From Candidatus Peribacter sp. (lineage in GTDB: Bacteria > Patescibacteriota > Gracilibacteria > Peribacterales > Peribacteraceae), in contig JABIBA010000009.1 of assembly GCA_018652955.1 (NCBI GenBank), positions 124,001-188,000 of the forward strand: a DNA stretch of 64,000 bases, written 5' to 3'. The notes under the pieces are model-generated. The model was not told the DNA's origin and searched no databases. It was given only the letters and a program-made list of their open reading frames with translations. This document shows, one piece after another, positions 1-64,000 of the stretch. The translations under genes were made by a program, and so were the position numbers. Every line of letters starts with the position of its first letter. The first letter of the stretch is position 1.

Positions 1-397
1 CATGCCTCCGATTCAAGGAGCTAATATCTGAAATAACTTCTTTGACCTGTGGTTTGTCTTTGTAATTCTCAAATCGATTCATAACATCTCGGAGTCTTTC
101 GAGAGCAGATTGCGCTCTGCTATTAACCGACTCAGGTGTATCCATGGTGTTTGCTACCTCTGCTTGTGTTCCTTCGGCTACTCCTTCGACAGGCTGCTCT
201 TCTTGCTCGGGTGTTACTTCTTGGTTTGCTTCTGCATTTTCTTCTGCATTTTCTTCAGCGCCTTCAGCCCCTTCTACATTTTCTTCTTCAGGATCTGTGT
301 TATTTCCTCCTCCATTTGCAACATACAGCAAACGGTTCTCCTGCAGGGCAGGGGAGAGCTTTTTTGCAAAACGCCAGTGCCAGATGTGTTCCAGCAT
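1..397 (-). CDS. Partial hypothetical protein running off the left edge; acidic Glu-rich linker
   Basis: Manual minus-strand reading from ATG at 397: MLEHIWHWRFAKKLSPALQENRLLYVANGGGNNTDPEEENVEGAEGAEENAEENAEANQEVTPEQEEQPVEG...SALERLRDVMNRFENYKDKPQVKEVISDISSLNRRH, open to base 1. Start overlaps the stop of the 399..935 gene. Confidence 0.75.
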   Translation of the reverse strand, partial: MLEHIWHWRFAKKLSPALQENRLLYVANGGGNNTDPEEENVEGAEGAEENAEENAEANQEVTPEQEEQPVEGVAEGTQAEVANTMDTPESVNSRAQSALERLRDVMNRFENYKDKPQVKEVISDISSLNRRH

Positions 398-398
398 G

Positions 399-935
399 CT
401 AGAGTTTACAGATACGAATAATAGTGTCAAGTACCTTTTCTCTTCGGTTGCTTAATTGTGGCAGCAAATGCGGTAGGAGGTCATGTAGTTTGTATGGATC
501 CACTTCTCCTGTCTGGATTTTTACTGCGGTTCCGTTCGCTTTTTCGATATGCAGTTCGTAATACCCTGGGCATTTGAGAATCCAATACCCGTCGCATTCA
601 CTCCATTCGCTATAGCTATCGTTTAGTGCAAATCCACTTCTCCACATTTCTATAGTGCTGAGATCAAGTTCCTTCGTATGCATTTTCCAGTACATAACAC
701 TGAGCACGACAATGAGTACTGTAAATGTCCACGCAGAGGTCATAACACTGTAGGCGATACACATCGTAACAAAAAGCCCAGCGAGTATGTACCACAGGCG
801 TGTTCGCTCGTGGTGCAAGTGTTCTGGTGCCTTCCATGTAAGAATTCTATCTTCCTCGGGTGGTTTTGTGTTCATAATGTGTGTTTTGTGTAATCGTTTA
901 ATTATAGCGGAAAAACGCCTTTTCGGGTATCGCAC
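399..935 (-). CDS. Hypothetical membrane protein with two N-terminal TM segments; internal start MNTKPPEEDR possible
   Basis: 178-aa ORF with hydrophobic segment LWYILAGLFVTMCIAYSVMTSAWTFTVLIVVLSVMYW; translationally coupled to the downstream gene. Confidence 0.7.
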   Translation of the reverse strand: MRYPKRRFSAIIKRLHKTHIMNTKPPEEDRILTWKAPEHLHHERTRLWYILAGLFVTMCIAYSVMTSAWTFTVLIVVLSVMYWKMHTKELDLSTIEMWRSGFALNDSYSEWSECDGYWILKCPGYYELHIEKANGTAVKIQTGEVDPYKLHDLLPHLLPQLSNRREKVLDTIIRICKL

Positions 936-1026
936 AGGGGTTGCGCTATCTTAGAAGTGTTCTGTAAGTATGTTTATGTGGAAATGGCTTATTTAAGCCC
1001 TAAACACTTAATATATATCAGAATAA

Positions 1027-1054
1027 TTGACCTTTCAGTTCGTCTAACTAGAAT
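1027..1054 (+). promoter_or_regulatory. Candidate sigma70-type promoter for tRNA-Val (TTGACC-N16-TAGAAT)
   Basis: TTGACC at 1027-1032, 16-nt spacer, TAGAAT at 1049-1054; tRNA starts at 1078. Confidence 0.6.
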
Positions 1055-1077
1055 AGCGTCTACACTATCGGAGGTTT

Positions 1078-1154
1078 GGGCAATTAGCTCAGTTGGTTAG
1101 AGCGTTGCATTGACATTGCAGAGGTCACTGGTTCGAATCCAGTATTGCCCACCA
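1078..1154 (+). tRNA. tRNA-Val(GAC), CCA encoded
   Basis: Cloverleaf: GGGCAAT/ATTGCCC acceptor, GCTC/GAGC D stem, anticodon loop TTGACAT, T arm ACTGG-TTCGAAT-CCAGT, ACCA end. Confidence 0.95.
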
Positions 1155-1275
1155 TATGTTCTACTCAGCAGTAGAACTTAATTTTTCGCTTTGGTACCTC
1201 AAATAGTGCTTGTCTACTCTTTTATCGATCATCACAACCCTCCTCAAAAACCTGAGTCTCTTTTAGCATAGGTAC

Positions 1276-1917
1276 ATGCTTCAAAAATTCCTCGATATCT
1301 TTTATCCAAAACATTCTTTGCAGGGGATATCAGGTTGTTGGATTACGACAGAAGAGTGGACAGATATTTTGTTTAACATGTATCGCGAGCAGCAACCTTC
1401 ATTGCAAGATCGTGGCCTCGGATCTATCGATACTATTTTGTCTGCTTGTAGTTATCATGATTCAATTTTATTGCAGCGAGCGTTATTCACATTTAAGTAT
1501 AGAAAAGTTCCAGGGCTCTCATCGCGGCTTGCAGATTTTATTATTCGCGCAGGTAGAGATCAGATTACCCCCGGCATGGTTGTCACGAGTGTCCCTCTTC
1601 ATTGGAGGAGACAGTTTGATCGTGGGTTCAATCAGTCCGCACTTCTAGCAAAACGCACAGCGAGTGTCTTAGATCTTCCGTATGAAAATATTTTACGTCG
1701 TGTTCGCGATACCGGTCATCAAGCGTGGCGTTCTCGTGACGAGAGGTTTACTTCTATGCACGATGCATTCGTAGTGGGCAAAAGAACTATTGCGCCAAAA
1801 CATGTCGTGCTAATAGATGACATAGCAACGACAGGTGCAACATTGAATGCGTGTGCAAAAGCATTAAAAAATGCAGGAACAACTCGGGTTGATGCGTGGG
1901 TAATTGCACGCGGATAA
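1276..1917 (+). CDS. ComF-like phosphoribosyltransferase-domain protein
   Basis: PRPP-binding motif VVLIDDIATTGATLNACAKAL; FNQSALLAKRTA and DTGHQAWRSRDERFTSMHDAF match ComF/GntX-type proteins. Confidence 0.85.
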   Translation: MLQKFLDIFYPKHSLQGISGCWITTEEWTDILFNMYREQQPSLQDRGLGSIDTILSACSYHDSILLQRALFTFKYRKVPGLSSRLADFIIRAGRDQITPGMVVTSVPLHWRRQFDRGFNQSALLAKRTASVLDLPYENILRRVRDTGHQAWRSRDERFTSMHDAFVVGKRTIAPKHVVLIDDIATTGATLNACAKALKNAGTTRVDAWVIARG

Positions 1918-1986
1918 AAAAAGTTCACTTCACTACACATTGTTACGAAGAAAAATTTTTTCCGCATGAGTGCAACACGAAGTGGG

Positions 1987-2012
1987 TGTGGAAAACTTTT
2001 CAGTTATCCACG
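1987..2012. promoter_or_regulatory. Pair of inverted DnaA-box-like 9-mers upstream of rseP-dnaA
   Basis: TGTGGAAAA (reverse complement TTTTCCACA) at 1987-1995 and TTATCCACG at 2004-2012, each one mismatch from TTATCCACA. Confidence 0.4.
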
Positions 2013-2035
2013 AGCACTGTACTATCGCACTCCTT

Positions 2036-3157
2036 ATGAACGTTGTTGTTTCCGCTTTGGCATTTTTTCTACTCTTGTCTGTACTCATTCTCATTCACGA
2101 GTGGGGACACTTTTCTGCAGCAAGATTCTTTAAAGTTGTAGTCGAAGAATTTGGCTTCGGACTGCCACCTAAAGCAAAGAAACTCTTTAAGAAAGGTGGG
2201 ACAGAATTCACCATTAACTGGATACCTTTTGGAGGATTTGTTCGTCTAAAAGGAGAGAGTGCAATGACAGAAAAAGAGAGGCGAGCAAAAGGAAGTTTCG
2301 GTGCAGCACCTGTGTACGCACGCGTTATCATTTTGCTTGCGGGAGTATTTATGAACTTACTTCTTGCACTGATAATTTTTACGATCGGGTTTTCTGGAGC
2401 TAACTGGATTCCGACGTACACCACACTTGAACAAATGGAGGAGGCAGGAAAGAGTGGAGAGATTCACTTGGTAATGAGTGTCATGATTGACGATATTATT
2501 TCTGGAGGTGGTGCTGCAAAAATCGGTGTGCCACCGAAGAGTGTTCTTGTTTCTATAGACGGAGAAGAAATTTCTCATGTGTCTGAAGTGTCTGCAATGC
2601 AAGAAGGAAAAAGCAAAGTGGCTTACGGCATCGCAAGTTTTACAGAAGGAGTAGTAGGAGAAGACATTACAAATTATCAGGTCACATTGCGTGATGGAAA
2701 ATCTGGAATTGTTATCGTTCCGTATCCTCTAGAACTTTCTGCCCCGAATAGAAATGTATTCAGCGCGTTTGGACTTGCGCTTCGCGAATCTAGTGTAATG
2801 ATGACGCAAACAGTAATCGGAATTGGAAAGCTTGTTTCTTCAATTGTGAGCACGGGCAAAGTCCCAGAAGGCATTGCTGGAATTGTTGGAATTGCACAGC
2901 TTACTCACGGTGCAGTACAGGAAGGATTTATGCATTACCTACGTTTAGTAGCGCTTCTCAGTCTTAGTCTTGCAGCTCTTAATGTCTTGCCATTCCCTGC
3001 ACTCGATGGAGGTCGATTGATCTTTGTTCTTGCAGAGTGGATTAGCCGCAGGCCTGTAAACCGTACATTCGAAGTAACGACGAATGCTATTGGTTTCGTA
3101 TTCCTGTTACTTCTTATTCTTCTGATCACCTTTAATGACATCGTCCGTCTCTTCTAG
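2036..3157 (+). CDS. rseP: RIP/M50 site-2 zinc metalloprotease (RseP family)
   Basis: HEWGH zinc motif, C-terminal NVLPFPALDGGRL motif, TM segments; likely start MNVVVSALAFFLL at 2036 within ORF 1970..3157. Confidence 0.92.
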   Translation: MNVVVSALAFFLLLSVLILIHEWGHFSAARFFKVVVEEFGFGLPPKAKKLFKKGGTEFTINWIPFGGFVRLKGESAMTEKERRAKGSFGAAPVYARVIILLAGVFMNLLLALIIFTIGFSGANWIPTYTTLEQMEEAGKSGEIHLVMSVMIDDIISGGGAAKIGVPPKSVLVSIDGEEISHVSEVSAMQEGKSKVAYGIASFTEGVVGEDITNYQVTLRDGKSGIVIVPYPLELSAPNRNVFSAFGLALRESSVMMTQTVIGIGKLVSSIVSTGKVPEGIAGIVGIAQLTHGAVQEGFMHYLRLVALLSLSLAALNVLPFPALDGGRLIFVLAEWISRRPVNRTFEVTTNAIGFVFLLLLILLITFNDIVRLF

Positions 3158-4598
3158 CAGCGCAACTGCAACGGCTTCTTCTACAGAAAACCACAATGAA
3201 TTGTGGCTGGAGACATTAAAGAAGCTCGAATCTAAATTGCAGCGTAGCGCCTTTATCACATGGTTTAGAGACACAACTATCTTAGGAAGAGAGGAGGGGA
3301 AAATCATTATCGGACTTCCTCTTGCGACGGTAATGAACTGGCACATCGAGCGTTACCAATCTCTCACCGTTGAGGCTCTTAAAGAAGTCGACAGTAAAAT
3401 TTCACAGGTGGTATATAAAGTAGATGGGGGACTGAAGGACAATGCAGAACGCACAATAAATATCCTCGATCACTTCCCAGAACAGCGTAAACGTAAGCTT
3501 CCAGGAAAGCAGGAAGTACGCATGGCAGAAGGACTTACTAGTAAAGTGCTCAACCCGCGTTACCTTATAGAGAAGTTTGTTGTTGGTTCCAATAACAGAT
3601 TGGCACAGGCCGCATGTAGTGCAGTTGCGAATAATCCTGGTGGAAAATATAACCCGCTCTTTTTGTATGGAGGAGTAGGACTTGGAAAGACGCACCTCTT
3701 ACAAGGGACAGGTAATGCGATTTTACAAAAGAACCCAAGGGCAGTTGTGGTCTACACAACATCAGAAGACTTTACGAACCAAGTAGTCGAAGCCATTCGC
3801 ATGCAAAAGATGGAGCAGCTACGCAAGCGTTACCGCCAAGTAGATGTGCTTATTGTTGATGATATTCAGTTCCTTGCAAAAAAAGAACGGACCCAAGAAG
3901 AGTTCTTCCACACGTTTAACACACTGTACGAAGCAGGAAAGCAGGTCATCATTTCTTCTGATAGGCCACCGGATGAGTTGCAGCTCGAAGACCGTCTTGT
4001 CTCTCGATTCGAACGTGGAATGATTGCGGATGTTTCTGAACCCGACTACGAAACGCGTCTCGCTATCTTGCAGGAGAAGGCACAGGATTATGAACTCTTT
4101 ATCGATCAGTCGGTGTTACAGTTTATTGCAGAGCACACTACAAAGAACGTCCGAGAGCTAGAAGGAATTTTGATGCAAGCAGTTGCACAGTACGAACTAG
4201 AGCAGCGCATGCCAACCATCAAGTCTATCGCAGAAATTATGCGTAAATTAAATAAAGACCCGCATGTCCAGGAAGAAGAGGTTGGGTTTGAAGTCCCAGA
4301 GAAGAAGAGATCTACTTTGCAAGATGTTATGGAGCTTGTGAGTAAGTACTACAGTGTTTCTATTGATGATCTCGTCGGAAAATCTCGTGTACGTGAAGTG
4401 CTTATGCCGAGGCAGGTAGCGATGTACATTGGTAAGAAGTACCTCAGTATTAGCTTTGTGCGCCTTGGAGAGGCTTTCGGAAACCGCGATCATACAACAG
4501 TGATGAATGCCTGTGAGAAGATAGATCGTTGCTCTCAGAGCGATCATAACGTTCTTCGGGAGGTACATACCCTTACCACCGAGCTGGGGTTGAGATAA
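3135..4598 (+). CDS. dnaA: Chromosomal replication initiator DnaA
   Basis: Walker A GGVGLGKTHLLQ, Walker B VLIVDDIQFL, C-terminal DNA-binding signature GEAFGNRDHTTVMNACEKI. Confidence 0.97.
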   Translation: MTSSVSSSSATATASSTENHNELWLETLKKLESKLQRSAFITWFRDTTILGREEGKIIIGLPLATVMNWHIERYQSLTVEALKEVDSKISQVVYKVDGGLKDNAERTINILDHFPEQRKRKLPGKQEVRMAEGLTSKVLNPRYLIEKFVVGSNNRLAQAACSAVANNPGGKYNPLFLYGGVGLGKTHLLQGTGNAILQKNPRAVVVYTTSEDFTNQVVEAIRMQKMEQLRKRYRQVDVLIVDDIQFLAKKERTQEEFFHTFNTLYEAGKQVIISSDRPPDELQLEDRLVSRFERGMIADVSEPDYETRLAILQEKAQDYELFIDQSVLQFIAEHTTKNVRELEGILMQAVAQYELEQRMPTIKSIAEIMRKLNKDPHVQEEEVGFEVPEKKRSTLQDVMELVSKYYSVSIDDLVGKSRVREVLMPRQVAMYIGKKYLSISFVRLGEAFGNRDHTTVMNACEKIDRCSQSDHNVLREVHTLTTELGLR

Positions 4599-4655
4599 GA
4601 ATTACGTATTCTCCATTCTCATTTCCCCATTTAGTTGCTACTCTTTTGCTGAACT

Positions 4656-6455
4656 ATGAGTCCTGAACCTGTCATCGACGACCTCTACAAACTGCGTCAC
4701 TCGCTAGCACACGTGCTTGCGCAAGCAGTATTGAAGCTTTGGCCGAATACGAAGATCACAATAGGGCCTCCTATCGATACAGGGTGTTACTATGATTTCT
4801 TGTTTGAAACACCTGTGACAGACGAGGAATTTAAGAAAATCGAAAAAGAAATGCGTTCTATTATTAATAAAGGACAGACGTTTGAATCCGAAATACTTTC
4901 TATTAAAGACGCAGTAAAGTTTTGGAAAGAAAAAGATCAGCAGTTTAAAGTTGAACTGATAGAAGACCTTGCCGCTAAAGGGGAAACAGAAGTAACGAAC
5001 TATAAAAATCTTGATGCTGAGGGCAACGAAACATTTGTTGATCTCTGCAAAGGAGGACACGTAGAAAACCTTAAAGAGATTCCTGCTGATGGATTTAAGA
5101 TCATGAGTCTGGCAGGGGCGTACTGGAGAGGAGACGAAACTAGAGATCAGCTCACTCGTATTTACGTTGCAGCTTTTCCATCTAAAAACGAACTCAAGGC
5201 ATATCTCGAAATGCTCGAAGAGGCTAAGCGTCGTGACCACCGAAAGCTTGGTGTGCAGTTGGACCTCTTTACCTTTAGTGAGCTTGTTGGTCCTGGGCTT
5301 CCACTATGGACTCCAAAAGGAACATTACTACGTAACTTGCTTGATGGATTTGTTTGGGAGTTGCGAGAAGCGCGTGGTTACGATCGCGTGACGATTCCAC
5401 ATATTACTAAAAAAGAATTATACGAGACAAGTGGTCACTGGCAGAAGTTTGCTGATCAACTCTTTCATATCACAACGCGTGAAGGACATGAGTTTGCGAT
5501 GAAACCGATGAACTGCCCGCATCACACACAGATTTACGCAAGTAAACCTCGTAGTTACAAAGATCTTCCTCAGCGATACGCAGAGACTACTACGTGTTAC
5601 AGAGACGAGCAGACAGGGGAGTTGCATGGCCTCTCTCGTGTTCGAGCATTTTCTCAAGATGATGCGCACGTCTTCTGTCGTATGGAGCAAGTAAAAGAAG
5701 AGTTCCTCAAGATCTGGGATATTGTTGATACGTTCTATTCTACAGTTGGATTTAAAGACCTAGAAGTACGCCTATCTCTACATGATCCTGATAATTTCGA
5801 TAAGTACTTAGGTACTCCAGAGCTTTGGAAAAAGGCAGAAGGATCTATTCGAGAACTTGCTACCGATCGCGGTATAGAATTTGTAGAAGACATTGGAGAG
5901 GCTGCTTTCTATGGACCTAAAGTAGACTTTATCACTAAGGATTCTATTGGTCGTGAATGGCAGGTCGCTACTATTCAATTAGATATCAATATGCCAGAAA
6001 GCTTTGATCTTACCTGTATCAATGAGAAGGGAGACAAAGAGCGTATCGTGATGATTCATGCTGCGATTATGGGCTCTATAGAGCGATTCTTCTCTATTTA
6101 CCTGGAGCATGTAGCGGGAATGTTTCCACTATGGCTTGCTCCTGTACAAGTAGGGATCGTTCCTGTTGCAGATGTGCACGAAGACTACGCGAAATCTGTA
6201 GAGGCTCAGCTTAAAGAAGTTGGCATTCGCACAGAGTATTATGATTCTTCAGAGAGTCTCGGAAAGCGTGTCCGCGATGGAGAGAAGAGTAAGATTCCCT
6301 ACCTCCTCGTTCTAGGTGATAAAGAGAAGGAAAGCGAAGGAGTAGCTGTTCGTAATGTTAAAACCAAAGAGCAGGTTGAAGTGCCTCTTAAAGAATTTAT
6401 CGAAAAGACTGTAGAGGATAACAAAGAGAGAAAGCTCGATAGCGCTATAGGTTAA
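4656..6455 (+). CDS. thrS: Threonyl-tRNA synthetase (no N-terminal TGS domain apparent)
   Basis: Class II motifs MKPMNCPHHTQIY, RYAETTTCYRDEQTGELHGLSRVRAFSQDDAHVF, FYGPKVDF; starts directly at LRHSLAHVLAQAV. Confidence 0.97.
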   Translation: MSPEPVIDDLYKLRHSLAHVLAQAVLKLWPNTKITIGPPIDTGCYYDFLFETPVTDEEFKKIEKEMRSIINKGQTFESEILSIKDAVKFWKEKDQQFKVELIEDLAAKGETEVTNYKNLDAEGNETFVDLCKGGHVENLKEIPADGFKIMSLAGAYWRGDETRDQLTRIYVAAFPSKNELKAYLEMLEEAKRRDHRKLGVQLDLFTFSELVGPGLPLWTPKGTLLRNLLDGFVWELREARGYDRVTIPHITKKELYETSGHWQKFADQLFHITTREGHEFAMKPMNCPHHTQIYASKPRSYKDLPQRYAETTTCYRDEQTGELHGLSRVRAFSQDDAHVFCRMEQVKEEFLKIWDIVDTFYSTVGFKDLEVRLSLHDPDNFDKYLGTPELWKKAEGSIRELATDRGIEFVEDIGEAAFYGPKVDFITKDSIGREWQVATIQLDINMPESFDLTCINEKGDKERIVMIHAAIMGSIERFFSIYLEHVAGMFPLWLAPVQVGIVPVADVHEDYAKSVEAQLKEVGIRTEYYDSSESLGKRVRDGEKSKIPYLLVLGDKEKESEGVAVRNVKTKEQVEVPLKEFIEKTVEDNKERKLDSAIG

Positions 6456-6482
6456 CCGATTTTCTCTGCTAAAATACCTGCG

Positions 6483-7406
6483 ATGTTTGAATCGTTTTCT
6501 ATAGGCCCAGCCATTATTTGGACGCGTGTTATCTTCTTGCTTCTTGGTGTATGGCTTGCCTCCGAGTTCTTCTTGCGACTTGCAGGGGGAGCGAATCTTT
6601 CGTTGCAACACTTTAAAGAGAGAGCTCCACAATTTCTTCTCGCATTCATAGGGTTTGGAAGATTCTTTGCGATTATTTCTCAGTACAAAATATTCTTAAG
6701 AGACCCTGTTCGCATCTTTATCTTCTGGGACGGTACGTTTAGTTTTATGGGAGCAGCACTTGGTATTGGATTTGTGTTGTATTGGTATACGCGAACGCAT
6801 CGATCTACGTATTTGCAATGGCTTGATGTTTTACTTCCTGCAGCGATATTCGGAAGTGCGTTTGATTGGTTTGGTAAGTTTGCCGCAGGGCAGGCATACG
6901 GAAAGCCTACAGACATGCCATGGGGTGTGACGTACGACACAATGGGAGTGCGATACACAGTCCCTATTCACCCAGTGCAGCTGTATTACGCGTTTACATT
7001 TCTTGCACTTACATTTCTACTGTTAGTGATTAGGAAGCAAGCTTCTCGTGCAGGATCCGAAACATTCTTTGGAATCTTTCTAGCGAGTATCGCAACATTC
7101 TTTTTTGAATATTTCCGCGGTGATTTTTCTATTCCCGTCTTCGCTACACGCATGGATTTCTTTGTATTGACGTTGCTCTTTGCAAGTCTTGGAATCTTTG
7201 CTGCAGTTGAGCTTAAGCTCACACAGAAGGCGCTTTTGTATTACGAAGCGGTGCTGATCGGTGTGTTTGGTGGATATATGATTGCGCGAAGATGGTTGCC
7301 ATTTGCAACATTTGAAATGCGCTTTTCTCAATTCCTTGCAATACTTTCTTTCCTAGCCGTCGTCGTGTACGTTGTGGTCCACAGACGTAAGTACCCACAT
7401 TTATAA
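6483..7406 (+). CDS. lgt: Prolipoprotein diacylglyceryl transferase family protein
   Basis: Multi-TM; WDGTFSFMGAALG, GKFAAGQAYG and IHPVQLYYA match Lgt signature regions. Confidence 0.85.
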   Translation: MFESFSIGPAIIWTRVIFLLLGVWLASEFFLRLAGGANLSLQHFKERAPQFLLAFIGFGRFFAIISQYKIFLRDPVRIFIFWDGTFSFMGAALGIGFVLYWYTRTHRSTYLQWLDVLLPAAIFGSAFDWFGKFAAGQAYGKPTDMPWGVTYDTMGVRYTVPIHPVQLYYAFTFLALTFLLLVIRKQASRAGSETFFGIFLASIATFFFEYFRGDFSIPVFATRMDFFVLTLLFASLGIFAAVELKLTQKALLYYEAVLIGVFGGYMIARRWLPFATFEMRFSQFLAILSFLAVVVYVVVHRRKYPHL

Positions 7407-7810
7407 TGACTTTTCTTTCTACATTTCTTCAGCAGTTTGCTCAGCCGTGGCTGTTATTTTTAGCAGAAGATCCAGCACTGAGACTTTTGCAGTTTGGAAT
7501 GCTTCTTGTTGGAGTAGTGGTGATATTCCTCGTGTTCTTCACGACACGTGACATCTTGCTACGCACACATTCGTTTTGGTACATGTTCCTATCTATTGTG
7601 CTTGTTGCTGCTTTGCCGGTAGTAGGATTCTTTTTGTATCTTCTTATTCGTCCTTCAAGAACTAATAAAGAGCGGGACACCGAAGAGTTGCTTACAGAAA
7701 TCCTCGTAGAAGTACGTCAGTCTCAGCGTAGACAGCCTTCTGACAAGAAAGGGGGAGTTGTAAAAAAATCAAAGAAAAATGCCACACCTAAAGAGAATCT
7801 TTCGCTATAA
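7406..7810 (+). CDS. Small hypothetical membrane protein, coupled to lgt
   Basis: 134-aa ORF with 2-3 TM segments and basic C-terminus; its ATG overlaps the lgt stop. Confidence 0.75.
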   Translation: MTFLSTFLQQFAQPWLLFLAEDPALRLLQFGMLLVGVVVIFLVFFTTRDILLRTHSFWYMFLSIVLVAALPVVGFFLYLLIRPSRTNKERDTEELLTEILVEVRQSQRRQPSDKKGGVVKKSKKNATPKENLSL

Positions 7811-7818
7811 CTATACCG

Positions 7819-8217
7819 ATGCTTAGTTACTTATTTTGGCCAAATCCACCGGTCCCATCCTATGACAGCCCCAAGGTTGTTATTGTACTTCTCGTATGTG
7901 TATTACTCATGTTTGGCTCATTTGCTATTAAAAGATGGCGCAACAGCCAGAGCAATGCGGTAACACGCAAGCTTTCACGTAGTTGGCAGAGTGCGAGTTT
8001 CTGGTTTGGAATTGTCGGTCTCTTTATGGCTGTGTGTAGGGTCGAAGGTATTAGTTATCTTTCTATGCGCTTTTGGTGGGTTGTATGGGGTGCCATTGTA
8101 GTGATCTACATTGGATTTCAAATTAAAATGTTCCGTTCACGTCACTACGAAATAGTTCCACAAGAAGCAAAAGAGCAAGACCCTAGAGAAAAATACTTGC
8201 CGAAGAAGAAAAAGTAA
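7819..8217 (+). CDS. Hypothetical membrane protein
   Basis: 132-aa ORF with multiple TM segments, collinear with neighbours. Confidence 0.75.
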   Translation: MLSYLFWPNPPVPSYDSPKVVIVLLVCVLLMFGSFAIKRWRNSQSNAVTRKLSRSWQSASFWFGIVGLFMAVCRVEGISYLSMRFWWVVWGAIVVIYIGFQIKMFRSRHYEIVPQEAKEQDPREKYLPKKKK

Positions 8218-8283
8218 GAGGAGACTCTACGTATTGTCGTTACAGGATTCTTTCTGTACCCTATGTTCGATTAGATCTTCTTT

Positions 8284-9213
8284 TTGCTTCCCGAGTTTGC
8301 AATGCTCTCCCTTACCTATAAAGGTGTTTCTTGGCATGATGATCCCGCTCCAACAGAGCAGGTTCTTAAAGAGCTGCAAACAATGTACGGGTTTCACGAT
8401 CTGGACATCGAGGATTGCTTAAGTGAACATGAAAGGCCGAAAGTAGAGGAATACGATAACTATTTGTTTTTAGTGTTCCACATTCCGTATCGCGCCAAGA
8501 AGACCGGTCGTATTATTAAAGAAGAAGTTAACATTTTCTTGGGACAAGACTTCTTTGTCACGCTACACCGTGGAAGGATTCCTATTTTAGATAAGCTCTG
8601 GAGTGACCTAGAAAATTCAGAAAAGATGCGAGAGGAGTATTTGCAGCATGGAACAGGATTTTTCTTGTACGAACTCATGCGACATTTCTTTGAGGATGTA
8701 TTCCCACTTGTCGATAGTATTCGCAAAGAGCTCAATCGTATGGAGGAGGTATTGTTTGAAACAGACGAAGAAGTAGATCTCCTTAAAGACATCATGAACG
8801 TGAAGCGTAATATTATTGCCATGCGTTCTATTTTGCTTCCACAACGAACACTCATTGCTACTTTGGAGCACAAGAATAAGAAGTTTGTCCCAGACGAGCT
8901 GGCGTTATACTTTGATGATATTCTCGATGCAATTGAGAGGCAGTGGGCATTGCTTGATACTGCCAAAGAAATGATTGATGCATTGCAAGACACGCACGAG
9001 TCTTGGCTTTCACACAAAACAAATGCAGTGATCCAGGTGTTGACCATCTTTTCGGTCACTATGTTGCCGCTTACATTTATTACAGGATTGTATGGAATGA
9101 ATGTTGGACTCCCATTTGGAGCGCACCCAAATGCGTTCTTTATTGTTTTGGGATTGATGGGAGGTATTTTGATTTCCATGCTTACGTATTTTGCTAAGAA
9201 GCACTGGCTCTAG
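8284..9213 (+). CDS. corA: CorA-type divalent cation transporter
   Basis: C-terminal TM pair with FITGLYGMNVGLPF (GMN motif) and acidic cytoplasmic domain; start may be 8302. Confidence 0.92.
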   Translation: MLPEFAMLSLTYKGVSWHDDPAPTEQVLKELQTMYGFHDLDIEDCLSEHERPKVEEYDNYLFLVFHIPYRAKKTGRIIKEEVNIFLGQDFFVTLHRGRIPILDKLWSDLENSEKMREEYLQHGTGFFLYELMRHFFEDVFPLVDSIRKELNRMEEVLFETDEEVDLLKDIMNVKRNIIAMRSILLPQRTLIATLEHKNKKFVPDELALYFDDILDAIERQWALLDTAKEMIDALQDTHESWLSHKTNAVIQVLTIFSVTMLPLTFITGLYGMNVGLPFGAHPNAFFIVLGLMGGILISMLTYFAKKHWL

Positions 9214-9281
9214 GTGCTTGAGTAAGTCTGCTGTTCAACCTTCTTGACATTCTTTCGCGTACGAGCGACCATACTCCTCCT

Positions 9282-10133
9282 ATGCCTTTAAAACATTTTA
9301 CAGAGACATTTCTTGTAGTTGTACTCGGTGCAGTCATTGCACTGACAGGATTACTTACAGCAACACTGCCTAATCTCCCTGATGGAGCTTTGCCTTGGGC
9401 TGTTCTCTTTATTCTATCTGTTGTGTACCCACTATCTCTCTACTCACTATTCCAGCGCAGAAGAGCAGATAACACATTCCGTAACCTTCACTGGTTTCCA
9501 GCAGGAATGCTTCTTGTATGGCTCATGCTACAAGGCGCGGTGCTTGGAAGTACTGTTGAAGTAGAAAACATCGCAATGTATTCTTGGGGATGGACACTCG
9601 CACCTGTACTTCTAGGATTTGTTCTTTTGGTATTATTTTGCCTTAAGGTTATTCGTAGGCGTCTGCCACGACTTGTTTTCTTAGGATTGATCCTTATTCC
9701 TTTTGCTGCTGCTGCATTTTTGTCAGAGCAAGAAGGACAATGGGAACAAGAGCTCGCTTCTGTTATGTGGAGTGGAGATTTCTGGAAGGTAGACGAAACA
9801 GGATTCCTCGCAAGCTTTATAGATGAAGAAGGAAAAAATCTAGAAGAGTCTGACGATGAAATGGAAGAAGACTGGAGAGAGCGCCTTCGTATGCAAGAAC
9901 GCCGTGAAGAACGTATCGCAAATCGTACAGATGAGGACACCGATGATGACATGAAGGAAGTAGTCTTACATGTCGATATGGATAGCTCTAGCTCTTCTGG
10001 ACACGAATATAACAGCGTCTCTAGTAGGCCATCAGAACTTCCAGAGTCAGGATTTGGTTGGAGTGCGATTATTCTCATGCTTGTTGCTGGATATTGTGCG
10101 GCGCTTAATGAGAGTGCGAGAAGGCGTGTGTAG
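9282..10133 (+). CDS. Hypothetical multi-TM protein with acidic soluble loop
   Basis: 283-aa ORF; four N-terminal TM segments, acidic region EEGKNLEESDDEMEEDWRERL, one C-terminal TM. Confidence 0.75.
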   Translation: MPLKHFTETFLVVVLGAVIALTGLLTATLPNLPDGALPWAVLFILSVVYPLSLYSLFQRRRADNTFRNLHWFPAGMLLVWLMLQGAVLGSTVEVENIAMYSWGWTLAPVLLGFVLLVLFCLKVIRRRLPRLVFLGLILIPFAAAAFLSEQEGQWEQELASVMWSGDFWKVDETGFLASFIDEEGKNLEESDDEMEEDWRERLRMQERREERIANRTDEDTDDDMKEVVLHVDMDSSSSSGHEYNSVSSRPSELPESGFGWSAIILMLVAGYCAALNESARRRV

Positions 10134-10148
10134 TGTTATCATGCGCGC

Positions 10149-11414
10149 ATGACTTCTATTAAAAAGATTCACGCGAGGCAAATACTTGATTCTCGGGGAA
10201 ACCCAACGCTCGAAGTAGATATAGAACTCGAAGACGGTACGTTCGGTAGAGCGGCTGTTCCTTCTGGGGCATCCACTGGAACCCATGAAGCTGTTGAGCT
10301 TCGTGATGGAGATAAATCTATGTATGGAGGAAAGTCTGTACTCAAAGCTGTAGGGAATGTTACAGGTCCTATTGCGAGTGCTCTTATTGGGAAAGAGGTT
10401 TCCGACCAACGCACGATCGACCAGATCATGTTGGATCTTGATGGAACACCCAATAAATCCAAGCTTGGTGCTAATGCAATTTTAGGAGTTTCTATGGCTG
10501 TGTGTAGGGCTCGAGCAGGAGTAGAGCACAAGCCTTTGTGGCAATCACTTGCTGATCAATTTGAAGTAAGTAATCCACATCTTCTGCCAATGCCAATGAT
10601 GAATGTGATTAACGGAGGAAAGCACGCAGACTCTGGGTTAAGCTTTCAGGAATGTATGATTATCCCTACAGGACTCTCTTCTTTTACAGAAGCGATTCAA
10701 GCTGGAGCAGAAACATTTCACGCTCTTAAAAAGCTCTTAAAAGATGCAGGTTACACTGTATCAGTAGGAGACGAGGGTGGGTTTGCTCCACAAGTAAAGA
10801 ATGCTGATGAAGCATTTGATTTCTTGATGAAAGCAATCGATGCAGCAGGTTACACTGGCAAGATGCAGATTGGTATCGATGCTGCTGCTTCAGAGTTTTG
10901 TAATGACGGTTCGTATGACCTTGATGGAAAAACTGTCAGTTCAGCAGAGCTCACAGCGTACTACGAGGAACTGTGTAAGAAGTATCCACTCGTCAGTATA
11001 GAAGATAGTCATAGCGAAGATGACTGGGATGGATTTGCAGATCTCACAGCGAAGCTAGGAGACGCAAAGCAGCTTGTTGGTGATGATCTTCTGGTAACGA
11101 ATGTTGAGCGCATACAAAAGGCTATCGACGAAAAGACAGTGAACTCTGTACTCATCAAGCTTAATCAAATCGGAACTGTCTCTGAGACAGTGGATGCTAT
11201 CAAGCTTACACAAGATACTGGTTGGACTGCGGTTGTTTCACATCGTAGTGGAGAAACAGAGGATACGTTTATAGCTCACCTTGCTGTGGGACTAAAGACT
11301 GGTCAGATTAAAACAGGATCACTCTCTCGTACAGATCGAGTCTGTAAATACAACCAGCTTCTACGCATAGAAGAGCAGCTGGGTTCTAAGGCTGAGTTTA
11401 ATTCTCCTTTTTAA
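10149..11414 (+). CDS. eno: Enolase
   Basis: IHARQILDSRGNPTLEVD, VGDEGGFAP, LIKLNQIGTVSET, SHRSGETEDTFIAHLAVG. Confidence 0.98.
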   Translation: MTSIKKIHARQILDSRGNPTLEVDIELEDGTFGRAAVPSGASTGTHEAVELRDGDKSMYGGKSVLKAVGNVTGPIASALIGKEVSDQRTIDQIMLDLDGTPNKSKLGANAILGVSMAVCRARAGVEHKPLWQSLADQFEVSNPHLLPMPMMNVINGGKHADSGLSFQECMIIPTGLSSFTEAIQAGAETFHALKKLLKDAGYTVSVGDEGGFAPQVKNADEAFDFLMKAIDAAGYTGKMQIGIDAAASEFCNDGSYDLDGKTVSSAELTAYYEELCKKYPLVSIEDSHSEDDWDGFADLTAKLGDAKQLVGDDLLVTNVERIQKAIDEKTVNSVLIKLNQIGTVSETVDAIKLTQDTGWTAVVSHRSGETEDTFIAHLAVGLKTGQIKTGSLSRTDRVCKYNQLLRIEEQLGSKAEFNSPF

Positions 11415-11415
11415 T

Positions 11416-12342
11416 ATGCAAAAATTATCGCTTATCTTCATAGGGTTACTGGTATCTCTACCAGTGCACGCTGCATTTATCGATTCAGTAAACCACGTTT
11501 ACAGTGACTCTATCGATTTTGTGCAACAAGAGGGTATTGTTTCTGGGTATGCAGATGGAACGTACAAACCAGATGCCACCATCAACCGTGCTGAATTTAC
11601 AAAAATTGTTATTGGTGCTCAGTTTGATGAGGGCGTTATTGATGACTGTCTTAGCGGTAGTACGACATTGTTTTCTGATGTTTCTTCTAGTGACTGGTTT
11701 GCGAAGTATGTGTGCAAAGCAAAGAAGCAAAATATAATATCAGGATATTCTGATGGAACGTTTAAGCCATCAGGAACAATTAATTTTGCAGAGGCTTCAA
11801 AGATTGTTAGCAAAGCGTTTCTTCTTCCAGGGGCAGACGACATTGCTACTGGTCAGTGGTGGGAGCCTTACGTAAATGCACTTAGGCTTCGCAATGCTAT
11901 CCCTCATGCTGGCATGCAGCCAAATGACCTTGTTACTCGAGGACAGATGGCGCGCATTATTCATCGTGTACAGCAGCCAGTATTACCAAGTATCAACACC
12001 GTTATACCCTTAAGTTCCGTAGAGTATACAGACTACAAAGAGGGCGTTGTCGGCAACGGCAGGTCGTCTGTCTTATTTTTTCATGCAGCGTGGTGTCCGT
12101 ACTGTATAAAAAATGATGAGAGGATTACGGAGTTCTTTGCAGATCCAGGACCATTATTTCCTGTGTATTCTGTCTATAAAGTAGATTACGACACGAACAA
12201 AGATCTTCGGTCGCAGTTTGGGGTCACTATGCAAGATACGTTTATCCTGATGGATGATGATGGAACAGAGTTGCAGAAGTTAACATCTCCTGATGAAAAT
12301 GATTTGAGATACTTGCTAGAGGCACCTCCTACTGCTTATTAA
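11416..12342 (+). CDS. Secreted SLH-domain protein fused to a C-terminal thioredoxin-like domain (WCPYC)
   Basis: Signal peptide MQKLSLIFIGLLVSLPVHAA; SLH motifs GYADGTYKPDATINRAEFTKIV and GYSDGTFKPSGTINFAEASKIV; thioredoxin-like VLFFHAAWCPYCIKND. Confidence 0.88.
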   Translation: MQKLSLIFIGLLVSLPVHAAFIDSVNHVYSDSIDFVQQEGIVSGYADGTYKPDATINRAEFTKIVIGAQFDEGVIDDCLSGSTTLFSDVSSSDWFAKYVCKAKKQNIISGYSDGTFKPSGTINFAEASKIVSKAFLLPGADDIATGQWWEPYVNALRLRNAIPHAGMQPNDLVTRGQMARIIHRVQQPVLPSINTVIPLSSVEYTDYKEGVVGNGRSSVLFFHAAWCPYCIKNDERITEFFADPGPLFPVYSVYKVDYDTNKDLRSQFGVTMQDTFILMDDDGTELQKLTSPDENDLRYLLEAPPTAY

Positions 12343-12605
12343 TGGTTATAGCGATTGTGGATCCACCACTGTTTAATAGGACCTAAAGAAATACTAGATA
12401 GTAGGTATCCCATTGTCGGAACAAATGCTGGCAGATACGCTCTTGTATGATCTCCGTCGGTAATAGTTAAGAATGCACACGCAGAAATATAGGTGATTAC
12501 GGAAATAAGGAGTCTTCGAAACCAACTAGTTTCCCAGGCTTTATCTCCTTCTACACGGGTATTTCGATCAATCAGCGCTTGGATTTCTGGTGTTTGATTG
12601 TTCAT
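12339..12605 (-). CDS. Small hypothetical membrane protein
   Basis: 88-aa ORF with two TM segments, convergent with the SLH-Trx gene. Confidence 0.6.
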   Translation of the reverse strand: MNNQTPEIQALIDRNTRVEGDKAWETSWFRRLLISVITYISACAFLTITDGDHTRAYLPAFVPTMGYLLSSISLGPIKQWWIHNRYNH

Positions 12606-12697
12606 AGTGCAAATAGTATATATCTACTTCATAAAAATCACCTATAGGACATTGCCAGAGGAGGGGAAGTATGACAATATCGGCTCTTATTGATCAT

Positions 12698-12736
12698 TTT
12701 GACAGTATTGTCAAATATTAGTAAATATGTTATAAT
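12698..12736 (+). promoter_or_regulatory. Promoter TTGTCA-N17-TATAAT overlapped by inverted repeat TTTGACA-gtat-TGTCAAA
   Basis: Inverted repeat arms 12698-12704 and 12709-12715; -35 TTGTCA 12708-12713; -10 TATAAT 12731-12736; ATG at 12748. Confidence 0.65.
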
Positions 12737-12747
12737 AATACGTTACC

Positions 12748-14091
12748 ATGCCACTCAACAACGAACAGTTATCGGCAGCAACTAGCGCAATCCAAGGTGC
12801 TCAACGCATCATGGTTGTACCACATGCAAACGTAGACCCTGATGGACTGGGTTCCGCACTTGCCTGCCAGGCGTTATTTACACAGCTTGGAAAGGATGTG
12901 ACAGTTATTTGCCCTGATTCAAAGCCAGATAGCCTCAGCTTTTTGCCGGGATTTGAGAAGCTTCAGGAGGGGATCGAGAGTTCTCAAAACTTTGTCATTA
13001 CCATTAACTTAGATGGTGACGTAGAAGTTGATAAGCTTCGATACACCGTAGAAGATGGAAAGGTAAACATTATTGTTATGCCAAAAGCAGGTCGCATAAA
13101 TCAGCAACAGGTAACGTTTGGAGATACAGGCCCGGGGTTTGATCTCATTGTTGCCGTAGATACTGCAGACCTTCCTCTTATGGGTAAGTTCTATACAGAG
13201 AATATTGATTTGTTTACCTCTGTACCGATTTTGAATATCGACCATCACATTAGTAATACAAACTATGGTCAATTACAGATGATAGATACGACAGCAGCCT
13301 CTGCAACAGAAGTGCTTTATGACTGGTTTACGCATGAGCCTTCGTACAAAGAAAAGATCACTCCTGATATGGCAACACTTCTTTTGACAGGTCTTATTAC
13401 AGACACCAGAAGCTTTCAGAACCCGAATACAACTCCAAGAAGCTTAGAGGTTGCCGCAGAGCTTTTGGAGCGAGGAGCAAGACAGCAGGAGATTGTGCAG
13501 CATATCTATAAGACAAAACCATTGAGTACACTTAAAATTTGGGGACGTGCTCTTAATAAAATCCAGATGGATATTCCAGCAGGAATTGTGTGGTCTACCA
13601 TATCAAAGGAGGACTTGGCTGAAATGGAGGCACATAGCAAAGAGAGTTCTGGAATTCTTGATGAGCTTATTTCGACAATTCCCGATGCAGATATTCATGT
13701 GCTCTTTACCGAGGTAGAAGAAGGAGGTCTAAAGGCGAGCATGCGTAGCTCACCTGCAGTCGATGTCAGTAGATTATCTGGAAAACTCTTTGGTGGTGGA
13801 GGGCATCCGCGTGCTGCAGGGTTCCGCATTAAAGACTTCGATAACTTTGACCTCGCCGTTATGGAGGCAGTGCAAAAGCTAAAGACAGGAATGCAAGAAG
13901 AGAAGAAGGCAGCGCAAGGACCTGTAGATACACAAGCAAAGATTCCTGAGGTTGCTCAGCCGCCTAAGGTCCAGCCAAAACCTGTTCAGAAACCTGCTGC
14001 ACCTGGTAAGGATATTGTTAAAAAACTAGGGTCAGATACCGATACATCGGATTCTGGTGGGAAAGATATCATTGAAGGGGTAACGCAGTAG
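12748..14091 (+). CDS. DHH/DHHA1 family phosphoesterase (NrnA-like) with Pro/Lys-rich C-terminal tail
   Basis: VVPHANVDPDGLGSALA, IDHHISNTNYG, TGLITDTRSFQ, GGGGHPRAAGF motifs. Confidence 0.9.
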   Translation: MPLNNEQLSAATSAIQGAQRIMVVPHANVDPDGLGSALACQALFTQLGKDVTVICPDSKPDSLSFLPGFEKLQEGIESSQNFVITINLDGDVEVDKLRYTVEDGKVNIIVMPKAGRINQQQVTFGDTGPGFDLIVAVDTADLPLMGKFYTENIDLFTSVPILNIDHHISNTNYGQLQMIDTTAASATEVLYDWFTHEPSYKEKITPDMATLLLTGLITDTRSFQNPNTTPRSLEVAAELLERGARQQEIVQHIYKTKPLSTLKIWGRALNKIQMDIPAGIVWSTISKEDLAEMEAHSKESSGILDELISTIPDADIHVLFTEVEEGGLKASMRSSPAVDVSRLSGKLFGGGGHPRAAGFRIKDFDNFDLAVMEAVQKLKTGMQEEKKAAQGPVDTQAKIPEVAQPPKVQPKPVQKPAAPGKDIVKKLGSDTDTSDSGGKDIIEGVTQ

Positions 14092-14167
14092 GCAGCAATT
14101 CGCCTTTGTTTGCTTGTTGCTAGCGGATTCTCTGATACACTCCGTTCGGCTTTCCTTTAAGAAATCT

Positions 14168-16396
14168 ATGCGTCTCGTTCAAGTCGCCAAGGCTCTCGGC
14201 ATGACTGGTCAACAGCTCCGTAAGGAGTTGGAAAACGTCGATTTCGGTGTAAAACCCACCGATAGAGAGATTCCTGACAATCTAGCTCAGGGAGTTGTTC
14301 GCTACGTTGCACGCAAACAGGGGCTTGATATTGATATGGAAGCCTTATTTGGACCTATGGATCTTTCGGATGAGTCACAAGACTCTTCCGAGAAAGAGGA
14401 AGTTGTAGAAGAGGAGAAAGTAGAAAAAGTAGAAAAACTAGAAAAAAAAGACGCAGAAGTGAATGTACTGAGAAAGCTTACTCTTGAAGGTGTCTCAAAG
14501 GATGCTATTAAGAAGCAGCAACTAAAGCTTGATAAGTCATCTGGAAAAAAACGAACTCCAGCAAAGAAGGCAGTAGATCAAAAACCAAAAGAAGAGGCGA
14601 CTGTTCACCAAGAGCAGATCAAAAAGAAGGATGGTGTTGTTATGCTTCCAGATCAAATTACCGTGAAAGAGTTTGCGGAAAAGACGGGTATTCAGGTGCC
14701 AAAAGTTATTCAGGCTCTCATGAGTAATGGGGTGATGGCAAACATCACACAGAATATTGATTACGATACTGCTGCAGTTATTGCGGTAGACATGGGTGTT
14801 AATGTTCAAAAGGAAGAGTCCGCAGCGACTTCCGAAGCTCTATTTTCTCGTAACCTCGAAGATCTTCTAAAAGATGAGCCAGAAAACCTAGCTCCACGAG
14901 CACCAATTGTTGCGGTGATGGGACACGTAGATCACGGAAAAACATCTATCCTTGATGTTATCCGAGAGGCAGATGTTGTGAAGGGGGAGGCTGGAGGAAT
15001 TACTCAGCACATCGGAGCGTATCAAATAGAACACAAATCTAAAGGGTCTGATGAAGTCCACAAGATCACCTTTATCGATACACCTGGTCACGAGGCGTTT
15101 ACAGCGATGCGAGCGCGTGGTGCACAGGTAACGGACATCGTTGTGTTAGTTGTTGCTGCTGACGAAGGAGTGAAGCCAACGACTATCGAAGCTATCGATC
15201 ATGCAAAAGATGCTGGCGTACAAATTCTCGTAGCCATCAACAAGATGGACAAAGAGGGTGCAGACCCAGAGCGTGTAAAAGGGGAGCTAGCAGGTCACGG
15301 ATTACAGGCGGAAGACTGGGGAGGAAAGATACCAACAATACCGTGTAGCGCTCAGACCAAGATGGGTATCGAAGAGATCCTCGACACATTGGTTCTTATG
15401 GGAGAGGAGGCAGCTTACAAAGCAAATGTAAACCGTAGTGGAATTGCTACGGTGGTAGAAAGCCACTTAGACCAATCTCTTGGGCCGCTTGCGACTATGA
15501 TTATTAACACAGGAACTCTTAAGGTAGGTGAGCCGTTTGTTTGTGGAGAAATCTACGGAAAGGTACGTACGATGGTAAACGAGCACGGTGAAAAGCTACA
15601 AGAAGTAGGTCCTTCTGGTGCCGTTCGTGTTTCTGGTCTTTCTGCTCTTGCCGAGGTTGGTGATATTTTGCAGGCAGTTCCAACAGAGCAGCGAGCTAAG
15701 CAATTGGTAGATGAACTAAAAGAAGAAGGTGCACTACGTAAGAAGCGTAGTTTTGCAGACCTTGTATCTCGGCTTTCTGAAGGAAAGCTTAAGCAGCTGA
15801 AGGTTGTACTTAAAGCTGATTCCCAAGGGTCATTGGATGCTATAGCTGAAGCAATTTCTAAAAAGACGACAGACGAGGTAACCGTAAAGGTCATTCACTC
15901 CGCTATTGGATCTGTTACAGAAACAGACGTTATGATGGCATCAGCGAGTGATGGTATCGTTGTTGCATTCCACGCACCAGTCCCAGCTCCGTCTATGCGG
16001 TCTGCAGATCACGAGGGAGTAAAGGTGCAAGAGTACGATGTGATCTACGCTCTTCTCGATGACATTGATGCGCTCTTGCAGGGTCTTGTTGTACCTGAAG
16101 AAGACGAGAAGATAATGGGACATCTTGAAGTGAAGGGAGTCTTTATGACGAAGAAGATGGAGCAAGTTATTGGAGGAAAGGTTACCGATGGAATATTAAA
16201 GCGCCTTACGTACCGTATACAGCGTGGCGGAGAAGAGGTGGGTACTGGACGCGTTACATCACTTAGAAAAGGCGACAGCGACATTAAAGAGGCAAAGGAA
16301 GGAACAGAGTGTGGTATGCGTACCGACAGTTCTGTCTTGATCGAAGAAGGTGATGTTCTTGAGGTGTTCCTTAAGGAGCTCAAGCGCAAAAAATAA
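14168..16396 (+). CDS. infB: Translation initiation factor IF-2
   Basis: G1 [10 protein letters not shown]3 DTPGHEAF, G4 NKMDKE; likely start [21 protein letters not shown] within ORF 14114..16396. Confidence 0.96.
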
Positions 16397-16397
16397 T

Positions 16398-17753
16398 TTA
16401 CTCAGTAGGTGCAGCAGGTGGTGGTGCTTTATCAAGCATGTCACTCAATTCTTTATGTGCTGTCTCTGATTTTGAATTCGCTTCGGCAAGTGAGATCATA
16501 ACCTTTTTGCTTTGCGGGTCTCTTACACCTTTCATCTTTCCAAGGACGTATGCAGAACCTGAAGGCTTTGGATCTCCAATAAATAGTCGAGCAATCTTAT
16601 CGGGTACTCGCTTGCCCGTAAGGCGTTTACCACTTTTTGATTTAGGATCTGTAAGTTCATGTAGGTTTTCTTCGGTTATCCCTCCACGACCAGAGTAAAA
16701 ATTTAATGTTTTAATAAGGTGGTTTCTCGGACCCGAAGGCAAGTTTAGTAGTTTTTTCATGCCATCTGCACCTACACGTCTAGAGAGATCTGCAAATTGG
16801 CTACTCGCCATAAATTGATTCTTCGGACCACCTTTCATGATGAACATTGCACCACCTGCAAGGAGAAGTGTTGTAAAGGATAGGTTCTTCTTTTGAGTAT
16901 CTCTAATTACCCAGAATGAAAGAAGGGCACCTACTGCAAGTAATGCTGCAAATTTACCAGCTCCTTTTATGGCATTTGGGTCGCGACAGTACCTTTCTAG
17001 GCAGCGCAGATTTTCATCGTCATTTCCATGGTCCGTTACATATTTATGCTCTGCTGCTGGGGTTGTGAGTGTATTTTTTATGTAGGAAAGCTTATCTCTG
17101 TACGCTCGAAAAATTTCCTCTCGTTCTGGGTCTACTTTAGATCCTTCGGCACTAGTGATACGTAGTGGAGAAGTAAGCCATCGAATGTCTGTACCAATAG
17201 CTGCTCTTTCTAGTTCATATGTATCTCCTTGGGGTGTCACGTAGGAAGTTTTATCGGTGTATCTTTTTGTCTTTGCTATTGCTGCGAGATTATCACTTTT
17301 CTCATTTATAATTCTCATTGTTGTTTCGAGTCTTTTTTTTATAGCTTGCATACGTTTCAGTTCATCGGGACCAGAAATGGTAACGAGTTTTCCATCGATA
17401 TAGATTTGAGCATCGGCCCCTTTGCGCATCATGATACTTCCTTTAATTTTTGGAAGGCTACTGAGGCCTGTTGTAGCTCCACGACCAGTGCCAGCTTCTG
17501 TAACACCAAAGGCAATTTTCATCCTGTCTTGCATCTGCGTTCGAGACCTCTTTTCATTTGCAATGTCACCCATGTGTTCAAAATTTCTACAGGCATTTCC
17601 ATGACTCGTAGCATTTCCGGTAGTGTTGTAGTGATCTAAGCTGAGATTTCCACGGGTTGCATGTCGACGAGAACGTGCAGCACGTTCGCCAGCTGGAGGT
17701 GCACTACTAAGCTGTTCCGCACCACGCCGAGGTCTGATAGGTACTCTATTCAT
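16398..17753 (-). CDS. Hypothetical protein with one or two TM segments
   Basis: 451-aa ORF immediately downstream of the multi-TM gene 17766..19493. Confidence 0.75.
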   Translation of the reverse strand: MNRVPIRPRRGAEQLSSAPPAGERAARSRRHATRGNLSLDHYNTTGNATSHGNACRNFEHMGDIANEKRSRTQMQDRMKIAFGVTEAGTGRGATTGLSSLPKIKGSIMMRKGADAQIYIDGKLVTISGPDELKRMQAIKKRLETTMRIINEKSDNLAAIAKTKRYTDKTSYVTPQGDTYELERAAIGTDIRWLTSPLRITSAEGSKVDPEREEIFRAYRDKLSYIKNTLTTPAAEHKYVTDHGNDDENLRCLERYCRDPNAIKGAGKFAALLAVGALLSFWVIRDTQKKNLSFTTLLLAGGAMFIMKGGPKNQFMASSQFADLSRRVGADGMKKLLNLPSGPRNHLIKTLNFYSGRGGITEENLHELTDPKSKSGKRLTGKRVPDKIARLFIGDPKPSGSAYVLGKMKGVRDPQSKKVMISLAEANSKSETAHKELSDMLDKAPPPAAPTE

Positions 17754-17765
17754 GGTTGTGCTGCC

Positions 17766-19493
17766 CTACGGAGTGGCTTTTTGGAATTCCGGAACCTTAG
17801 TTAAGATGATCTTCGCCACTTCACTATCGTTCAATCCTGAGATATCAATGTTTTCTTTTTTGAGAGAGGCATCAATTGCACTTCGACTTCCATTACCCCT
17901 TTGCCCTAAGTGCGCAGTAAGCTCTTGTTGATTGAACTTATTTCCAACTCCAAGCTTCGCTCGAATATCTGTCAAGATTCTTGTTTGAGCATTACTTGGA
18001 CTATTAAGTACCTTACTAAATTCAGCAGTTGCAGTAGCGCCGCCCTTGCCACCTCCTGCTGCAGCCTTGAAGGCATCCTTACCACTCATACCACTGCTGA
18101 GACCTGAGTTCAGCCTTCCAATTGCATCATCAATACCAAGAATAGACATAGACTCCCCTCCACCTGTTGGAATGATCGGAACAGAGAGTGGAAGTTTGAG
18201 AGCAGTTTTTCCAATACTCGAACCAAAGGAGCGAATACCGGATGTAGCACTGGTGTAGATCGTATCGATAGACAGTGCTGCCCAAAATCCAAACCAAATA
18301 ATGAAGAATGAAATCAGCAGCATGAGGATTCCCCACAATGTATTGACGTTTGTCAGTAGCGGCCCTGTATCCGCACAGAGAGGTCCGGCAATAGTAGGGC
18401 AGGAAACTTGTGTGATTTCTGTCAGGATTAAGAACCCTGCTGCAAATGGAACGGCAACTGCCGCAGGTAAGAATGCAGCTTTTATGTAGTGTTCAAAGAT
18501 CTTCATGCTATCGAAGTTTTTCATTTTATCTCCTATCACAAATCCTAAGAACATAAATGGCATAAAGGCTATGGTGACCCACATGATGGGTATACGTATG
18601 AGGAATACTACAAACATCGCGGCCAATGGTAGAAACAGCATGGCCATTAGTACCAAGATAAACATGATGTGCATCAAAAAGAGTAGGTACTGTTTATACC
18701 GTTCAGTTTTTGTTCCTCCTGCTGCAGGAGTAGCACTGGGGTTTATTACTCGTGTTAGCTCACCAAGTTTTCCATAGTTTACGACAAGTCCATTGAGCAT
18801 TCCGAATGCGGTATTAGTTTCCCCAACCCACGGATCTCTTTTGTAACAGACAATACCTTGTGCAATATAATCAGTTGGTAGTGGGTCGCAACCTTTAAAG
18901 TACTTTACATCGGTAATAATCGTACAATCTTCTGATGGTCCTCCTGGGATTTTTGGTGGCAATTTACAATCAACAGATCCACCAGCACTTAAGCCCGCAG
19001 GCAGCTGGTAAATAGTTGCAGTAAGTACGTTTGCCACATCGAGAATAACTCGAGGGAAAAACCAAGAGAAGTTTACAAGTACAACAGCAAGAATGAACTT
19101 TTTATACTTACTGTTTACTAGTTCTTTTTCTCCAGTAATAACTGTGTAGATTCCAGCGAATATCAACATAAATGCAAAAATGATATTCATGATATCTCGA
19201 GAATATTTCCAGATATCTCTCAATCCTTCGGTGGCGGTGAGTTCCAAAATAAATAGTGGATCGAGAAGGTATTGTAGGAAGTGAAAAATCATAAATGCCA
19301 GCACTTCCATAGCCGTCGCAATAATTACCGCAAGGTTCGCAGTCGAGGTAAATATGTTTGTTGATGGAGCTGGAGTACCACCTTGAGCTGCTACTGTTTC
19401 TATGATGAGTGACTGCCAACCATCAATGCTAAAACATAGCGTCAGCAAAGCAAAAGAGAGGAGTCCGGTGGTTAGTTTTTTGTTTTTGAGCAT
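17766..19493 (-). CDS. Multi-TM secretion-type membrane protein, possibly TrbL/VirB6-like
   Basis: Signal-like N-terminus, about seven TM segments, long glycine-rich soluble tail; topology resembles T4SS inner-membrane channel proteins. Confidence 0.7.
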   Translation of the reverse strand: MLKNKKLTTGLLSFALLTLCFSIDGWQSLIIETVAAQGGTPAPSTNIFTSTANLAVIIATAMEVLAFMIFHFLQYLLDPLFILELTATEGLRDIWKYSRDIMNIIFAFMLIFAGIYTVITGEKELVNSKYKKFILAVVLVNFSWFFPRVILDVANVLTATIYQLPAGLSAGGSVDCKLPPKIPGGPSEDCTIITDVKYFKGCDPLPTDYIAQGIVCYKRDPWVGETNTAFGMLNGLVVNYGKLGELTRVINPSATPAAGGTKTERYKQYLLFLMHIMFILVLMAMLFLPLAAMFVVFLIRIPIMWVTIAFMPFMFLGFVIGDKMKNFDSMKIFEHYIKAAFLPAAVAVPFAAGFLILTEITQVSCPTIAGPLCADTGPLLTNVNTLWGILMLLISFFIIWFGFWAALSIDTIYTSATSGIRSFGSSIGKTALKLPLSVPIIPTGGGESMSILGIDDAIGRLNSGLSSGMSGKDAFKAAAGGGKGGATATAEFSKVLNSPSNAQTRILTDIRAKLGVGNKFNQQELTAHLGQRGNGSRSAIDASLKKENIDISGLNDSEVAKIILTKVPEFQKATP

Positions 19494-19755
19494 TCATATG
19501 ATTTTACCAAATTTTGGGCTTTTTTACCACCCTAGGGGTGTTTACTAATAATGCTAATGTGTCTTTATAGTAGTTAATATTGAAGCTGGTTTTTCACCTG
19601 TCTCACCTTAGTTTTTATGGAACTTTGTCAGGAAAATATCTTAGAACACAAAAATGGATCATTTATGAGTATAAAATTTGATCACCAAATCAAATAATTT
19701 TAGGTATAAATGCAACTTTTGGGCTATGCAAAGCCATTAAACTTGTATAAGTACT

Positions 19756-19775
19756 GTACTCATAAGATTGAGTAC
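19756..19775. promoter_or_regulatory. Inverted repeat GTACTCA-taagat-TGAGTAC, candidate operator
   Basis: Perfect 7-bp arms; additional half-sites TGAGTAT at 19666 and TGAGTAC at 19801, all upstream of the regulator at 19813. Confidence 0.5.
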
Positions 19776-19812
19776 TTTTCTTGCACTAACTACCTATTCA
19801 TGAGTACCATTT

Positions 19813-20427
19813 GTGAACAAGGATGAATACCTTCTTCTTATTATGTCGTCTTCAATTTTGAAAGCACTATTTTCTTCTCAGACGAGAGTAAAACTTCTCT
19901 CAACATTCCTGCTACACCCAGAGCAGGAATTCTTTATCCGAGAATTGACTAGGCTATTGAATGAGCAGATTAACTCTATTAGAAGAGAACTTGAGAACCT
20001 TCGTCGTATAGGTCTTGTACGCGCTCGGCACAGAAACAGAAAGAAGTACTATAAGGTCGATGAAGACTTTCCTCTCTATGCAGAACTGAGAAGTATCTTT
20101 GCCAAAGAGATCCAGGCTGATAGCCCTGTAGTAGCAGGAATCAAGAAGCTTCCTAGTGTAGACCTTATTGTCCTTGCGGGCTCCTTTGTTGGAACAGAGA
20201 GCAAGGTAGACTTACTAGTAGTAGGAGATGTAAAAAAAGAGATGCTCGAAGCTCTACTATTGCAAGATCCATCTCTCAAAAACGTCAAATATTCAATATT
20301 TGCTCAGGGTGACTTCCTTTACAGATTAAGCCTCAAAGATAGGTTTATATCCGATATAATCAACGATCCTCGCCATTTGACTGTTCATAACCATATAGGA
20401 AAGCAGATAGACGAAGCGAAGAAGTAG
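19813..20427 (+). CDS. Winged-helix DNA-binding protein with C-terminal nucleotidyltransferase-like domain
   Basis: ArsR-like fold SSQTRVKLLSTFLLHPEQEFFIRELTRLLNEQINSIRRELENLRRIGLVRARHRNRKKYYKVD; internal start MSSSILKALF at 19843 likely. Confidence 0.8.
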   Translation: MNKDEYLLLIMSSSILKALFSSQTRVKLLSTFLLHPEQEFFIRELTRLLNEQINSIRRELENLRRIGLVRARHRNRKKYYKVDEDFPLYAELRSIFAKEIQADSPVVAGIKKLPSVDLIVLAGSFVGTESKVDLLVVGDVKKEMLEALLLQDPSLKNVKYSIFAQGDFLYRLSLKDRFISDIINDPRHLTVHNHIGKQIDEAKK

Positions 20428-20474
20428 ATATTTAGCTTTACAGACCCCAATGGAGTCATTATGCTTTTTCGGAA

Positions 20475-21002
20475 ATGACCTCTGTAGCCATAGCTGAAGC
20501 ATCGGCCTCTTACGTTAAATCCCGCCCAGACGTGCGTCCAGGGTTCACTGTACGTGTTCATGAGCGTATTCAGGAGGGAGGAAAAGAGCGTGTTCAGGTA
20601 TTTGAAGGATTGGTTATTTCTACTCACAATGGAGCAACTGCTGCAGACCGGACGTTTACTGTACGCCGTATCGCTTCTGGAGTAGGTGTAGAGAAGGTTT
20701 TCCCTCTCCACAGCCCAAAGATCGATAAAATCGAGGTTAAAAAGATCGCTCGTGTTCGCCGTGCCAAGCTCTTCTTCCTTCGTGGACGTCGCGGTAAGTC
20801 AGCACGTCTATCAGAGAGATTCACTACTGCTAACGAGTTTGAAATCGCAACTCCTGTTGAGCCTGAAGTAATAGAGGATATCGTAGAGGCACCAGTAGAG
20901 GAGGCTGCAGAGCCTGCTAAAGAAGAGGCTAAAGAGGAACCAAAAGAAGAAGCTAAGGCTGAGGAGGAAGCTCCAAAAGAAGAGGACAAGAAGGAGGAAT
21001 AG
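20475..21002 (+). CDS. rplS: 50S ribosomal protein L19 with ~60-aa acidic C-terminal extension
   Basis: [62 protein letters not shown]; tail [34 protein letters not shown] type. Confidence 0.93.
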
Positions 21003-21019
21003 TCGCTATACTATGCAGT

Positions 21020-21958
21020 ATGAAGTGTTTGCTGGTTGGTAATTTTGGCGTGGGAAACCTAGGAGATGAAGCTCTTAAGGATTACTTCTTACAGGAGTTT
21101 TCTACAGTAGACTGGACGGTCGTTTCTGCTGATCCTCAAGGAGAAAAGGAGGTGGCGAGGCTGCCAGGAGGTGTTCGTTCTCTTTTAAAGCTCCAGTGGT
21201 TTAAGACGCTCTTTGCTTATCGCTCATGCGATGCAATAGTCTTCGGTGGAGGTTCTTTGTTTACGGATACCGAATCTGTATTTGCCTGCATTCTCTGGTG
21301 GTTTCATGCACAGCTTGGCTTTGCATTAGGTAAAGATGTTCATCTTGCTTTTCAAGGTGTTGGCCCCTTTAAGACACGACTAGGAAACCGATTGGCGAGA
21401 GAAGTATTTACCAAAGCTCGGTCCATTTCTGTGCGCGATTCTTTCTCGTATAACAGGGTAGGGGAGTGGGGCTTGAGTCAGAAATGTGTTCAAACATTTG
21501 ATCCTGTATATTCGTTTATAGAAAGCCAAAATGTTGCAACTAGTACAAAAAAAGTATTCATAGTAATACCTCGAAAAAACTCAACTGACAAGTTTACCAA
21601 AAAGACACAGGAACTTGTTTCGTCAATGGCTCCAGAGGAAATTAGAATTATTTCTATGCAACCAGATAAGAAATCAGAAGTAGAATATTGTCAAAAGCTT
21701 GCATCTACATTTGATATTCCTTCTAGCGTACAAAAAGTAAGTACACTTAACGAACTTGTACAACAGATCAATTTAGGGAGTTTTGTCATCTCACAGAGAT
21801 ACCATGGTGCACTGGTCGCACTCGCGTTAAATACGCAGGTGACTATAATTCCTCAAAGAGATGAGGACAAGCTTTCATCTTTGTGTCAATTTGAAGGCGA
21901 CATGCACAAGTTTATTCATGCAGGTGAGGCTTGCCTCCGTAATGCTTTAGAAAATTGA
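21020..21958 (+). CDS. Polysaccharide pyruvyl transferase family protein (CsaB-like)
   Basis: N-terminal LLVGNFGVGNLGDEALKDYFL, FGGGSLFTDTES, late motif SQRYHGALVALAL. Confidence 0.85.
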   Translation: MKCLLVGNFGVGNLGDEALKDYFLQEFSTVDWTVVSADPQGEKEVARLPGGVRSLLKLQWFKTLFAYRSCDAIVFGGGSLFTDTESVFACILWWFHAQLGFALGKDVHLAFQGVGPFKTRLGNRLAREVFTKARSISVRDSFSYNRVGEWGLSQKCVQTFDPVYSFIESQNVATSTKKVFIVIPRKNSTDKFTKKTQELVSSMAPEEIRIISMQPDKKSEVEYCQKLASTFDIPSSVQKVSTLNELVQQINLGSFVISQRYHGALVALALNTQVTIIPQRDEDKLSSLCQFEGDMHKFIHAGEACLRNALEN

Positions 21959-21983
21959 ACGCGAGCGTTATAAATGGTATAAT
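21955..21983 (+). promoter_or_regulatory. Candidate promoter TTGAAC-N17-TATAAT
   Basis: TTGAAC 21955-21960, 17-nt spacer, TATAAT 21978-21983, ATG at 21995. Confidence 0.65.
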
Positions 21984-21994
21984 CAGACTACAAT

Positions 21995-22402
21995 ATGACA
22001 ACAGACATTTATTTATCAGAGGCAGAGCAAAACACCTTTAATAGTTTTTCAGATTCTTTAAAAGAAGGATGGAATATTATTAGTGAGTCACTTACCTGCT
22101 ACGAGTCTGAGCGCCAAATTGTTATGCGACACAGGATGGCAGATTTTACTGCGTTCCCACAGGTTGCTGCGATGCTCGATAGAATTGTAGAAGGAGAGCC
22201 GCTCGAACATTTTTCTCTCAGCACTATTCCAGACGAAGTTCAAAAAGAAATTTACTTTACGATGGGAGCTAGAGGTGTGAATGCATTTATTCAGACATTG
22301 CTTCCAGCTATTAAAACTGATGATGACGTTGTTGCTCTTGCAACACTAAGTGCTGCAAGGCATAAGCTTCTCGAAATAAATTCCTCTGCTACCCATTCAT
22401 AG
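21995..22402 (+). CDS. Hypothetical protein
   Basis: 135-aa ORF with its own promoter; first gene of a three-gene block. Confidence 0.75.
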   Translation: MTTDIYLSEAEQNTFNSFSDSLKEGWNIISESLTCYESERQIVMRHRMADFTAFPQVAAMLDRIVEGEPLEHFSLSTIPDEVQKEIYFTMGARGVNAFIQTLLPAIKTDDDVVALATLSAARHKLLEINSSATHS

Positions 22403-22404
22403 TA

Positions 22405-23052
22405 ATGACTCAAGATAATATAGAAGCACCGGAGTTTGAATCGCCAAGAGTAGCGAAGGATTACCATAACCTAACAGAGGAACTAAGAGAAAAGGGTATG
22501 GATGTTTTGAGTGCGAAAGAAGGTTCAGTAGATCAAAGAAAAGATGCTATTAAGTACTTAAAAGAAACGTACAACTTAAATGGAGAAGCAGAACGCATTA
22601 TCTCTGACCTTGAGTTATTTCATCAGGAGGCAGAGGCGAAAAAAGAGTGGAGCACGTGGGATTACATTAAGTACCCATTTGCAAAGACATGGGAAGTAAT
22701 GAAGGCTCACCCGTATCTTTCTACAGCAGCAATTATTGCTACCGCAGGAGCAGGTGCCTATTACACAGGAATGCTTACTCCAGTTATTGTCGCTACGAAG
22801 GAATGGTTAGTCTCACTTGGACTTGGAGGTGCTACTGAAGCAATTACAGAAACAGTAGAAGCAGGTGCAGAACTTACGAAAGATACTATTTCTGCTGCAA
22901 AAGATGGAGCCGGAGCATTAATGGATAAAGTTCCTGTTCCAGAGGTAATGCCAGATATTCCACCAGTCGTTCCACCAGCGCCTGTTCCAAATGTCGTTCC
23001 TAGTCTTGAAGAGGCAGATGCAATCCTTAAGGCTCTAGAGCAAAGTGGATAG
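22405..23052 (+). CDS. Hypothetical protein with TM region and Pro-rich tail
   Basis: 215-aa ORF; hydrophobic STAAIIATAGAGAYYTGMLTPVIVAT, tail PDIPPVVPPAPVPNVVPS. Confidence 0.75.
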   Translation: MTQDNIEAPEFESPRVAKDYHNLTEELREKGMDVLSAKEGSVDQRKDAIKYLKETYNLNGEAERIISDLELFHQEAEAKKEWSTWDYIKYPFAKTWEVMKAHPYLSTAAIIATAGAGAYYTGMLTPVIVATKEWLVSLGLGGATEAITETVEAGAELTKDTISAAKDGAGALMDKVPVPEVMPDIPPVVPPAPVPNVVPSLEEADAILKALEQSG

Positions 23053-23085
23053 AAGTAAAAAGCTAAAAAAATACACAAAAAATCA

Positions 23086-25746
23086 ATGCCACAAGAAACA
23101 CCAAAATCGGCCTCAGAAAATACAGATGCTCCAGTCTCGTATCCTTTTGTAGAGAAGTCAGAAGCAGTGCGAGAAGCACTAGGCATAGATGAAAAGGCTG
23201 ATGCGTGGAAATCGATGATGTCTCTAATTGGAGAAGATATTCCAAAACCTGAAAGTGGGGTAGTCCACAGCCAAATTGTGAATAGAGAACTCGACCGTCG
23301 TTATAGACTCATCTCTACTAAGAGAGAAGTTGTCGCAAAGGCATTCTTGGCAGTAGTGGCAAAGGTTGATGCAGACAAGCCTCTGTCAGATATTGAGAAG
23401 CGTGCAATCCTTCGACATTTTGCACAATATATCGATGCAAAAAATATGTATGAGCACATGCTCAAAGGAACAGTCCCTTCGGGGTCTGAGGTTCCGGAAT
23501 ATTTAGCTCCATACATTCTTACAAAAGAAAATGTTCAATTTGCTATAAGAGCTGCGGAAGTAATGCTTCCTATGCAGTATGACATTAAAGAATCCGCCGG
23601 AATCTCAGAATCTCCAAGAACTCTTGCTCCCCTTTCATATCCTATTATGATGGACGCTGCTAAGGCGCAGATGAGTATGAGTGTTGTATCTAGTCTGTTA
23701 GATAGTAACAATATTCCTATTGCAGATCCTGAAGAGTACAAGAAAATGCTTAAAAGCCTTGGGTACAAGGTGATTGATGATCGGAGTGTTGAGGCTGCAA
23801 AACTCTTTGTTGGTTATCTTGGAAAACATATGCCGAAGATACAGCAACATGCAGATCTTTCCCCAACTGCAAAAGGATCTGTTGGTGCACTTACCGTTCC
23901 AGAAGCTTTGGAGTGTTGCGTAAATATGCCAGGGTTAGCAGAAATTACTAGTGAGATAGCGCTAAGAGCACCAGATCTCATCCGTAATGGAATCCCCGAC
24001 CTTCGAGGATTTGCTAAAGAAATCTTTGAAAATAGTGACTCTTATCCAGAGCGTGTCGTGCAACTGGCTATGAAGCCTATTTCTGATTTGGGTGAAAAGC
24101 CTACACAGTCAGATCTGGAGGAGTATCAGAAAGATGTAAAAGCAGTTATGGGATTCTTCCTGAAGGGCAATTCAAAGTTTGAGGCAAAGCGAGCATCTGT
24201 ACAGGGTCGCGAGCGATATATTCAAACGCTTAATGCTAAGCAGAAAGATATGGTAAATGCTCTCTGCGAAAAAGTGTGTAGCGAAGAGACACTTCAGAAA
24301 CTTCTACGAGGGTCATTTATCCCTAAAGATAAGGAAGATCGCCCTTTTGATATCCAAAACAAGGCAGAGGAAAAGTTAAGAGAATTGATTATTGGGCAGC
24401 AGCTTACATTACGAGAGGCGTTTGAATTGCACTATCTGTTAAGCGCAGGAGATTCCGCAAGTGTTACTCTTGCCTATAAATCTGTCGCAATACTTGAGAG
24501 ACATGGTCACTCTGCTATTGCACGAGAGTTGCAGTTTAGTATCTTTAGATCTGTGACAGATATGGCGTTGGCCGATGCGGATGACGTAACGAAGATGCTC
24601 GACCAGTATGATCTTACCGATGCTCAACAAAAAGAACTTCGCAATGTTCGTTTGTACTTAAAAGAATCTGGTATCGATGTCATGAATCGTGTGATGTCAC
24701 AGATGTACATGTTTGTAAAATTCTATCCAGAAATTGCGTGGCCGCTTATTGCTCTTAACACAAGTGGAATTGCTGTTGGTGGAACTATTCTTCTACTTAA
24801 AGGATTACGTACAATAAATATTGCTGGATTTGAGAAGTTTGCGAATATGGGAGCAGAGGCAGCGCGTACGAAATACAATATTCCTAAAAGTGTTTCAGTT
24901 TCACGTATCGAAGCTTCTCAAAGTGAAATGAAAAACCTGCTTGGCTCATATAATCGTCTTGGCCTTCGGTTGCACATGCCATTTTCTGGAGTTAAATCTT
25001 TAAAAGATATGAAGCTACTTCTTCGCAGTGCAACTTCTGGTGAGCTAGGAGAGATTGCAACTGCAATGAAGCGAATGTATCCAAATGTAAACGACTTGGC
25101 ATCAGAGCTTGCACAGATTTCAAATAACGAAGGAGATCTTCGTAGAGCACTAGGTAAGGCAGGCTTTAGTACTACAGAAGTAAGCTCTGCAGTTACCTAT
25201 CTTGCAGAAAATGACATAAAAATTGGAGGAGGCTTTGGGCCAGAAACTCTCTCCGAAGAAGCCCAAGCTCAGAATACAGTTGATGTACTAAAAAATGACT
25301 TATCTGCTATAGATCAACGTATTGCAGATATTCGTGCAAAAATTTCTCCTTCCAAAGGAGCGCAGCGCGTTAAGTTACTTGATGCCTTGCAGACAGAGTA
25401 CGAAGCACAGATTAGGAATATACAGCAGCAAATTAACACAGATCCAAACTTGGCAGAGCCATTGAGAAACAAGCTTGAATCTGCACAGACCATGGTCACC
25501 AAAATTACAGGATCTCTATCTTCACTGAAAAAGAGGATTGCCAAAAATGTAGAGTCTCAAGCAGAAAATGGACCTGCAGACCAAGTGGCTGACCCAGATG
25601 CCAAAGGAACCAAAGCAGGTGTTTCACCAGGGACGCCTACTGATGCTTTAGCTAATAAGTCAGGAATTGATCAGGTAATTGAAACCAAGCCGAAGCCAGG
25701 AGATAGCAAGGGCGATACCAAAGGAGGAGGGAAGTTCAAGAAATAG
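23086..25746 (+). CDS. Large hypothetical protein with central TM segment and coiled-coil C-terminus
   Basis: 886-aa uninterrupted ORF; TM near IAWPLIALNTSGIAVGGTILLL. Confidence 0.8.
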   Translation: MPQETPKSASENTDAPVSYPFVEKSEAVREALGIDEKADAWKSMMSLIGEDIPKPESGVVHSQIVNRELDRRYRLISTKREVVAKAFLAVVAKVDADKPLSDIEKRAILRHFAQYIDAKNMYEHMLKGTVPSGSEVPEYLAPYILTKENVQFAIRAAEVMLPMQYDIKESAGISESPRTLAPLSYPIMMDAAKAQMSMSVVSSLLDSNNIPIADPEEYKKMLKSLGYKVIDDRSVEAAKLFVGYLGKHMPKIQQHADLSPTAKGSVGALTVPEALECCVNMPGLAEITSEIALRAPDLIRNGIPDLRGFAKEIFENSDSYPERVVQLAMKPISDLGEKPTQSDLEEYQKDVKAVMGFFLKGNSKFEAKRASVQGRERYIQTLNAKQKDMVNALCEKVCSEETLQKLLRGSFIPKDKEDRPFDIQNKAEEKLRELIIGQQLTLREAFELHYLLSAGDSASVTLAYKSVAILERHGHSAIARELQFSIFRSVTDMALADADDVTKMLDQYDLTDAQQKELRNVRLYLKESGIDVMNRVMSQMYMFVKFYPEIAWPLIALNTSGIAVGGTILLLKGLRTINIAGFEKFANMGAEAARTKYNIPKSVSVSRIEASQSEMKNLLGSYNRLGLRLHMPFSGVKSLKDMKLLLRSATSGELGEIATAMKRMYPNVNDLASELAQISNNEGDLRRALGKAGFSTTEVSSAVTYLAENDIKIGGGFGPETLSEEAQAQNTVDVLKNDLSAIDQRIADIRAKISPSKGAQRVKLLDALQTEYEAQIRNIQQQINTDPNLAEPLRNKLESAQTMVTKITGSLSSLKKRIAKNVESQAENGPADQVADPDAKGTKAGVSPGTPTDALANKSGIDQVIETKPKPGDSKGDTKGGGKFKK

Positions 25747-25793
25747 ACCTAAATCTGGCGTTTTATGGCTTATTTCAGTAGGATCTCCATTGT

Positions 25794-27611
25794 ATGGATA
25801 TCCGAAATTTCTGCATCATCGCGCATATTGACCATGGGAAATCTACCCTAGCCGATAGGATGATTGAGAAAACTGGAACCTTGCAAAAGCGTGAGATGAA
25901 AGAGCAGTTACTCGATACGATGGATCTAGAGCGTGAACGCGGAATTACCATTAAGCTCCAGCCTGTACGTATGGAGTTTAACAATACGCAATTAAATCTA
26001 ATTGATACTCCAGGGCACACGGATTTTCGTTACGAAGTAAGTAGATCTCTTGCAGCATGTGAAGGAGCCATTTTGCTCGTTGATGCTTCGCAAGGTATTC
26101 AGGCTCAGACGCTTGCGGTTTTATATATGGCAATGGAGAACGATCTTAAAATTATTCCTGTTCTCAATAAAATTGATTTACCTGCTGCAGATCCAGAGCG
26201 CGTATCCGATGAGGTGGTCAAACTTCTTGGATGTGATCGTGATGATATTTTAAGGATATCTGCAAAAAACGGAGAAGGTGTTGAAGATGTGCTACAAGCA
26301 GTGATCGACAGAGTGCCAACTCCTGCTTTTCATGATAATCCTGAAGTACCGAGAGCTCTTATCTTCGATGCGATTATGGATACGTATAGAGGAGCTGTCG
26401 CTTACGTCCGTGTTATGGAAGGTTCTATAAAGAAGGGACAGAAGATTCATCTTGTAGGAACGCAAATGGATTTCGAAGCACTAGATGTTGGGTTTTTCTC
26501 ACCAGCATATATTTCTGATGACGAACTTAAAGAAGGTGAGATCGGATACATAGTCACGGGCGGAAAAGATGTAGCACACGTACGTACGGGAGATACGATC
26601 ACGAGCAAATTAGGAGTAGATGCTCTTCCTGGTTATAAAGAAGTGCAGCCAATGGTTTATGCTGGTCTCTATCCGAGTGAGGCTGATGGATATCCTCAGT
26701 TACGTGAATCTCTAGAAAAATTAACAATGAACGATGCAGCACTCTCTTCAGAACCTGAACGAAACGCAGCACTAGGAAATGGATTTCGTTGTGGATTCTT
26801 GGGACTATTACACATGGATATTATTCAAGAGCGTCTTGAGCGAGAGTTTGATTGTGATTTGATTATCACTGCTCCCAGCGTGCGCTACGAAGTGCAGCTT
26901 TCTGTTAAAAGCCCTGCGGAGATTGTTCGATCGAGTTTGATAAAAGAAGATGAGCCAGATACAGCAATTATTTCTAACCCGGCTGATTTTCCAGATCCAG
27001 CTTATATAGAAGAGGTTCGAGAGCCATGGGTAAAATTGGAAGTAGTATGCCGTAGTGAAGATATTGGTGCAGTGCTTAAGCTTGTTACCGATCGTAGAGG
27101 TGTTCATCAATCTATGGAATACTTGGATGAAGAGCGTGTAGTTATTCATTTCGAAGTTCCGTTGCAGGGTATTGTTCTCGATTTCTTCGATAAGCTCAAA
27201 TCTTCTACAGCAGGATATGCTTCTATGAGTTATGAGCCAATTGCATACAGAGCAGGGGATTTGGTGAAGTTACAGATTCTTCTATTGGGAGAGCCTGCAG
27301 ATGCTTTAAGTACCATTGTTCATAGATCTGAAAGTAACACCGTAGGATCCGTCGTCTGCAAAAAGCTGAAAGAAGTGATTCCAAAGGCTCAGTATGTTAT
27401 TCCTATTCAAGCGGCAATCGGAGCCAAAGTCGTTGCCCGTGAAACACTCTCTGCGTTTAGAAAAGATGTTACGGCAGGTTTATATGGAGGAGATATCTCT
27501 CGTAAGCAAAAGCAGCTCAAGAAGCAGAAAAAAGGAAAGAAGAGGCTCAAGCAGATGGGAAAAGTAACTCTCACGCAAGATGCGTTCCTGAGTGTACTTA
27601 AAAGAGACTAA
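25794..27611 (+). CDS. lepA: Elongation factor 4 (LepA)
   Basis: AHIDHGKSTLADRMIEKTG, DTPGHTDFRYEVSRSLAACEGAILLVDASQG, NKIDLP, C-terminal RKQKQLKKQKKGKKRLKQMGKV. Confidence 0.98.
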   Translation: MDIRNFCIIAHIDHGKSTLADRMIEKTGTLQKREMKEQLLDTMDLERERGITIKLQPVRMEFNNTQLNLIDTPGHTDFRYEVSRSLAACEGAILLVDASQGIQAQTLAVLYMAMENDLKIIPVLNKIDLPAADPERVSDEVVKLLGCDRDDILRISAKNGEGVEDVLQAVIDRVPTPAFHDNPEVPRALIFDAIMDTYRGAVAYVRVMEGSIKKGQKIHLVGTQMDFEALDVGFFSPAYISDDELKEGEIGYIVTGGKDVAHVRTGDTITSKLGVDALPGYKEVQPMVYAGLYPSEADGYPQLRESLEKLTMNDAALSSEPERNAALGNGFRCGFLGLLHMDIIQERLEREFDCDLIITAPSVRYEVQLSVKSPAEIVRSSLIKEDEPDTAIISNPADFPDPAYIEEVREPWVKLEVVCRSEDIGAVLKLVTDRRGVHQSMEYLDEERVVIHFEVPLQGIVLDFFDKLKSSTAGYASMSYEPIAYRAGDLVKLQILLLGEPADALSTIVHRSESNTVGSVVCKKLKEVIPKAQYVIPIQAAIGAKVVARETLSAFRKDVTAGLYGGDISRKQKQLKKQKKGKKRLKQMGKVTLTQDAFLSVLKRD

Positions 27612-27613
27612 TA

Positions 27614-27635
27614 CTGTTGTTCATTTTAACAACAG
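27614..27635. repeat. 22-bp inverted repeat CTGTTGTTCATTTTAACAACAG (copy 1)
   Basis: Arms CTGTTGTT/AACAACAG; between convergent lepA and 27639..28331. Confidence 0.8.
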
Positions 27636-27638
27636 ATA

Positions 27639-28331
27639 TTATTCATCTTCAGTATCTTCTTCTGCAGCTTTGAGAATAGCTTTTTTGGCTGCAGCGACAA
27701 ATGGCTCGAATACGGTTTGCAGGATACTCGCTGTTAGCGGCTGGAGTTTTTCGAATTCTGCAGATTTCTTTCTCGATTCAAAGAAGCGCTGTAATACAAA
27801 TGTTGTTAATTGTAATACTGACCCATCAATATTTTTATTGTCGATCATGAGTTTCGTCAGGATTTGCTCAGGATTTTGTGCGAGCACCATTTGCATTCGT
27901 GTAATCCAGTCGATCAGAGCACGGTTAGTTTCTGGATCTATTTCTCCAGTTTTGATAACGGCCATACTTTCATCAACAGTTTCGTGCGCATCTTTTTCTG
28001 TTTGCTCTTTGAGATACTCTGAGACTTCTTTTTGGCTTTCCTCATCAATAAGCGAGATGATGGAAAGGATAAAAATACTTGGACAGTCGCGAGCGACTAA
28101 CCGAGAGATGAGTGTAAAGAGATGTGAGTTTTTCGTATCGTTTAAGAACTTGAGGATTATTTGAGCGACCTTATCGTCTTTCTTTTTACTCTTTTTCTCT
28201 TCTTTCTTGGCTTGTGCCATGGCAGCACCTGCTGCTGCAAAGCGTGCCTTGGCATCTTCACTGAGTTCTTCCGAAACGCCACCTTGGCCTTCGTCTGGTA
28301 AGCCGATATCGAGTCCTCCAGTTTCTGACAT
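27639..28331 (-). CDS. Hypothetical protein
   Basis: 230-aa ORF with charged, soluble, helical composition. Confidence 0.75.
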   Translation of the reverse strand: MSETGGLDIGLPDEGQGGVSEELSEDAKARFAAAGAAMAQAKKEEKKSKKKDDKVAQIILKFLNDTKNSHLFTLISRLVARDCPSIFILSIISLIDEESQKEVSEYLKEQTEKDAHETVDESMAVIKTGEIDPETNRALIDWITRMQMVLAQNPEQILTKLMIDNKNIDGSVLQLTTFVLQRFFESRKKSAEFEKLQPLTASILQTVFEPFVAAAKKAILKAAEEDTEDE

Positions 28332-28385
28332 GGGGCTATCCTATCGCAAAAAACTCCAAACCAGAAATAATTCTATGTGAGAAGG

Positions 28386-28670
28386 TTACGCTGCTACTGG
28401 CTCGATAAACACGAATGTTTCTTTCTGACGTTTTCCGTTGAACTTTAGAAGACGCTTTTGAGAGAATCGGACGATTCCAGCGCAGTCTGCGTGGAGAGTC
28501 CAATCCTTTCCTTGGTGAACGTTTTCTCCAGCTCTAAATTGGAGTCCTTTCTGACGGATAATGATCTCGCCAGCGTTTACCTTTTGGCCACCAAAGCGCT
28601 TAACCCCACGACGTTTCGCGTTCGAGTCTCTGCCGTTACTAGTGGAGCCACCGGCTTTTTTATGTGCCAT
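28386..28670 (-). CDS. rpmA: 50S ribosomal protein L27
   Basis: [42 protein letters not shown]. Confidence 0.98.
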
Positions 28671-28724
28671 ATCGGGAGTATTTTAAGGATTCTTGCAGTA
28701 TATGCAAGGAATACTGAGAAAAAT

Positions 28725-28803
<79 letters not shown>

Positions 28804-28843
28804 GCGCAAGCATTTAAGCAGTATTGCCCTTTCTACGCAAATA

Positions 28844-29290
28844 TTAAAGCCCCATCTTTATCTCTTCAATCTTTTCTCTATGGAACAAATAGAGCTTCCA
28901 ATGCTCTAAAGTGGGCATTTGACGGAGAAGTTCGTAATAGGCGGCTTCTTGCTGCTCGGTAGGGGCAATTTGCGGTTTATTGAGAATAAGAGGGTTATCT
29001 GGCGTTGTTGTGATGATCAGGGTTTTTTCTCCAGGGCGTACAAGATTGAGGTTTTCCTTGGCGTATTTATCCTTATATTGAGCACTCCTAAAGTGCTCTA
29101 GATCCTGATATCCCTGGTCTATTTGCATGCGTAATATCTTATTTTGCTTAGATATTCCCTCAAGGGTTTGCTCAAATAGTAGGTTTCTGTAAAAGGATAG
29201 TGCCAGTCCAAATGCCATAAATCCCACTACAGAAAGCCCAATGACGATCGTCAATTGTTTGGAAAGTGGTTCGAGATGTTGGTAGGACAT
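28844..29290 (-). CDS. Septum formation initiator (FtsB/DivIC)-like protein
   Basis: Single N-terminal TM followed by coiled coil LLFEQTLEGISKQNKILRMQIDQGYQDLEHFRS; E..LNLVRPGEK motif. Confidence 0.75.
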   Translation of the reverse strand: MSYQHLEPLSKQLTIVIGLSVVGFMAFGLALSFYRNLLFEQTLEGISKQNKILRMQIDQGYQDLEHFRSAQYKDKYAKENLNLVRPGEKTLIITTTPDNPLILNKPQIAPTEQQEAAYYELLRQMPTLEHWKLYLFHREKIEEIKMGL

Positions 29291-29320
29291 TGCCGCAATA
29301 GTAGAGTATTCTGGTGCTCT

Positions 29321-30568
29321 ATGAAAATCTACTGCTCAGGTATCGGTGGCATTGGGCTCTCTGCGTACGCAGCCCTTCAGAATGTGAGTGGTCATACAGT
29401 GCTTGGAAGCGACAAGAATTCTTCTGCGCTTACAGCAGATTTACAGTCACAAGGTATCGAGGTATTTGAAAATCAAGATGGTTCACATGTTCCAAGTGAT
29501 GCAGATTTGTTTGTGTACTCAGAAGCTATCCCCGAGAGTGCTCCTGAACGCGTAAAAGCCGAGGAGCTTGGAGTAACACAGCTCAGTTATTTTGCGGCCC
29601 TTGGAGAGCTTAGCAAAGATCACACCGTAGTTGCGGTATGTGGAACGCATGGAAAGTCCACAACAACTTCTATGGCAGCGCAAGTTCTTATCGATGCAGG
29701 GAAAGACCCGACAGTTATTGTTGGAACAAAAGTTCCACAGCTTGATGGAAGGAATTGGCGAAAAGGGGACTCGGAAATCTTCTTACTTGAAGCATGCGAG
29801 TATCGAGGATCGTTCCTCAATCTTCACCCGGATATTATTTTAATGACGAATGTCGATGGAGATCACTTTGATGCGTTCGACAGTCTAGAAGATTATCAGA
29901 ATGCTTATGGGGAATTTATCGATCGACTTCCAGAAGATGGAGTGGTTATTACGCATATGAATGATTCTGATTGTAAGCGCGTTGCAGGTTCTAATACGAT
30001 TGATGCAGATCAATTGTCACTCCCAGAACTTTCTGTTCCAGGGTTGCATATGCAGCAGAATGCTCAACTTGTGTCAGCACTTGCAGATCATCTTGCTATC
30101 GATGCTGCTGATTCTTTAAAGAAATTTACAGGTACGTGGCGTCGATTTGAAATCAAAGGTGATACAGACCAAGGTGTCACTGTTATTGATGATTACGCTC
30201 ATCATCCCGTAGAGATAGCGGCAACTATTGCTGCAGCACGGCAAAAGTATCCTGGTAGGCGACTTGTGTGTTTGTATCAGCCGCATACGCATGAGAGAAC
30301 TATTCGCTTTTATAACGATTTCCTCATTGCATTTGATGCAGCGGATCTTGTTGTAACGACAGATGTCTACGATGCACGTCCAGATATAGAAGATGAGACA
30401 ATTGATATAAAGCAGTTAACTCAAGATATCCATGCAGAGAGTATCTATGGAGGATCGCTTAGTGAAGCCAAAGAGAAACTCTGTTGTTCATTATTACAAC
30501 AGAATGATGTCTTGGTTGTTATGGGTGCTGGAGATGTTACGCAAGTAGCAGCTGAGCTTATTGGCTAA
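29321..30568 (+). CDS. murC: UDP-N-acetylmuramate--L-alanine ligase
   Basis: GIGGIGLSAYA, VCGTHGKSTTTSM, LEACEYRGSFL, TNVDGDHFD, VIDDYAHHPVEI; start MKIYCSGIGG at 29321. Confidence 0.95.
   Translation: MKIYCSGIGGIGLSAYAALQNVSGHTVLGSDKNSSALTADLQSQGIEVFENQDGSHVPSDADLFVYSEAIPESAPERVKAEELGVTQLSYFAALGELSKDHTVVAVCGTHGKSTTTSMAAQVLIDAGKDPTVIVGTKVPQLDGRNWRKGDSEIFLLEACEYRGSFLNLHPDIILMTNVDGDHFDAFDSLEDYQNAYGEFIDRLPEDGVVITHMNDSDCKRVAGSNTIDADQLSLPELSVPGLHMQQNAQLVSALADHLAIDAADSLKKFTGTWRRFEIKGDTDQGVTVIDDYAHHPVEIAATIAAARQKYPGRRLVCLYQPHTHERTIRFYNDFLIAFDAADLVVTTDVYDARPDIEDETIDIKQLTQDIHAESIYGGSLSEAKEKLCCSLLQQNDVLVVMGAGDVTQVAAELIG
30481..30502. repeat. 22-bp inverted repeat CTGTTGTTCATTATTACAACAG (copy 2, inside the 3' end of murC)
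   Basis: Near-identical to copies at 27614 and 40584. Confidence 0.8.
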
Positions 30569-31829
30569 CCTTGCCGCGCGCTTCTTCAGTGTCTTCTATG
30601 TAGAGTTCGATTGCTTTAGCGATAATCTTTGCCATTTCTGCACGGTTAACTGGGTCATTAGATCGGAAGTCTCCTCCAGAATCTACGAGACCATCTGCAG
30701 CTGCTGTTTCGATAGCGTTTGCATATTTATCAGTAGGCTTTATGTCGCCAAATGTTTTTCCTTCTGCCCAGACAGTGCGCACGTTCATTGCTCGTAAAAT
30801 TGTAGCAATTACTTCTCCGCGCGTTGCAGGCCTAGAAGGATCTACTCTGCGGTCTCTCCATACCTCCCACCATAGCTGCTCTGCAGATGCGAAATATCGT
30901 TCGAACCACTGATTTTTTGCTCTAGTGTTAATAACAGGAACACGGACTTTTTCTTCATCGATTCCACTAAACTCATGGGCCACCTTAGTAAGTTGTGCAA
31001 CGGTTACATTATCTGTAGGACCAAATAAACCGTTGGGGTTTCCGGAGCGGTCTTGGTATCCACTAATAATTGCAGCTTTTGCAACTGTGTAGACATATGG
31101 CGCATACCATTCACTAATCTTTACATCTTCAAAGATGACAGTTCTTCCATCAATAGTTACTGTTACGAACTCCAGAGACTTCTCTTGCTGCTTACCAATA
31201 TCAGTATCCTTGAGGTTGTCACAGACTATGTCTACAGAAAGAGTAATGCGGCTGTCCTTCTCTAGTCTGTCAGATTGAGCAGGCATTTTTGGACATCCTT
31301 CAATTTCTTCAAAGTATGCAGTCCACTGACCAGCAGGCCCATTGTATGACGTAGGTGTTTGTCCAACGTGTACAGTTTCATTTGGTCCTTTTAGGGTAAA
31401 TGTTAATCCAGATGGTGTACTGTTTACTGCGATCTTTCCTGTTCGAGAATAGGTGTATGTTATTTTAATCAGATAGCGATCTAGTCCATCAAGAGGGATA
31501 GAGATTTGTGGACGTTCTACGGTCTCTACGAGTTGTCCATTGAGAAGAAGTTCTATGATCGCAGATGTTCCATCGGGTAATTGCGATGAGAATGTATACA
31601 TTCCTCCCTCTAGTTCTTCGAATGAGAAATTCTGTTCCTCGCCTTCTGTCCGTACGTTTCCAGGCCTAACTAGTGTCCATGTTCCATAGACATCTCGGTC
31701 TTCTTCTGGCGGTATTTGCTGCAATGAAATACTTCCTATTCCCTCAAGCTCTTGAGCTTGTAGCTGAGAGATGGGGGCAAAAGTAAGTGCGAGGCTTGTA
31801 ACAACTAAAGAGAAGAAGAGCTTTTTCAT
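30558..31829 (-). CDS. Secreted protein with PEGA-like domain and C-terminal SLH domains
   Basis: Signal peptide MKKLFFSLVVTSLALTFAPISQLQA; SLH-type VYTVAKAAIISGYQDRSGNPNGLFGPTDNVTVAQLTKVAHEF and SNDPVNRAEMAKIIAKAIELY. Confidence 0.85.
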   Translation of the reverse strand: MKKLFFSLVVTSLALTFAPISQLQAQELEGIGSISLQQIPPEEDRDVYGTWTLVRPGNVRTEGEEQNFSFEELEGGMYTFSSQLPDGTSAIIELLLNGQLVETVERPQISIPLDGLDRYLIKITYTYSRTGKIAVNSTPSGLTFTLKGPNETVHVGQTPTSYNGPAGQWTAYFEEIEGCPKMPAQSDRLEKDSRITLSVDIVCDNLKDTDIGKQQEKSLEFVTVTIDGRTVIFEDVKISEWYAPYVYTVAKAAIISGYQDRSGNPNGLFGPTDNVTVAQLTKVAHEFSGIDEEKVRVPVINTRAKNQWFERYFASAEQLWWEVWRDRRVDPSRPATRGEVIATILRAMNVRTVWAEGKTFGDIKPTDKYANAIETAAADGLVDSGGDFRSNDPVNRAEMAKIIAKAIELYIEDTEEARGKVSQ

Positions 31830-31921
31830 AGGTGGAGTTGAGAAGGTTTTGAGTGTCTATTTTGAGGCTTAGGCTTCTAAAGTGCAATACTCAAAATTGT
31901 GTTTTATGCTCAGAACCGACA

Positions 31922-31941
31922 AAGCAGCCTTTCGGCTGCTT
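31922..31941 (-). terminator. Hairpin AAGCAGCC-GAAA-GGCTGCTT downstream of the MPQTG surface protein gene
   Basis: 8-bp perfect stem with GAAA loop on the minus strand followed by a weak U run; second hairpin CTTCCTA..TAGGAAG at 31952-31970. Confidence 0.5.
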
Positions 31942-31975
31942 GGACGGAACCCTTCCTATTTCTTAGGAAGTCTTT

Positions 31976-33154
31976 TTATACTGATTGCTTTCGACTGATT
32001 GTGAGGTTCGTAATAAGGGCAGCACCGATTAGGGCTGCAAGAGCGAAGAGTACATCGTACTTTCCTCCAGTTTGTGGCATGTATGCGATTCCAACTCCAG
32101 CTACAGAACTCCAAGCCTCTGGGTAGAGATCGAAGTCTGCTTCGTCACTGTAAGCGTGAGCCATAAAGACAATACGGTCACCAGCAACGAGGTGGTCTTT
32201 TGCACGAGCAGTAAAGGTTGTAGTCCAAGACTGACCAGCGAAGAGCTCTGGAACGTTCCATACGATTTCGTTTCCAGCAATGACACCACCGTCAGTAAGA
32301 GGCTGAACGATATCAACCATCTCTGGGTTATAACGGTCTACAACATCAATGTTGTGCAGTGTTCCACGAGTCATGTTAGAGATTGAAACGGTGTAACGAA
32401 TGTGTCCACCAGCAACAACTTCTGACATAGAGCTTGTCTGAACAATGCGCTTTGCAGGCATATCAACGTGAGCGTTTGGAGCTACGTATGGAGTACGTGG
32501 TGTATCTGTACCGATACGCTCAGCCGTACGTCCTGCAAGAGGAATACGCTGTTCTCCACAAGTGAAGTCAGACCAGAAGATAAGACGGCTACCGTAGATA
32601 AGTTCACGCTGGATATCTTTTTGTACTTCACATGAAGGCTCGATATCGTAACGAACTTTGTACGTTACAGGAGGCATGTCAGCAAAGATCATTGGTGTAA
32701 CACCTGTGAAGGTGCTTCCATCTGCAAGGCTTTCCATTGTGAAGAAAACATTTGCAGGATCTGAACGTACTTCTACGTTTCCTGTGTAGGTAAATTCAAT
32801 GTTTAGGCGGTATGAAGAGTCATCAACAACTTCGAAGTCGATGGTGTTTCCTAATACCTCTTGGATTACTGTTCCACTACGAACGAGGGTCATCTTTGTA
32901 AATGATCCCGCTGGGTTTGTAATAGATACTGAGTAATCTCCTGCAGTAAGATCATTTAAGAGCTTAGTCTTAAGTGAGCTTCTGAAAGTAGCATCAGCAG
33001 GCATAGATACAATCCAGTGACCAAATTCCCCGACAGGGCTTGTCTGATCAATAAAGAGTGTACCTCCAGCTGCGTAAGCTTGGTCAGCTATTCCAACGCT
33101 CATGAGGAGAGCGATGCTTGCGAGCCCGGTGGATAAAGCTTTAAGAGTTCTCAT
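31976..33154 (-). CDS. Secreted surface protein: PEGA-like module, one DUF11-like domain, C-terminal MPQTG-TM-basic sorting-like signal
   Basis: Signal peptide MRTLKALSTGLASIALLMSVGIADQAYA; DUF11-like HIRYTVSISNMTRGTLHNIDVVDRY; C-term YMPQTGGKYDVLFALAALIGAALITNLTISRKQSV. ORF extends to 33250. Confidence 0.85.
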   Translation of the reverse strand: MRTLKALSTGLASIALLMSVGIADQAYAAGGTLFIDQTSPVGEFGHWIVSMPADATFRSSLKTKLLNDLTAGDYSVSITNPAGSFTKMTLVRSGTVIQEVLGNTIDFEVVDDSSYRLNIEFTYTGNVEVRSDPANVFFTMESLADGSTFTGVTPMIFADMPPVTYKVRYDIEPSCEVQKDIQRELIYGSRLIFWSDFTCGEQRIPLAGRTAERIGTDTPRTPYVAPNAHVDMPAKRIVQTSSMSEVVAGGHIRYTVSISNMTRGTLHNIDVVDRYNPEMVDIVQPLTDGGVIAGNEIVWNVPELFAGQSWTTTFTARAKDHLVAGDRIVFMAHAYSDEADFDLYPEAWSSVAGVGIAYMPQTGGKYDVLFALAALIGAALITNLTISRKQSV

Positions 33155-33259
33155 AGGTGAGAAAGTAGACAGTTGTACCATGGCGAAAGGGGGTAAGGCC
33201 ACGAAAATAGGAAGACTATTAAAACACCATAATTTATATATGTCAAGCATAGTCTACAT

Positions 33260-35746
33260 CTACAGCCTGTCTTTTAGCCCGTTTTGCCAATTCTCGACCA
33301 AATCTTCTAGTTTCTGATCAATTAGTGACGTTTGGCCCTTTGAAATCTTCAAGGATGGGGTACTAGTGGTTTTACCTATCTGAACTGCCTCAATTCCTGC
33401 TTTCTGGGCATTAGACATAACAGAAGAGGCCTTTTGAGCATCTACTTCTACTAGGAACCCGTGAGACTCACTAAAGAGCAGTTTGTCGCTTCCTAGAGGG
33501 CTCTCTATGGCATCTAGATCCATTTCTAGTCCTATAGATCCACCTTGGCGCCTCTGAGGAAGAGTCATCTCAAAAGCGGCGAGAGCTAAGCCTCCTTCGG
33601 AGATATCGTGACACGATTTAATGTCTCCTGTGGCTATAAGATCAAGTACAAGCTGTAACATAGCATTGGTCTTTTTAAACTCTGGTTTTGGTACGTTTGC
33701 TCCTAGGACACTATCTCGGTCGGCTTCAGAAAGCTCTTCTAGCATCTGGTAGTACGCAGATCCTCCACATTCATCAAGACGTTCTCCTATCAGAATAACT
33801 GCTGAATCTGAAGATTTCAGCTGCATGGTAACTGCTTTTCTGGCATCAGGGAGTATTCCTGTACAAGAGACTATTGCCGTAGGGTCGATGGATGATCCAT
33901 CTGGTTGTCCATTGTATAAGGAGACATTCCCAGAGATAACTGGAACAGGTTCGCCATCAAACTGAATAGATTTTCCTGCATCAGCAATTCCCTGTACTCC
34001 AGCCTCAAGTTCTGCGAGTTGCTCAGGGATTTCTGGATTTCCGTAGTTTAAGCAATCGGTCAGAGCTCTTGGTGTTCCTCCAACGGCAACAACGTTACAC
34101 ATCGACTCAACTGTTGCATTTACTCCTTGCCAGTACGGGTCGATGCGTCCGTATCGTCCGTTTCCATCTCCGGCGATTGCTACTCCTCTCCATTTTTCTT
34201 CTTCAGAAAGTTCCCACCCGGGGTGCGTTCCATCGAGTACATAACTTTCTAGATCTTGTAGCGGGGCTATTACACCTGCATCTGCTTCTCCCGCTTCTAT
34301 AATTCCGTTTCCGATAACGTTTTTATCAAAGTGTAAGAAGGCAGGGGATTTAGAGGCATGGTTTGGATGACTGATCATTGCTTCGAACACCGCTTGTATC
34401 TTGTAGGTTGATCCTTGCACGCTTATGGTATCTGCATCACACGTTACTTCGGGTTCAGATCGTTCTTTTACCTGTAAGTCTGTTGGTCTTTTGTATTGAA
34501 TTCCACAGGTGAGTGCCTCTGCAGATGCTTCACACACGACTTCTCCTTTATAGGTACAGGTGTACACACCGTCCGTTGTTACTTTTCCGACAAGGCTAGC
34601 TCTAGCATTTTCCATAACACTTGGCAGATCCCATGTCTCATTAAAGTGCGTGAGGATATGCTCGGTGAGATCTGGATGACAGGTGAAACAAAGCCTCTCC
34701 TGTGTTTCTGCACAGGCGATCACTTCTGCAGGAAGCCCTTGCAGCCCTACATGAACATTATCCAAATTAACCGTAGCACCAAACCCTTGGTCTACCACTT
34801 GTTCGACAGATGCACACACCACTCCACCAGCTCCTAAGTCTTTACAGCTGATCTTATCCAATTTACCTTCTGCCACTAGCCAGTCAAATAGTGCATAGAA
34901 AGAGGCAAGGAGATGCCTTTCTAGGAATGGGTTCGGCTCTTGGACAGCACCAGAGTTTTGCTCGCTCTTTTCTTCTTCCATAGAAGCTGAGGCAAAGGAT
35001 GCTCCTCCGAAACCAGATCTATCGGTTGGTTTTCCTACGAGGATAATGTCGTAGCCAACTTCTCCTGCTTCCTTTGGACAGTAGCTATGAATAATTTCAT
35101 CTTCTCTTACTATTCCGAGTGCGATGGCATTTACGAGACAGTTACTGTTATAGGAACTGTCGAACACCGTATCTCCTCCAAGGTTTGGAACCCCTAAAGG
35201 GTTTCCGTATCCACCAATTCCTCTGATGATTTCTTTAGCGATAGTCTTAGACTCTTTTGTTTCTAAGTCTCCGAGTCGCAACATATCCATACAACCTATT
35301 ACGCGAGCTCCCATACAAACAACATCGCGGACGGTTCCTCCAACTCCTGTAGCGGCACCTTCAAACGGAACGATTTGACTTGGGTGGTTATGGGATTCGT
35401 GTGTCACAACAAATCCCCATCTCTTCCCGTCTTCTCCGTCGGTAATCGCTACGATTCCACTATCTTCAACGGGGCCGAGAATTATATGCTTACCTTCTGT
35501 AACAAAGTTTTTTAAAAACCTGCGAGAAGATTTGTAGCTACAGTGTTCGCTTCCTTGTATTCCCCAGATAACCGCTTCTGTAAGTGTTGGGTCTCTCCCA
35601 AGGAGTTCTACAATCTTCTTTCCTTCATCTACGGTAAGTCCTATTTGATATTCTTTTAAGAGCGCAGAAATTTCGTCGTCACTCGCGGTCGAGAACGGAA
35701 GTGTTTTGATGGTAGGGGATATACTCACGTATAGAGTATGCATCAT
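33260..35746 (-). CDS. purL: Phosphoribosylformylglycinamidine synthase (PurL-type)
   Basis: GSEHCSYKSSRRFL, VTHESHNHPSQIVPFEGAATGVGGTVRD, KDLGAGGV, SCHDISEGGLALA; likely start MMHTLYVSIS at 35746, because the ORF-track N-terminus reads through a terminator-like hairpin. Confidence 0.95.
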   Translation of the reverse strand: MMHTLYVSISPTIKTLPFSTASDDEISALLKEYQIGLTVDEGKKIVELLGRDPTLTEAVIWGIQGSEHCSYKSSRRFLKNFVTEGKHIILGPVEDSGIVAITDGEDGKRWGFVVTHESHNHPSQIVPFEGAATGVGGTVRDVVCMGARVIGCMDMLRLGDLETKESKTIAKEIIRGIGGYGNPLGVPNLGGDTVFDSSYNSNCLVNAIALGIVREDEIIHSYCPKEAGEVGYDIILVGKPTDRSGFGGASFASASMEEEKSEQNSGAVQEPNPFLERHLLASFYALFDWLVAEGKLDKISCKDLGAGGVVCASVEQVVDQGFGATVNLDNVHVGLQGLPAEVIACAETQERLCFTCHPDLTEHILTHFNETWDLPSVMENARASLVGKVTTDGVYTCTYKGEVVCEASAEALTCGIQYKRPTDLQVKERSEPEVTCDADTISVQGSTYKIQAVFEAMISHPNHASKSPAFLHFDKNVIGNGIIEAGEADAGVIAPLQDLESYVLDGTHPGWELSEEEKWRGVAIAGDGNGRYGRIDPYWQGVNATVESMCNVVAVGGTPRALTDCLNYGNPEIPEQLAELEAGVQGIADAGKSIQFDGEPVPVISGNVSLYNGQPDGSSIDPTAIVSCTGILPDARKAVTMQLKSSDSAVILIGERLDECGGSAYYQMLEELSEADRDSVLGANVPKPEFKKTNAMLQLVLDLIATGDIKSCHDISEGGLALAAFEMTLPQRRQGGSIGLEMDLDAIESPLGSDKLLFSESHGFLVEVDAQKASSVMSNAQKAGIEAVQIGKTTSTPSLKISKGQTSLIDQKLEDLVENWQNGLKDRL

Positions 35747-35783
35747 CTTTGATGCCTTGAGAATCAAGTTTGGTTTGCATTTT

Positions 35784-35814
35784 AAAAAAGGCGGAGTGGG
35801 AGCCGCACTTTTTT
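35784..35814 (-). terminator. A/T-flanked intrinsic terminator-like hairpin ~38 nt before the purL start (bidirectional)
   Basis: AAAAAAG-GCGG-agtgggag-CCGC-a-CTTTTTT: 11 bp with one bulge; U6 tract on the minus strand. Confidence 0.7.
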
Positions 35815-36041
35815 CATGAGGAGGGACTTGTGCCTGTAATTCCTCATGAGTCGTTAGGTCCACCTAATACGGGAGCAACCCCGCGAAATCTGAACCTGGC
35901 TGCTGAGCTACTCACAGGTGTGAAAGCCCTTGAAACGACAGTACTTTTCCCACTCTGCCTCCTAGAGATACCCTGTGCATCTCTGCACCTGTGCTGCGGG
36001 CAAGCGCAGACAGGATACCTCTCAGCGTAGATCTGAAAGAT
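35784..36041 (-). ncRNA. Unassigned structured RNA / attenuator-like leader upstream of purL (strand uncertain)
   Basis: Pairings in + coordinates: 35789-35801/35948-35960 (13 bp, one wobble on +), 35815-35822/35841-35848 (8 bp), 35850-35855/35934-35939, 35870-35873/35880-35883, 35894-35898/35915-35919, 35972-35976/36010-36014, 35989-35995/36003-36009. No long ORF. Confidence 0.55.
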
Positions 36042-36054
36042 GAGTGTACGTTAG

Positions 36055-37764
36055 CTATCCTTCACATGCTTTACAAACTTTTTTTAGGTTGAGTTGCTGG
36101 GCTGCATTCATGCTGTGCTGGTAGTAGAGGGTTTTGATTCCCTGCTTCCATGCTGTTATATAGAGCTCGTTGATCTCTTTTACAGGGGTATCTGGATGCA
36201 CGATGATATTGAGCGACTGTCCTTGGTCGATAAACTCTTGCCTAGTGGAGGCTTGGTAGATTATTGCGAGTTGATCGAGTTCGGGGTAGGTCTTAAAGAC
36301 TTCTTTCTCTTCTTCGGACAGGAAGTCTAAGTGCTGACAAGATCCGTCATGGTCTCGAATGTCTTTCCAGATATCATCGGTGTTCTGCCCCTTTTCTTCG
36401 AGAAGCTTTACAAGGAATGGGTTTTTGATTGTTGTTTTCATTTTCTGAATATCTTTGACGTAGCAGTTTGACCACACGGGTTCTATTCCTTGAGACACTT
36501 GTCCTAAAATAAATGCAGAGGATGTTGTCGGGGCTACTGCCATCAGCGTGGTGTTTCTTCTTCCGTATCCTTTAAGTACTTCTGGCTCTCCATATTTTTC
36601 TGCCATTTCTCCGGATGCTGCATACGCGCGCTCTTTGATCAATTTAAAAATATCGTGATTGAGTTTTGCAGCTTCTCTACTTTCGAACGTGATCATATTT
36701 TTCTGTAAGTAGGAGTGCCACCCAAGAACCCCGAGGCCGAGTGCTCTGTGATTTTTAGCAAAGTTGTATGCGCGCTCCATAAAGAGGAATGTTCTCTGAT
36801 CATCTCTTTGATCTGAGTCTCGGTACGCTTCGAGTTTTTCAAGAAACTCAGAGACTACAGCGTCGAGGAAGTACGCAAGGGTTTGCACGGCGTCAGTATC
36901 TTTCCACTCGTCGTAGTGCAAAATGTTTATCGAAGAGAGGACACAGACAAACGAAGCATCTTCGGAACTTGGTAGCATGATCTCTGTGCAGAGATTGCTC
37001 GCTCGAATTTTCATGTCTTTCTCTTTATATACTTCTACGGTGTTGTTGTTTACGTTATCGGTAAAGAAGATGTACGGGTATCCTATTTCTCCACGCTTCT
37101 GAATTACTTTTGCCCAGAGAGCTCGTTTGTCGTCATCTCCGTCGATCATCTCTTTCATCCACTCGTCGCCGACACATACTCCGTGGGTGAGCTTTTGAAT
37201 GGGGTTTCCCTCTGTTCCAATCTCTAGGAATTCATCTGCGTCTGGATGTTCTATAGGAAGGTACGGAGCAAATTGCCCACGACGTGTTGCTCCTTGGCTG
37301 ACGATGTCGACCATTTTATCAAAGAGCTGCATAAAGTGTACTGCTCCAGATGATGCTCCATTATTTTTTATTTCAGATCCCCTGTGACGTAAATCGCCAA
37401 AGTAGCCAGATGTTCCACCTCCGAGCTTAGACATCATTCCTACTTCTGCCTCGGTAAACAAAATTTCTCCCATGTCATCTCCAATAAACGATCCGAAGCA
37501 ACTAATAGGAAGGCCACGCTTTTTTCCAAAGTTCGACCACACCGGAGAGGCTAGTGAATAGTATCCTTTAGACATGTAGTCGTAGAACTTGTCAGCAAAT
37601 CCATCTACACCATTTAGTTCCTGCGCTCTATCTGCTATTTCGCGAATACGTTCTTCTGGAGTTGTTCCTTCGACGAGGTATCCAAGTTCTAAAAATTTTC
37701 TACTATTTTCTGTAAGCCATTCCATAGGTGGTGGGGAGGGGGTGGGATTAAAATAAGTCAGCAC
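36055..37764 (-). CDS. nrdA: Class I ribonucleotide reductase alpha subunit, lacking an N-terminal ATP-cone
   Basis: LASPVWSNFG, GGGTSGYFGDLRHRGSEI, ASNLCTEI, APTTSSAFILGQ, C-terminal CKACEG. Confidence 0.93.
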   Translation of the reverse strand: MLTYFNPTPSPPPMEWLTENSRKFLELGYLVEGTTPEERIREIADRAQELNGVDGFADKFYDYMSKGYYSLASPVWSNFGKKRGLPISCFGSFIGDDMGEILFTEAEVGMMSKLGGGTSGYFGDLRHRGSEIKNNGASSGAVHFMQLFDKMVDIVSQGATRRGQFAPYLPIEHPDADEFLEIGTEGNPIQKLTHGVCVGDEWMKEMIDGDDDKRALWAKVIQKRGEIGYPYIFFTDNVNNNTVEVYKEKDMKIRASNLCTEIMLPSSEDASFVCVLSSINILHYDEWKDTDAVQTLAYFLDAVVSEFLEKLEAYRDSDQRDDQRTFLFMERAYNFAKNHRALGLGVLGWHSYLQKNMITFESREAAKLNHDIFKLIKERAYAASGEMAEKYGEPEVLKGYGRRNTTLMAVAPTTSSAFILGQVSQGIEPVWSNCYVKDIQKMKTTIKNPFLVKLLEEKGQNTDDIWKDIRDHDGSCQHLDFLSEEEKEVFKTYPELDQLAIIYQASTRQEFIDQGQSLNIIVHPDTPVKEINELYITAWKQGIKTLYYQHSMNAAQQLNLKKVCKACEG

Positions 37765-39091
37765 TCGTGACGCTCTTGCTTCGTTTGTTGTAGTTCACAG
37801 ACCTCTTTACAAAGAAGTCGCCGTGCTTGGTTCCAATGATTTCATCGTCAAACCAGTCAGACTGTGCGACGAGTGCGTTATCTGTTTCGAACACAGGTTC
37901 GATATCGATACTTTTAAGAGAGTTATTGAGTCGGTTTTTTATGAATTCAAGAATGACGTCTTTTGGGAGGAAGTCGAGTTCCCCTTGTTCGAAGATCCAG
38001 TCTATTATTTTACTTTCCGATTCGTATGCTTGCTTGCAAAGCGCTTGCACATTCTTGTTGTGCTCTTCGTTGAACCAGCTTGGGTTTTCCTTCTTGATGA
38101 TATTAATAATTTCTATTCCAAAGTTTCCATGAATTTGCTCTTCTTTAGATGTTGCCTCTACAACGTTGGAAATTCCTTTGAGCGAGTCACGGTGCTTATT
38201 AAACGCCATGATAATAAGGAACTGAGAGAAGAGAGACACATGCTCTATAAAGAGAGAGAACAGCAGCATAGATTGTGCGTACTCTTCTTTGTCTTCACTC
38301 TGCGCATTTTTGAGGGCGAGCTCTAGATAGTGCACGCGCTCCATCATGACAGGGTTATCGATAATACCTTCAAACTCTTCGTTGAGTCCTAAGATCTCAA
38401 GCAAATGAGAATATGCATCGTGGTGCCTCACTTCACTCTCGGCGAATGTTGCTCCTACAGCTCCAATTTCTGGCTTCGGCATTTTGTTGTAGATGTTTCC
38501 CCAGAATGTTTTTACTGCAACTTCGATCTGAGAGATCGCCAGCATAGTGTTCTTAATAGCATTTCTTTCTGCGGCATTGATTCCTACCTTAAAATCTTGA
38601 ATATCACTCGTGAAGTTAAATTCTGTATGGATCCAGTATGAGTGACGGATAGCATCTGTATATTCAAGAAGTTCTGAGTATTCATAGGGTTTTAAGCAAA
38701 GACGTTTTTTAAAGATATCACGCTTGCGGTCTGCAGCTCTGTTCGCTCTATACAAGATGTACACTTTCGCAACGTTATGGAAATTGCTACTCATCAAAGA
38801 CTCTTCAACCGTGTCTTGGATGAGTTCGACATCGATGAATTTATTATCAGATGCAAGCTTGATGATGTTTAGCAAAACAGTGTGTACAACAATTGCAATA
38901 TTACTTTGCATGTACGGTTCTAGTGTTTCTGTTTCGGTGAGTTCGAAGGTAGATCTAAATGCTGCCTCTATTGCATCAGCGATTCGTTTTTCATCGAAGG
39001 CAATTGCGCTTCCATTTCTTTTCTTCACGACGATTGATTTTTGAATAGCCGAGAGAACTGAGCCGTGATCTGTTTTGAATGCGGTAGACAT
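37748..39091 (-). CDS. nrdB: Class I ribonucleotide reductase beta subunit with N-terminal ATP-cone
   Basis: ATP-cone-like IVVKKRNGSAIAFDEKRIADAIEAAF...IDVELIQDTVEESLM...AKVYILYRANRAADR, then NrdB ligand motifs QIEVAVKTFW, FAESEVRHHDAYSHLLE, SKEEQIHGNFG. ORF opens at 39244; start likely 39091. Confidence 0.92.
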   Translation of the reverse strand: MSTAFKTDHGSVLSAIQKSIVVKKRNGSAIAFDEKRIADAIEAAFRSTFELTETETLEPYMQSNIAIVVHTVLLNIIKLASDNKFIDVELIQDTVEESLMSSNFHNVAKVYILYRANRAADRKRDIFKKRLCLKPYEYSELLEYTDAIRHSYWIHTEFNFTSDIQDFKVGINAAERNAIKNTMLAISQIEVAVKTFWGNIYNKMPKPEIGAVGATFAESEVRHHDAYSHLLEILGLNEEFEGIIDNPVMMERVHYLELALKNAQSEDKEEYAQSMLLFSLFIEHVSLFSQFLIIMAFNKHRDSLKGISNVVEATSKEEQIHGNFGIEIINIIKKENPSWFNEEHNKNVQALCKQAYESESKIIDWIFEQGELDFLPKDVILEFIKNRLNNSLKSIDIEPVFETDNALVAQSDWFDDEIIGTKHGDFFVKRSVNYNKRSKSVTSADLF

Positions 39092-39329
39092 ATGCGTGGG
39101 GTTGAATAAGATTGAGTATGGATTATCTAGTGTCTGCATGCAAACCTCGACACAACATGTTGTGTATTTGAAGTTTTGCTCTTCATCTACACGTTTTAAA
39201 ACTTTACAAAATATCGTGCCAAAGAAATTCATTATTTGTGGCAAGAAGGTTTTTGTTTGATATGCTACTTATATCAAAAAGATTCTCTCTCACTTTGGCC
39301 AAAATCGTATCCTCGGTGGAGCAGCCGTT

Positions 39330-40577
39330 TTGGCGGTTATGCAACTCGGTGCTTCTATTATGGGACTCGTCCGTGATAGAACTCTTGCGTCCACATTTCC
39401 AGGACTCGACACAGTAGATGTCTACATCGCTTCGTTTCGTCCTTCGGACCTCTGTTTTCAAATGATGATTATGGCAGGGTTCTCGGTAGCACTAGTTCCG
39501 ATGCTTGCGGCCTACCATGCAGAGGATAAAAAGAAAGAGATGAGTGAGCTCTTAAACTCAGTAGTTTCGTTGGCTGCAGTGGTCTTTGGAATAGTTGCCA
39601 TAGTGCTCTGTATATTTATGGATCAGCTCGCTCCGTATCTTGTTGGATTTACAGGAGCTTCATTAGATCTTTATATAGACTTCGCGCGTCTCGCACTTAT
39701 TACGAACTTCCTCTTTGTCTTTGGAAATGCCTTTGGACAATACTTAATTACCGTTCAGCGGTACTGGGTCTATGGAGTTACTCCTATGCTTTATACGCTT
39801 GGGACAATTTTGGGAACGATCTATCTTACACCCGAGCACGGTGCTTACGGACCGATGTATGGAACACTTGGAGGAGCGGTGATCTATGTAGTGCTGCGCT
39901 TGTGCGCTGTTGGTAGCTTTAAGATTTCTCTTGGTCTGCATCCAGACTTAAAAGAATTACTGAGTTTGATGTGGCCACGTATGGCAGCTCTTGGAGCTCT
40001 GCAAGCACAGCTTCTTCTGTTTGATAAAGTAGCCTCTGGACTCGATGCAGGATCTGTTACGATAAATGCATACGCGAGGAACTTTCAGGCAGTTGCAGTA
40101 GGAGTAGCAGGGATAGCTCTTGCTCAGTCTGCATTCTCTTTACTCTCTCAGGCTGCTGCCAAAAAAGAAAAGAAGCGCTACTACATTTATCTGCGCAAAG
40201 GCATTCTCTTTATGTTGATAATGACAATCCCTGGTGCAGTTGCTCTGTATTTCCTTGCACCGGTTGCAGCAAGCCTCGTCAGTCTTACGCACGTGCTTCC
40301 AATCTTTTCGCTGTGCTTACTCTTTTACTGCATCTCGATTCCATTCGAAAGTATCAATCATTTATTGCTTCGCGCATTCTATGCCACTAAACATACAGTT
40401 ACGCCTGCGATCTTTAGTGTTATTAATGGTCTCAGTGCTATCACCACTGCCTGGTATTTGGCTCCAAAGTTTGGCATTTACAGCCTTGCGATTGGTTTTG
40501 CTGTGGGGCAGGTGATTCAACTTATCGGGTTAAGCCTTATGCTGCCAAAAAGAGTTCGATCAGTAATGAATTCTTAG
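39330..40577 (+). CDS. murJ: MurJ/MviN-type lipid II flippase
   Basis: GASIMGLVRDRTLASTFPGLDTVDVYIASFRPSDLCFQMMIMAGFSVALVPMLAAY; about 12 TM; start codon uncertain. Confidence 0.9.
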   Translation: MAVMQLGASIMGLVRDRTLASTFPGLDTVDVYIASFRPSDLCFQMMIMAGFSVALVPMLAAYHAEDKKKEMSELLNSVVSLAAVVFGIVAIVLCIFMDQLAPYLVGFTGASLDLYIDFARLALITNFLFVFGNAFGQYLITVQRYWVYGVTPMLYTLGTILGTIYLTPEHGAYGPMYGTLGGAVIYVVLRLCAVGSFKISLGLHPDLKELLSLMWPRMAALGALQAQLLLFDKVASGLDAGSVTINAYARNFQAVAVGVAGIALAQSAFSLLSQAAAKKEKKRYYIYLRKGILFMLIMTIPGAVALYFLAPVAASLVSLTHVLPIFSLCLLFYCISIPFESINHLLLRAFYATKHTVTPAIFSVINGLSAITTAWYLAPKFGIYSLAIGFAVGQVIQLIGLSLMLPKRVRSVMNS

Positions 40578-40583
40578 TAAAAA

Positions 40584-40605
40584 CTGTTGTTCAAAATTAC
40601 AACAG
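40584..40605. repeat. 22-bp inverted repeat CTGTTGTTCAAAATTACAACAG (copy 3)
   Basis: Between convergent murJ and acyP. Confidence 0.8.
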
Positions 40606-40607
40606 AT

Positions 40608-40883
40608 TTAGTCAGTTACCTCAAAGGATGATGAGTTTTTAGGCTTTGCTACAGCAACTTCTACTTCTTCTACTTCTGCATTTTCTGGTCCTTTGTGGCA
40701 CCAATCGAGGAATTTTTGTATTGCTTCTTCCTCTCCTTCAGCGAAAATCTTTACACTGTCACTTCTGCGTCTGCAGTTTCGTACCCAACCTTTTACACCA
40801 AGCTCATCTGCTTTTTCTTTTGTGGATACCCTAAAGAAGACTCCTTGGACGAGGCCGTTTACGCGAATCTGTTTGGCGATCAT
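40608..40883 (-). CDS. acyP: Acylphosphatase
   Basis: RVNGLVQGVFFRVSTKEKADELGVKGWVRN signature; likely ATG at 40883. Confidence 0.93.
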   Translation of the reverse strand: MIAKQIRVNGLVQGVFFRVSTKEKADELGVKGWVRNCRRRSDSVKIFAEGEEEAIQKFLDWCHKGPENAEVEEVEVAVAKPKNSSSFEVTD

Positions 40884-40891
40884 CAATTTGA

Positions 40892-41227
40892 TTATACATC
40901 AACCTCTTCAATTGAATACATTTCTACGTAGAGCTGTAAATCATCTTTGTGCTTTCGCGGTATGTTTGAATTATCTAGGGCCAATTGAATTTCTGACCTA
41001 GCTGCAGCCATAGCTTCATCAACTTCGAACCCAGGTCCTGCCATTTTTCTTACAAAATCAATTCCCTTATCTATTCGATTAGCAAGCTCAACAGCAGTTT
41101 CCCACTTCGCATCTCCCATTGCAGGATTAGCCGGGCTCCATTGATGTCTAAATCGACTAAGTTCAGCACTAACCATATTGTTAGTGTCTACCTCTGGTAA
41201 ATCTTCTCCTGGTCTAGGCATGTGCAT
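40892..41227 (-). CDS. Hypothetical protein
   Basis: 111-aa ORF between nusG and acyP. Confidence 0.65.
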   Translation of the reverse strand: MHMPRPGEDLPEVDTNNMVSAELSRFRHQWSPANPAMGDAKWETAVELANRIDKGIDFVRKMAGPGFEVDEAMAAARSEIQLALDNSNIPRKHKDDLQLYVEMYSIEEVDV

Positions 41228-41241
41228 AATTGGGAAGCTGC

Positions 41242-41787
41242 TTATTTCTTCTTTGCCTGTGTAAAGTCGAGCTCTACAGGTGTTTCTCGGTCGAAGATCA
41301 GCACATTAACAGAGATCTTTCCTTTGTTAATATCGACACCGTCAACTGCACCTTCGTAGTTCTTAAATGGTCCATCGACGATAACCACGAGGTCACCAAC
41401 TTGGAAGTCTGATTTGAATTTAGCTTCTTGTTCTCCTACACGGCGTTCGATCACTCCGAATTCTTCTGGAGTAACAGGTACTGGAATGTTTCCAGATCCT
41501 ACGAACCCTGTAACGTTTGGTGTGTTTCTAACTAAGTACCAACTTTCGTCGGTAACAATCATGTCCACAAGAACGTATCCTGGGAAGAGCTTCTTCTCTT
41601 CTTCGGTTGGTTCTCCTTTGCGGAAGGTGAGTTGTTTTTCTTTAGGAACTTGAATATCAAAGATGTAGTCACCCATACCAAAGCTTTCAATACGCTGCTC
41701 AAGAGCTTCTTTTACAGCATCTTCGTATCCTGAGTATGTGTGAACAACATACCAATTTCTTCCTGCGGACGGATCTTGCTTTCCCAT
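41242..41787 (-). CDS. nusG: Transcription termination/antitermination protein NusG
   Basis: NWYVVHTYSGYEDAVKEALEQRI, PGYVLVDMI, FVGSG, KOW-type VVIVDGPFKNYEGAVDGVD. Confidence 0.96.
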   Translation of the reverse strand: MGKQDPSAGRNWYVVHTYSGYEDAVKEALEQRIESFGMGDYIFDIQVPKEKQLTFRKGEPTEEEKKLFPGYVLVDMIVTDESWYLVRNTPNVTGFVGSGNIPVPVTPEEFGVIERRVGEQEAKFKSDFQVGDLVVIVDGPFKNYEGAVDGVDINKGKISVNVLIFDRETPVELDFTQAKKK

Positions 41788-41794
41788 AATGTAT

Positions 41795-41983
41795 TTAGTA
41801 AGTGAGTGAGAGAAGGACTTTGACGACTTGGTTCAATGCGTAGTCGATTCCACCAAAGGATATGGCTACGGCTGTAGTAAATCCGATAGTGATAATAGAA
41901 AGACGGATTGCCTGCTGGCGGGTAGGCCAGCGAACGTGTCGTAGTTCGATTACTGCTTCGTTGATGTAGGTTCCAATATTCAT
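41795..41983 (-). CDS. secE: Preprotein translocase subunit SecE
   Basis: 62-aa ORF upstream of nusG; YINEAVIELRHVRWPTRQQAIRLS then one TM segment. Confidence 0.9.
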   Translation of the reverse strand: MNIGTYINEAVIELRHVRWPTRQQAIRLSIITIGFTTAVAISFGGIDYALNQVVKVLLSLTY

Positions 41984-41996
41984 AGATTTGCTTATT

Positions 41997-42015
41997 AAAA
42001 AACCCCTCAGAGGGG
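41997..42015 (-). terminator. Intrinsic terminator between lepB and secE
   Basis: Minus strand CCCCTctgAGGGG followed by TTTTTT; ends ~14 nt before the secE ATG. Confidence 0.75.
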
Positions 42016-42072
42016 ATTTACGTAACCATTATACACCCCAGGCTACCATACGCAAGGAATTTGGCAGTTTCC

Positions 42073-42699
42073 TTAGATGCCATAAATAGGGGATTCGAGG
42101 GCATGAAACTTACGCAAAGGGAGTGCTACTAGCCAAACTCGACCTAATATACTGTCTTCGAGGACGTAGGGAATCGCATCTCCTGATCCATCGCGGAAAC
42201 TACGGCTATCCAGGCTTCCTTGGCGATTGTCTCCAAGTAGGAAATATCGGCCTTCTGGGACTGTATACGAGATATACTTATCGTTTCCAGAGCTCGGAGG
42301 AGCCTGAAACGTCTTTCCTGCATTTTTACTATTGAGATAGGTTTCGTCTATGGCAACCTGTTCTTGCGTACCCTCTGGGCGCACAAAGACAAATCCTCCC
42401 TCTATAACAATGTGGTCTCCTGGGATTCCGATTACCCGTTTTACATATGGTCTTTTTGGGTCATTAGGTGGCCGAAAGACGACTACGTCGCCTCTTTCTG
42501 GAGAGCCAGTGTGATAGGCAAGTTTATTGATGATGATGTACTGCTTATGCTCGAGTGTTGAGAGCATAGAGTTTCCTTCTACTTGAAATGGTGATACAAG
42601 GAATGTTCGGATGACCGCTACAACACCCACAATAATGACGATGTTTAGTAATACATCGAACAGGTGGAACCAGAGACCGTGTTGTTTGGCGGTTTTCAT
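42073..42699 (-). CDS. lepB: Signal peptidase I
   Basis: VEGNSMLSTLEHKQYIIINKL, RGDVVVFRPPNDPKRPYVKRVIGIPGD, GDNRQGSLDSRSF; likely ATG at 42699. Confidence 0.95.
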   Translation of the reverse strand: MKTAKQHGLWFHLFDVLLNIVIIVGVVAVIRTFLVSPFQVEGNSMLSTLEHKQYIIINKLAYHTGSPERGDVVVFRPPNDPKRPYVKRVIGIPGDHIVIEGGFVFVRPEGTQEQVAIDETYLNSKNAGKTFQAPPSSGNDKYISYTVPEGRYFLLGDNRQGSLDSRSFRDGSGDAIPYVLEDSILGRVWLVALPLRKFHALESPIYGI

Positions 42700-42754
42700 G
42701 TAGTTAGTATAGGACGAAAGTTCCCAATTTCCCAATTTCCCCTATACTCTTACT

Positions 42755-43420
42755 GTGCTCGTAGGTCAGAAACATTTTCACCGGCATGTCGACGATGATG
42801 AAGAGATCATCATGGTTGTTCACAAGCATTGGATTTTAGGATTGAAGTATCTCTTCTGGCCAATATTAGCATTAGGATTTTCTTGGGTGCTCTTTGCATT
42901 TGTACAAAATAAATTTATTTTTTATGTCGCAGCCCTCTCAAGTCTTGCAACGATGGTATGGGCATTGCGCAGTTTTTATGATTACTATCTTGATGCGTGG
43001 ATTATTACGGACCAGGGAATTATCGATGTAGAATGGCACGGTTGGTTTCACCGCCAATCGACACGAGTTTTGTATAGTGATATTCAAGGAGTGAGTTATG
43101 AGATTCAGGGAGTACTCGGAACCATGATGCGTTTTGGAACTATCGGAGTAGAAAAAATATCTACGGGAAGTGTTCTGTCTATGGATAGTGTAAAAAATCC
43201 TCGCGCTATTGAAGCTATTATTTTACAGGCGATGGAAGGGTACTTGCACGGTAAAAACTTAACGGATGCAAAGCATGTTCAAGATATCTTGGCGCAGCTT
43301 GTTGCAAGGGAGGTAAACCTAGAACAGTTTGAATCTGATGAAGATGATGAAGACGAGTATGAAGACGACGATGACGACGACGATTATCTTGATGACGACG
43401 ACGATGATGAAGATACTTAA
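42755..43420 (+). CDS. bPH2/DUF304-type membrane protein with Asp/Glu-rich C-terminal tail
   Basis: Two TM segments then DYYLDAWIITDQGIIDVEWHGWFHRQSTRVLYSDIQGVSYE; tail DEDDEDEYEDDDDDDDYLDDDDDDEDT; GTG start. Confidence 0.8.
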   Translation: MLVGQKHFHRHVDDDEEIIMVVHKHWILGLKYLFWPILALGFSWVLFAFVQNKFIFYVAALSSLATMVWALRSFYDYYLDAWIITDQGIIDVEWHGWFHRQSTRVLYSDIQGVSYEIQGVLGTMMRFGTIGVEKISTGSVLSMDSVKNPRAIEAIILQAMEGYLHGKNLTDAKHVQDILAQLVAREVNLEQFESDEDDEDEYEDDDDDDDYLDDDDDDEDT

Positions 43421-43760
43421 ATCTCTATTTTCACTTCTTCTTGGAAAGAAGAAAGTACCTCTTCATGCGAGGCCTCGCGTTCGCTCGCTGGTGAGTCATA
43501 TCCAATCGATAGATGACCCTGCTAAAAAAGTACTTGAAGCAGATAAGGTATTGCATGAAGCGTTAAAATCGTTTGGATCTAATAAGTCGATGGGGGATTT
43601 GCTGAAGCGATATGGATCGAAATTGCCAAACGAGCAGCCCGTGTGGAAAGCACATAAGCTTCGCAATCGCATTGCGCATGAGCCTCAGGTGACTGTCTCT
43701 AAGCAAGAGGCAGAAATTGCCGTTTCAGCCCTACTAAAAGCCACGCGTTCTCTGTTATAA
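43407..43760 (+). CDS. Small hypothetical protein overlapping the previous gene; possibly HEPN-like
   Basis: MKILKSLFSLLLGKKKVP...VWKAHKLRNRIAHEPQVTVSKQEAEIAVSALLKATRSLL; start overlaps the 43420 stop. Confidence 0.65.
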   Translation: MKILKSLFSLLLGKKKVPLHARPRVRSLVSHIQSIDDPAKKVLEADKVLHEALKSFGSNKSMGDLLKRYGSKLPNEQPVWKAHKLRNRIAHEPQVTVSKQEAEIAVSALLKATRSLL

Positions 43761-43767
43761 TTTTCCT

Positions 43768-44319
43768 ATGAAGCCCTCTCTAGTCATCTTTGGCCTTGGA
43801 AATCCTGGAGCTCAGTACGAGCGTACTCGGCATAATGCAGGGTATCTTGCCTTAGATGTTTTAAGTAAAGAGTTCGGCCAAGACGAATGGCAGGATAAGC
43901 AGAAATTTGATTCATTCATACAAGAGGCACGAGTTGGAGTTGCTCCTGTACTCCTGGTAAAACCAAAGACATTCATGAATCTCTCTGGTGACTCTGTACG
44001 AAAAGTAGTGGATTTTTACAAGCTCGATGCAGCAACGCAGATACTAGTTCTGTCTGATGATATTGATATTGCACCTGGAGAACTCAGGCTGCGCATGAAG
44101 GGAGGCCCAGGGACGCATAACGGACTTAAATCTATAGTCGATGGTTTCGGGGAAGACTTTCCTCGTATCCGTATAGGACTTGGAGGTGCTCCTGCCGGAC
44201 AAGACTTAAGCAACTGGGTACTGAGTACATTTATGAAAGAGGAAATTGATACGCTGTCAGAAAGCTTTAAAGAGCTTCCAAAGATGATTGAGGAATTTGT
44301 ATTAGGGGAAAGCTCGTAG
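43768..44319 (+). CDS. pth: Peptidyl-tRNA hydrolase
   Basis: FGLGNPGAQYERTRHNAGY, KPKTFMNLSGDSV, GGPGTHNGLKSI. Confidence 0.97.
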   Translation: MKPSLVIFGLGNPGAQYERTRHNAGYLALDVLSKEFGQDEWQDKQKFDSFIQEARVGVAPVLLVKPKTFMNLSGDSVRKVVDFYKLDAATQILVLSDDIDIAPGELRLRMKGGPGTHNGLKSIVDGFGEDFPRIRIGLGGAPAGQDLSNWVLSTFMKEEIDTLSESFKELPKMIEEFVLGESS

Positions 44320-44320
44320 T

Positions 44321-47300
44321 TTACTTTCTTCTTCGTCGGATCCAACTCAGTCCTCCAGCAGCTCCTGCTCCTATTACTGCTACAGCAGCAGGCCCGGTTT
44401 CACCCACTGGACCTCTTCTTGTTACGAGTGGTTGCAACTGTGCAAGCGGCAACTGGAAGGGGAGTTGTTGGTAGCTTGGATACTGAGGGAAGCCAAATTG
44501 CTGAGAGCCTGCAACTTGTGGAGACTGACTATAAGGAGAGCCTGGGAATTGCTGGAATTGTTGGAGTGCTGCAGGCTGCGAAGGATTGGTAAACTCTGCG
44601 GCGACTTGTGTAGGAGTGTTTTGCTCAAAAGCGATCTGCGTTGGTGTTGGTTGCTCTACTGATTCTTCTTTGCAGTACCTATCGCAACCATCTCCACTAA
44701 GGCGGTTTCCGTCGTCGCACACTTCTGCTGAATCTACTATTCCGTCACCACATGAGTATTGCTGGCAGTTAGGCCTACAGTTCGCATCTGGTGAAGTAGA
44801 GTTTCGTGCTCCGTCATCACAGCTTTCACCTGGGTCAATTTTTCCATCACCACAAGAACGAGAGGAGAGTAAGCAGTCTACGCAATCATATGGAAGTGTG
44901 CTGTCGTGTACTGCTTGTTCACACTGTTCTCCAAGTAATACTTGCACAACTCCATCACCACATATGCCTATTTCCATAAGACACGTAGAGCTGCAACCAT
45001 CGTTATCGCGTCGGTTGCTATCATCACATTCCTCATTGCTTTCACGTAAACCATTTCCGCAGACAGATGCAGCGGCTACGAGAACTTCTTCTGTATCAAC
45101 TTGGTTTTTTCGGACACCGTCGTCATCTACACCATCTCCATCATCATCGTTTGAAGAGCTGTCATCGTCATCATCATTTCCAATAGTTTTACCATCATCA
45201 TCCTCAATTTGTATGCTTATTTGAGAGCTAGAAGCAGGTGTATCGTCATCATCATCTGTTACTAAGGTAATTTCTGGTAGACAGGCACTACTACATCCAT
45301 CGCCATTGAGGGCGTTACCATCGTCACAGATTTCATTGAGATTGATGATTCCGTCTCCACAGATAGGATCAGCATTCATCGTTTCAGATGATGAGCTATA
45401 GGCGATTATAGTTTCTTTTGTACATTCAAATGTGCACCCATCTCCGTTCAATACATTTTCATCGTCACATTCTTCATCTGCTTCTAGTACTCCATTACCA
45501 CAGGAAGGAAGAGGCTCGATGATACAGAATTTGCTACACCCATCAGCGTCCAATCGATTTCCATCATCGCACTGTTCAGGGAATTCTTGGAATCCATCAC
45601 CACATTTCTGAAGAGGATCTTCACTTGATGCAGTGCTTGTAGTGACTTCTGATGTAAAGCTAATCCCAGAAGAGAAAGAGCCTTCGTCACCACCCTCAAC
45701 ACCTCCCTCTTCACCACCTTCATCATCTCCCCCTTCATCTTCATCTGGCTCAGGCTCAGGTTCTGGCTCAGGTTCTGGCTCAGGTTCTGGCTCCGGCTCT
45801 GGTTCTGGCTCCGGCTCTGGTTCTGGTTCTGGCTCTGGCTCCGGCTCTGGTTCTGGTTCCGGCTCCGGCTCTGGTTCCGGCTCTGGCTCAGGTTCTGGTT
45901 CCGGCTCAGGAGCTGCAGGACGCTCGTCACCGCTTCCTCCACCAGTAGTATTACTGCCGCCAGATCCACCACCAGCCGCTAGATCCTGACAGTAGGTTGT
46001 ACATTTTGGGCCACGTTCTCCAGCAGACACTCTGCACACTTGGTTCTGCGGACACCCTGTTGGATTTGCATTTGGATTACAGGCTCCTTGGAACGGAGGT
46101 TTACACGCTTCTTGCTGGTTGTTTACCTTCTTTTCCTCTTTAGGAAGAGGGCAGTTATTTTCAACACAAGATCCTCTGCAGCACACTGCTTCTTCGTAAG
46201 AGATTTTATCGCCTTCATTAACACAGGATTCGTAGTCACCTCGGTCTCTTCTGCATTCATTAAAGCAGGTTAAGGTTTCCGCATCCGATCCATTGCGGCA
46301 TTTGCAAACACAAGCAGCCCTACATCCTTCACGAGCGTATTCACGTTTATCAAATTCTTCTGTGCGTATGACGTAATCATCTACTATTTCTTTACATGCA
46401 TTTAGACAAATGTCATCTAGTCCAGGACTGTTTGGATCGTCTGGGCATTCATCAATAACAGGAGCACACACATTTTTACCGCCTGCAACTCTTTTAACTT
46501 TGATCCCTCTATTTAAATTGCAGATACAACTTTTACAGATTCCTTCTTTGTCGAGCTTTGGTATTCCACCTGACTTTTTGCATTTATCAGCCCAAGCAGC
46601 TGCAGCATCGTCTGGACCTGCAGCAAGAAGGCTTGCCGCAAAGTTTGGTCCACCGAGTTCTATATCACCCTCTTCCATAATTCCGTTTTCGAGTACTGGC
46701 TCACTAGAAAAGTCTGAACATTCATCGTATTCACTTGTATCTTCAGGATTGTATGGAGACCTCTCTCCTGCCTTAGAACAATCTTCGCATTCCCAACATC
46801 CGACATCTGCTGCATCGGTGTTTCCATCGTTATCATTATCGCATCCATCATTACAGGCTTTGCAATCTGCTGGGCAATCTTCTGCACACTCATTTGCATC
46901 ACAGATGCCATCTCCACAGTGTGGCATGACGGCTTCATCTCTACATGCGCTATCACAACCATCTCCATTAGTAGTATTTCCGTCATCACATTCTTCACTA
47001 TAATTCGTGTCTACTATCCCGTCACCACATCGCATTTCGGTACAGTCGGGACGACATCCCATATTATTATAGTTATCTTCACCTATATCGCACTCTTCAT
47101 CTCCGTGTATCATTCCATCTCCACATCTTGGTATTGTGCATATATTAGTACAGCCATCATTATCATTAGTATTCCCATCATCACATTCTTCTTTTGGGTG
47201 AATGATTGTATCTGAGAAATTTGGGTCGAGAATAGCAGGGTCGACTATTCCATCACCACATCGTCTTATCCTACAGGCATGTGCGTCACCTGGTGGCCGA

Positions 47301-47860
47301 CAAAAGCTATCATCTGTCCATACTCCATCTGGGCTTCCAGTGTCACATTCTTCGTAGGAAGAGTTTGAGTGTCCGTCTCCACAACAATCACAAGAGGATC
47401 CATAGCTGTTACTACAGGCAACTGAGCAATTCATTTCCAGGGTTGCTAAGTTGCTTTCACAGAAAGGATCTCCATTGCAGTTCGCCCAGGCAGCAGGTGA
47501 GTTCAAGGCCATACAGCGATTTCCACAAGCTGTACAGCTTTCACTTGGGCATGCCTTGGCACTATTAGGAGGTCCGTTTTGATTTTGTACATCATTTACT
47601 ACGCCTGTGTCACCTCCGCCAACTTGATTAGCTAAAGCACAATCGTCAGAACATGCTGCTTCATCTATGTTATTTGGTAATAAGCATTCAGGCATAGGAC
47701 CCATGTTTTGACATGCAGCTGTGAACGAATCACAAACATAGCAATCAGCCATTGTGACAAGATATGCCTCTTTGCTTTTTATCTGTCCTTGTAAAGTAAG
47801 CCCCACAGCAAGTGCAAGAAGTGCAGTGAGTCCGAGCCAACGATACAGTTGCGGCATCAT
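44321..47860 (-). CDS. Giant secreted Cys-rich protein: multiple CGDG..EECDDGN..GDGC (DUF4215/Myxococcus-type) repeats, (PE)n tract, C-terminal TM-RRRRK anchor
   Basis: Repeats such as [28 protein letters not shown]; N-terminal TM/signal [26 protein letters not shown]-term [31 protein letters not shown] opens at 47941. Confidence 0.9.
45751..45912 (-). repeat. Hexanucleotide tract encoding (Pro-Glu)n, about 27 units
   Basis: Continuous GGCTCx/GGTTCx units on + strand, encoding PEPEPE on the minus strand. Confidence 0.95.
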
Positions 47861-47920
47861 ATCCAATGGAGTGTACCAAGAGCACCTCCTTATAAGGAAA
47901 TTTGTTGAGTTGCGAAAAAT

Positions 47921-47953
47921 AAAAAACCCCGTGGCGTACACGAGGCTTTTTTT
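47921..47953 (-). terminator. Terminator downstream of the giant DUF11 gene
   Basis: Minus strand AAAAAAAGCCTCGTG-tacgc-CACGGGGTTTTTT; U-G wobble on minus is C-A on plus, favouring minus. Confidence 0.8.
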
Positions 47954-47969
47954 GCGTTTAAACTCTTAT

Positions 47970-50900
47970 TTAGAACAGGAATTTGCGTCCGAACATTCCT
48001 CCCATTCCGACTCCTGTCATCATTGTTGTAATCCAGATGACGAGTGGAAGGTTAGTTGTAGTTCCTGCGGCATCGTTATTTCCTGTAGTTGCTGCGATGC
48101 GCTGCTGTGGTACTACTGCAACAAGTGTTGAACTATCAGATCCAGTTTGTGGCTTACCACCCTCTTTGTAGAGGTAACTTTCGGACTGTGTAAGACTCTT
48201 GATGAATCCTCCAAGTCCAGTTACAGGAGGGGTAGGAACAATAATTACGTGATCATCTGTTCGTGTAATTGTTCCACTTCGAACTGTTGCCGTGTTGCGT
48301 ACAGATGTACCGCGGGTTACTCCAGACTTGAGTCTTGCGTTGTAGCGAACGACAGTCGTAGAGTTTGCCTTCAAAGTTCCGAGGTTCCAGGTAAGTCGCC
48401 CACCTGCATCAGACCCTCCACCAGTATCAGTGATATTTACGTACTGCTCTGGGTAGTCATCTGTAAGTACCGCGTTGTCTACATCTTCTCCACCAGTGTT
48501 TCGGATAGTGATGGTGTACGATACCGAGCTTCCAGCTAGGGCTTCTGAGGTGTTTGCAGTCTTATCGATAGTAAGGTCTGGAGTACCGTTATCATCATCG
48601 TCATCATCACATCCTCTGTTACGTACTCTTGTTACCTCTGTATCTTCGTCACCGCCACTTACTGCTACACGGAGCCGTAGAGTGTCACCGTCTTTTCCAC
48701 CGTTTTCTACCTTTACGCGGAGGCGGAGTGTTCGGTTAGAGTTGCGGTTTACCTTTACGTCATCCCATTCGACACGGTCACCACTCTTTTCTTTTCCACC
48801 ATCGCTTGAGCTCTGGTAGTCGGTGTCGCTATCGAGAATGGCGATAACATCTACTTCTTCGTTAGAGTTAGAAGAGTTTGTGAGGCGGATTTCGTACTCG
48901 AGGTCGTCGTCGTGACAGATATCGATAGGGTCTGGATCATCGTTGATCGTGACACGAATGTCATCATCATTATCGTCATCGTCATCTTCCTCGTCGTCAT
49001 CGTCATCGTCGTCATCGTCATCATCGTCGATACGAGTAGTATCTGTAGCTGATGGTCCGTCGGTAACCTTTACTTCGTTGAAGATTACATCGCCATCGTC
49101 TGTCTTATCGTCGATTTCGACCTTCATTTCAAAGCTTACTGTTTCTCCAGCGGAGATATCGAATAGCCATGTAACAGTGCTTCCATTTTTTGCTCCACCG
49201 TCACTTGCAGAGATGAAGTCCGTATCATCTGGAACCTTATCGGTAACTTCTACGTTTGTAGCGTCTACAGTAGAGATGTTTCGAATCTCCATCTTGTACG
49301 TAAGGTCTTCACCAGGCTCTGCAGTAGTTTTATTATCCGTCTTCGAGATGATAAATCGTGGAGTTCCAAGTGCGTTCTGCTGGTTCTTGAAGGTTACGGT
49401 TACACAGTTTCCTCCAGAGAGAACGTTTACCGTTCCGTCTGTAGGAGTAACGTTTTGCTGTGTCCAACCAGTTGGAACAACTTCTGTTACGGTGTGTGAC
49501 CCTACAGGAACGTTGAGGAATCTTGCATTACCAGCGCTGTTATTTTGTACAGTCTGTGTTCCACCATCGAGTGTGAAGGTGAATTGTGTAACAGGTGTAA
49601 GGATAGATCCATCAGACTTGAACGTCTCTTTCTTGATATCGATACATCCTTCGGCAACTGGATCAGTGATAACCTTTGTTACATCATCGTCCTCTGGTCC
49701 ACCAGTAATAATTACGTGGTTGTAGAGGAAGAACCCATCAGGAGCAGTGTTATCTACAGTGACTTTAACCTCGAGGTTAACAGTCTCACCTGCGTCGATA
49801 TCAAGAGTCCACTTTACGAGTCCATTTGCAAACGATCCACTGTTTGAGCTTACGAATGTGACTTTCTCTGGAAGTGTATCGATAACTTCTACATTTGTAG
49901 CATCGGAGTTACTCGTATTCGTGATAGAGATATCGTACGTAAGTGTCTCTCCAGGTTTTACCGTAGAACGGTTATCGGTCTTAGCGATAGTAAACGAAGG
50001 AGTGCTAAGAACCTGTTGGTTCTTGAATACTGCTACTGCACAGTCAGATCCTTCTTGAACTTGGATTACTCCACCAGCAGGTGTTACTGAGAGGAGGTTC
50101 CATGTAGCAGGAGTGATTTCTGAAACTGTGTGTGTTCCAGGAGTTACGTTTGAGTAGAGAACACGTCCGTTTCCACTGTTTTGCTTTGGAGTGTTTCCGT
50201 CCAACATGAAGGTGAACTGTGGTACTGGAGTGATTTCATCACCGTCAGGTTCAAAGGTTTCTTTGATGATCTCGATACACCCGAGGATGATTTGGTCTAT
50301 GACGATAGTAGTATCTGTCGCTGATGGACCTCCTGTGATCTCTACATTGTTGAAGAGTGTGCTTCCGTCTACAGCAGTTGCTGATACGTCACCATCAATA
50401 GTGAGTGTCTGGGAAGTGCTTGCAGGAAGGTTGATTACCCATGTCACTGTGTGTGAACCTGCGTTGTAGATTCCACCTGAGCTTGCGCTATCGAAGAGTA
50501 CGTCTGTAGGAAGCGTATCGATGATCTCTACGTTTGTAGCGTTAGTAGTAGAGATATTACTTACAGTTATTTGGTACTGCGTGTCTTCTCCAGGCTCGAT
50601 AGTTGCCTTGTTATCAGTCTTGTAGATAGAGAATGCAGGAGTGTCTACGACAACAGTCGTGTTGTCATATGCACAGTTGCTTCCACTGTAGATACACGCT
50701 TCGTTCGTGAGTACGTCTCCGTTTGAAGCAGTGCTCTTTACTGTACCGTTTACAGTGAGGAGTTCTGTATCGAAGGCGTCGATATCGATTACCCATGTCA
50801 CAGTGTGTGAACCTGCGTTGTAGATTCCACCTGCACTTGCACTTCCGAAGGTGATATCACTAGGAAGGTCATCTACAACTGTAACGTTTTGTGCGTCAGA

Positions 50901-53900
50901 GCTTGAGACATTGCTTACGAGTATTTCGTAGTTTACAGATTCGTTAGGTTTTACCGTTGTGCGGTTATCCGTCTTAGAGATTTCGAGAACTGCATCACAG
51001 AGTACCTTTGTACTTACTGCGTTACTCCACTCTGGGTTAACACCTGGGTGGTGTGACCATACGTCTGCAATGTTCACGATGTTCTTATTACAGATGGCAC
51101 TGCTTTCAACTCTGAATGTGAGTTCGAACTCTATAAAGTCTCCAGCTGCAAGATCGAATTCTCCACAGATTACTTCGTTCGTCTGTGTCTCCTCGTAACA
51201 ACTTGCATCGTTAGCGCTTACGTATTCTAGGTGACCTGGGATTGGGTCGATCATACGGTTACGTGTTGTGTTGTATCCGAGGTTGTTTTCGACACGTACT
51301 GTGTAGGTGATAAGGTCACCCTTTGTAGTAGTACTAGGACCATCTTTGAAGATGTTGAGTGTCCCTGTTGCACAGATTACTGTTGTGTAGAATTCATCAT
51401 CGTTGTTGTATGTTAGTGGGTCGAATGTGCTTGCCCATACTTCTGCAAAGTTTCTAATAGGTTTTGCACAGTGAGCGACGCTCGGTACATCGAATGCTAC
51501 GTACACAGTGTCAGTGCTTCCTGAAGGAATGCTACTGATACTACAAGCAATGCTGTTTCCAGACTGTACACAGTTGTTGCTGGATTGGTTTGAGTTGTAG
51601 GTAAGGTCTGTACGGTTATTCGTATCCTGTATTTGAACATCTGGGATTAAGTCTGTGATAACAACGTTCTGCGCTGCATCTGGACCGTTGTTTGTTACGG
51701 TAAGCTCGTAGACAAGAGTGTCTCCTCGCATGATCTGACTGAGTCCAGTTTTTTGGATGCTGAGGTCTGCCTCTGGAACATCACAGATGATATCTACATC
51801 TTCTGAGTTTGAGAGTGCAGGACTTGCGTTATCTGCAGTAGCTTCTGCTTGGTTGTAGATAATAGAGTCACATACTGCGTACGGAGTTACTTCGAATGCC
51901 AATGTGTACTCGATGTATCCTCCAGCAGGAATATCCTGTGGTCCACATCGTACTTCGTCATTGATGTGGTCGATGCTACAAAGAGGAGAGCTAAGGTCTA
52001 GGCGAGGATTAAGAGCAGTTACCAAGCTGTCGAATATATCTACATTTATCGCGTCTGTTGTTGAGGTGTTGTCTACACGGATTGTGTAGAGGATAACGTC
52101 TCCAATATCTGCTTCTTGGCGGTTAGCAGTCTTTGTTACTTGGAGCTGAGCATCTGGACATTCAACAGTGATACTTTCAGTGTTGGTGTATCCGTCGATG
52201 TTGTTTCCAAGGAAGAGGATCTGAGCAATGTTGCTGATCTGTCCACAGATAGCATAGTTATTTACCGTGAAGTAGATATCGTATGTATCAGTCTGACCAA
52301 CTGGGATTGGTTCATCTCCACACTTCACAGCGTTTCCTTGCATGAAACAGTCATCATCTGATGGGCTTCCATCGATGAAGGTAAGTCCTGCAGGGATCTG
52401 GTCGATAACCCAGAGTCCTGTAAGTTCTGCGTTACCAGTGTTCTCTAGAGAGATTGTGTAGTGGAATGTATCACCAATCTGAAGAGTTTGCTGACTTGCA
52501 GTCTTTGTTGCGATAAAGCTTGGATCTGGACAGTCAACAGTTGTACTTACTTGGTTAGTCGTTCCAGTAAGGTTATTGTTGAGGGTAAATATGAGGTCTG
52601 CAGTGTTGTAGATGTCTCCTCCACACGTTGCAGTGTTTACAATCGTAAATACTATTTCATATGAGTCGCTTGCTCCTGGAAGGATATCGTCATCTCCACA
52701 CTTAACATCTCCACCCATCTGGAAACAACGTGCATCACTTGCGCTGTCTACGTATGCAAGTCCTGTTGGGACTGTATCAATAATCCATAGACCTGAGAGA
52801 ATTGCATTTCCAGTGTTTGTAATATCTATGGTGTAGGTGACCTGTTCACCCTTCTGTGCAGTTGCCTTGTCTACAGATTTTACTGCTGTGAAGTCTGGGT
52901 TTAGACAGACAACATCGATACGTTCTGAGTTACTGCTTACAGGTACTGCGTTATCTGCATCTGCTGTTGCTTGGTTAAAGATAGGCAAGTTACATGGAGT
53001 GCTTTGGTTCGTCTCTACAGCGATGGTGTAGGTTTCGTCTTCGCCAGTATCAAGGTCGATAGGTCCACAAGTCACGATGTTTCCAACAATAGAACACTCA
53101 GGTGAACTAAGGCCTGGAAGGTATGTAAGACTTGAAGGAATCTCATCTGTCACGATTACATCGTGTGCACGTCCGAGTCCTTGGTTCTCTACGAAGAGTG
53201 AGTAGTGGAATGCTTCTCCGATACCTACACTTTGCTTGTTGGCAAATTTTTCTAGGTAAAGGCTTGGGTCAGGACAGTCACCAATTACAGTCTGCACTGA
53301 GTTACTGAGAGCACCTATGATATTCGTAGTGTCTACAGATGCGTAGTTCTCAATGGTCTCTCCGCAAAGTTCTTGTACGTCGACATCAAATGCGATGACG
53401 AATGTCTCTGTAAGACCGACAGGAATGTCATCTCCATCACATGTAACAACTCCAGCTGCGAATGAACAGTTGCTGTCGCTAGCAGGTGCAGGAAGGAAGA
53501 TGAGGTGGTCGGCAATTTGATCTGTAACGACGACATCAGTAAGTGGAATTCCTCCAGTGTTTTCTACTTCGATGGTGTACTCAAGATTAGGAAGGTGTAG
53601 GTTTCCTGCGATAGTTGTCTTATCAACACTCTTTCGTACTTCGATACCTGCTGTAGGACAGCTACTAATCGTAGTTGTTACAGTGTTGGTTGTAGCGTCT
53701 GGTGTGTTATCTGAACTGATAACAGCACTGTTTGAGATGATCTCACTACAGTGAACATCTGTGTCTACGTCGAATACGAGAACGAATGTGGTATCTCCAG
53801 CAATCGAGATGAGAGCTTCATCACAGATGATATCTGTACCAACTTCGCTACATCGTGCATCAGATGCACCAGCAACGAACGTTAGCCCTGTAGGAATAGC

Positions 53901-56900
53901 ATCGACTACTTGCACGTTTGCAAGGTCGACGTTTCCAGTGTTAATAGCTTCGACAGCGTAATCAATTCCTTGAACACCAGTTCCTCCACTGAGGTTAGAA
54001 GGGTCAACAATTTTGTTAACGCTGATACCTGCCTGAGGACAGTACACATCAAGTTCAACTTGGTTCGTCCATACAGTAGGTGCATTACTTGCGTATACAT
54101 CTGCACGGTTTACGAGCTGATCATCTCCGCAAGGAGCGGTGTCTAGAACCTTAAAGACGATATCGATATCGCGGCTGTCTCCAGCTGCTAGGTCGAAGAG
54201 TCCACACTCTACGTTACCCCCGTTTGCACTACAGATTCCATCGCTAGAACCGTCAATGTACATAAGGTGAGCAGGGATAGGGTCTACTACGTTTACATCT
54301 ATTGCATCGGTAATACTTGAGTTGTCTACTGAGATAGTAAAGGTTACGAAGTCGAGGTGTTCGACTACGGTCTTATCTGATGACTTCGTTGCTGTAATTA
54401 CTGCATCAGGACAGTCGCTAACGATAGTCTGAACAGTGTTTGTCGTATCGCTTGCTGTTTGGTCGTTACTTACAGTTGCATCGTTGTAGATAGTTGTTCC
54501 ACAGAGAGCAGAAGTATCTACTTCAACAACAATATTGAATGATGTTGATTGGCCAATAGGAAGGAGTGCTGCATCACACTCAACATTAGGTCCTGCTTGA
54601 TCACAACGAGCATCAGATGATGCATCTACGTATACGGTTCCCACAGGGAACGCGTCTTCAACTTGTACATTTGTAAGATCTACCTGACCGTTATTCTCAA
54701 CGATCACTTGGTACTCAAGGAACTTTTGTCCTGTTCCTCCGTTAAGAGTTGGTTGATCAACAGTCTTGCTAACATTCATATTTGCCTGAGGACAGCTTAC
54801 GTACACAGTGTGGTCGTCCCAGTCGGTGTTTCCGTTACCATCTTGTACATCGACTTGGTTGTAGACGTTCTCGCTACAGTTATCGTTAATAGGTGCGATG
54901 AATGTAAGACTAAAGTCTACGTCTGCACCGGATGCAAGTGGGTTATCCAATGTACAGTACACGTGAGATACGTTTGTCGTACAAGAGATTGGACCGGTCT
55001 TGCTGGTGTATTGGAAAGGGGCTGGGGTTACTAGGGTTCCGAGAGGACCTGTCTTAAAGAAGTCTGTGATAAATACGTTTGTTGCAGTTGAGTTACCGTT
55101 ATTTTTAATATTGAAGTCGTAGGTAACGTTTCCTCCTGCGGTTACGTTTCCAGGACCGGTCTTTGTAACATCAAGTTCAACAGTGTCACAGTGGACATCT
55201 GTACTTGTCTCGTTTGTAAGACCTCCAAGGTTTCCATTTCCAGTAAAGAGGATTTCTGCAGTGTTCTTGATATCATCTCCACATGGAGCGTAGTTGTTTA
55301 CGGTAAATACCAATGTGTACGTATCAGATCCGCCAACAGGAATAGTCGTGTCTCCACAACGTACCTGGTTTCCACCTTGGAAACAGCGTGTATCTGTTCG
55401 TGGGTCTGTCTTTTCGAATGAAAGACCTGTAGGAATGGTATCAAATATCCATAGTCCTTCTAGGTCTACGTTTCCTGTGTTCGTGATAACAATGTCGTAG
55501 ATAAGAGTATCTCCAATAGACACCTGTGTAGCACTGGCAGTCTTTACTGCAGTGAAACTTGGGTCTGGACAGATCACATCAAGATCTACTTGGTTACTCC
55601 ATACCGTAGGAGCGTTGCTTGCGTATGCATCAGCACGGTTTGCGATGATCCCATCACATGGTGCTGTATCGAGTACCTTGAAGGTGATTTCAATGTCACG
55701 ATCTGTTCCAGCATTTAAGTTGAAGAGTCCACACTCTATGTTTGCTCCTACTTGATCGCAGAGAGCATCACTAGAGCTGTCGATGTACATCAAGTGGCTA
55801 GGAACAGGATCTACTACGTTTACATCTGTTGCATCAGTTACACTGATGTTTTCAACGTTGATCGTAAAGGTCACAAATTCGTGGAAGCGTACTTCAGTTT
55901 TGTCTGCTGATTTTGTTGCTACGAGTTCTGCATCTGGGCAACGTACGGTGAGCCTGTGCTCGTCGTAGCCATCTCCATTTCCGTTTACAGGTCCGAGGTC
56001 TACGTATCCTCTGTTGCGTACTTCTTTTCCACACTGTGGTGTATTTTCTGGTACATAGAATGTAATAGAGAAATCTTCAGAATCACCAGCACCTATATCT
56101 CCCAAGGAGCAAGATACTTTGTAGTCATCTGGAGTACAGTTTGCACCACTGGCACTGATGTACTGGAAGGGAAGTGGCAAATTTAGAGGAAGACCGATGA
56201 AGTCGAAGAAGTAGTCAGCGACGTATACATTGATGGCATCTCCAGCACCGGTGTTTTCTACAGTGAAGTTATACGTAACGTTTTCTCCTGCAGTTGCGTA
56301 TGCAGGACCAGTCTTCTCGATTTGAAGTTCTGGAATTGGGCAGAGAACGTCGGTGTATACGATGTTACTAATATCAATAGTTGATCCGTATGCACTACCT
56401 TGTTTTAAGTATGCAGAGTTCTCGATAGTGTTTACTCCACAGACTGCGTAGTTATTAACCGTGTACTTAAGAACGATGTCTGTATCGTCTCCAGCATCAA
56501 GATCGATTGCTCCACAGAATACCTGGTTTCCATTTTGGCTACAGCGACTATCAGATGCGCCGTCGTTGTAGGTAAGACCTGTAGGGATAGTATCTGAAAT
56601 GTACAAGTCTGTAGCATCTCCAGCACCTGAGTTCTCTATTGTCAGTGTGTACATAAGAAGCTCGTTGGTTCCTTTGGTTACTTCTGTCTTGTTTACACTC
56701 TTTGTAATATCAAGATCTGGTTGAGGGCAGTTGATAGTCACCATGTGTTTATCCCAGTCGGATGCACTTGTACCTTGACCGTAGTTCAGGTGTGCATCTG
56801 CTTGGTTCATGATGGTTTCATCACAGTACTGATTGGCAGGTGTTCTAAACGTAAGTGTGAAAGTTTCTTCGTCTCCTGGATTCAAACTTCCAATGTCACA

Positions 56901-59579
56901 CTCTACGCGGTGTTCACTGTTATCGTAGGTACAACTTGCACCACTAGCAGATAGATACTGGAATGGAGCAGGTTCCCATCGGTTTAAGAGGCTTGTTAGG
57001 AAGAAGTCGTATACTCGCACATTACTAGCAAGCACAGAGCCATCGTTTCTTACAGTGATCTCGTAAGTGACAGTGTCTCCTGCATTAACAGTCCCTGGTC
57101 CTGTCTTTGTGATATCAAGACTTGGGCAGTCTCCAATTTGGATCGTGCTCTGTGGGTACAGAGTTGTTTGGCCTGGAGCTGTTACCGTAGCTGTATTGGT
57201 AATAGATCCTCCGCAAGGAGCGTCGACAGTTACCTGGAAGTAGAGATCGATATCTTCTACTGCTCCAGGAGCTAGATCGTAATCACCACATGAAATAATC
57301 TCGTTTCCAGCATTGTAGGTACATGAACTTGGAATCTTTGCGAGCTTGAAGTGTAGCCCTGTAGGGACGTTGTCTGTAAATCTAACATCAGGAATAGTTG
57401 CATTTCCTGTGTTACGCAGACGAATAGTAAATCGTACCTGCTGACCAAAGTCTCTATTTTGGTGGTCTGCAATCTTTTCTGCGGTAAGAATCCCAACAGG
57501 ACAAAGTACATCGGTATATACAGTGTTACTTGTATCGATTGTTGTTCCATATGTACCGTCTTGTTTGAGGTGCGCTGTGTTTGCAATCGTGTTATCTCCA
57601 CAGTATGCAGAGTTATTAACGTTAAACTTTAGAGTGAAGTTAGTGTCATCACCAGCGTTTAGGTTAAACGGACCACAGAAAATCTGGTTTCCAGACTGGT
57701 TACAGCGTGAGTCGGAAGCCCCGTCGTTATAGGTAAGACCAGTAGGGATCGTATCGGTAATGTATAAGTTTGTTGCGTTTCCGTTTCCAGAGTTATCAAC
57801 ATTTAGTGTGTACGTAAGAGTTTCGTTACTCCCTCTTGTTACCTCAGACTTATCAACATTTTTCGTGATATCAAGATCTGGAACAGGACAGTCAACATCT
57901 GTTACTACCTCGTTACTTGTATCGATTGTTGTTCCGTAGGCACTATCTTGTTTAAGGTGGGCAGTGTTTCGAATGGTATCGTTTCCACAAACTGCGTAGT
58001 TATTCACGTTAAACTTTAGAGTGAAGTTAGTGTCATCACCTGCATTAAGATCAAATGCTCCACATACCACTTGGTTTCCAGATTGATCACAGCGACTATC
58101 AGATGCTCCGTCGTTGTAGGTAAGACCTGTAGGGATCGAATCTGTAATATAGAGGTTTGTAGCATCTCCGTTTCCAGAGTTGTCGACATTCACGGTGTAG
58201 GTAAGAGTTTCGTTACTCCCTCTGGTTACCTGAGACTTATCAACACTCTTTGTAATATCAAGATCAGGAACAGGACAGAGAACATCGACAGTAACTTGGT
58301 TACTAGTATCGATGATTCCACCGTTATAGCTGCTTGCTCTTAGGTAACCGGTATTTGTAATTGTACCGTTTCCACATGGAGCTGTGTTGCTGACGTTGTA
58401 CTTTAGTTGAAATCTTGTATCGTCGCCTGCATTAAGATCAAATGCTCCACATACCACTTGGTTACCGCTTTGGCTACAACGGTTATCAGAAGCTCCGTCG
58501 TCATACGTAAGGCCTGCAGGAATTGCATCAGTTACGTAGAGATTTGTTGCATCTCCGTTACCACTGTTTTCTACTTCGAGTGTGAAGGTAATTTGCTCAT
58601 TTGAGCCTCTCGTAACCTCTGTCTTATTAGAAGACTTTGTAATATTCAAATCTGGAGCAGGGCAGTTCAGCCGTGTGTTTACAGAGTTACTCGTTACTTG
58701 GTCTGCATTGTTTGCATTCGCTCTTGCTTGGTTTACGATATCGTTTCCACAACGACTATCGCTCGGCTGAATATTAGGATCAACTGTAAACTTTAGTATT
58801 ACATCTTCAGTGTCTCCTTCGTCGATGGCCCCAAGATTACAAGTAACTGTAGTGCTGCTATTACTACAAATACCTGGTGTACTTGATACAAAGATCAATC
58901 CACTAGGAATGCTGTCTGTAACGACAACGTTATACGCAGTTCCTGTTCCGATGTTTTCTACGTCGATTCTGTAGTGCAAATTATCTCCTGGTTCTACAGG
59001 ACCGCTACTCGGAGTGACGATGCGCTTTTCAATATCAAGTTCTGGGTCATCACAAATAGTAGGAGTCTCTATAAGGTTACTCCATGCAGGTGGAATACCT
59101 GTTGGATAGTTCGCATCATCGTTCCAGACATCTGCCTGGTTTTCGATAGTTGTACACTGTTGGACATTGCTTTTAACACGAAAGGTAATCTTCACGTTAC
59201 GACTAGCGCCAACAGCAAGTGGTTGCTCAGCACAGATCACCTCGTCACCACGACCAGGACTGGCAGGTACAAAGCTACAACCGTTCGTTGCAGATACGTA
59301 CTCAAGCTCTGGCGGAAGGGGATCGATAATACGAGCGTTGGCAGTTTTGTTATCGTCATTTCGAATGGTGATCTTGTATCGAATAGTATCACCAGGAGCG
59401 ACAGGCTCACTTTCAGGTGCGTCATCACGTTCTTTCTCAATAAAGAATCCAGCTGCATATGCAGATTGGACCGGTGAAATCGGGATAGGAAATACCCCAG
59501 TTGTGAACTGTGTAACAACGAGACACAGCATGGTTATGCTGGCCCAGAAGCGCCGAATTTTTTGATTTTCCATATGCAT
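47970..59579 (-). CDS. Giant secreted adhesin-like protein: ~28 tandem DUF11-like (TIGR01451-type) domains, two CnaB/SpaA-like inserts, poly-Asp spacer, C-terminal TM
   Basis: ~3.87k-aa open frame; signal peptide MHMENQKIRRFWASITMLCLVVTQFTTGVFPIPISPVQSAYA; repeated ITKSVDKSEVTRGSNETLTYTLNVDNSGNGxATNLYITDTIPTGLTYxDGASDSRC. ORF opens at 59627. Confidence 0.93.
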   Translation of the reverse strand: MHMENQKIRRFWASITMLCLVVTQFTTGVFPIPISPVQSAYAAGFFIEKERDDAPESEPVAPGDTIRYKITIRNDDNKTANARIIDPLPPELEYVSATNGCSFVPASPGRGDEVICAEQPLAVGASRNVKITFRVKSNVQQCTTIENQADVWNDDANYPTGIPPAWSNLIETPTICDDPELDIEKRIVTPSSGPVEPGDNLHYRIDVENIGTGTAYNVVVTDSIPSGLIFVSSTPGICSNSSTTVTCNLGAIDEGDTEDVILKFTVDPNIQPSDSRCGNDIVNQARANANNADQVTSNSVNTRLNCPAPDLNITKSSNKTEVTRGSNEQITFTLEVENSGNGDATNLYVTDAIPAGLTYDDGASDNRCSQSGNQVVCGAFDLNAGDDTRFQLKYNVSNTAPCGNGTITNTGYLRASSYNGGIIDTSNQVTVDVLCPVPDLDITKSVDKSQVTRGSNETLTYTVNVDNSGNGDATNLYITDSIPTGLTYNDGASDSRCDQSGNQVVCGAFDLNAGDDTNFTLKFNVNNYAVCGNDTIRNTAHLKQDSAYGTTIDTSNEVVTDVDCPVPDLDITKNVDKSEVTRGSNETLTYTLNVDNSGNGNATNLYITDTIPTGLTYNDGASDSRCNQSGNQIFCGPFNLNAGDDTNFTLKFNVNNSAYCGDNTIANTAHLKQDGTYGTTIDTSNTVYTDVLCPVGILTAEKIADHQNRDFGQQVRFTIRLRNTGNATIPDVRFTDNVPTGLHFKLAKIPSSCTYNAGNEIISCGDYDLAPGAVEDIDLYFQVTVDAPCGGSITNTATVTAPGQTTLYPQSTIQIGDCPSLDITKTGPGTVNAGDTVTYEITVRNDGSVLASNVRVYDFFLTSLLNRWEPAPFQYLSASGASCTYDNSEHRVECDIGSLNPGDEETFTLTFRTPANQYCDETIMNQADAHLNYGQGTSASDWDKHMVTINCPQPDLDITKSVNKTEVTKGTNELLMYTLTIENSGAGDATDLYISDTIPTGLTYNDGASDSRCSQNGNQVFCGAIDLDAGDDTDIVLKYTVNNYAVCGVNTIENSAYLKQGSAYGSTIDISNIVYTDVLCPIPELQIEKTGPAYATAGENVTYNFTVENTGAGDAINVYVADYFFDFIGLPLNLPLPFQYISASGANCTPDDYKVSCSLGDIGAGDSEDFSITFYVPENTPQCGKEVRNRGYVDLGPVNGNGDGYDEHRLTVRCPDAELVATKSADKTEVRFHEFVTFTINVENISVTDATDVNVVDPVPSHLMYIDSSSDALCDQVGANIECGLFNLNAGTDRDIEITFKVLDTAPCDGIIANRADAYASNAPTVWSNQVDLDVICPDPSFTAVKTASATQVSIGDTLIYDIVITNTGNVDLEGLWIFDTIPTGLSFEKTDPRTDTRCFQGGNQVRCGDTTIPVGGSDTYTLVFTVNNYAPCGDDIKNTAEILFTGNGNLGGLTNETSTDVHCDTVELDVTKTGPGNVTAGGNVTYDFNIKNNGNSTATNVFITDFFKTGPLGTLVTPAPFQYTSKTGPISCTTNVSHVYCTLDNPLASGADVDFSLTFIAPINDNCSENVYNQVDVQDGNGNTDWDDHTVYVSCPQANMNVSKTVDQPTLNGGTGQKFLEYQVIVENNGQVDLTNVQVEDAFPVGTVYVDASSDARCDQAGPNVECDAALLPIGQSTSFNIVVEVDTSALCGTTIYNDATVSNDQTASDTTNTVQTIVSDCPDAVITATKSSDKTVVEHLDFVTFTISVDNSSITDAIDVNVVDPIPAHLMYIDGSSDGICSANGGNVECGLFDLAAGDSRDIDIVFKVLDTAPCGDDQLVNRADVYASNAPTVWTNQVELDVYCPQAGISVNKIVDPSNLSGGTGVQGIDYAVEAINTGNVDLANVQVVDAIPTGLTFVAGASDARCSEVGTDIICDEALISIAGDTTFVLVFDVDTDVHCSEIISNSAVISSDNTPDATTNTVTTTISSCPTAGIEVRKSVDKTTIAGNLHLPNLEYTIEVENTGGIPLTDVVVTDQIADHLIFLPAPASDSNCSFAAGVVTCDGDDIPVGLTETFVIAFDVDVQELCGETIENYASVDTTNIIGALSNSVQTVIGDCPDPSLYLEKFANKQSVGIGEAFHYSLFVENQGLGRAHDVIVTDEIPSSLTYLPGLSSPECSIVGNIVTCGPIDLDTGEDETYTIAVETNQSTPCNLPIFNQATADADNAVPVSSNSERIDVVCLNPDFTAVKSVDKATAQKGEQVTYTIDITNTGNAILSGLWIIDTVPTGLAYVDSASDARCFQMGGDVKCGDDDILPGASDSYEIVFTIVNTATCGGDIYNTADLIFTLNNNLTGTTNQVSTTVDCPDPSFIATKTASQQTLQIGDTFHYTISLENTGNAELTGLWVIDQIPAGLTFIDGSPSDDDCFMQGNAVKCGDEPIPVGQTDTYDIYFTVNNYAICGQISNIAQILFLGNNIDGYTNTESITVECPDAQLQVTKTANRQEADIGDVILYTIRVDNTSTTDAINVDIFDSLVTALNPRLDLSSPLCSIDHINDEVRCGPQDIPAGGYIEYTLAFEVTPYAVCDSIIYNQAEATADNASPALSNSEDVDIICDVPEADLSIQKTGLSQIMRGDTLVYELTVTNNGPDAAQNVVITDLIPDVQIQDTNNRTDLTYNSNQSSNNCVQSGNSIACSISSIPSGSTDTVYVAFDVPSVAHCAKPIRNFAEVWASTFDPLTYNNDDEFYTTVICATGTLNIFKDGPSTTTKGDLITYTVRVENNLGYNTTRNRMIDPIPGHLEYVSANDASCYEETQTNEVICGEFDLAAGDFIEFELTFRVESSAICNKNIVNIADVWSHHPGVNPEWSNAVSTKVLCDAVLEISKTDNRTTVKPNESVNYEILVSNVSSSDAQNVTVVDDLPSDITFGSASAGGIYNAGSHTVTWVIDIDAFDTELLTVNGTVKSTASNGDVLTNEACIYSGSNCAYDNTTVVVDTPAFSIYKTDNKATIEPGEDTQYQITVSNISTTNATNVEIIDTLPTDVLFDSASSGGIYNAGSHTVTWVINLPASTSQTLTIDGDVSATAVDGSTLFNNVEITGGPSATDTTIVIDQIILGCIEIIKETFEPDGDEITPVPQFTFMLDGNTPKQNSGNGRVLYSNVTPGTHTVSEITPATWNLLSVTPAGGVIQVQEGSDCAVAVFKNQQVLSTPSFTIAKTDNRSTVKPGETLTYDISITNTSNSDATNVEVIDTLPEKVTFVSSNSGSFANGLVKWTLDIDAGETVNLEVKVTVDNTAPDGFFLYNHVIITGGPEDDDVTKVITDPVAEGCIDIKKETFKSDGSILTPVTQFTFTLDGGTQTVQNNSAGNARFLNVPVGSHTVTEVVPTGWTQQNVTPTDGTVNVLSGGNCVTVTFKNQQNALGTPRFIISKTDNKTTAEPGEDLTYKMEIRNISTVDATNVEVTDKVPDDTDFISASDGGAKNGSTVTWLFDISAGETVSFEMKVEIDDKTDDGDVIFNEVKVTDGPSATDTTRIDDDDDDDDDDDDEEDDDDDNDDDIRVTINDDPDPIDICHDDDLEYEIRLTNSSNSNEEVDVIAILDSDTDYQSSSDGGKEKSGDRVEWDDVKVNRNSNRTLRLRVKVENGGKDGDTLRLRVAVSGGDEDTEVTRVRNRGCDDDDDDNGTPDLTIDKTANTSEALAGSSVSYTITIRNTGGEDVDNAVLTDDYPEQYVNITDTGGGSDAGGRLTWNLGTLKANSTTVVRYNARLKSGVTRGTSVRNTATVRSGTITRTDDHVIIVPTPPVTGLGGFIKSLTQSESYLYKEGGKPQTGSDSSTLVAVVPQQRIAATTGNNDAAGTTTNLPLVIWITTMMTGVGMGGMFGRKFLF

Positions 59580-59670
59580 ATGCGGAAAAAAGGAGGTATT
59601 TATACATAACAAACAGGTATTTGTCAATACTAGGAAAAAGGGCTTCTAAGCTTGGAAAAGCCCTCCTAAC

Positions 59671-61206
59671 ATGGTAAATTTGTCTCCTATGAGCGTATTA
59701 GAACGTCTCATTGGCAGTAGTCGATATCAGCAACTTTTGGCGTGGTTTTTTCGCCCTATAGATGGCTCATCTATGGCTCTATTTCGCATGGGATACGGAG
59801 GGATTATGCTTTGGGAGGTAACCCGGTATTTTGACCATAACTGGATCAAATCGTACTACTCAGGCAAAGAATTCTACTTTACGTATCCGGGCTTCTCTTG
59901 GGTCGTTCCGTGGCCATCTTTGGAGCTTATGGAGGCGCACTTTATCCTTATAGGAGTGTTGTCTACGATGGTCTTTTTGGGCCTTTGTTACCGCGTCGCA
60001 GCTGCAGGATTGGCCGTTACCTTTAGTTATGTGTACTTGCTGGAGCAAGCGAGATACTTAAATCACTTCTACTTTGTCATTCTTGTAGCCGTAGCGATGA
60101 TATTTATCCCAGCGAACCGTAGCTGGAGCGCCGATTCTTGGCTTAAAAAGCGGGTTTCGTGGTGGCCATTTCTCAAAAACTGCAGTCCCTACACAGACAA
60201 CTGGGGCCTCTGGGCTATTCGTGCACAGTTCGGAATCACGTATTTCTATGGAGGACTGGCAAAGCTTAACGAGGATTGGCTCCGAGGGTACCCATTATCA
60301 GACTGGATCGCTGATGAAACCGATGTCATCTTTATAGGTCAGTGGGTTGCAGAGCGCTGGATGGGATTATTTTTGAGCTACGCAGGCCTTATTCTTGACC
60401 TTTTGTTCGTACCACTTCTTCTCTATAAGCCAACGCGATGGCTAGGATTTGTACTGGCTCTGGCCTTTAATTTTATGAATGATCAAATGTTCTCTATTGG
60501 GATATTCCCACTGTTCATGGTTATTGGGACATTTACTTTCTTTGAAGCCGATTGGCCTAAGCGGTTCTGGGACTTTTGCACAATAGAAGGTGGAAAACAC
60601 GTTGAGGCATGTGGAAAACGTGCTTCCCTTCTAGCAAGCGAAAAAGCTAAACTGTTGCTTGCCCGCCCGAAGCTCCCAAGGAGCGAAGGAGGGTTCAAAT
60701 TTACAACCAGCCTTCGCTCTTCCAGAGCTACGGACTGGCAGGCAGGACAGAGGCTTCTTGCAGGGTTTATGGTGGTGTTCTTCGCGTATCAATTTCTCTT
60801 TCCGTTTAGACATTTCCTCTATCCAGGCTCAGTGCACTGGACCGAAGAGGGGCATATGTACGCTTGGCATATGAAGCTGCGTAGTAAGAGAGGGCGTACA
60901 GAATTTACTATCAAAGATCCAGACTCCGGTCGTGCTTTTAAGATTGATCCTGACGACTACTTGAATAATAGGCAGGAGCGAAAAATGCGAACACGCCCGA
61001 TGATGATCTTGCAGTTTTCTCATTGGCTAAGAGATAACTACCGAGAGCAGGGGATGAAGAACGTCGAGATCTATGTCGACTCATTCGCATCGCTTAACGG
61101 ACGCGAAGAGCAAAGGCTTGTCGACCCTTCGTATGATCTTGCTCAAATTGAGTGGTCTGTGTGGCCAGCGGAGTGGATTGTTCCGCTTCACACAGAAAGG
61201 AAGTAG
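59671..61206 (+). CDS. HTTM / vitamin-K-dependent gamma-carboxylase-like membrane protein
   Basis: FRPIDGSSMALFRMGYGGIMLWEV, TYPGFSWV, LNHFYFVILVAVAMIFIPANRSWS, IRAQFGITYFYGGLAKLNEDWL; start could be 59689. Confidence 0.85.
   Translation: MVNLSPMSVLERLIGSSRYQQLLAWFFRPIDGSSMALFRMGYGGIMLWEVTRYFDHNWIKSYYSGKEFYFTYPGFSWVVPWPSLELMEAHFILIGVLSTMVFLGLCYRVAAAGLAVTFSYVYLLEQARYLNHFYFVILVAVAMIFIPANRSWSADSWLKKRVSWWPFLKNCSPYTDNWGLWAIRAQFGITYFYGGLAKLNEDWLRGYPLSDWIADETDVIFIGQWVAERWMGLFLSYAGLILDLLFVPLLLYKPTRWLGFVLALAFNFMNDQMFSIGIFPLFMVIGTFTFFEADWPKRFWDFCTIEGGKHVEACGKRASLLASEKAKLLLARPKLPRSEGGFKFTTSLRSSRATDWQAGQRLLAGFMVVFFAYQFLFPFRHFLYPGSVHWTEEGHMYAWHMKLRSKRGRTEFTIKDPDSGRAFKIDPDDYLNNRQERKMRTRPMMILQFSHWLRDNYREQGMKNVEIYVDSFASLNGREEQRLVDPSYDLAQIEWSVWPAEWIVPLHTERK
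60655..60750. repeat. ~95-bp nested palindromic element in frame inside the HTTM gene
   Basis: Left arm TTGCCCGCCCGAAGCTCCcaaGGAGCGAAGGAGGGTT, right arm AACCAGCCTTCGCTCTtccAGAGCTACGGACTGGCAGGCAGG; imperfectly complementary and each contains its own hairpin. Confidence 0.75.
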
Positions 61207-61210
61207 ACAG

Positions 61211-62197
61211 TTACCTCAGACACAAACTAATCTTATGCATGTGCTGAACAATTTCTACGTATGAACGCAGGACACCTGTTTCGTAGTATTCAATCTCTTG
61301 TTCTTTGCAGAACTGCTTTACGATCTTTCGTGCCTTTCGCATATTGTGCCGAGGCAATGTTGGAAACAAGTGGTGTTCTATTTGATAGTTTAAGTGGCCG
61401 TAGTAGTAGTCGGTAATCATGCCGGGTTTAATATTTCTTGCTGTCAGAATCTGCTCGCGCATAAAGTCGACAGTCTCACCCTCGATAATAGGCATACCCT
61501 TATGGTTTGGTGCAAAGATAGAGGTGATGTATAAACTCCAAAGATGCTGATGGACAATAATAAAGAGGAGTCCCATCCACCACGTTTGCGTAGAGAAGAT
61601 CAATACAAGATAGATCGTTGAATGCAAACTACTTAAGAAGAGATCGAGAATACAATCTGTTGGTTTGCGTTTACGCAGCACATATTTCCAGCTGGAGTAA
61701 CGCAAACTGAATGCAGCGAGTAATTGAATCGGAAGGAAAAACCATCCTTGATGCTTAACGATAAAGCGACAGATACCTTTTTTGCGCATTGCTTGCGCTT
61801 CGGAGTAGGCAAGAATTGGGAGATCGATATCTGGATCTCCGTGGTCATGATTTGTATGTGCGTGGTGCGCGTTGTGTTTGTCTTTCCACCATGGATAACT
61901 CAGGCCAACAACAGTTCCGCAAATGTGTCCGAGGAGATTATTAATTTTTGTGGATTTGCATACTTGCATGTGACCAAAGTCATGTGTCAGTAAACCAAAT
62001 CGGCCGTAGATGAGTGCGAGGAATACAGCATTGAGTAGGAGCACTCCTATGTGTTGTGATAGAAAAAATATACTGATGCTACAAAGCAGCAGCACAAGGT
62101 TGATAGCAAAAGAGATGACAGTTGGTTGTATAGATTTTTTGAGTAATCCTGCATCTACTATTCGCCTACGAAGTTCTGCAAATTCGGATGTGGTCAT
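61211..62197 (-). CDS. Membrane fatty acid desaturase
   Basis: His boxes HDFGH, HNAHH and QIEHH; multiple TM segments. Confidence 0.92.
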   Translation of the reverse strand: MTTSEFAELRRRIVDAGLLKKSIQPTVISFAINLVLLLCSISIFFLSQHIGVLLLNAVFLALIYGRFGLLTHDFGHMQVCKSTKINNLLGHICGTVVGLSYPWWKDKHNAHHAHTNHDHGDPDIDLPILAYSEAQAMRKKGICRFIVKHQGWFFLPIQLLAAFSLRYSSWKYVLRKRKPTDCILDLFLSSLHSTIYLVLIFSTQTWWMGLLFIIVHQHLWSLYITSIFAPNHKGMPIIEGETVDFMREQILTARNIKPGMITDYYYGHLNYQIEHHLFPTLPRHNMRKARKIVKQFCKEQEIEYYETGVLRSYVEIVQHMHKISLCLR

Positions 62198-62212
62198 AAA
62201 ATGTATTGTTTA

Positions 62213-62287
62213 TGGCTGGGGCGGAGGGATTCGAACCCCCGAATGGTGGAACCAAAATCCACTGCCTTACCACTTGGCGACGCCCCA
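62213..62287 (-). tRNA. tRNA-Gln(TTG), CCA encoded
   Basis: Reverse complement TGGGGCGTCGCCAAGTGGTAAGGCAGTGGATTTTGGTTCCACCATTCGGGGGTTCGAATCCCTCCGCCCCAGCCA. Confidence 0.95.
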
Positions 62288-62350
62288 TTACGGGCAATAG
62301 TATAGCAAAACTCTTTCTTGTGAACCGCCTTTCTGCAATATTGTGCAACT

Positions 62351-62668
62351 ATGACAAATGCAGTTCCTATAGAACTAGTTATTGGCCTCGAAGATCCAGA
62401 TCTTCCTATCGAGCTCTGCGATGAGGGGGAATTGATGGTTGCTCAAATAGATCAATCTCAGTTTGATGTGTTTAGAGGAAAGGTATTTCTTGTTTTTGGT
62501 CGTAGTGCTAATTCTGAGAATGAGGGCATGTATTTTCATCCAAATGATGGCGGGAGGATTAATTTCTCTCTTCCTCGAAAGGGTGGAGATACAGGAGAAT
62601 CTACGTATGTACTTAGAGTGCGTGATCCGAAAGATAATTCAGAGAAGAAGTGGGATCCTGTGGTGTAG
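62351..62668 (+). CDS. Small hypothetical protein
   Basis: 105-aa ORF, soluble composition. Confidence 0.65.
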   Translation: MTNAVPIELVIGLEDPDLPIELCDEGELMVAQIDQSQFDVFRGKVFLVFGRSANSENEGMYFHPNDGGRINFSLPRKGGDTGESTYVLRVRDPKDNSEKKWDPVV

Positions 62669-62695
62669 CATGGGTTTGCCCTGTACAATCTGGCC

Positions 62696-63775
62696 ATGGA
62701 TAAAGAAGCCAAGACATTTTTGTTCGATCTACTATCAACCCCAAGCCCGACAGGATTTGAGGTTGCAGGGCAGCGTGTCTGGGCAAAATACGTAAAGAAA
62801 TATTCAGATACAGTCCAAAACGATGCCTATGGAAACACTTGGGCTACCGTGAAGGGGACTGATAAAGAGAAGAGTGTGATGCTTGAGGTGCATGCAGATG
62901 AAATTGGATACATCGTAAAATACATTTCTCCAGAAGGATTCCTCGCAGTTGATCGCATTGGTGGATCTGATGTCGCAACAGCGCGAGGTCGCTGGGTGAC
63001 ATTGTTTGGAGACAAGGGTGAGGTTCCTGGAATTATCGGGAACACTGCTATTCACATTCGTGATCGCAAAGGAGGAGAAGAGAAAACTCCAGATGTCCAC
63101 GAGCTCTATGTAGACGTTGGTGCAAAAACTGACAAAGAAGTAGAGAAGATGGGTCTTCGTGTAGGACACCCAATGGTCTATAGTGATACGCTTCGTGAAC
63201 TTGGAAAAGAATGTATCGCAGGACGCGCACTCGATAACCGCATTGGTGGATATATCGTCTCTCAAGTATTGCGCAATCTTTCTAAGTCCAAGAAGAAGCC
63301 TGTCTGGACTGTGCACGCGGTGAACGCTGTACAAGAAGAGATCGGAGGATACGGTGCCAAGATGATCACACACAGATTGCTCCCCGAGATCGCTGTAGTG
63401 TTTGATGTTACACACTCCACAGACACTCCAGGGATTCGCAAAGAACAACACAGCAAACTAGAAATGCGCAAAGGGCCTACCGTTACACACGGTGCCTGTA
63501 ATCACCCTGCGGTTGTAAACCGCTTGATTGATACTGCAAAGAAAAAGAAGATCGCGATCCAACACGAAGCTGCAGGTCGCTACAGCGGAACAGATACGGA
63601 CCAGATTTACCACGTACAAGAGGGGATCCCATCTGCACTTGTTTCTATCCCGCTTCGGTACATGCATTCGGTTGTAGAGATGGCAAACATTCAAGATGCA
63701 GATCACGCAGTAACGCTTCTTACAGAATTTGTTCTGTCTCTGACGGCGAAAGATGAGTTTGGTGTAAAACTGTAA
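62696..63775 (+). CDS. M42 family metallo-aminopeptidase
   Basis: LLSTPSPTGFE, LEVHADEIGYIVKYISPEGFLAVDRIGG, AGRALDNRIGGY, VQEEIGGYGA, PLRYMHSVVEM. Confidence 0.93.
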   Translation: MDKEAKTFLFDLLSTPSPTGFEVAGQRVWAKYVKKYSDTVQNDAYGNTWATVKGTDKEKSVMLEVHADEIGYIVKYISPEGFLAVDRIGGSDVATARGRWVTLFGDKGEVPGIIGNTAIHIRDRKGGEEKTPDVHELYVDVGAKTDKEVEKMGLRVGHPMVYSDTLRELGKECIAGRALDNRIGGYIVSQVLRNLSKSKKKPVWTVHAVNAVQEEIGGYGAKMITHRLLPEIAVVFDVTHSTDTPGIRKEQHSKLEMRKGPTVTHGACNHPAVVNRLIDTAKKKKIAIQHEAAGRYSGTDTDQIYHVQEGIPSALVSIPLRYMHSVVEMANIQDADHAVTLLTEFVLSLTAKDEFGVKL

Positions 63776-63782
63776 AAATAAA

Positions 63783-63817
63783 ACCGCCTCACACCAAGTG
63801 GGCGTGGGGCGGTCTTT
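63783..63817 (+). terminator. Intrinsic terminator after the M42 gene (usable on both strands)
   Basis: ACCGCCTCAC-a-CC-aagtg-GG-c-GTGGGGCGGT followed by CTTTGTT; minus strand ends in TTTTATTTTT. Confidence 0.75.
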
Positions 63818-63835
63818 GTTGTAGCAGACGTTTGA

Positions 63836-63979
63836 TTAGTGTGCTGCGGCATCTCTGCGGCAGGCCTCGATGAGTCGGTTTCGGGATTGAATCAATGGCT
63901 TCAGCTTATCGTCCCAGGAAAGGGCAATTTCGCCGCTGCGAGTGAGGTGTTTCCGAGGTCGGCGGATTTCGAATGTCAT
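63836..63979 (-). CDS. Short hypothetical protein near the right edge, possibly extending beyond the window
   Basis: Manual translation MTFEIRRPRKHLTRSGEIALSWDDKLKPLIQSRNRLIEACRRDAAAH; frame stays open upstream to base 64000. Confidence 0.4.
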   Translation of the reverse strand: MTFEIRRPRKHLTRSGEIALSWDDKLKPLIQSRNRLIEACRRDAAAH

Positions 63980-64000
63980 AAGACTCGTTTCGATTACCGC

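Follow-up and report, generated by a model that had tools for sequence, protein, structure and literature searches.

The gap between nrdA and purL in a Candidatus Peribacter genome (G000) carries on its minus strand a structured element, which is probably an independent, self-terminating non-coding RNA gene of a fast-changing family and not a switch of purL. Its transcript, the existence of which we infer, would start at a 5′ hairpin, P0 (at about position 36039), and fold into a small domain, D1, followed by D2, a branched domain closed by a long helix, P1, which would double as the terminator stem before a run of six U residues (ending at about 35784). The purL gene would be transcribed as a leaderless mRNA from a separate promoter immediately downstream. 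The RNA would belong to a locus 5′ of murJ, usually lying between divergent murJ and purL genes and occurring in several genera, which would evolve quickly in both sequence and size. All positions refer to the window, the whole 64,000-nt stretch of DNA that was analysed.

Structure and Strand of the Proposed RNA

The proposed RNA comprises 256 nt (36039–35784, minus strand) with a minimum free energy of −108.9 kcal/mol, and a homologue was identified with a covariance model in G065 (Candidatus Peribacter sp. UBA6535), a member of the same genus that carries this type of RNA 5′ of purL. The whole nrdA–purL gap of 314 nt folds at −116 kcal/mol on the minus strand (z-score of −5.59, equalled by none of 100 dinucleotide shuffles) and at −101.8 kcal/mol on the plus strand (z-score of −2.28 against the same kind of shuffles). 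In a noisy sliding scan of 200-nt segments the gap ranked among the stronger ones, never at the top. The RNA sequence is present in a single copy in its own genome of 1.2 Mb.

The helices described in this gap by the original prediction are real, and they lie on the minus strand. An independent plus-strand non-coding RNA, offered there as another option, is disfavoured by the fewer pairs and weaker z-score on the plus strand: in the 46-pair core compared between G000 and G065, about eight pair cells are G–U on the minus strand (A–C on the plus strand), versus three cells that are unpaired on the minus strand. The wobble at 35793/35956 does become an A–C mismatch on the minus strand, as had been stated. 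The 4 × 4 AUAC/AUAC internal loop, regarded earlier as a deliberate motif, exists on the plus strand only; the minus strand reads GUAU/GUAU, which is fully pairable and can form two A–U and two G–U pairs. Since the loop is absent in the same-genus relative, it does not represent a conserved motif.

Read from the 5′ end, the layout comprises the hairpin P0, the domain D1, and the domain D2 closed by P1. P0 (36039–36019) pairs CUUUCAG with CUGAGAG and has the counterpart CCCUUCAGC/GUUGAAGGG in G065, while D1 (36018–35964), whose sequence is not kept in G065, is predicted to fold either as AGAGGUAUCCUGU/ACAGGGUAUCUCU or as two hairpins. The 5′ strand of P1 occupies 35960–35948, and its 3′ strand (35801–35789), which ends at the U-run, shows one compensatory change relative to G065. 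Within D2, helix P3 (35939–35850; GUCGUU/AACGAC, identical in G065) encloses the hairpins P4 (35929–35905) and P5 (5′ strand at 35904–35898), followed by the hairpin P6 (35848–35815; CAUGAGGA/UCCUCAUG). A candidate −10 box for the RNA's own promoter, TACACT, was recognised by eye at 36048–36043; it is weak, overlaps the end of nrdA, and has no good −35 element upstream. In G065, TACAGT is found at the matching position, 6 nt ahead of the 5′ hairpin.

No reading frame is conserved between the G000 and G065 RNAs. A short open reading frame considered as a candidate (AGGAGG-N5-GUG in G000, AUG in G065, with LSFQG in common) was rejected: the frames differ and there is no conserved protein, and the shared LSFQG is therefore attributed to the conservation of P3.

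Predicted Termination by a Long-Range Helix

The RNA has an intrinsic terminator of its own, with U6 (35789–35784) placed immediately 3′ of either P1 or a local hairpin. The local hairpin, reported earlier as terminator-like, is present on the minus strand at 35814–35784 (AAAAAAGUGCGG/CCGCCUUUUUU, loop CUCCCACU), and the last 36 nt fold at −10.1 kcal/mol. When 276 non-coding U-runs from 807 kb of the genome were compared, P1 was the best upstream pairing, with a score of 27 followed by 23.5 for the next one, and every control pairing of U-runs with downstream sequence scored below 22; under a looser criterion, long-range helices of at least 9 bp were found at about 9% of non-coding U-runs (52/593). 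The mean pair probability of P1 was 0.91 in G000, 0.99 in G065, and 1.00 in G062, a genome with a comparable helix ahead of purL. Other long-range helices before U-runs in these three genomes were rejected as repeats or apparently weak chance folds.

When the 5′ strand of P1 is withheld, the local hairpin forms at the same U-run in G000, G065, and G062. The two helices are mutually exclusive, yet each ends at the U-run, and therefore both states look terminator-like. The 13-bp pairing of 35789–35801 with 35948–35960, proposed earlier to sequester the terminator, is thus confirmed as a helix, with 12 of 13 pairs on the minus strand, but not in its antiterminator role, since its end coincides with the first U of the run and it is itself terminator-like. 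The 3′-terminal hairpin of the relative G022 is a normal short-loop terminator (CCAGGGAAGUCGG/CCGACUUCCCUGG followed by U5), and in G048, G069, and G070 a helix similar to P1 contains extra hairpins within its loop. P1 is best taken as a terminator stem with an enlarged loop.

The Predicted purL Promoter

The purL gene (35728–33260, minus strand; Pfam domains AIRS, AIRS_C, and FGAR-AT_linker) was assigned a conserved GTG start codon at 35728–35726 by comparison with relatives. Upstream of it and downstream of the RNA lies a −10 promoter box, TGCATACT (35742–35735), which is conserved at purL in the family: 23 of 59 loci have an exact match to TGCATA[AC]T 1–17 nt (mostly 4–11 nt) ahead of a start codon. 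With a weight matrix trained on relatives, G000 and G065 being left out, the purL box, 6 nt from the GTG, ranked at the top of 127,922 window positions. The purL mRNA is accordingly predicted from the promoter motif to be leaderless and to start about 56 nt downstream of U6. Since this promoter is located between the U-run and the start codon, an mRNA originating from it would not include the RNA element.

A near-palindrome, TTGATTCTCAA (35770–35757, minus strand), is located upstream of the purL −10 box and is unchanged in G000, G065, G067, and G068; it could be an operator or a −35 region.

The element had been proposed as a transcription attenuator of purL, that is, a leader in which read-through is set by whether P1 or the local hairpin forms. 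Such a cis-acting attenuator or riboswitch would be consistent with the linkage of the RNA to purL in both G000 and G065 and with the mutual exclusion of the two helices in three genomes, but we consider it unlikely. The conserved purL promoter motif is downstream of the RNA, which places the element, as judged from the sequence, outside the purL transcript; each of the two helices runs up to the U-run, so that either should terminate; the RNA is missing in three congeners and at the majority of the family's purL loci; and the related-slot RNA of G053 and G054 is not close to purL. The RNA probably does not control purL by attenuation.

Occurrence in the Genus

The comparison with relatives suggested along with the attenuator proposal revealed that the RNA structure is kept, with compensatory changes, in one congener, G065. 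Covariance model R1, built from the G065 sequence alone, recovered the window copy at E = 3.7e-11. Both RNAs branch alike, with P1, P2, P3 carrying two hairpins, and P6, and 96.6% of cells in the 46-pair core pair. Nine pairs of the core are changed on both sides, versus 0–2 with the partner strand slid, although only about five of the nine double changes are robust, because five in P6 hinge on a one-base choice of register. Searches with models R1 and R2 over 74 genomes of the family and 291 of the class yielded no clear third member besides G000 and G065; one weak R2 match was obtained in G009 (E = 0.011). Three other genomes of the genus are without the window RNA: nrdA is followed by purL in G066 and G067, and murJ neighbours purL in G068, in each case without the RNA, and in G067 the nrdA–purL junction is almost gapless.

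In the window genome the RNA has as its upstream neighbour nrdA (37764–36055, minus strand; Pfam ribonucleotide reductase large chain). This linkage is missing in G065, where a divergent murJ is the upstream gene; in the window, nrdBA stands between murJ and the RNA. From these arrangements the RNA appears to move independently of its upstream neighbour gene. One could suppose that the RNA is simply an elaborate terminator or 3′-UTR of the nrdBA operon, insulating purL and having no RNA function of its own, given that P0 follows the end of nrdA by 16 nt and that no other terminator is seen from nrdA to U6. This is improbable, as in G065 the homologue is preceded by the divergent murJ alone and not by nrdA, nrdA and purL are nearly gapless in G067 with the element missing, and a branched fold of 256 nt goes far beyond what a terminator requires. 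Since the upstream gene in G065 is divergent, the terminator there would have to serve a transcript begun within the intergenic region.

The position of nrdBA itself varies: it lies between murJ and purL in G000 (39244–36055, minus strand) and adjoins purL in G066 and G067, and murJ directly faces purL or the RNA in G065 and G068. These differences represent gain or loss inside one genus.

The variable presence of the element among close relatives, with an uninterrupted nrdA–purL junction in G067, and the occurrence of other hairpin-ended repeats in the window genome could also point to a mobile or repeated structured element inserted ahead of purL. We regard this as quite improbable, because the window RNA and the RNA of G028, a further genome discussed below, are each present in a single copy, compensatory changes keep the helices, and no ends common to the window RNA and the repeats were found.

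The hairpin-ended repeat of the window genome was observed at four places (L113 3980–4225, L088 1410–1785, L108 at about 16400–16590, and L076 at about 11120–11340); it has conserved ends, CACTTTTC.GATGAAAAGTAACCAAAAATC ... GGTTCGTTTTTGCAT.AAGGCAAAAATGAACAAAGAG, and a variable structured interior. Besides, a strong inverted repeat (60590–60790, plus strand; about −130 kcal/mol for 361 nt) was noticed within an open reading frame of 511 aa (59671–61206), resembling a palindromic element inside a coding sequence.

The murJ Slot in Other Genera of Peribacteraceae

In the usual arrangement of the family, murJ faces away from purL. Screening of 35 U-runs located shortly ahead of purL for long-range closing helices of at least 9 bp revealed such helices in G000, G065, G028 (two), G062, G048, G069, G070, and G038, the last of these loci being repeat-rich; the background rate among all U-runs is about 9%, as given above. 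Strongly structured sequence at the murJ/purL slot was also reflected in z-scores of −6.3 in G028, −7.2 in G022, and −11.6 in G047. The G047 locus (L019, reverse strand, 420 nt ahead of purL) contains five successive strong hairpins which could not be aligned with the other slot RNAs.

The RNAs of G048, G069, and G070 have sequence in common, and through a short pattern and a D2 model of these three, relatives were recognised in G054 and G053. In the latter two genomes, the RNA is located beside a divergent murJ and followed by an open reading frame judged by eye to be DsbA-like, and purL is found elsewhere; therefore, the RNA is an independent gene there. Compensatory changes affect 22 of the 69 pairs in these five RNAs, which represent three genera. 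In G048, G069, G070, and G022, a promoter-like box (TTGACC-N17-CATAAT or similar) ends 6 nt ahead of P0; the boxes are good in G048, G069, and G070, and those of G000 and G065 are weak. The pattern GCCACAAY..GAGGA was also searched, but beyond the purL-linked RNAs its matches were at about the control level, and the three recurring ones that were inspected (L174, L183, and L184) apparently belong to one coding sequence, probably of phosphomannomutase.

Model R3 misses the window RNA and model R2 misses the five-member group; the two are joined by the slot and by the order P0, D1, D2, and U-run, not by sequence. From this common position and layout, the covarying RNAs of the other genera and that of the window could represent one gene. 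Broader still is the proposal that all RNAs of the murJ slot, including the window type and those of G028, G062, G022, and the group of G048, G053, G054, G069, and G070, represent one ancient, independently transcribed, multi-domain non-coding RNA gene, very fast-evolving under structural constraint and with a function that has no known counterpart in other bacteria; we put this forward only tentatively.

Comparison with Known RNAs

The absence of a known-family signature, already suspected from the sequence, agrees with the Rfam search, which assigned no family to the window, to 20 purL loci, or to three RNAs searched permissively. The window RNA had no match even at E ≤ 10, the G054 RNA had none at E ≤ 5, and the G070 RNA gave three chance-level scores alone, all far under their cut-offs. 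A literature search revealed no structured non-coding RNA described for Peribacteria or Patescibacteria.

Orphan standalone structured RNA genes and motifs are known in bacteria from comparative genomics (PMC2864571, PMC6429828). Like these, the Peribacter RNA is intergenic, covarying, multi-helix, and devoid of coding capacity; unlike them, it is restricted to Peribacteraceae, changes fast in sequence and size, and has no Rfam match. With purine-related riboswitches and attenuators (purine, PRPP, ppGpp, ZTP) it shares a structured RNA and a terminator beside a purine gene, but it precedes the promoter of that gene instead of forming part of a leader, matches no Rfam family, and is missing at the majority of purL loci in the family. 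The ends of the window RNA pair together beside a terminator, as in class A RNase P RNA (RF00010); however, the RF00010 match of the window genome is located elsewhere (G000:C3:5855-6217).

A very divergent form of a known house-keeping RNA, such as 6S RNA, is a further alternative. The Rfam 6S model matches nothing in G000 or its genus, which leaves the 6S RNA of the genome unaccounted for, and the window RNA resembles 6S RNA (RF00013) in being standalone, terminated, and of comparable size. Nevertheless, such an identity is very improbable: there is no Rfam match at E ≤ 10, the predicted fold is branched with a separate 5′ hairpin in contrast to the 6S rod with its large central bubble, a different context surrounds the 6S-like match obtained in a second family of this class, and RNase P sits elsewhere in G000. 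The 6S-like match (L117 1501–1656, in G076) scored 40.9 bits against a cut-off of 46.4, and 6S RNA was otherwise undetected among the genomes checked.

For a standalone non-coding RNA of this kind, action in trans would be most likely, as a protein-binding or base-pairing RNA. The location of the element ahead of a purine gene does not imply a purine switch, and this tempting reading is corrected here. The persistence of an RNA gene of 200–330 nt at a single slot, with compensatory changes, in genomes measuring about 1 Mb points to a real function. Few experimental tools are available for this group of bacteria, and the locus offers a defined target, with a start, an end, a promoter, and covarying helices.
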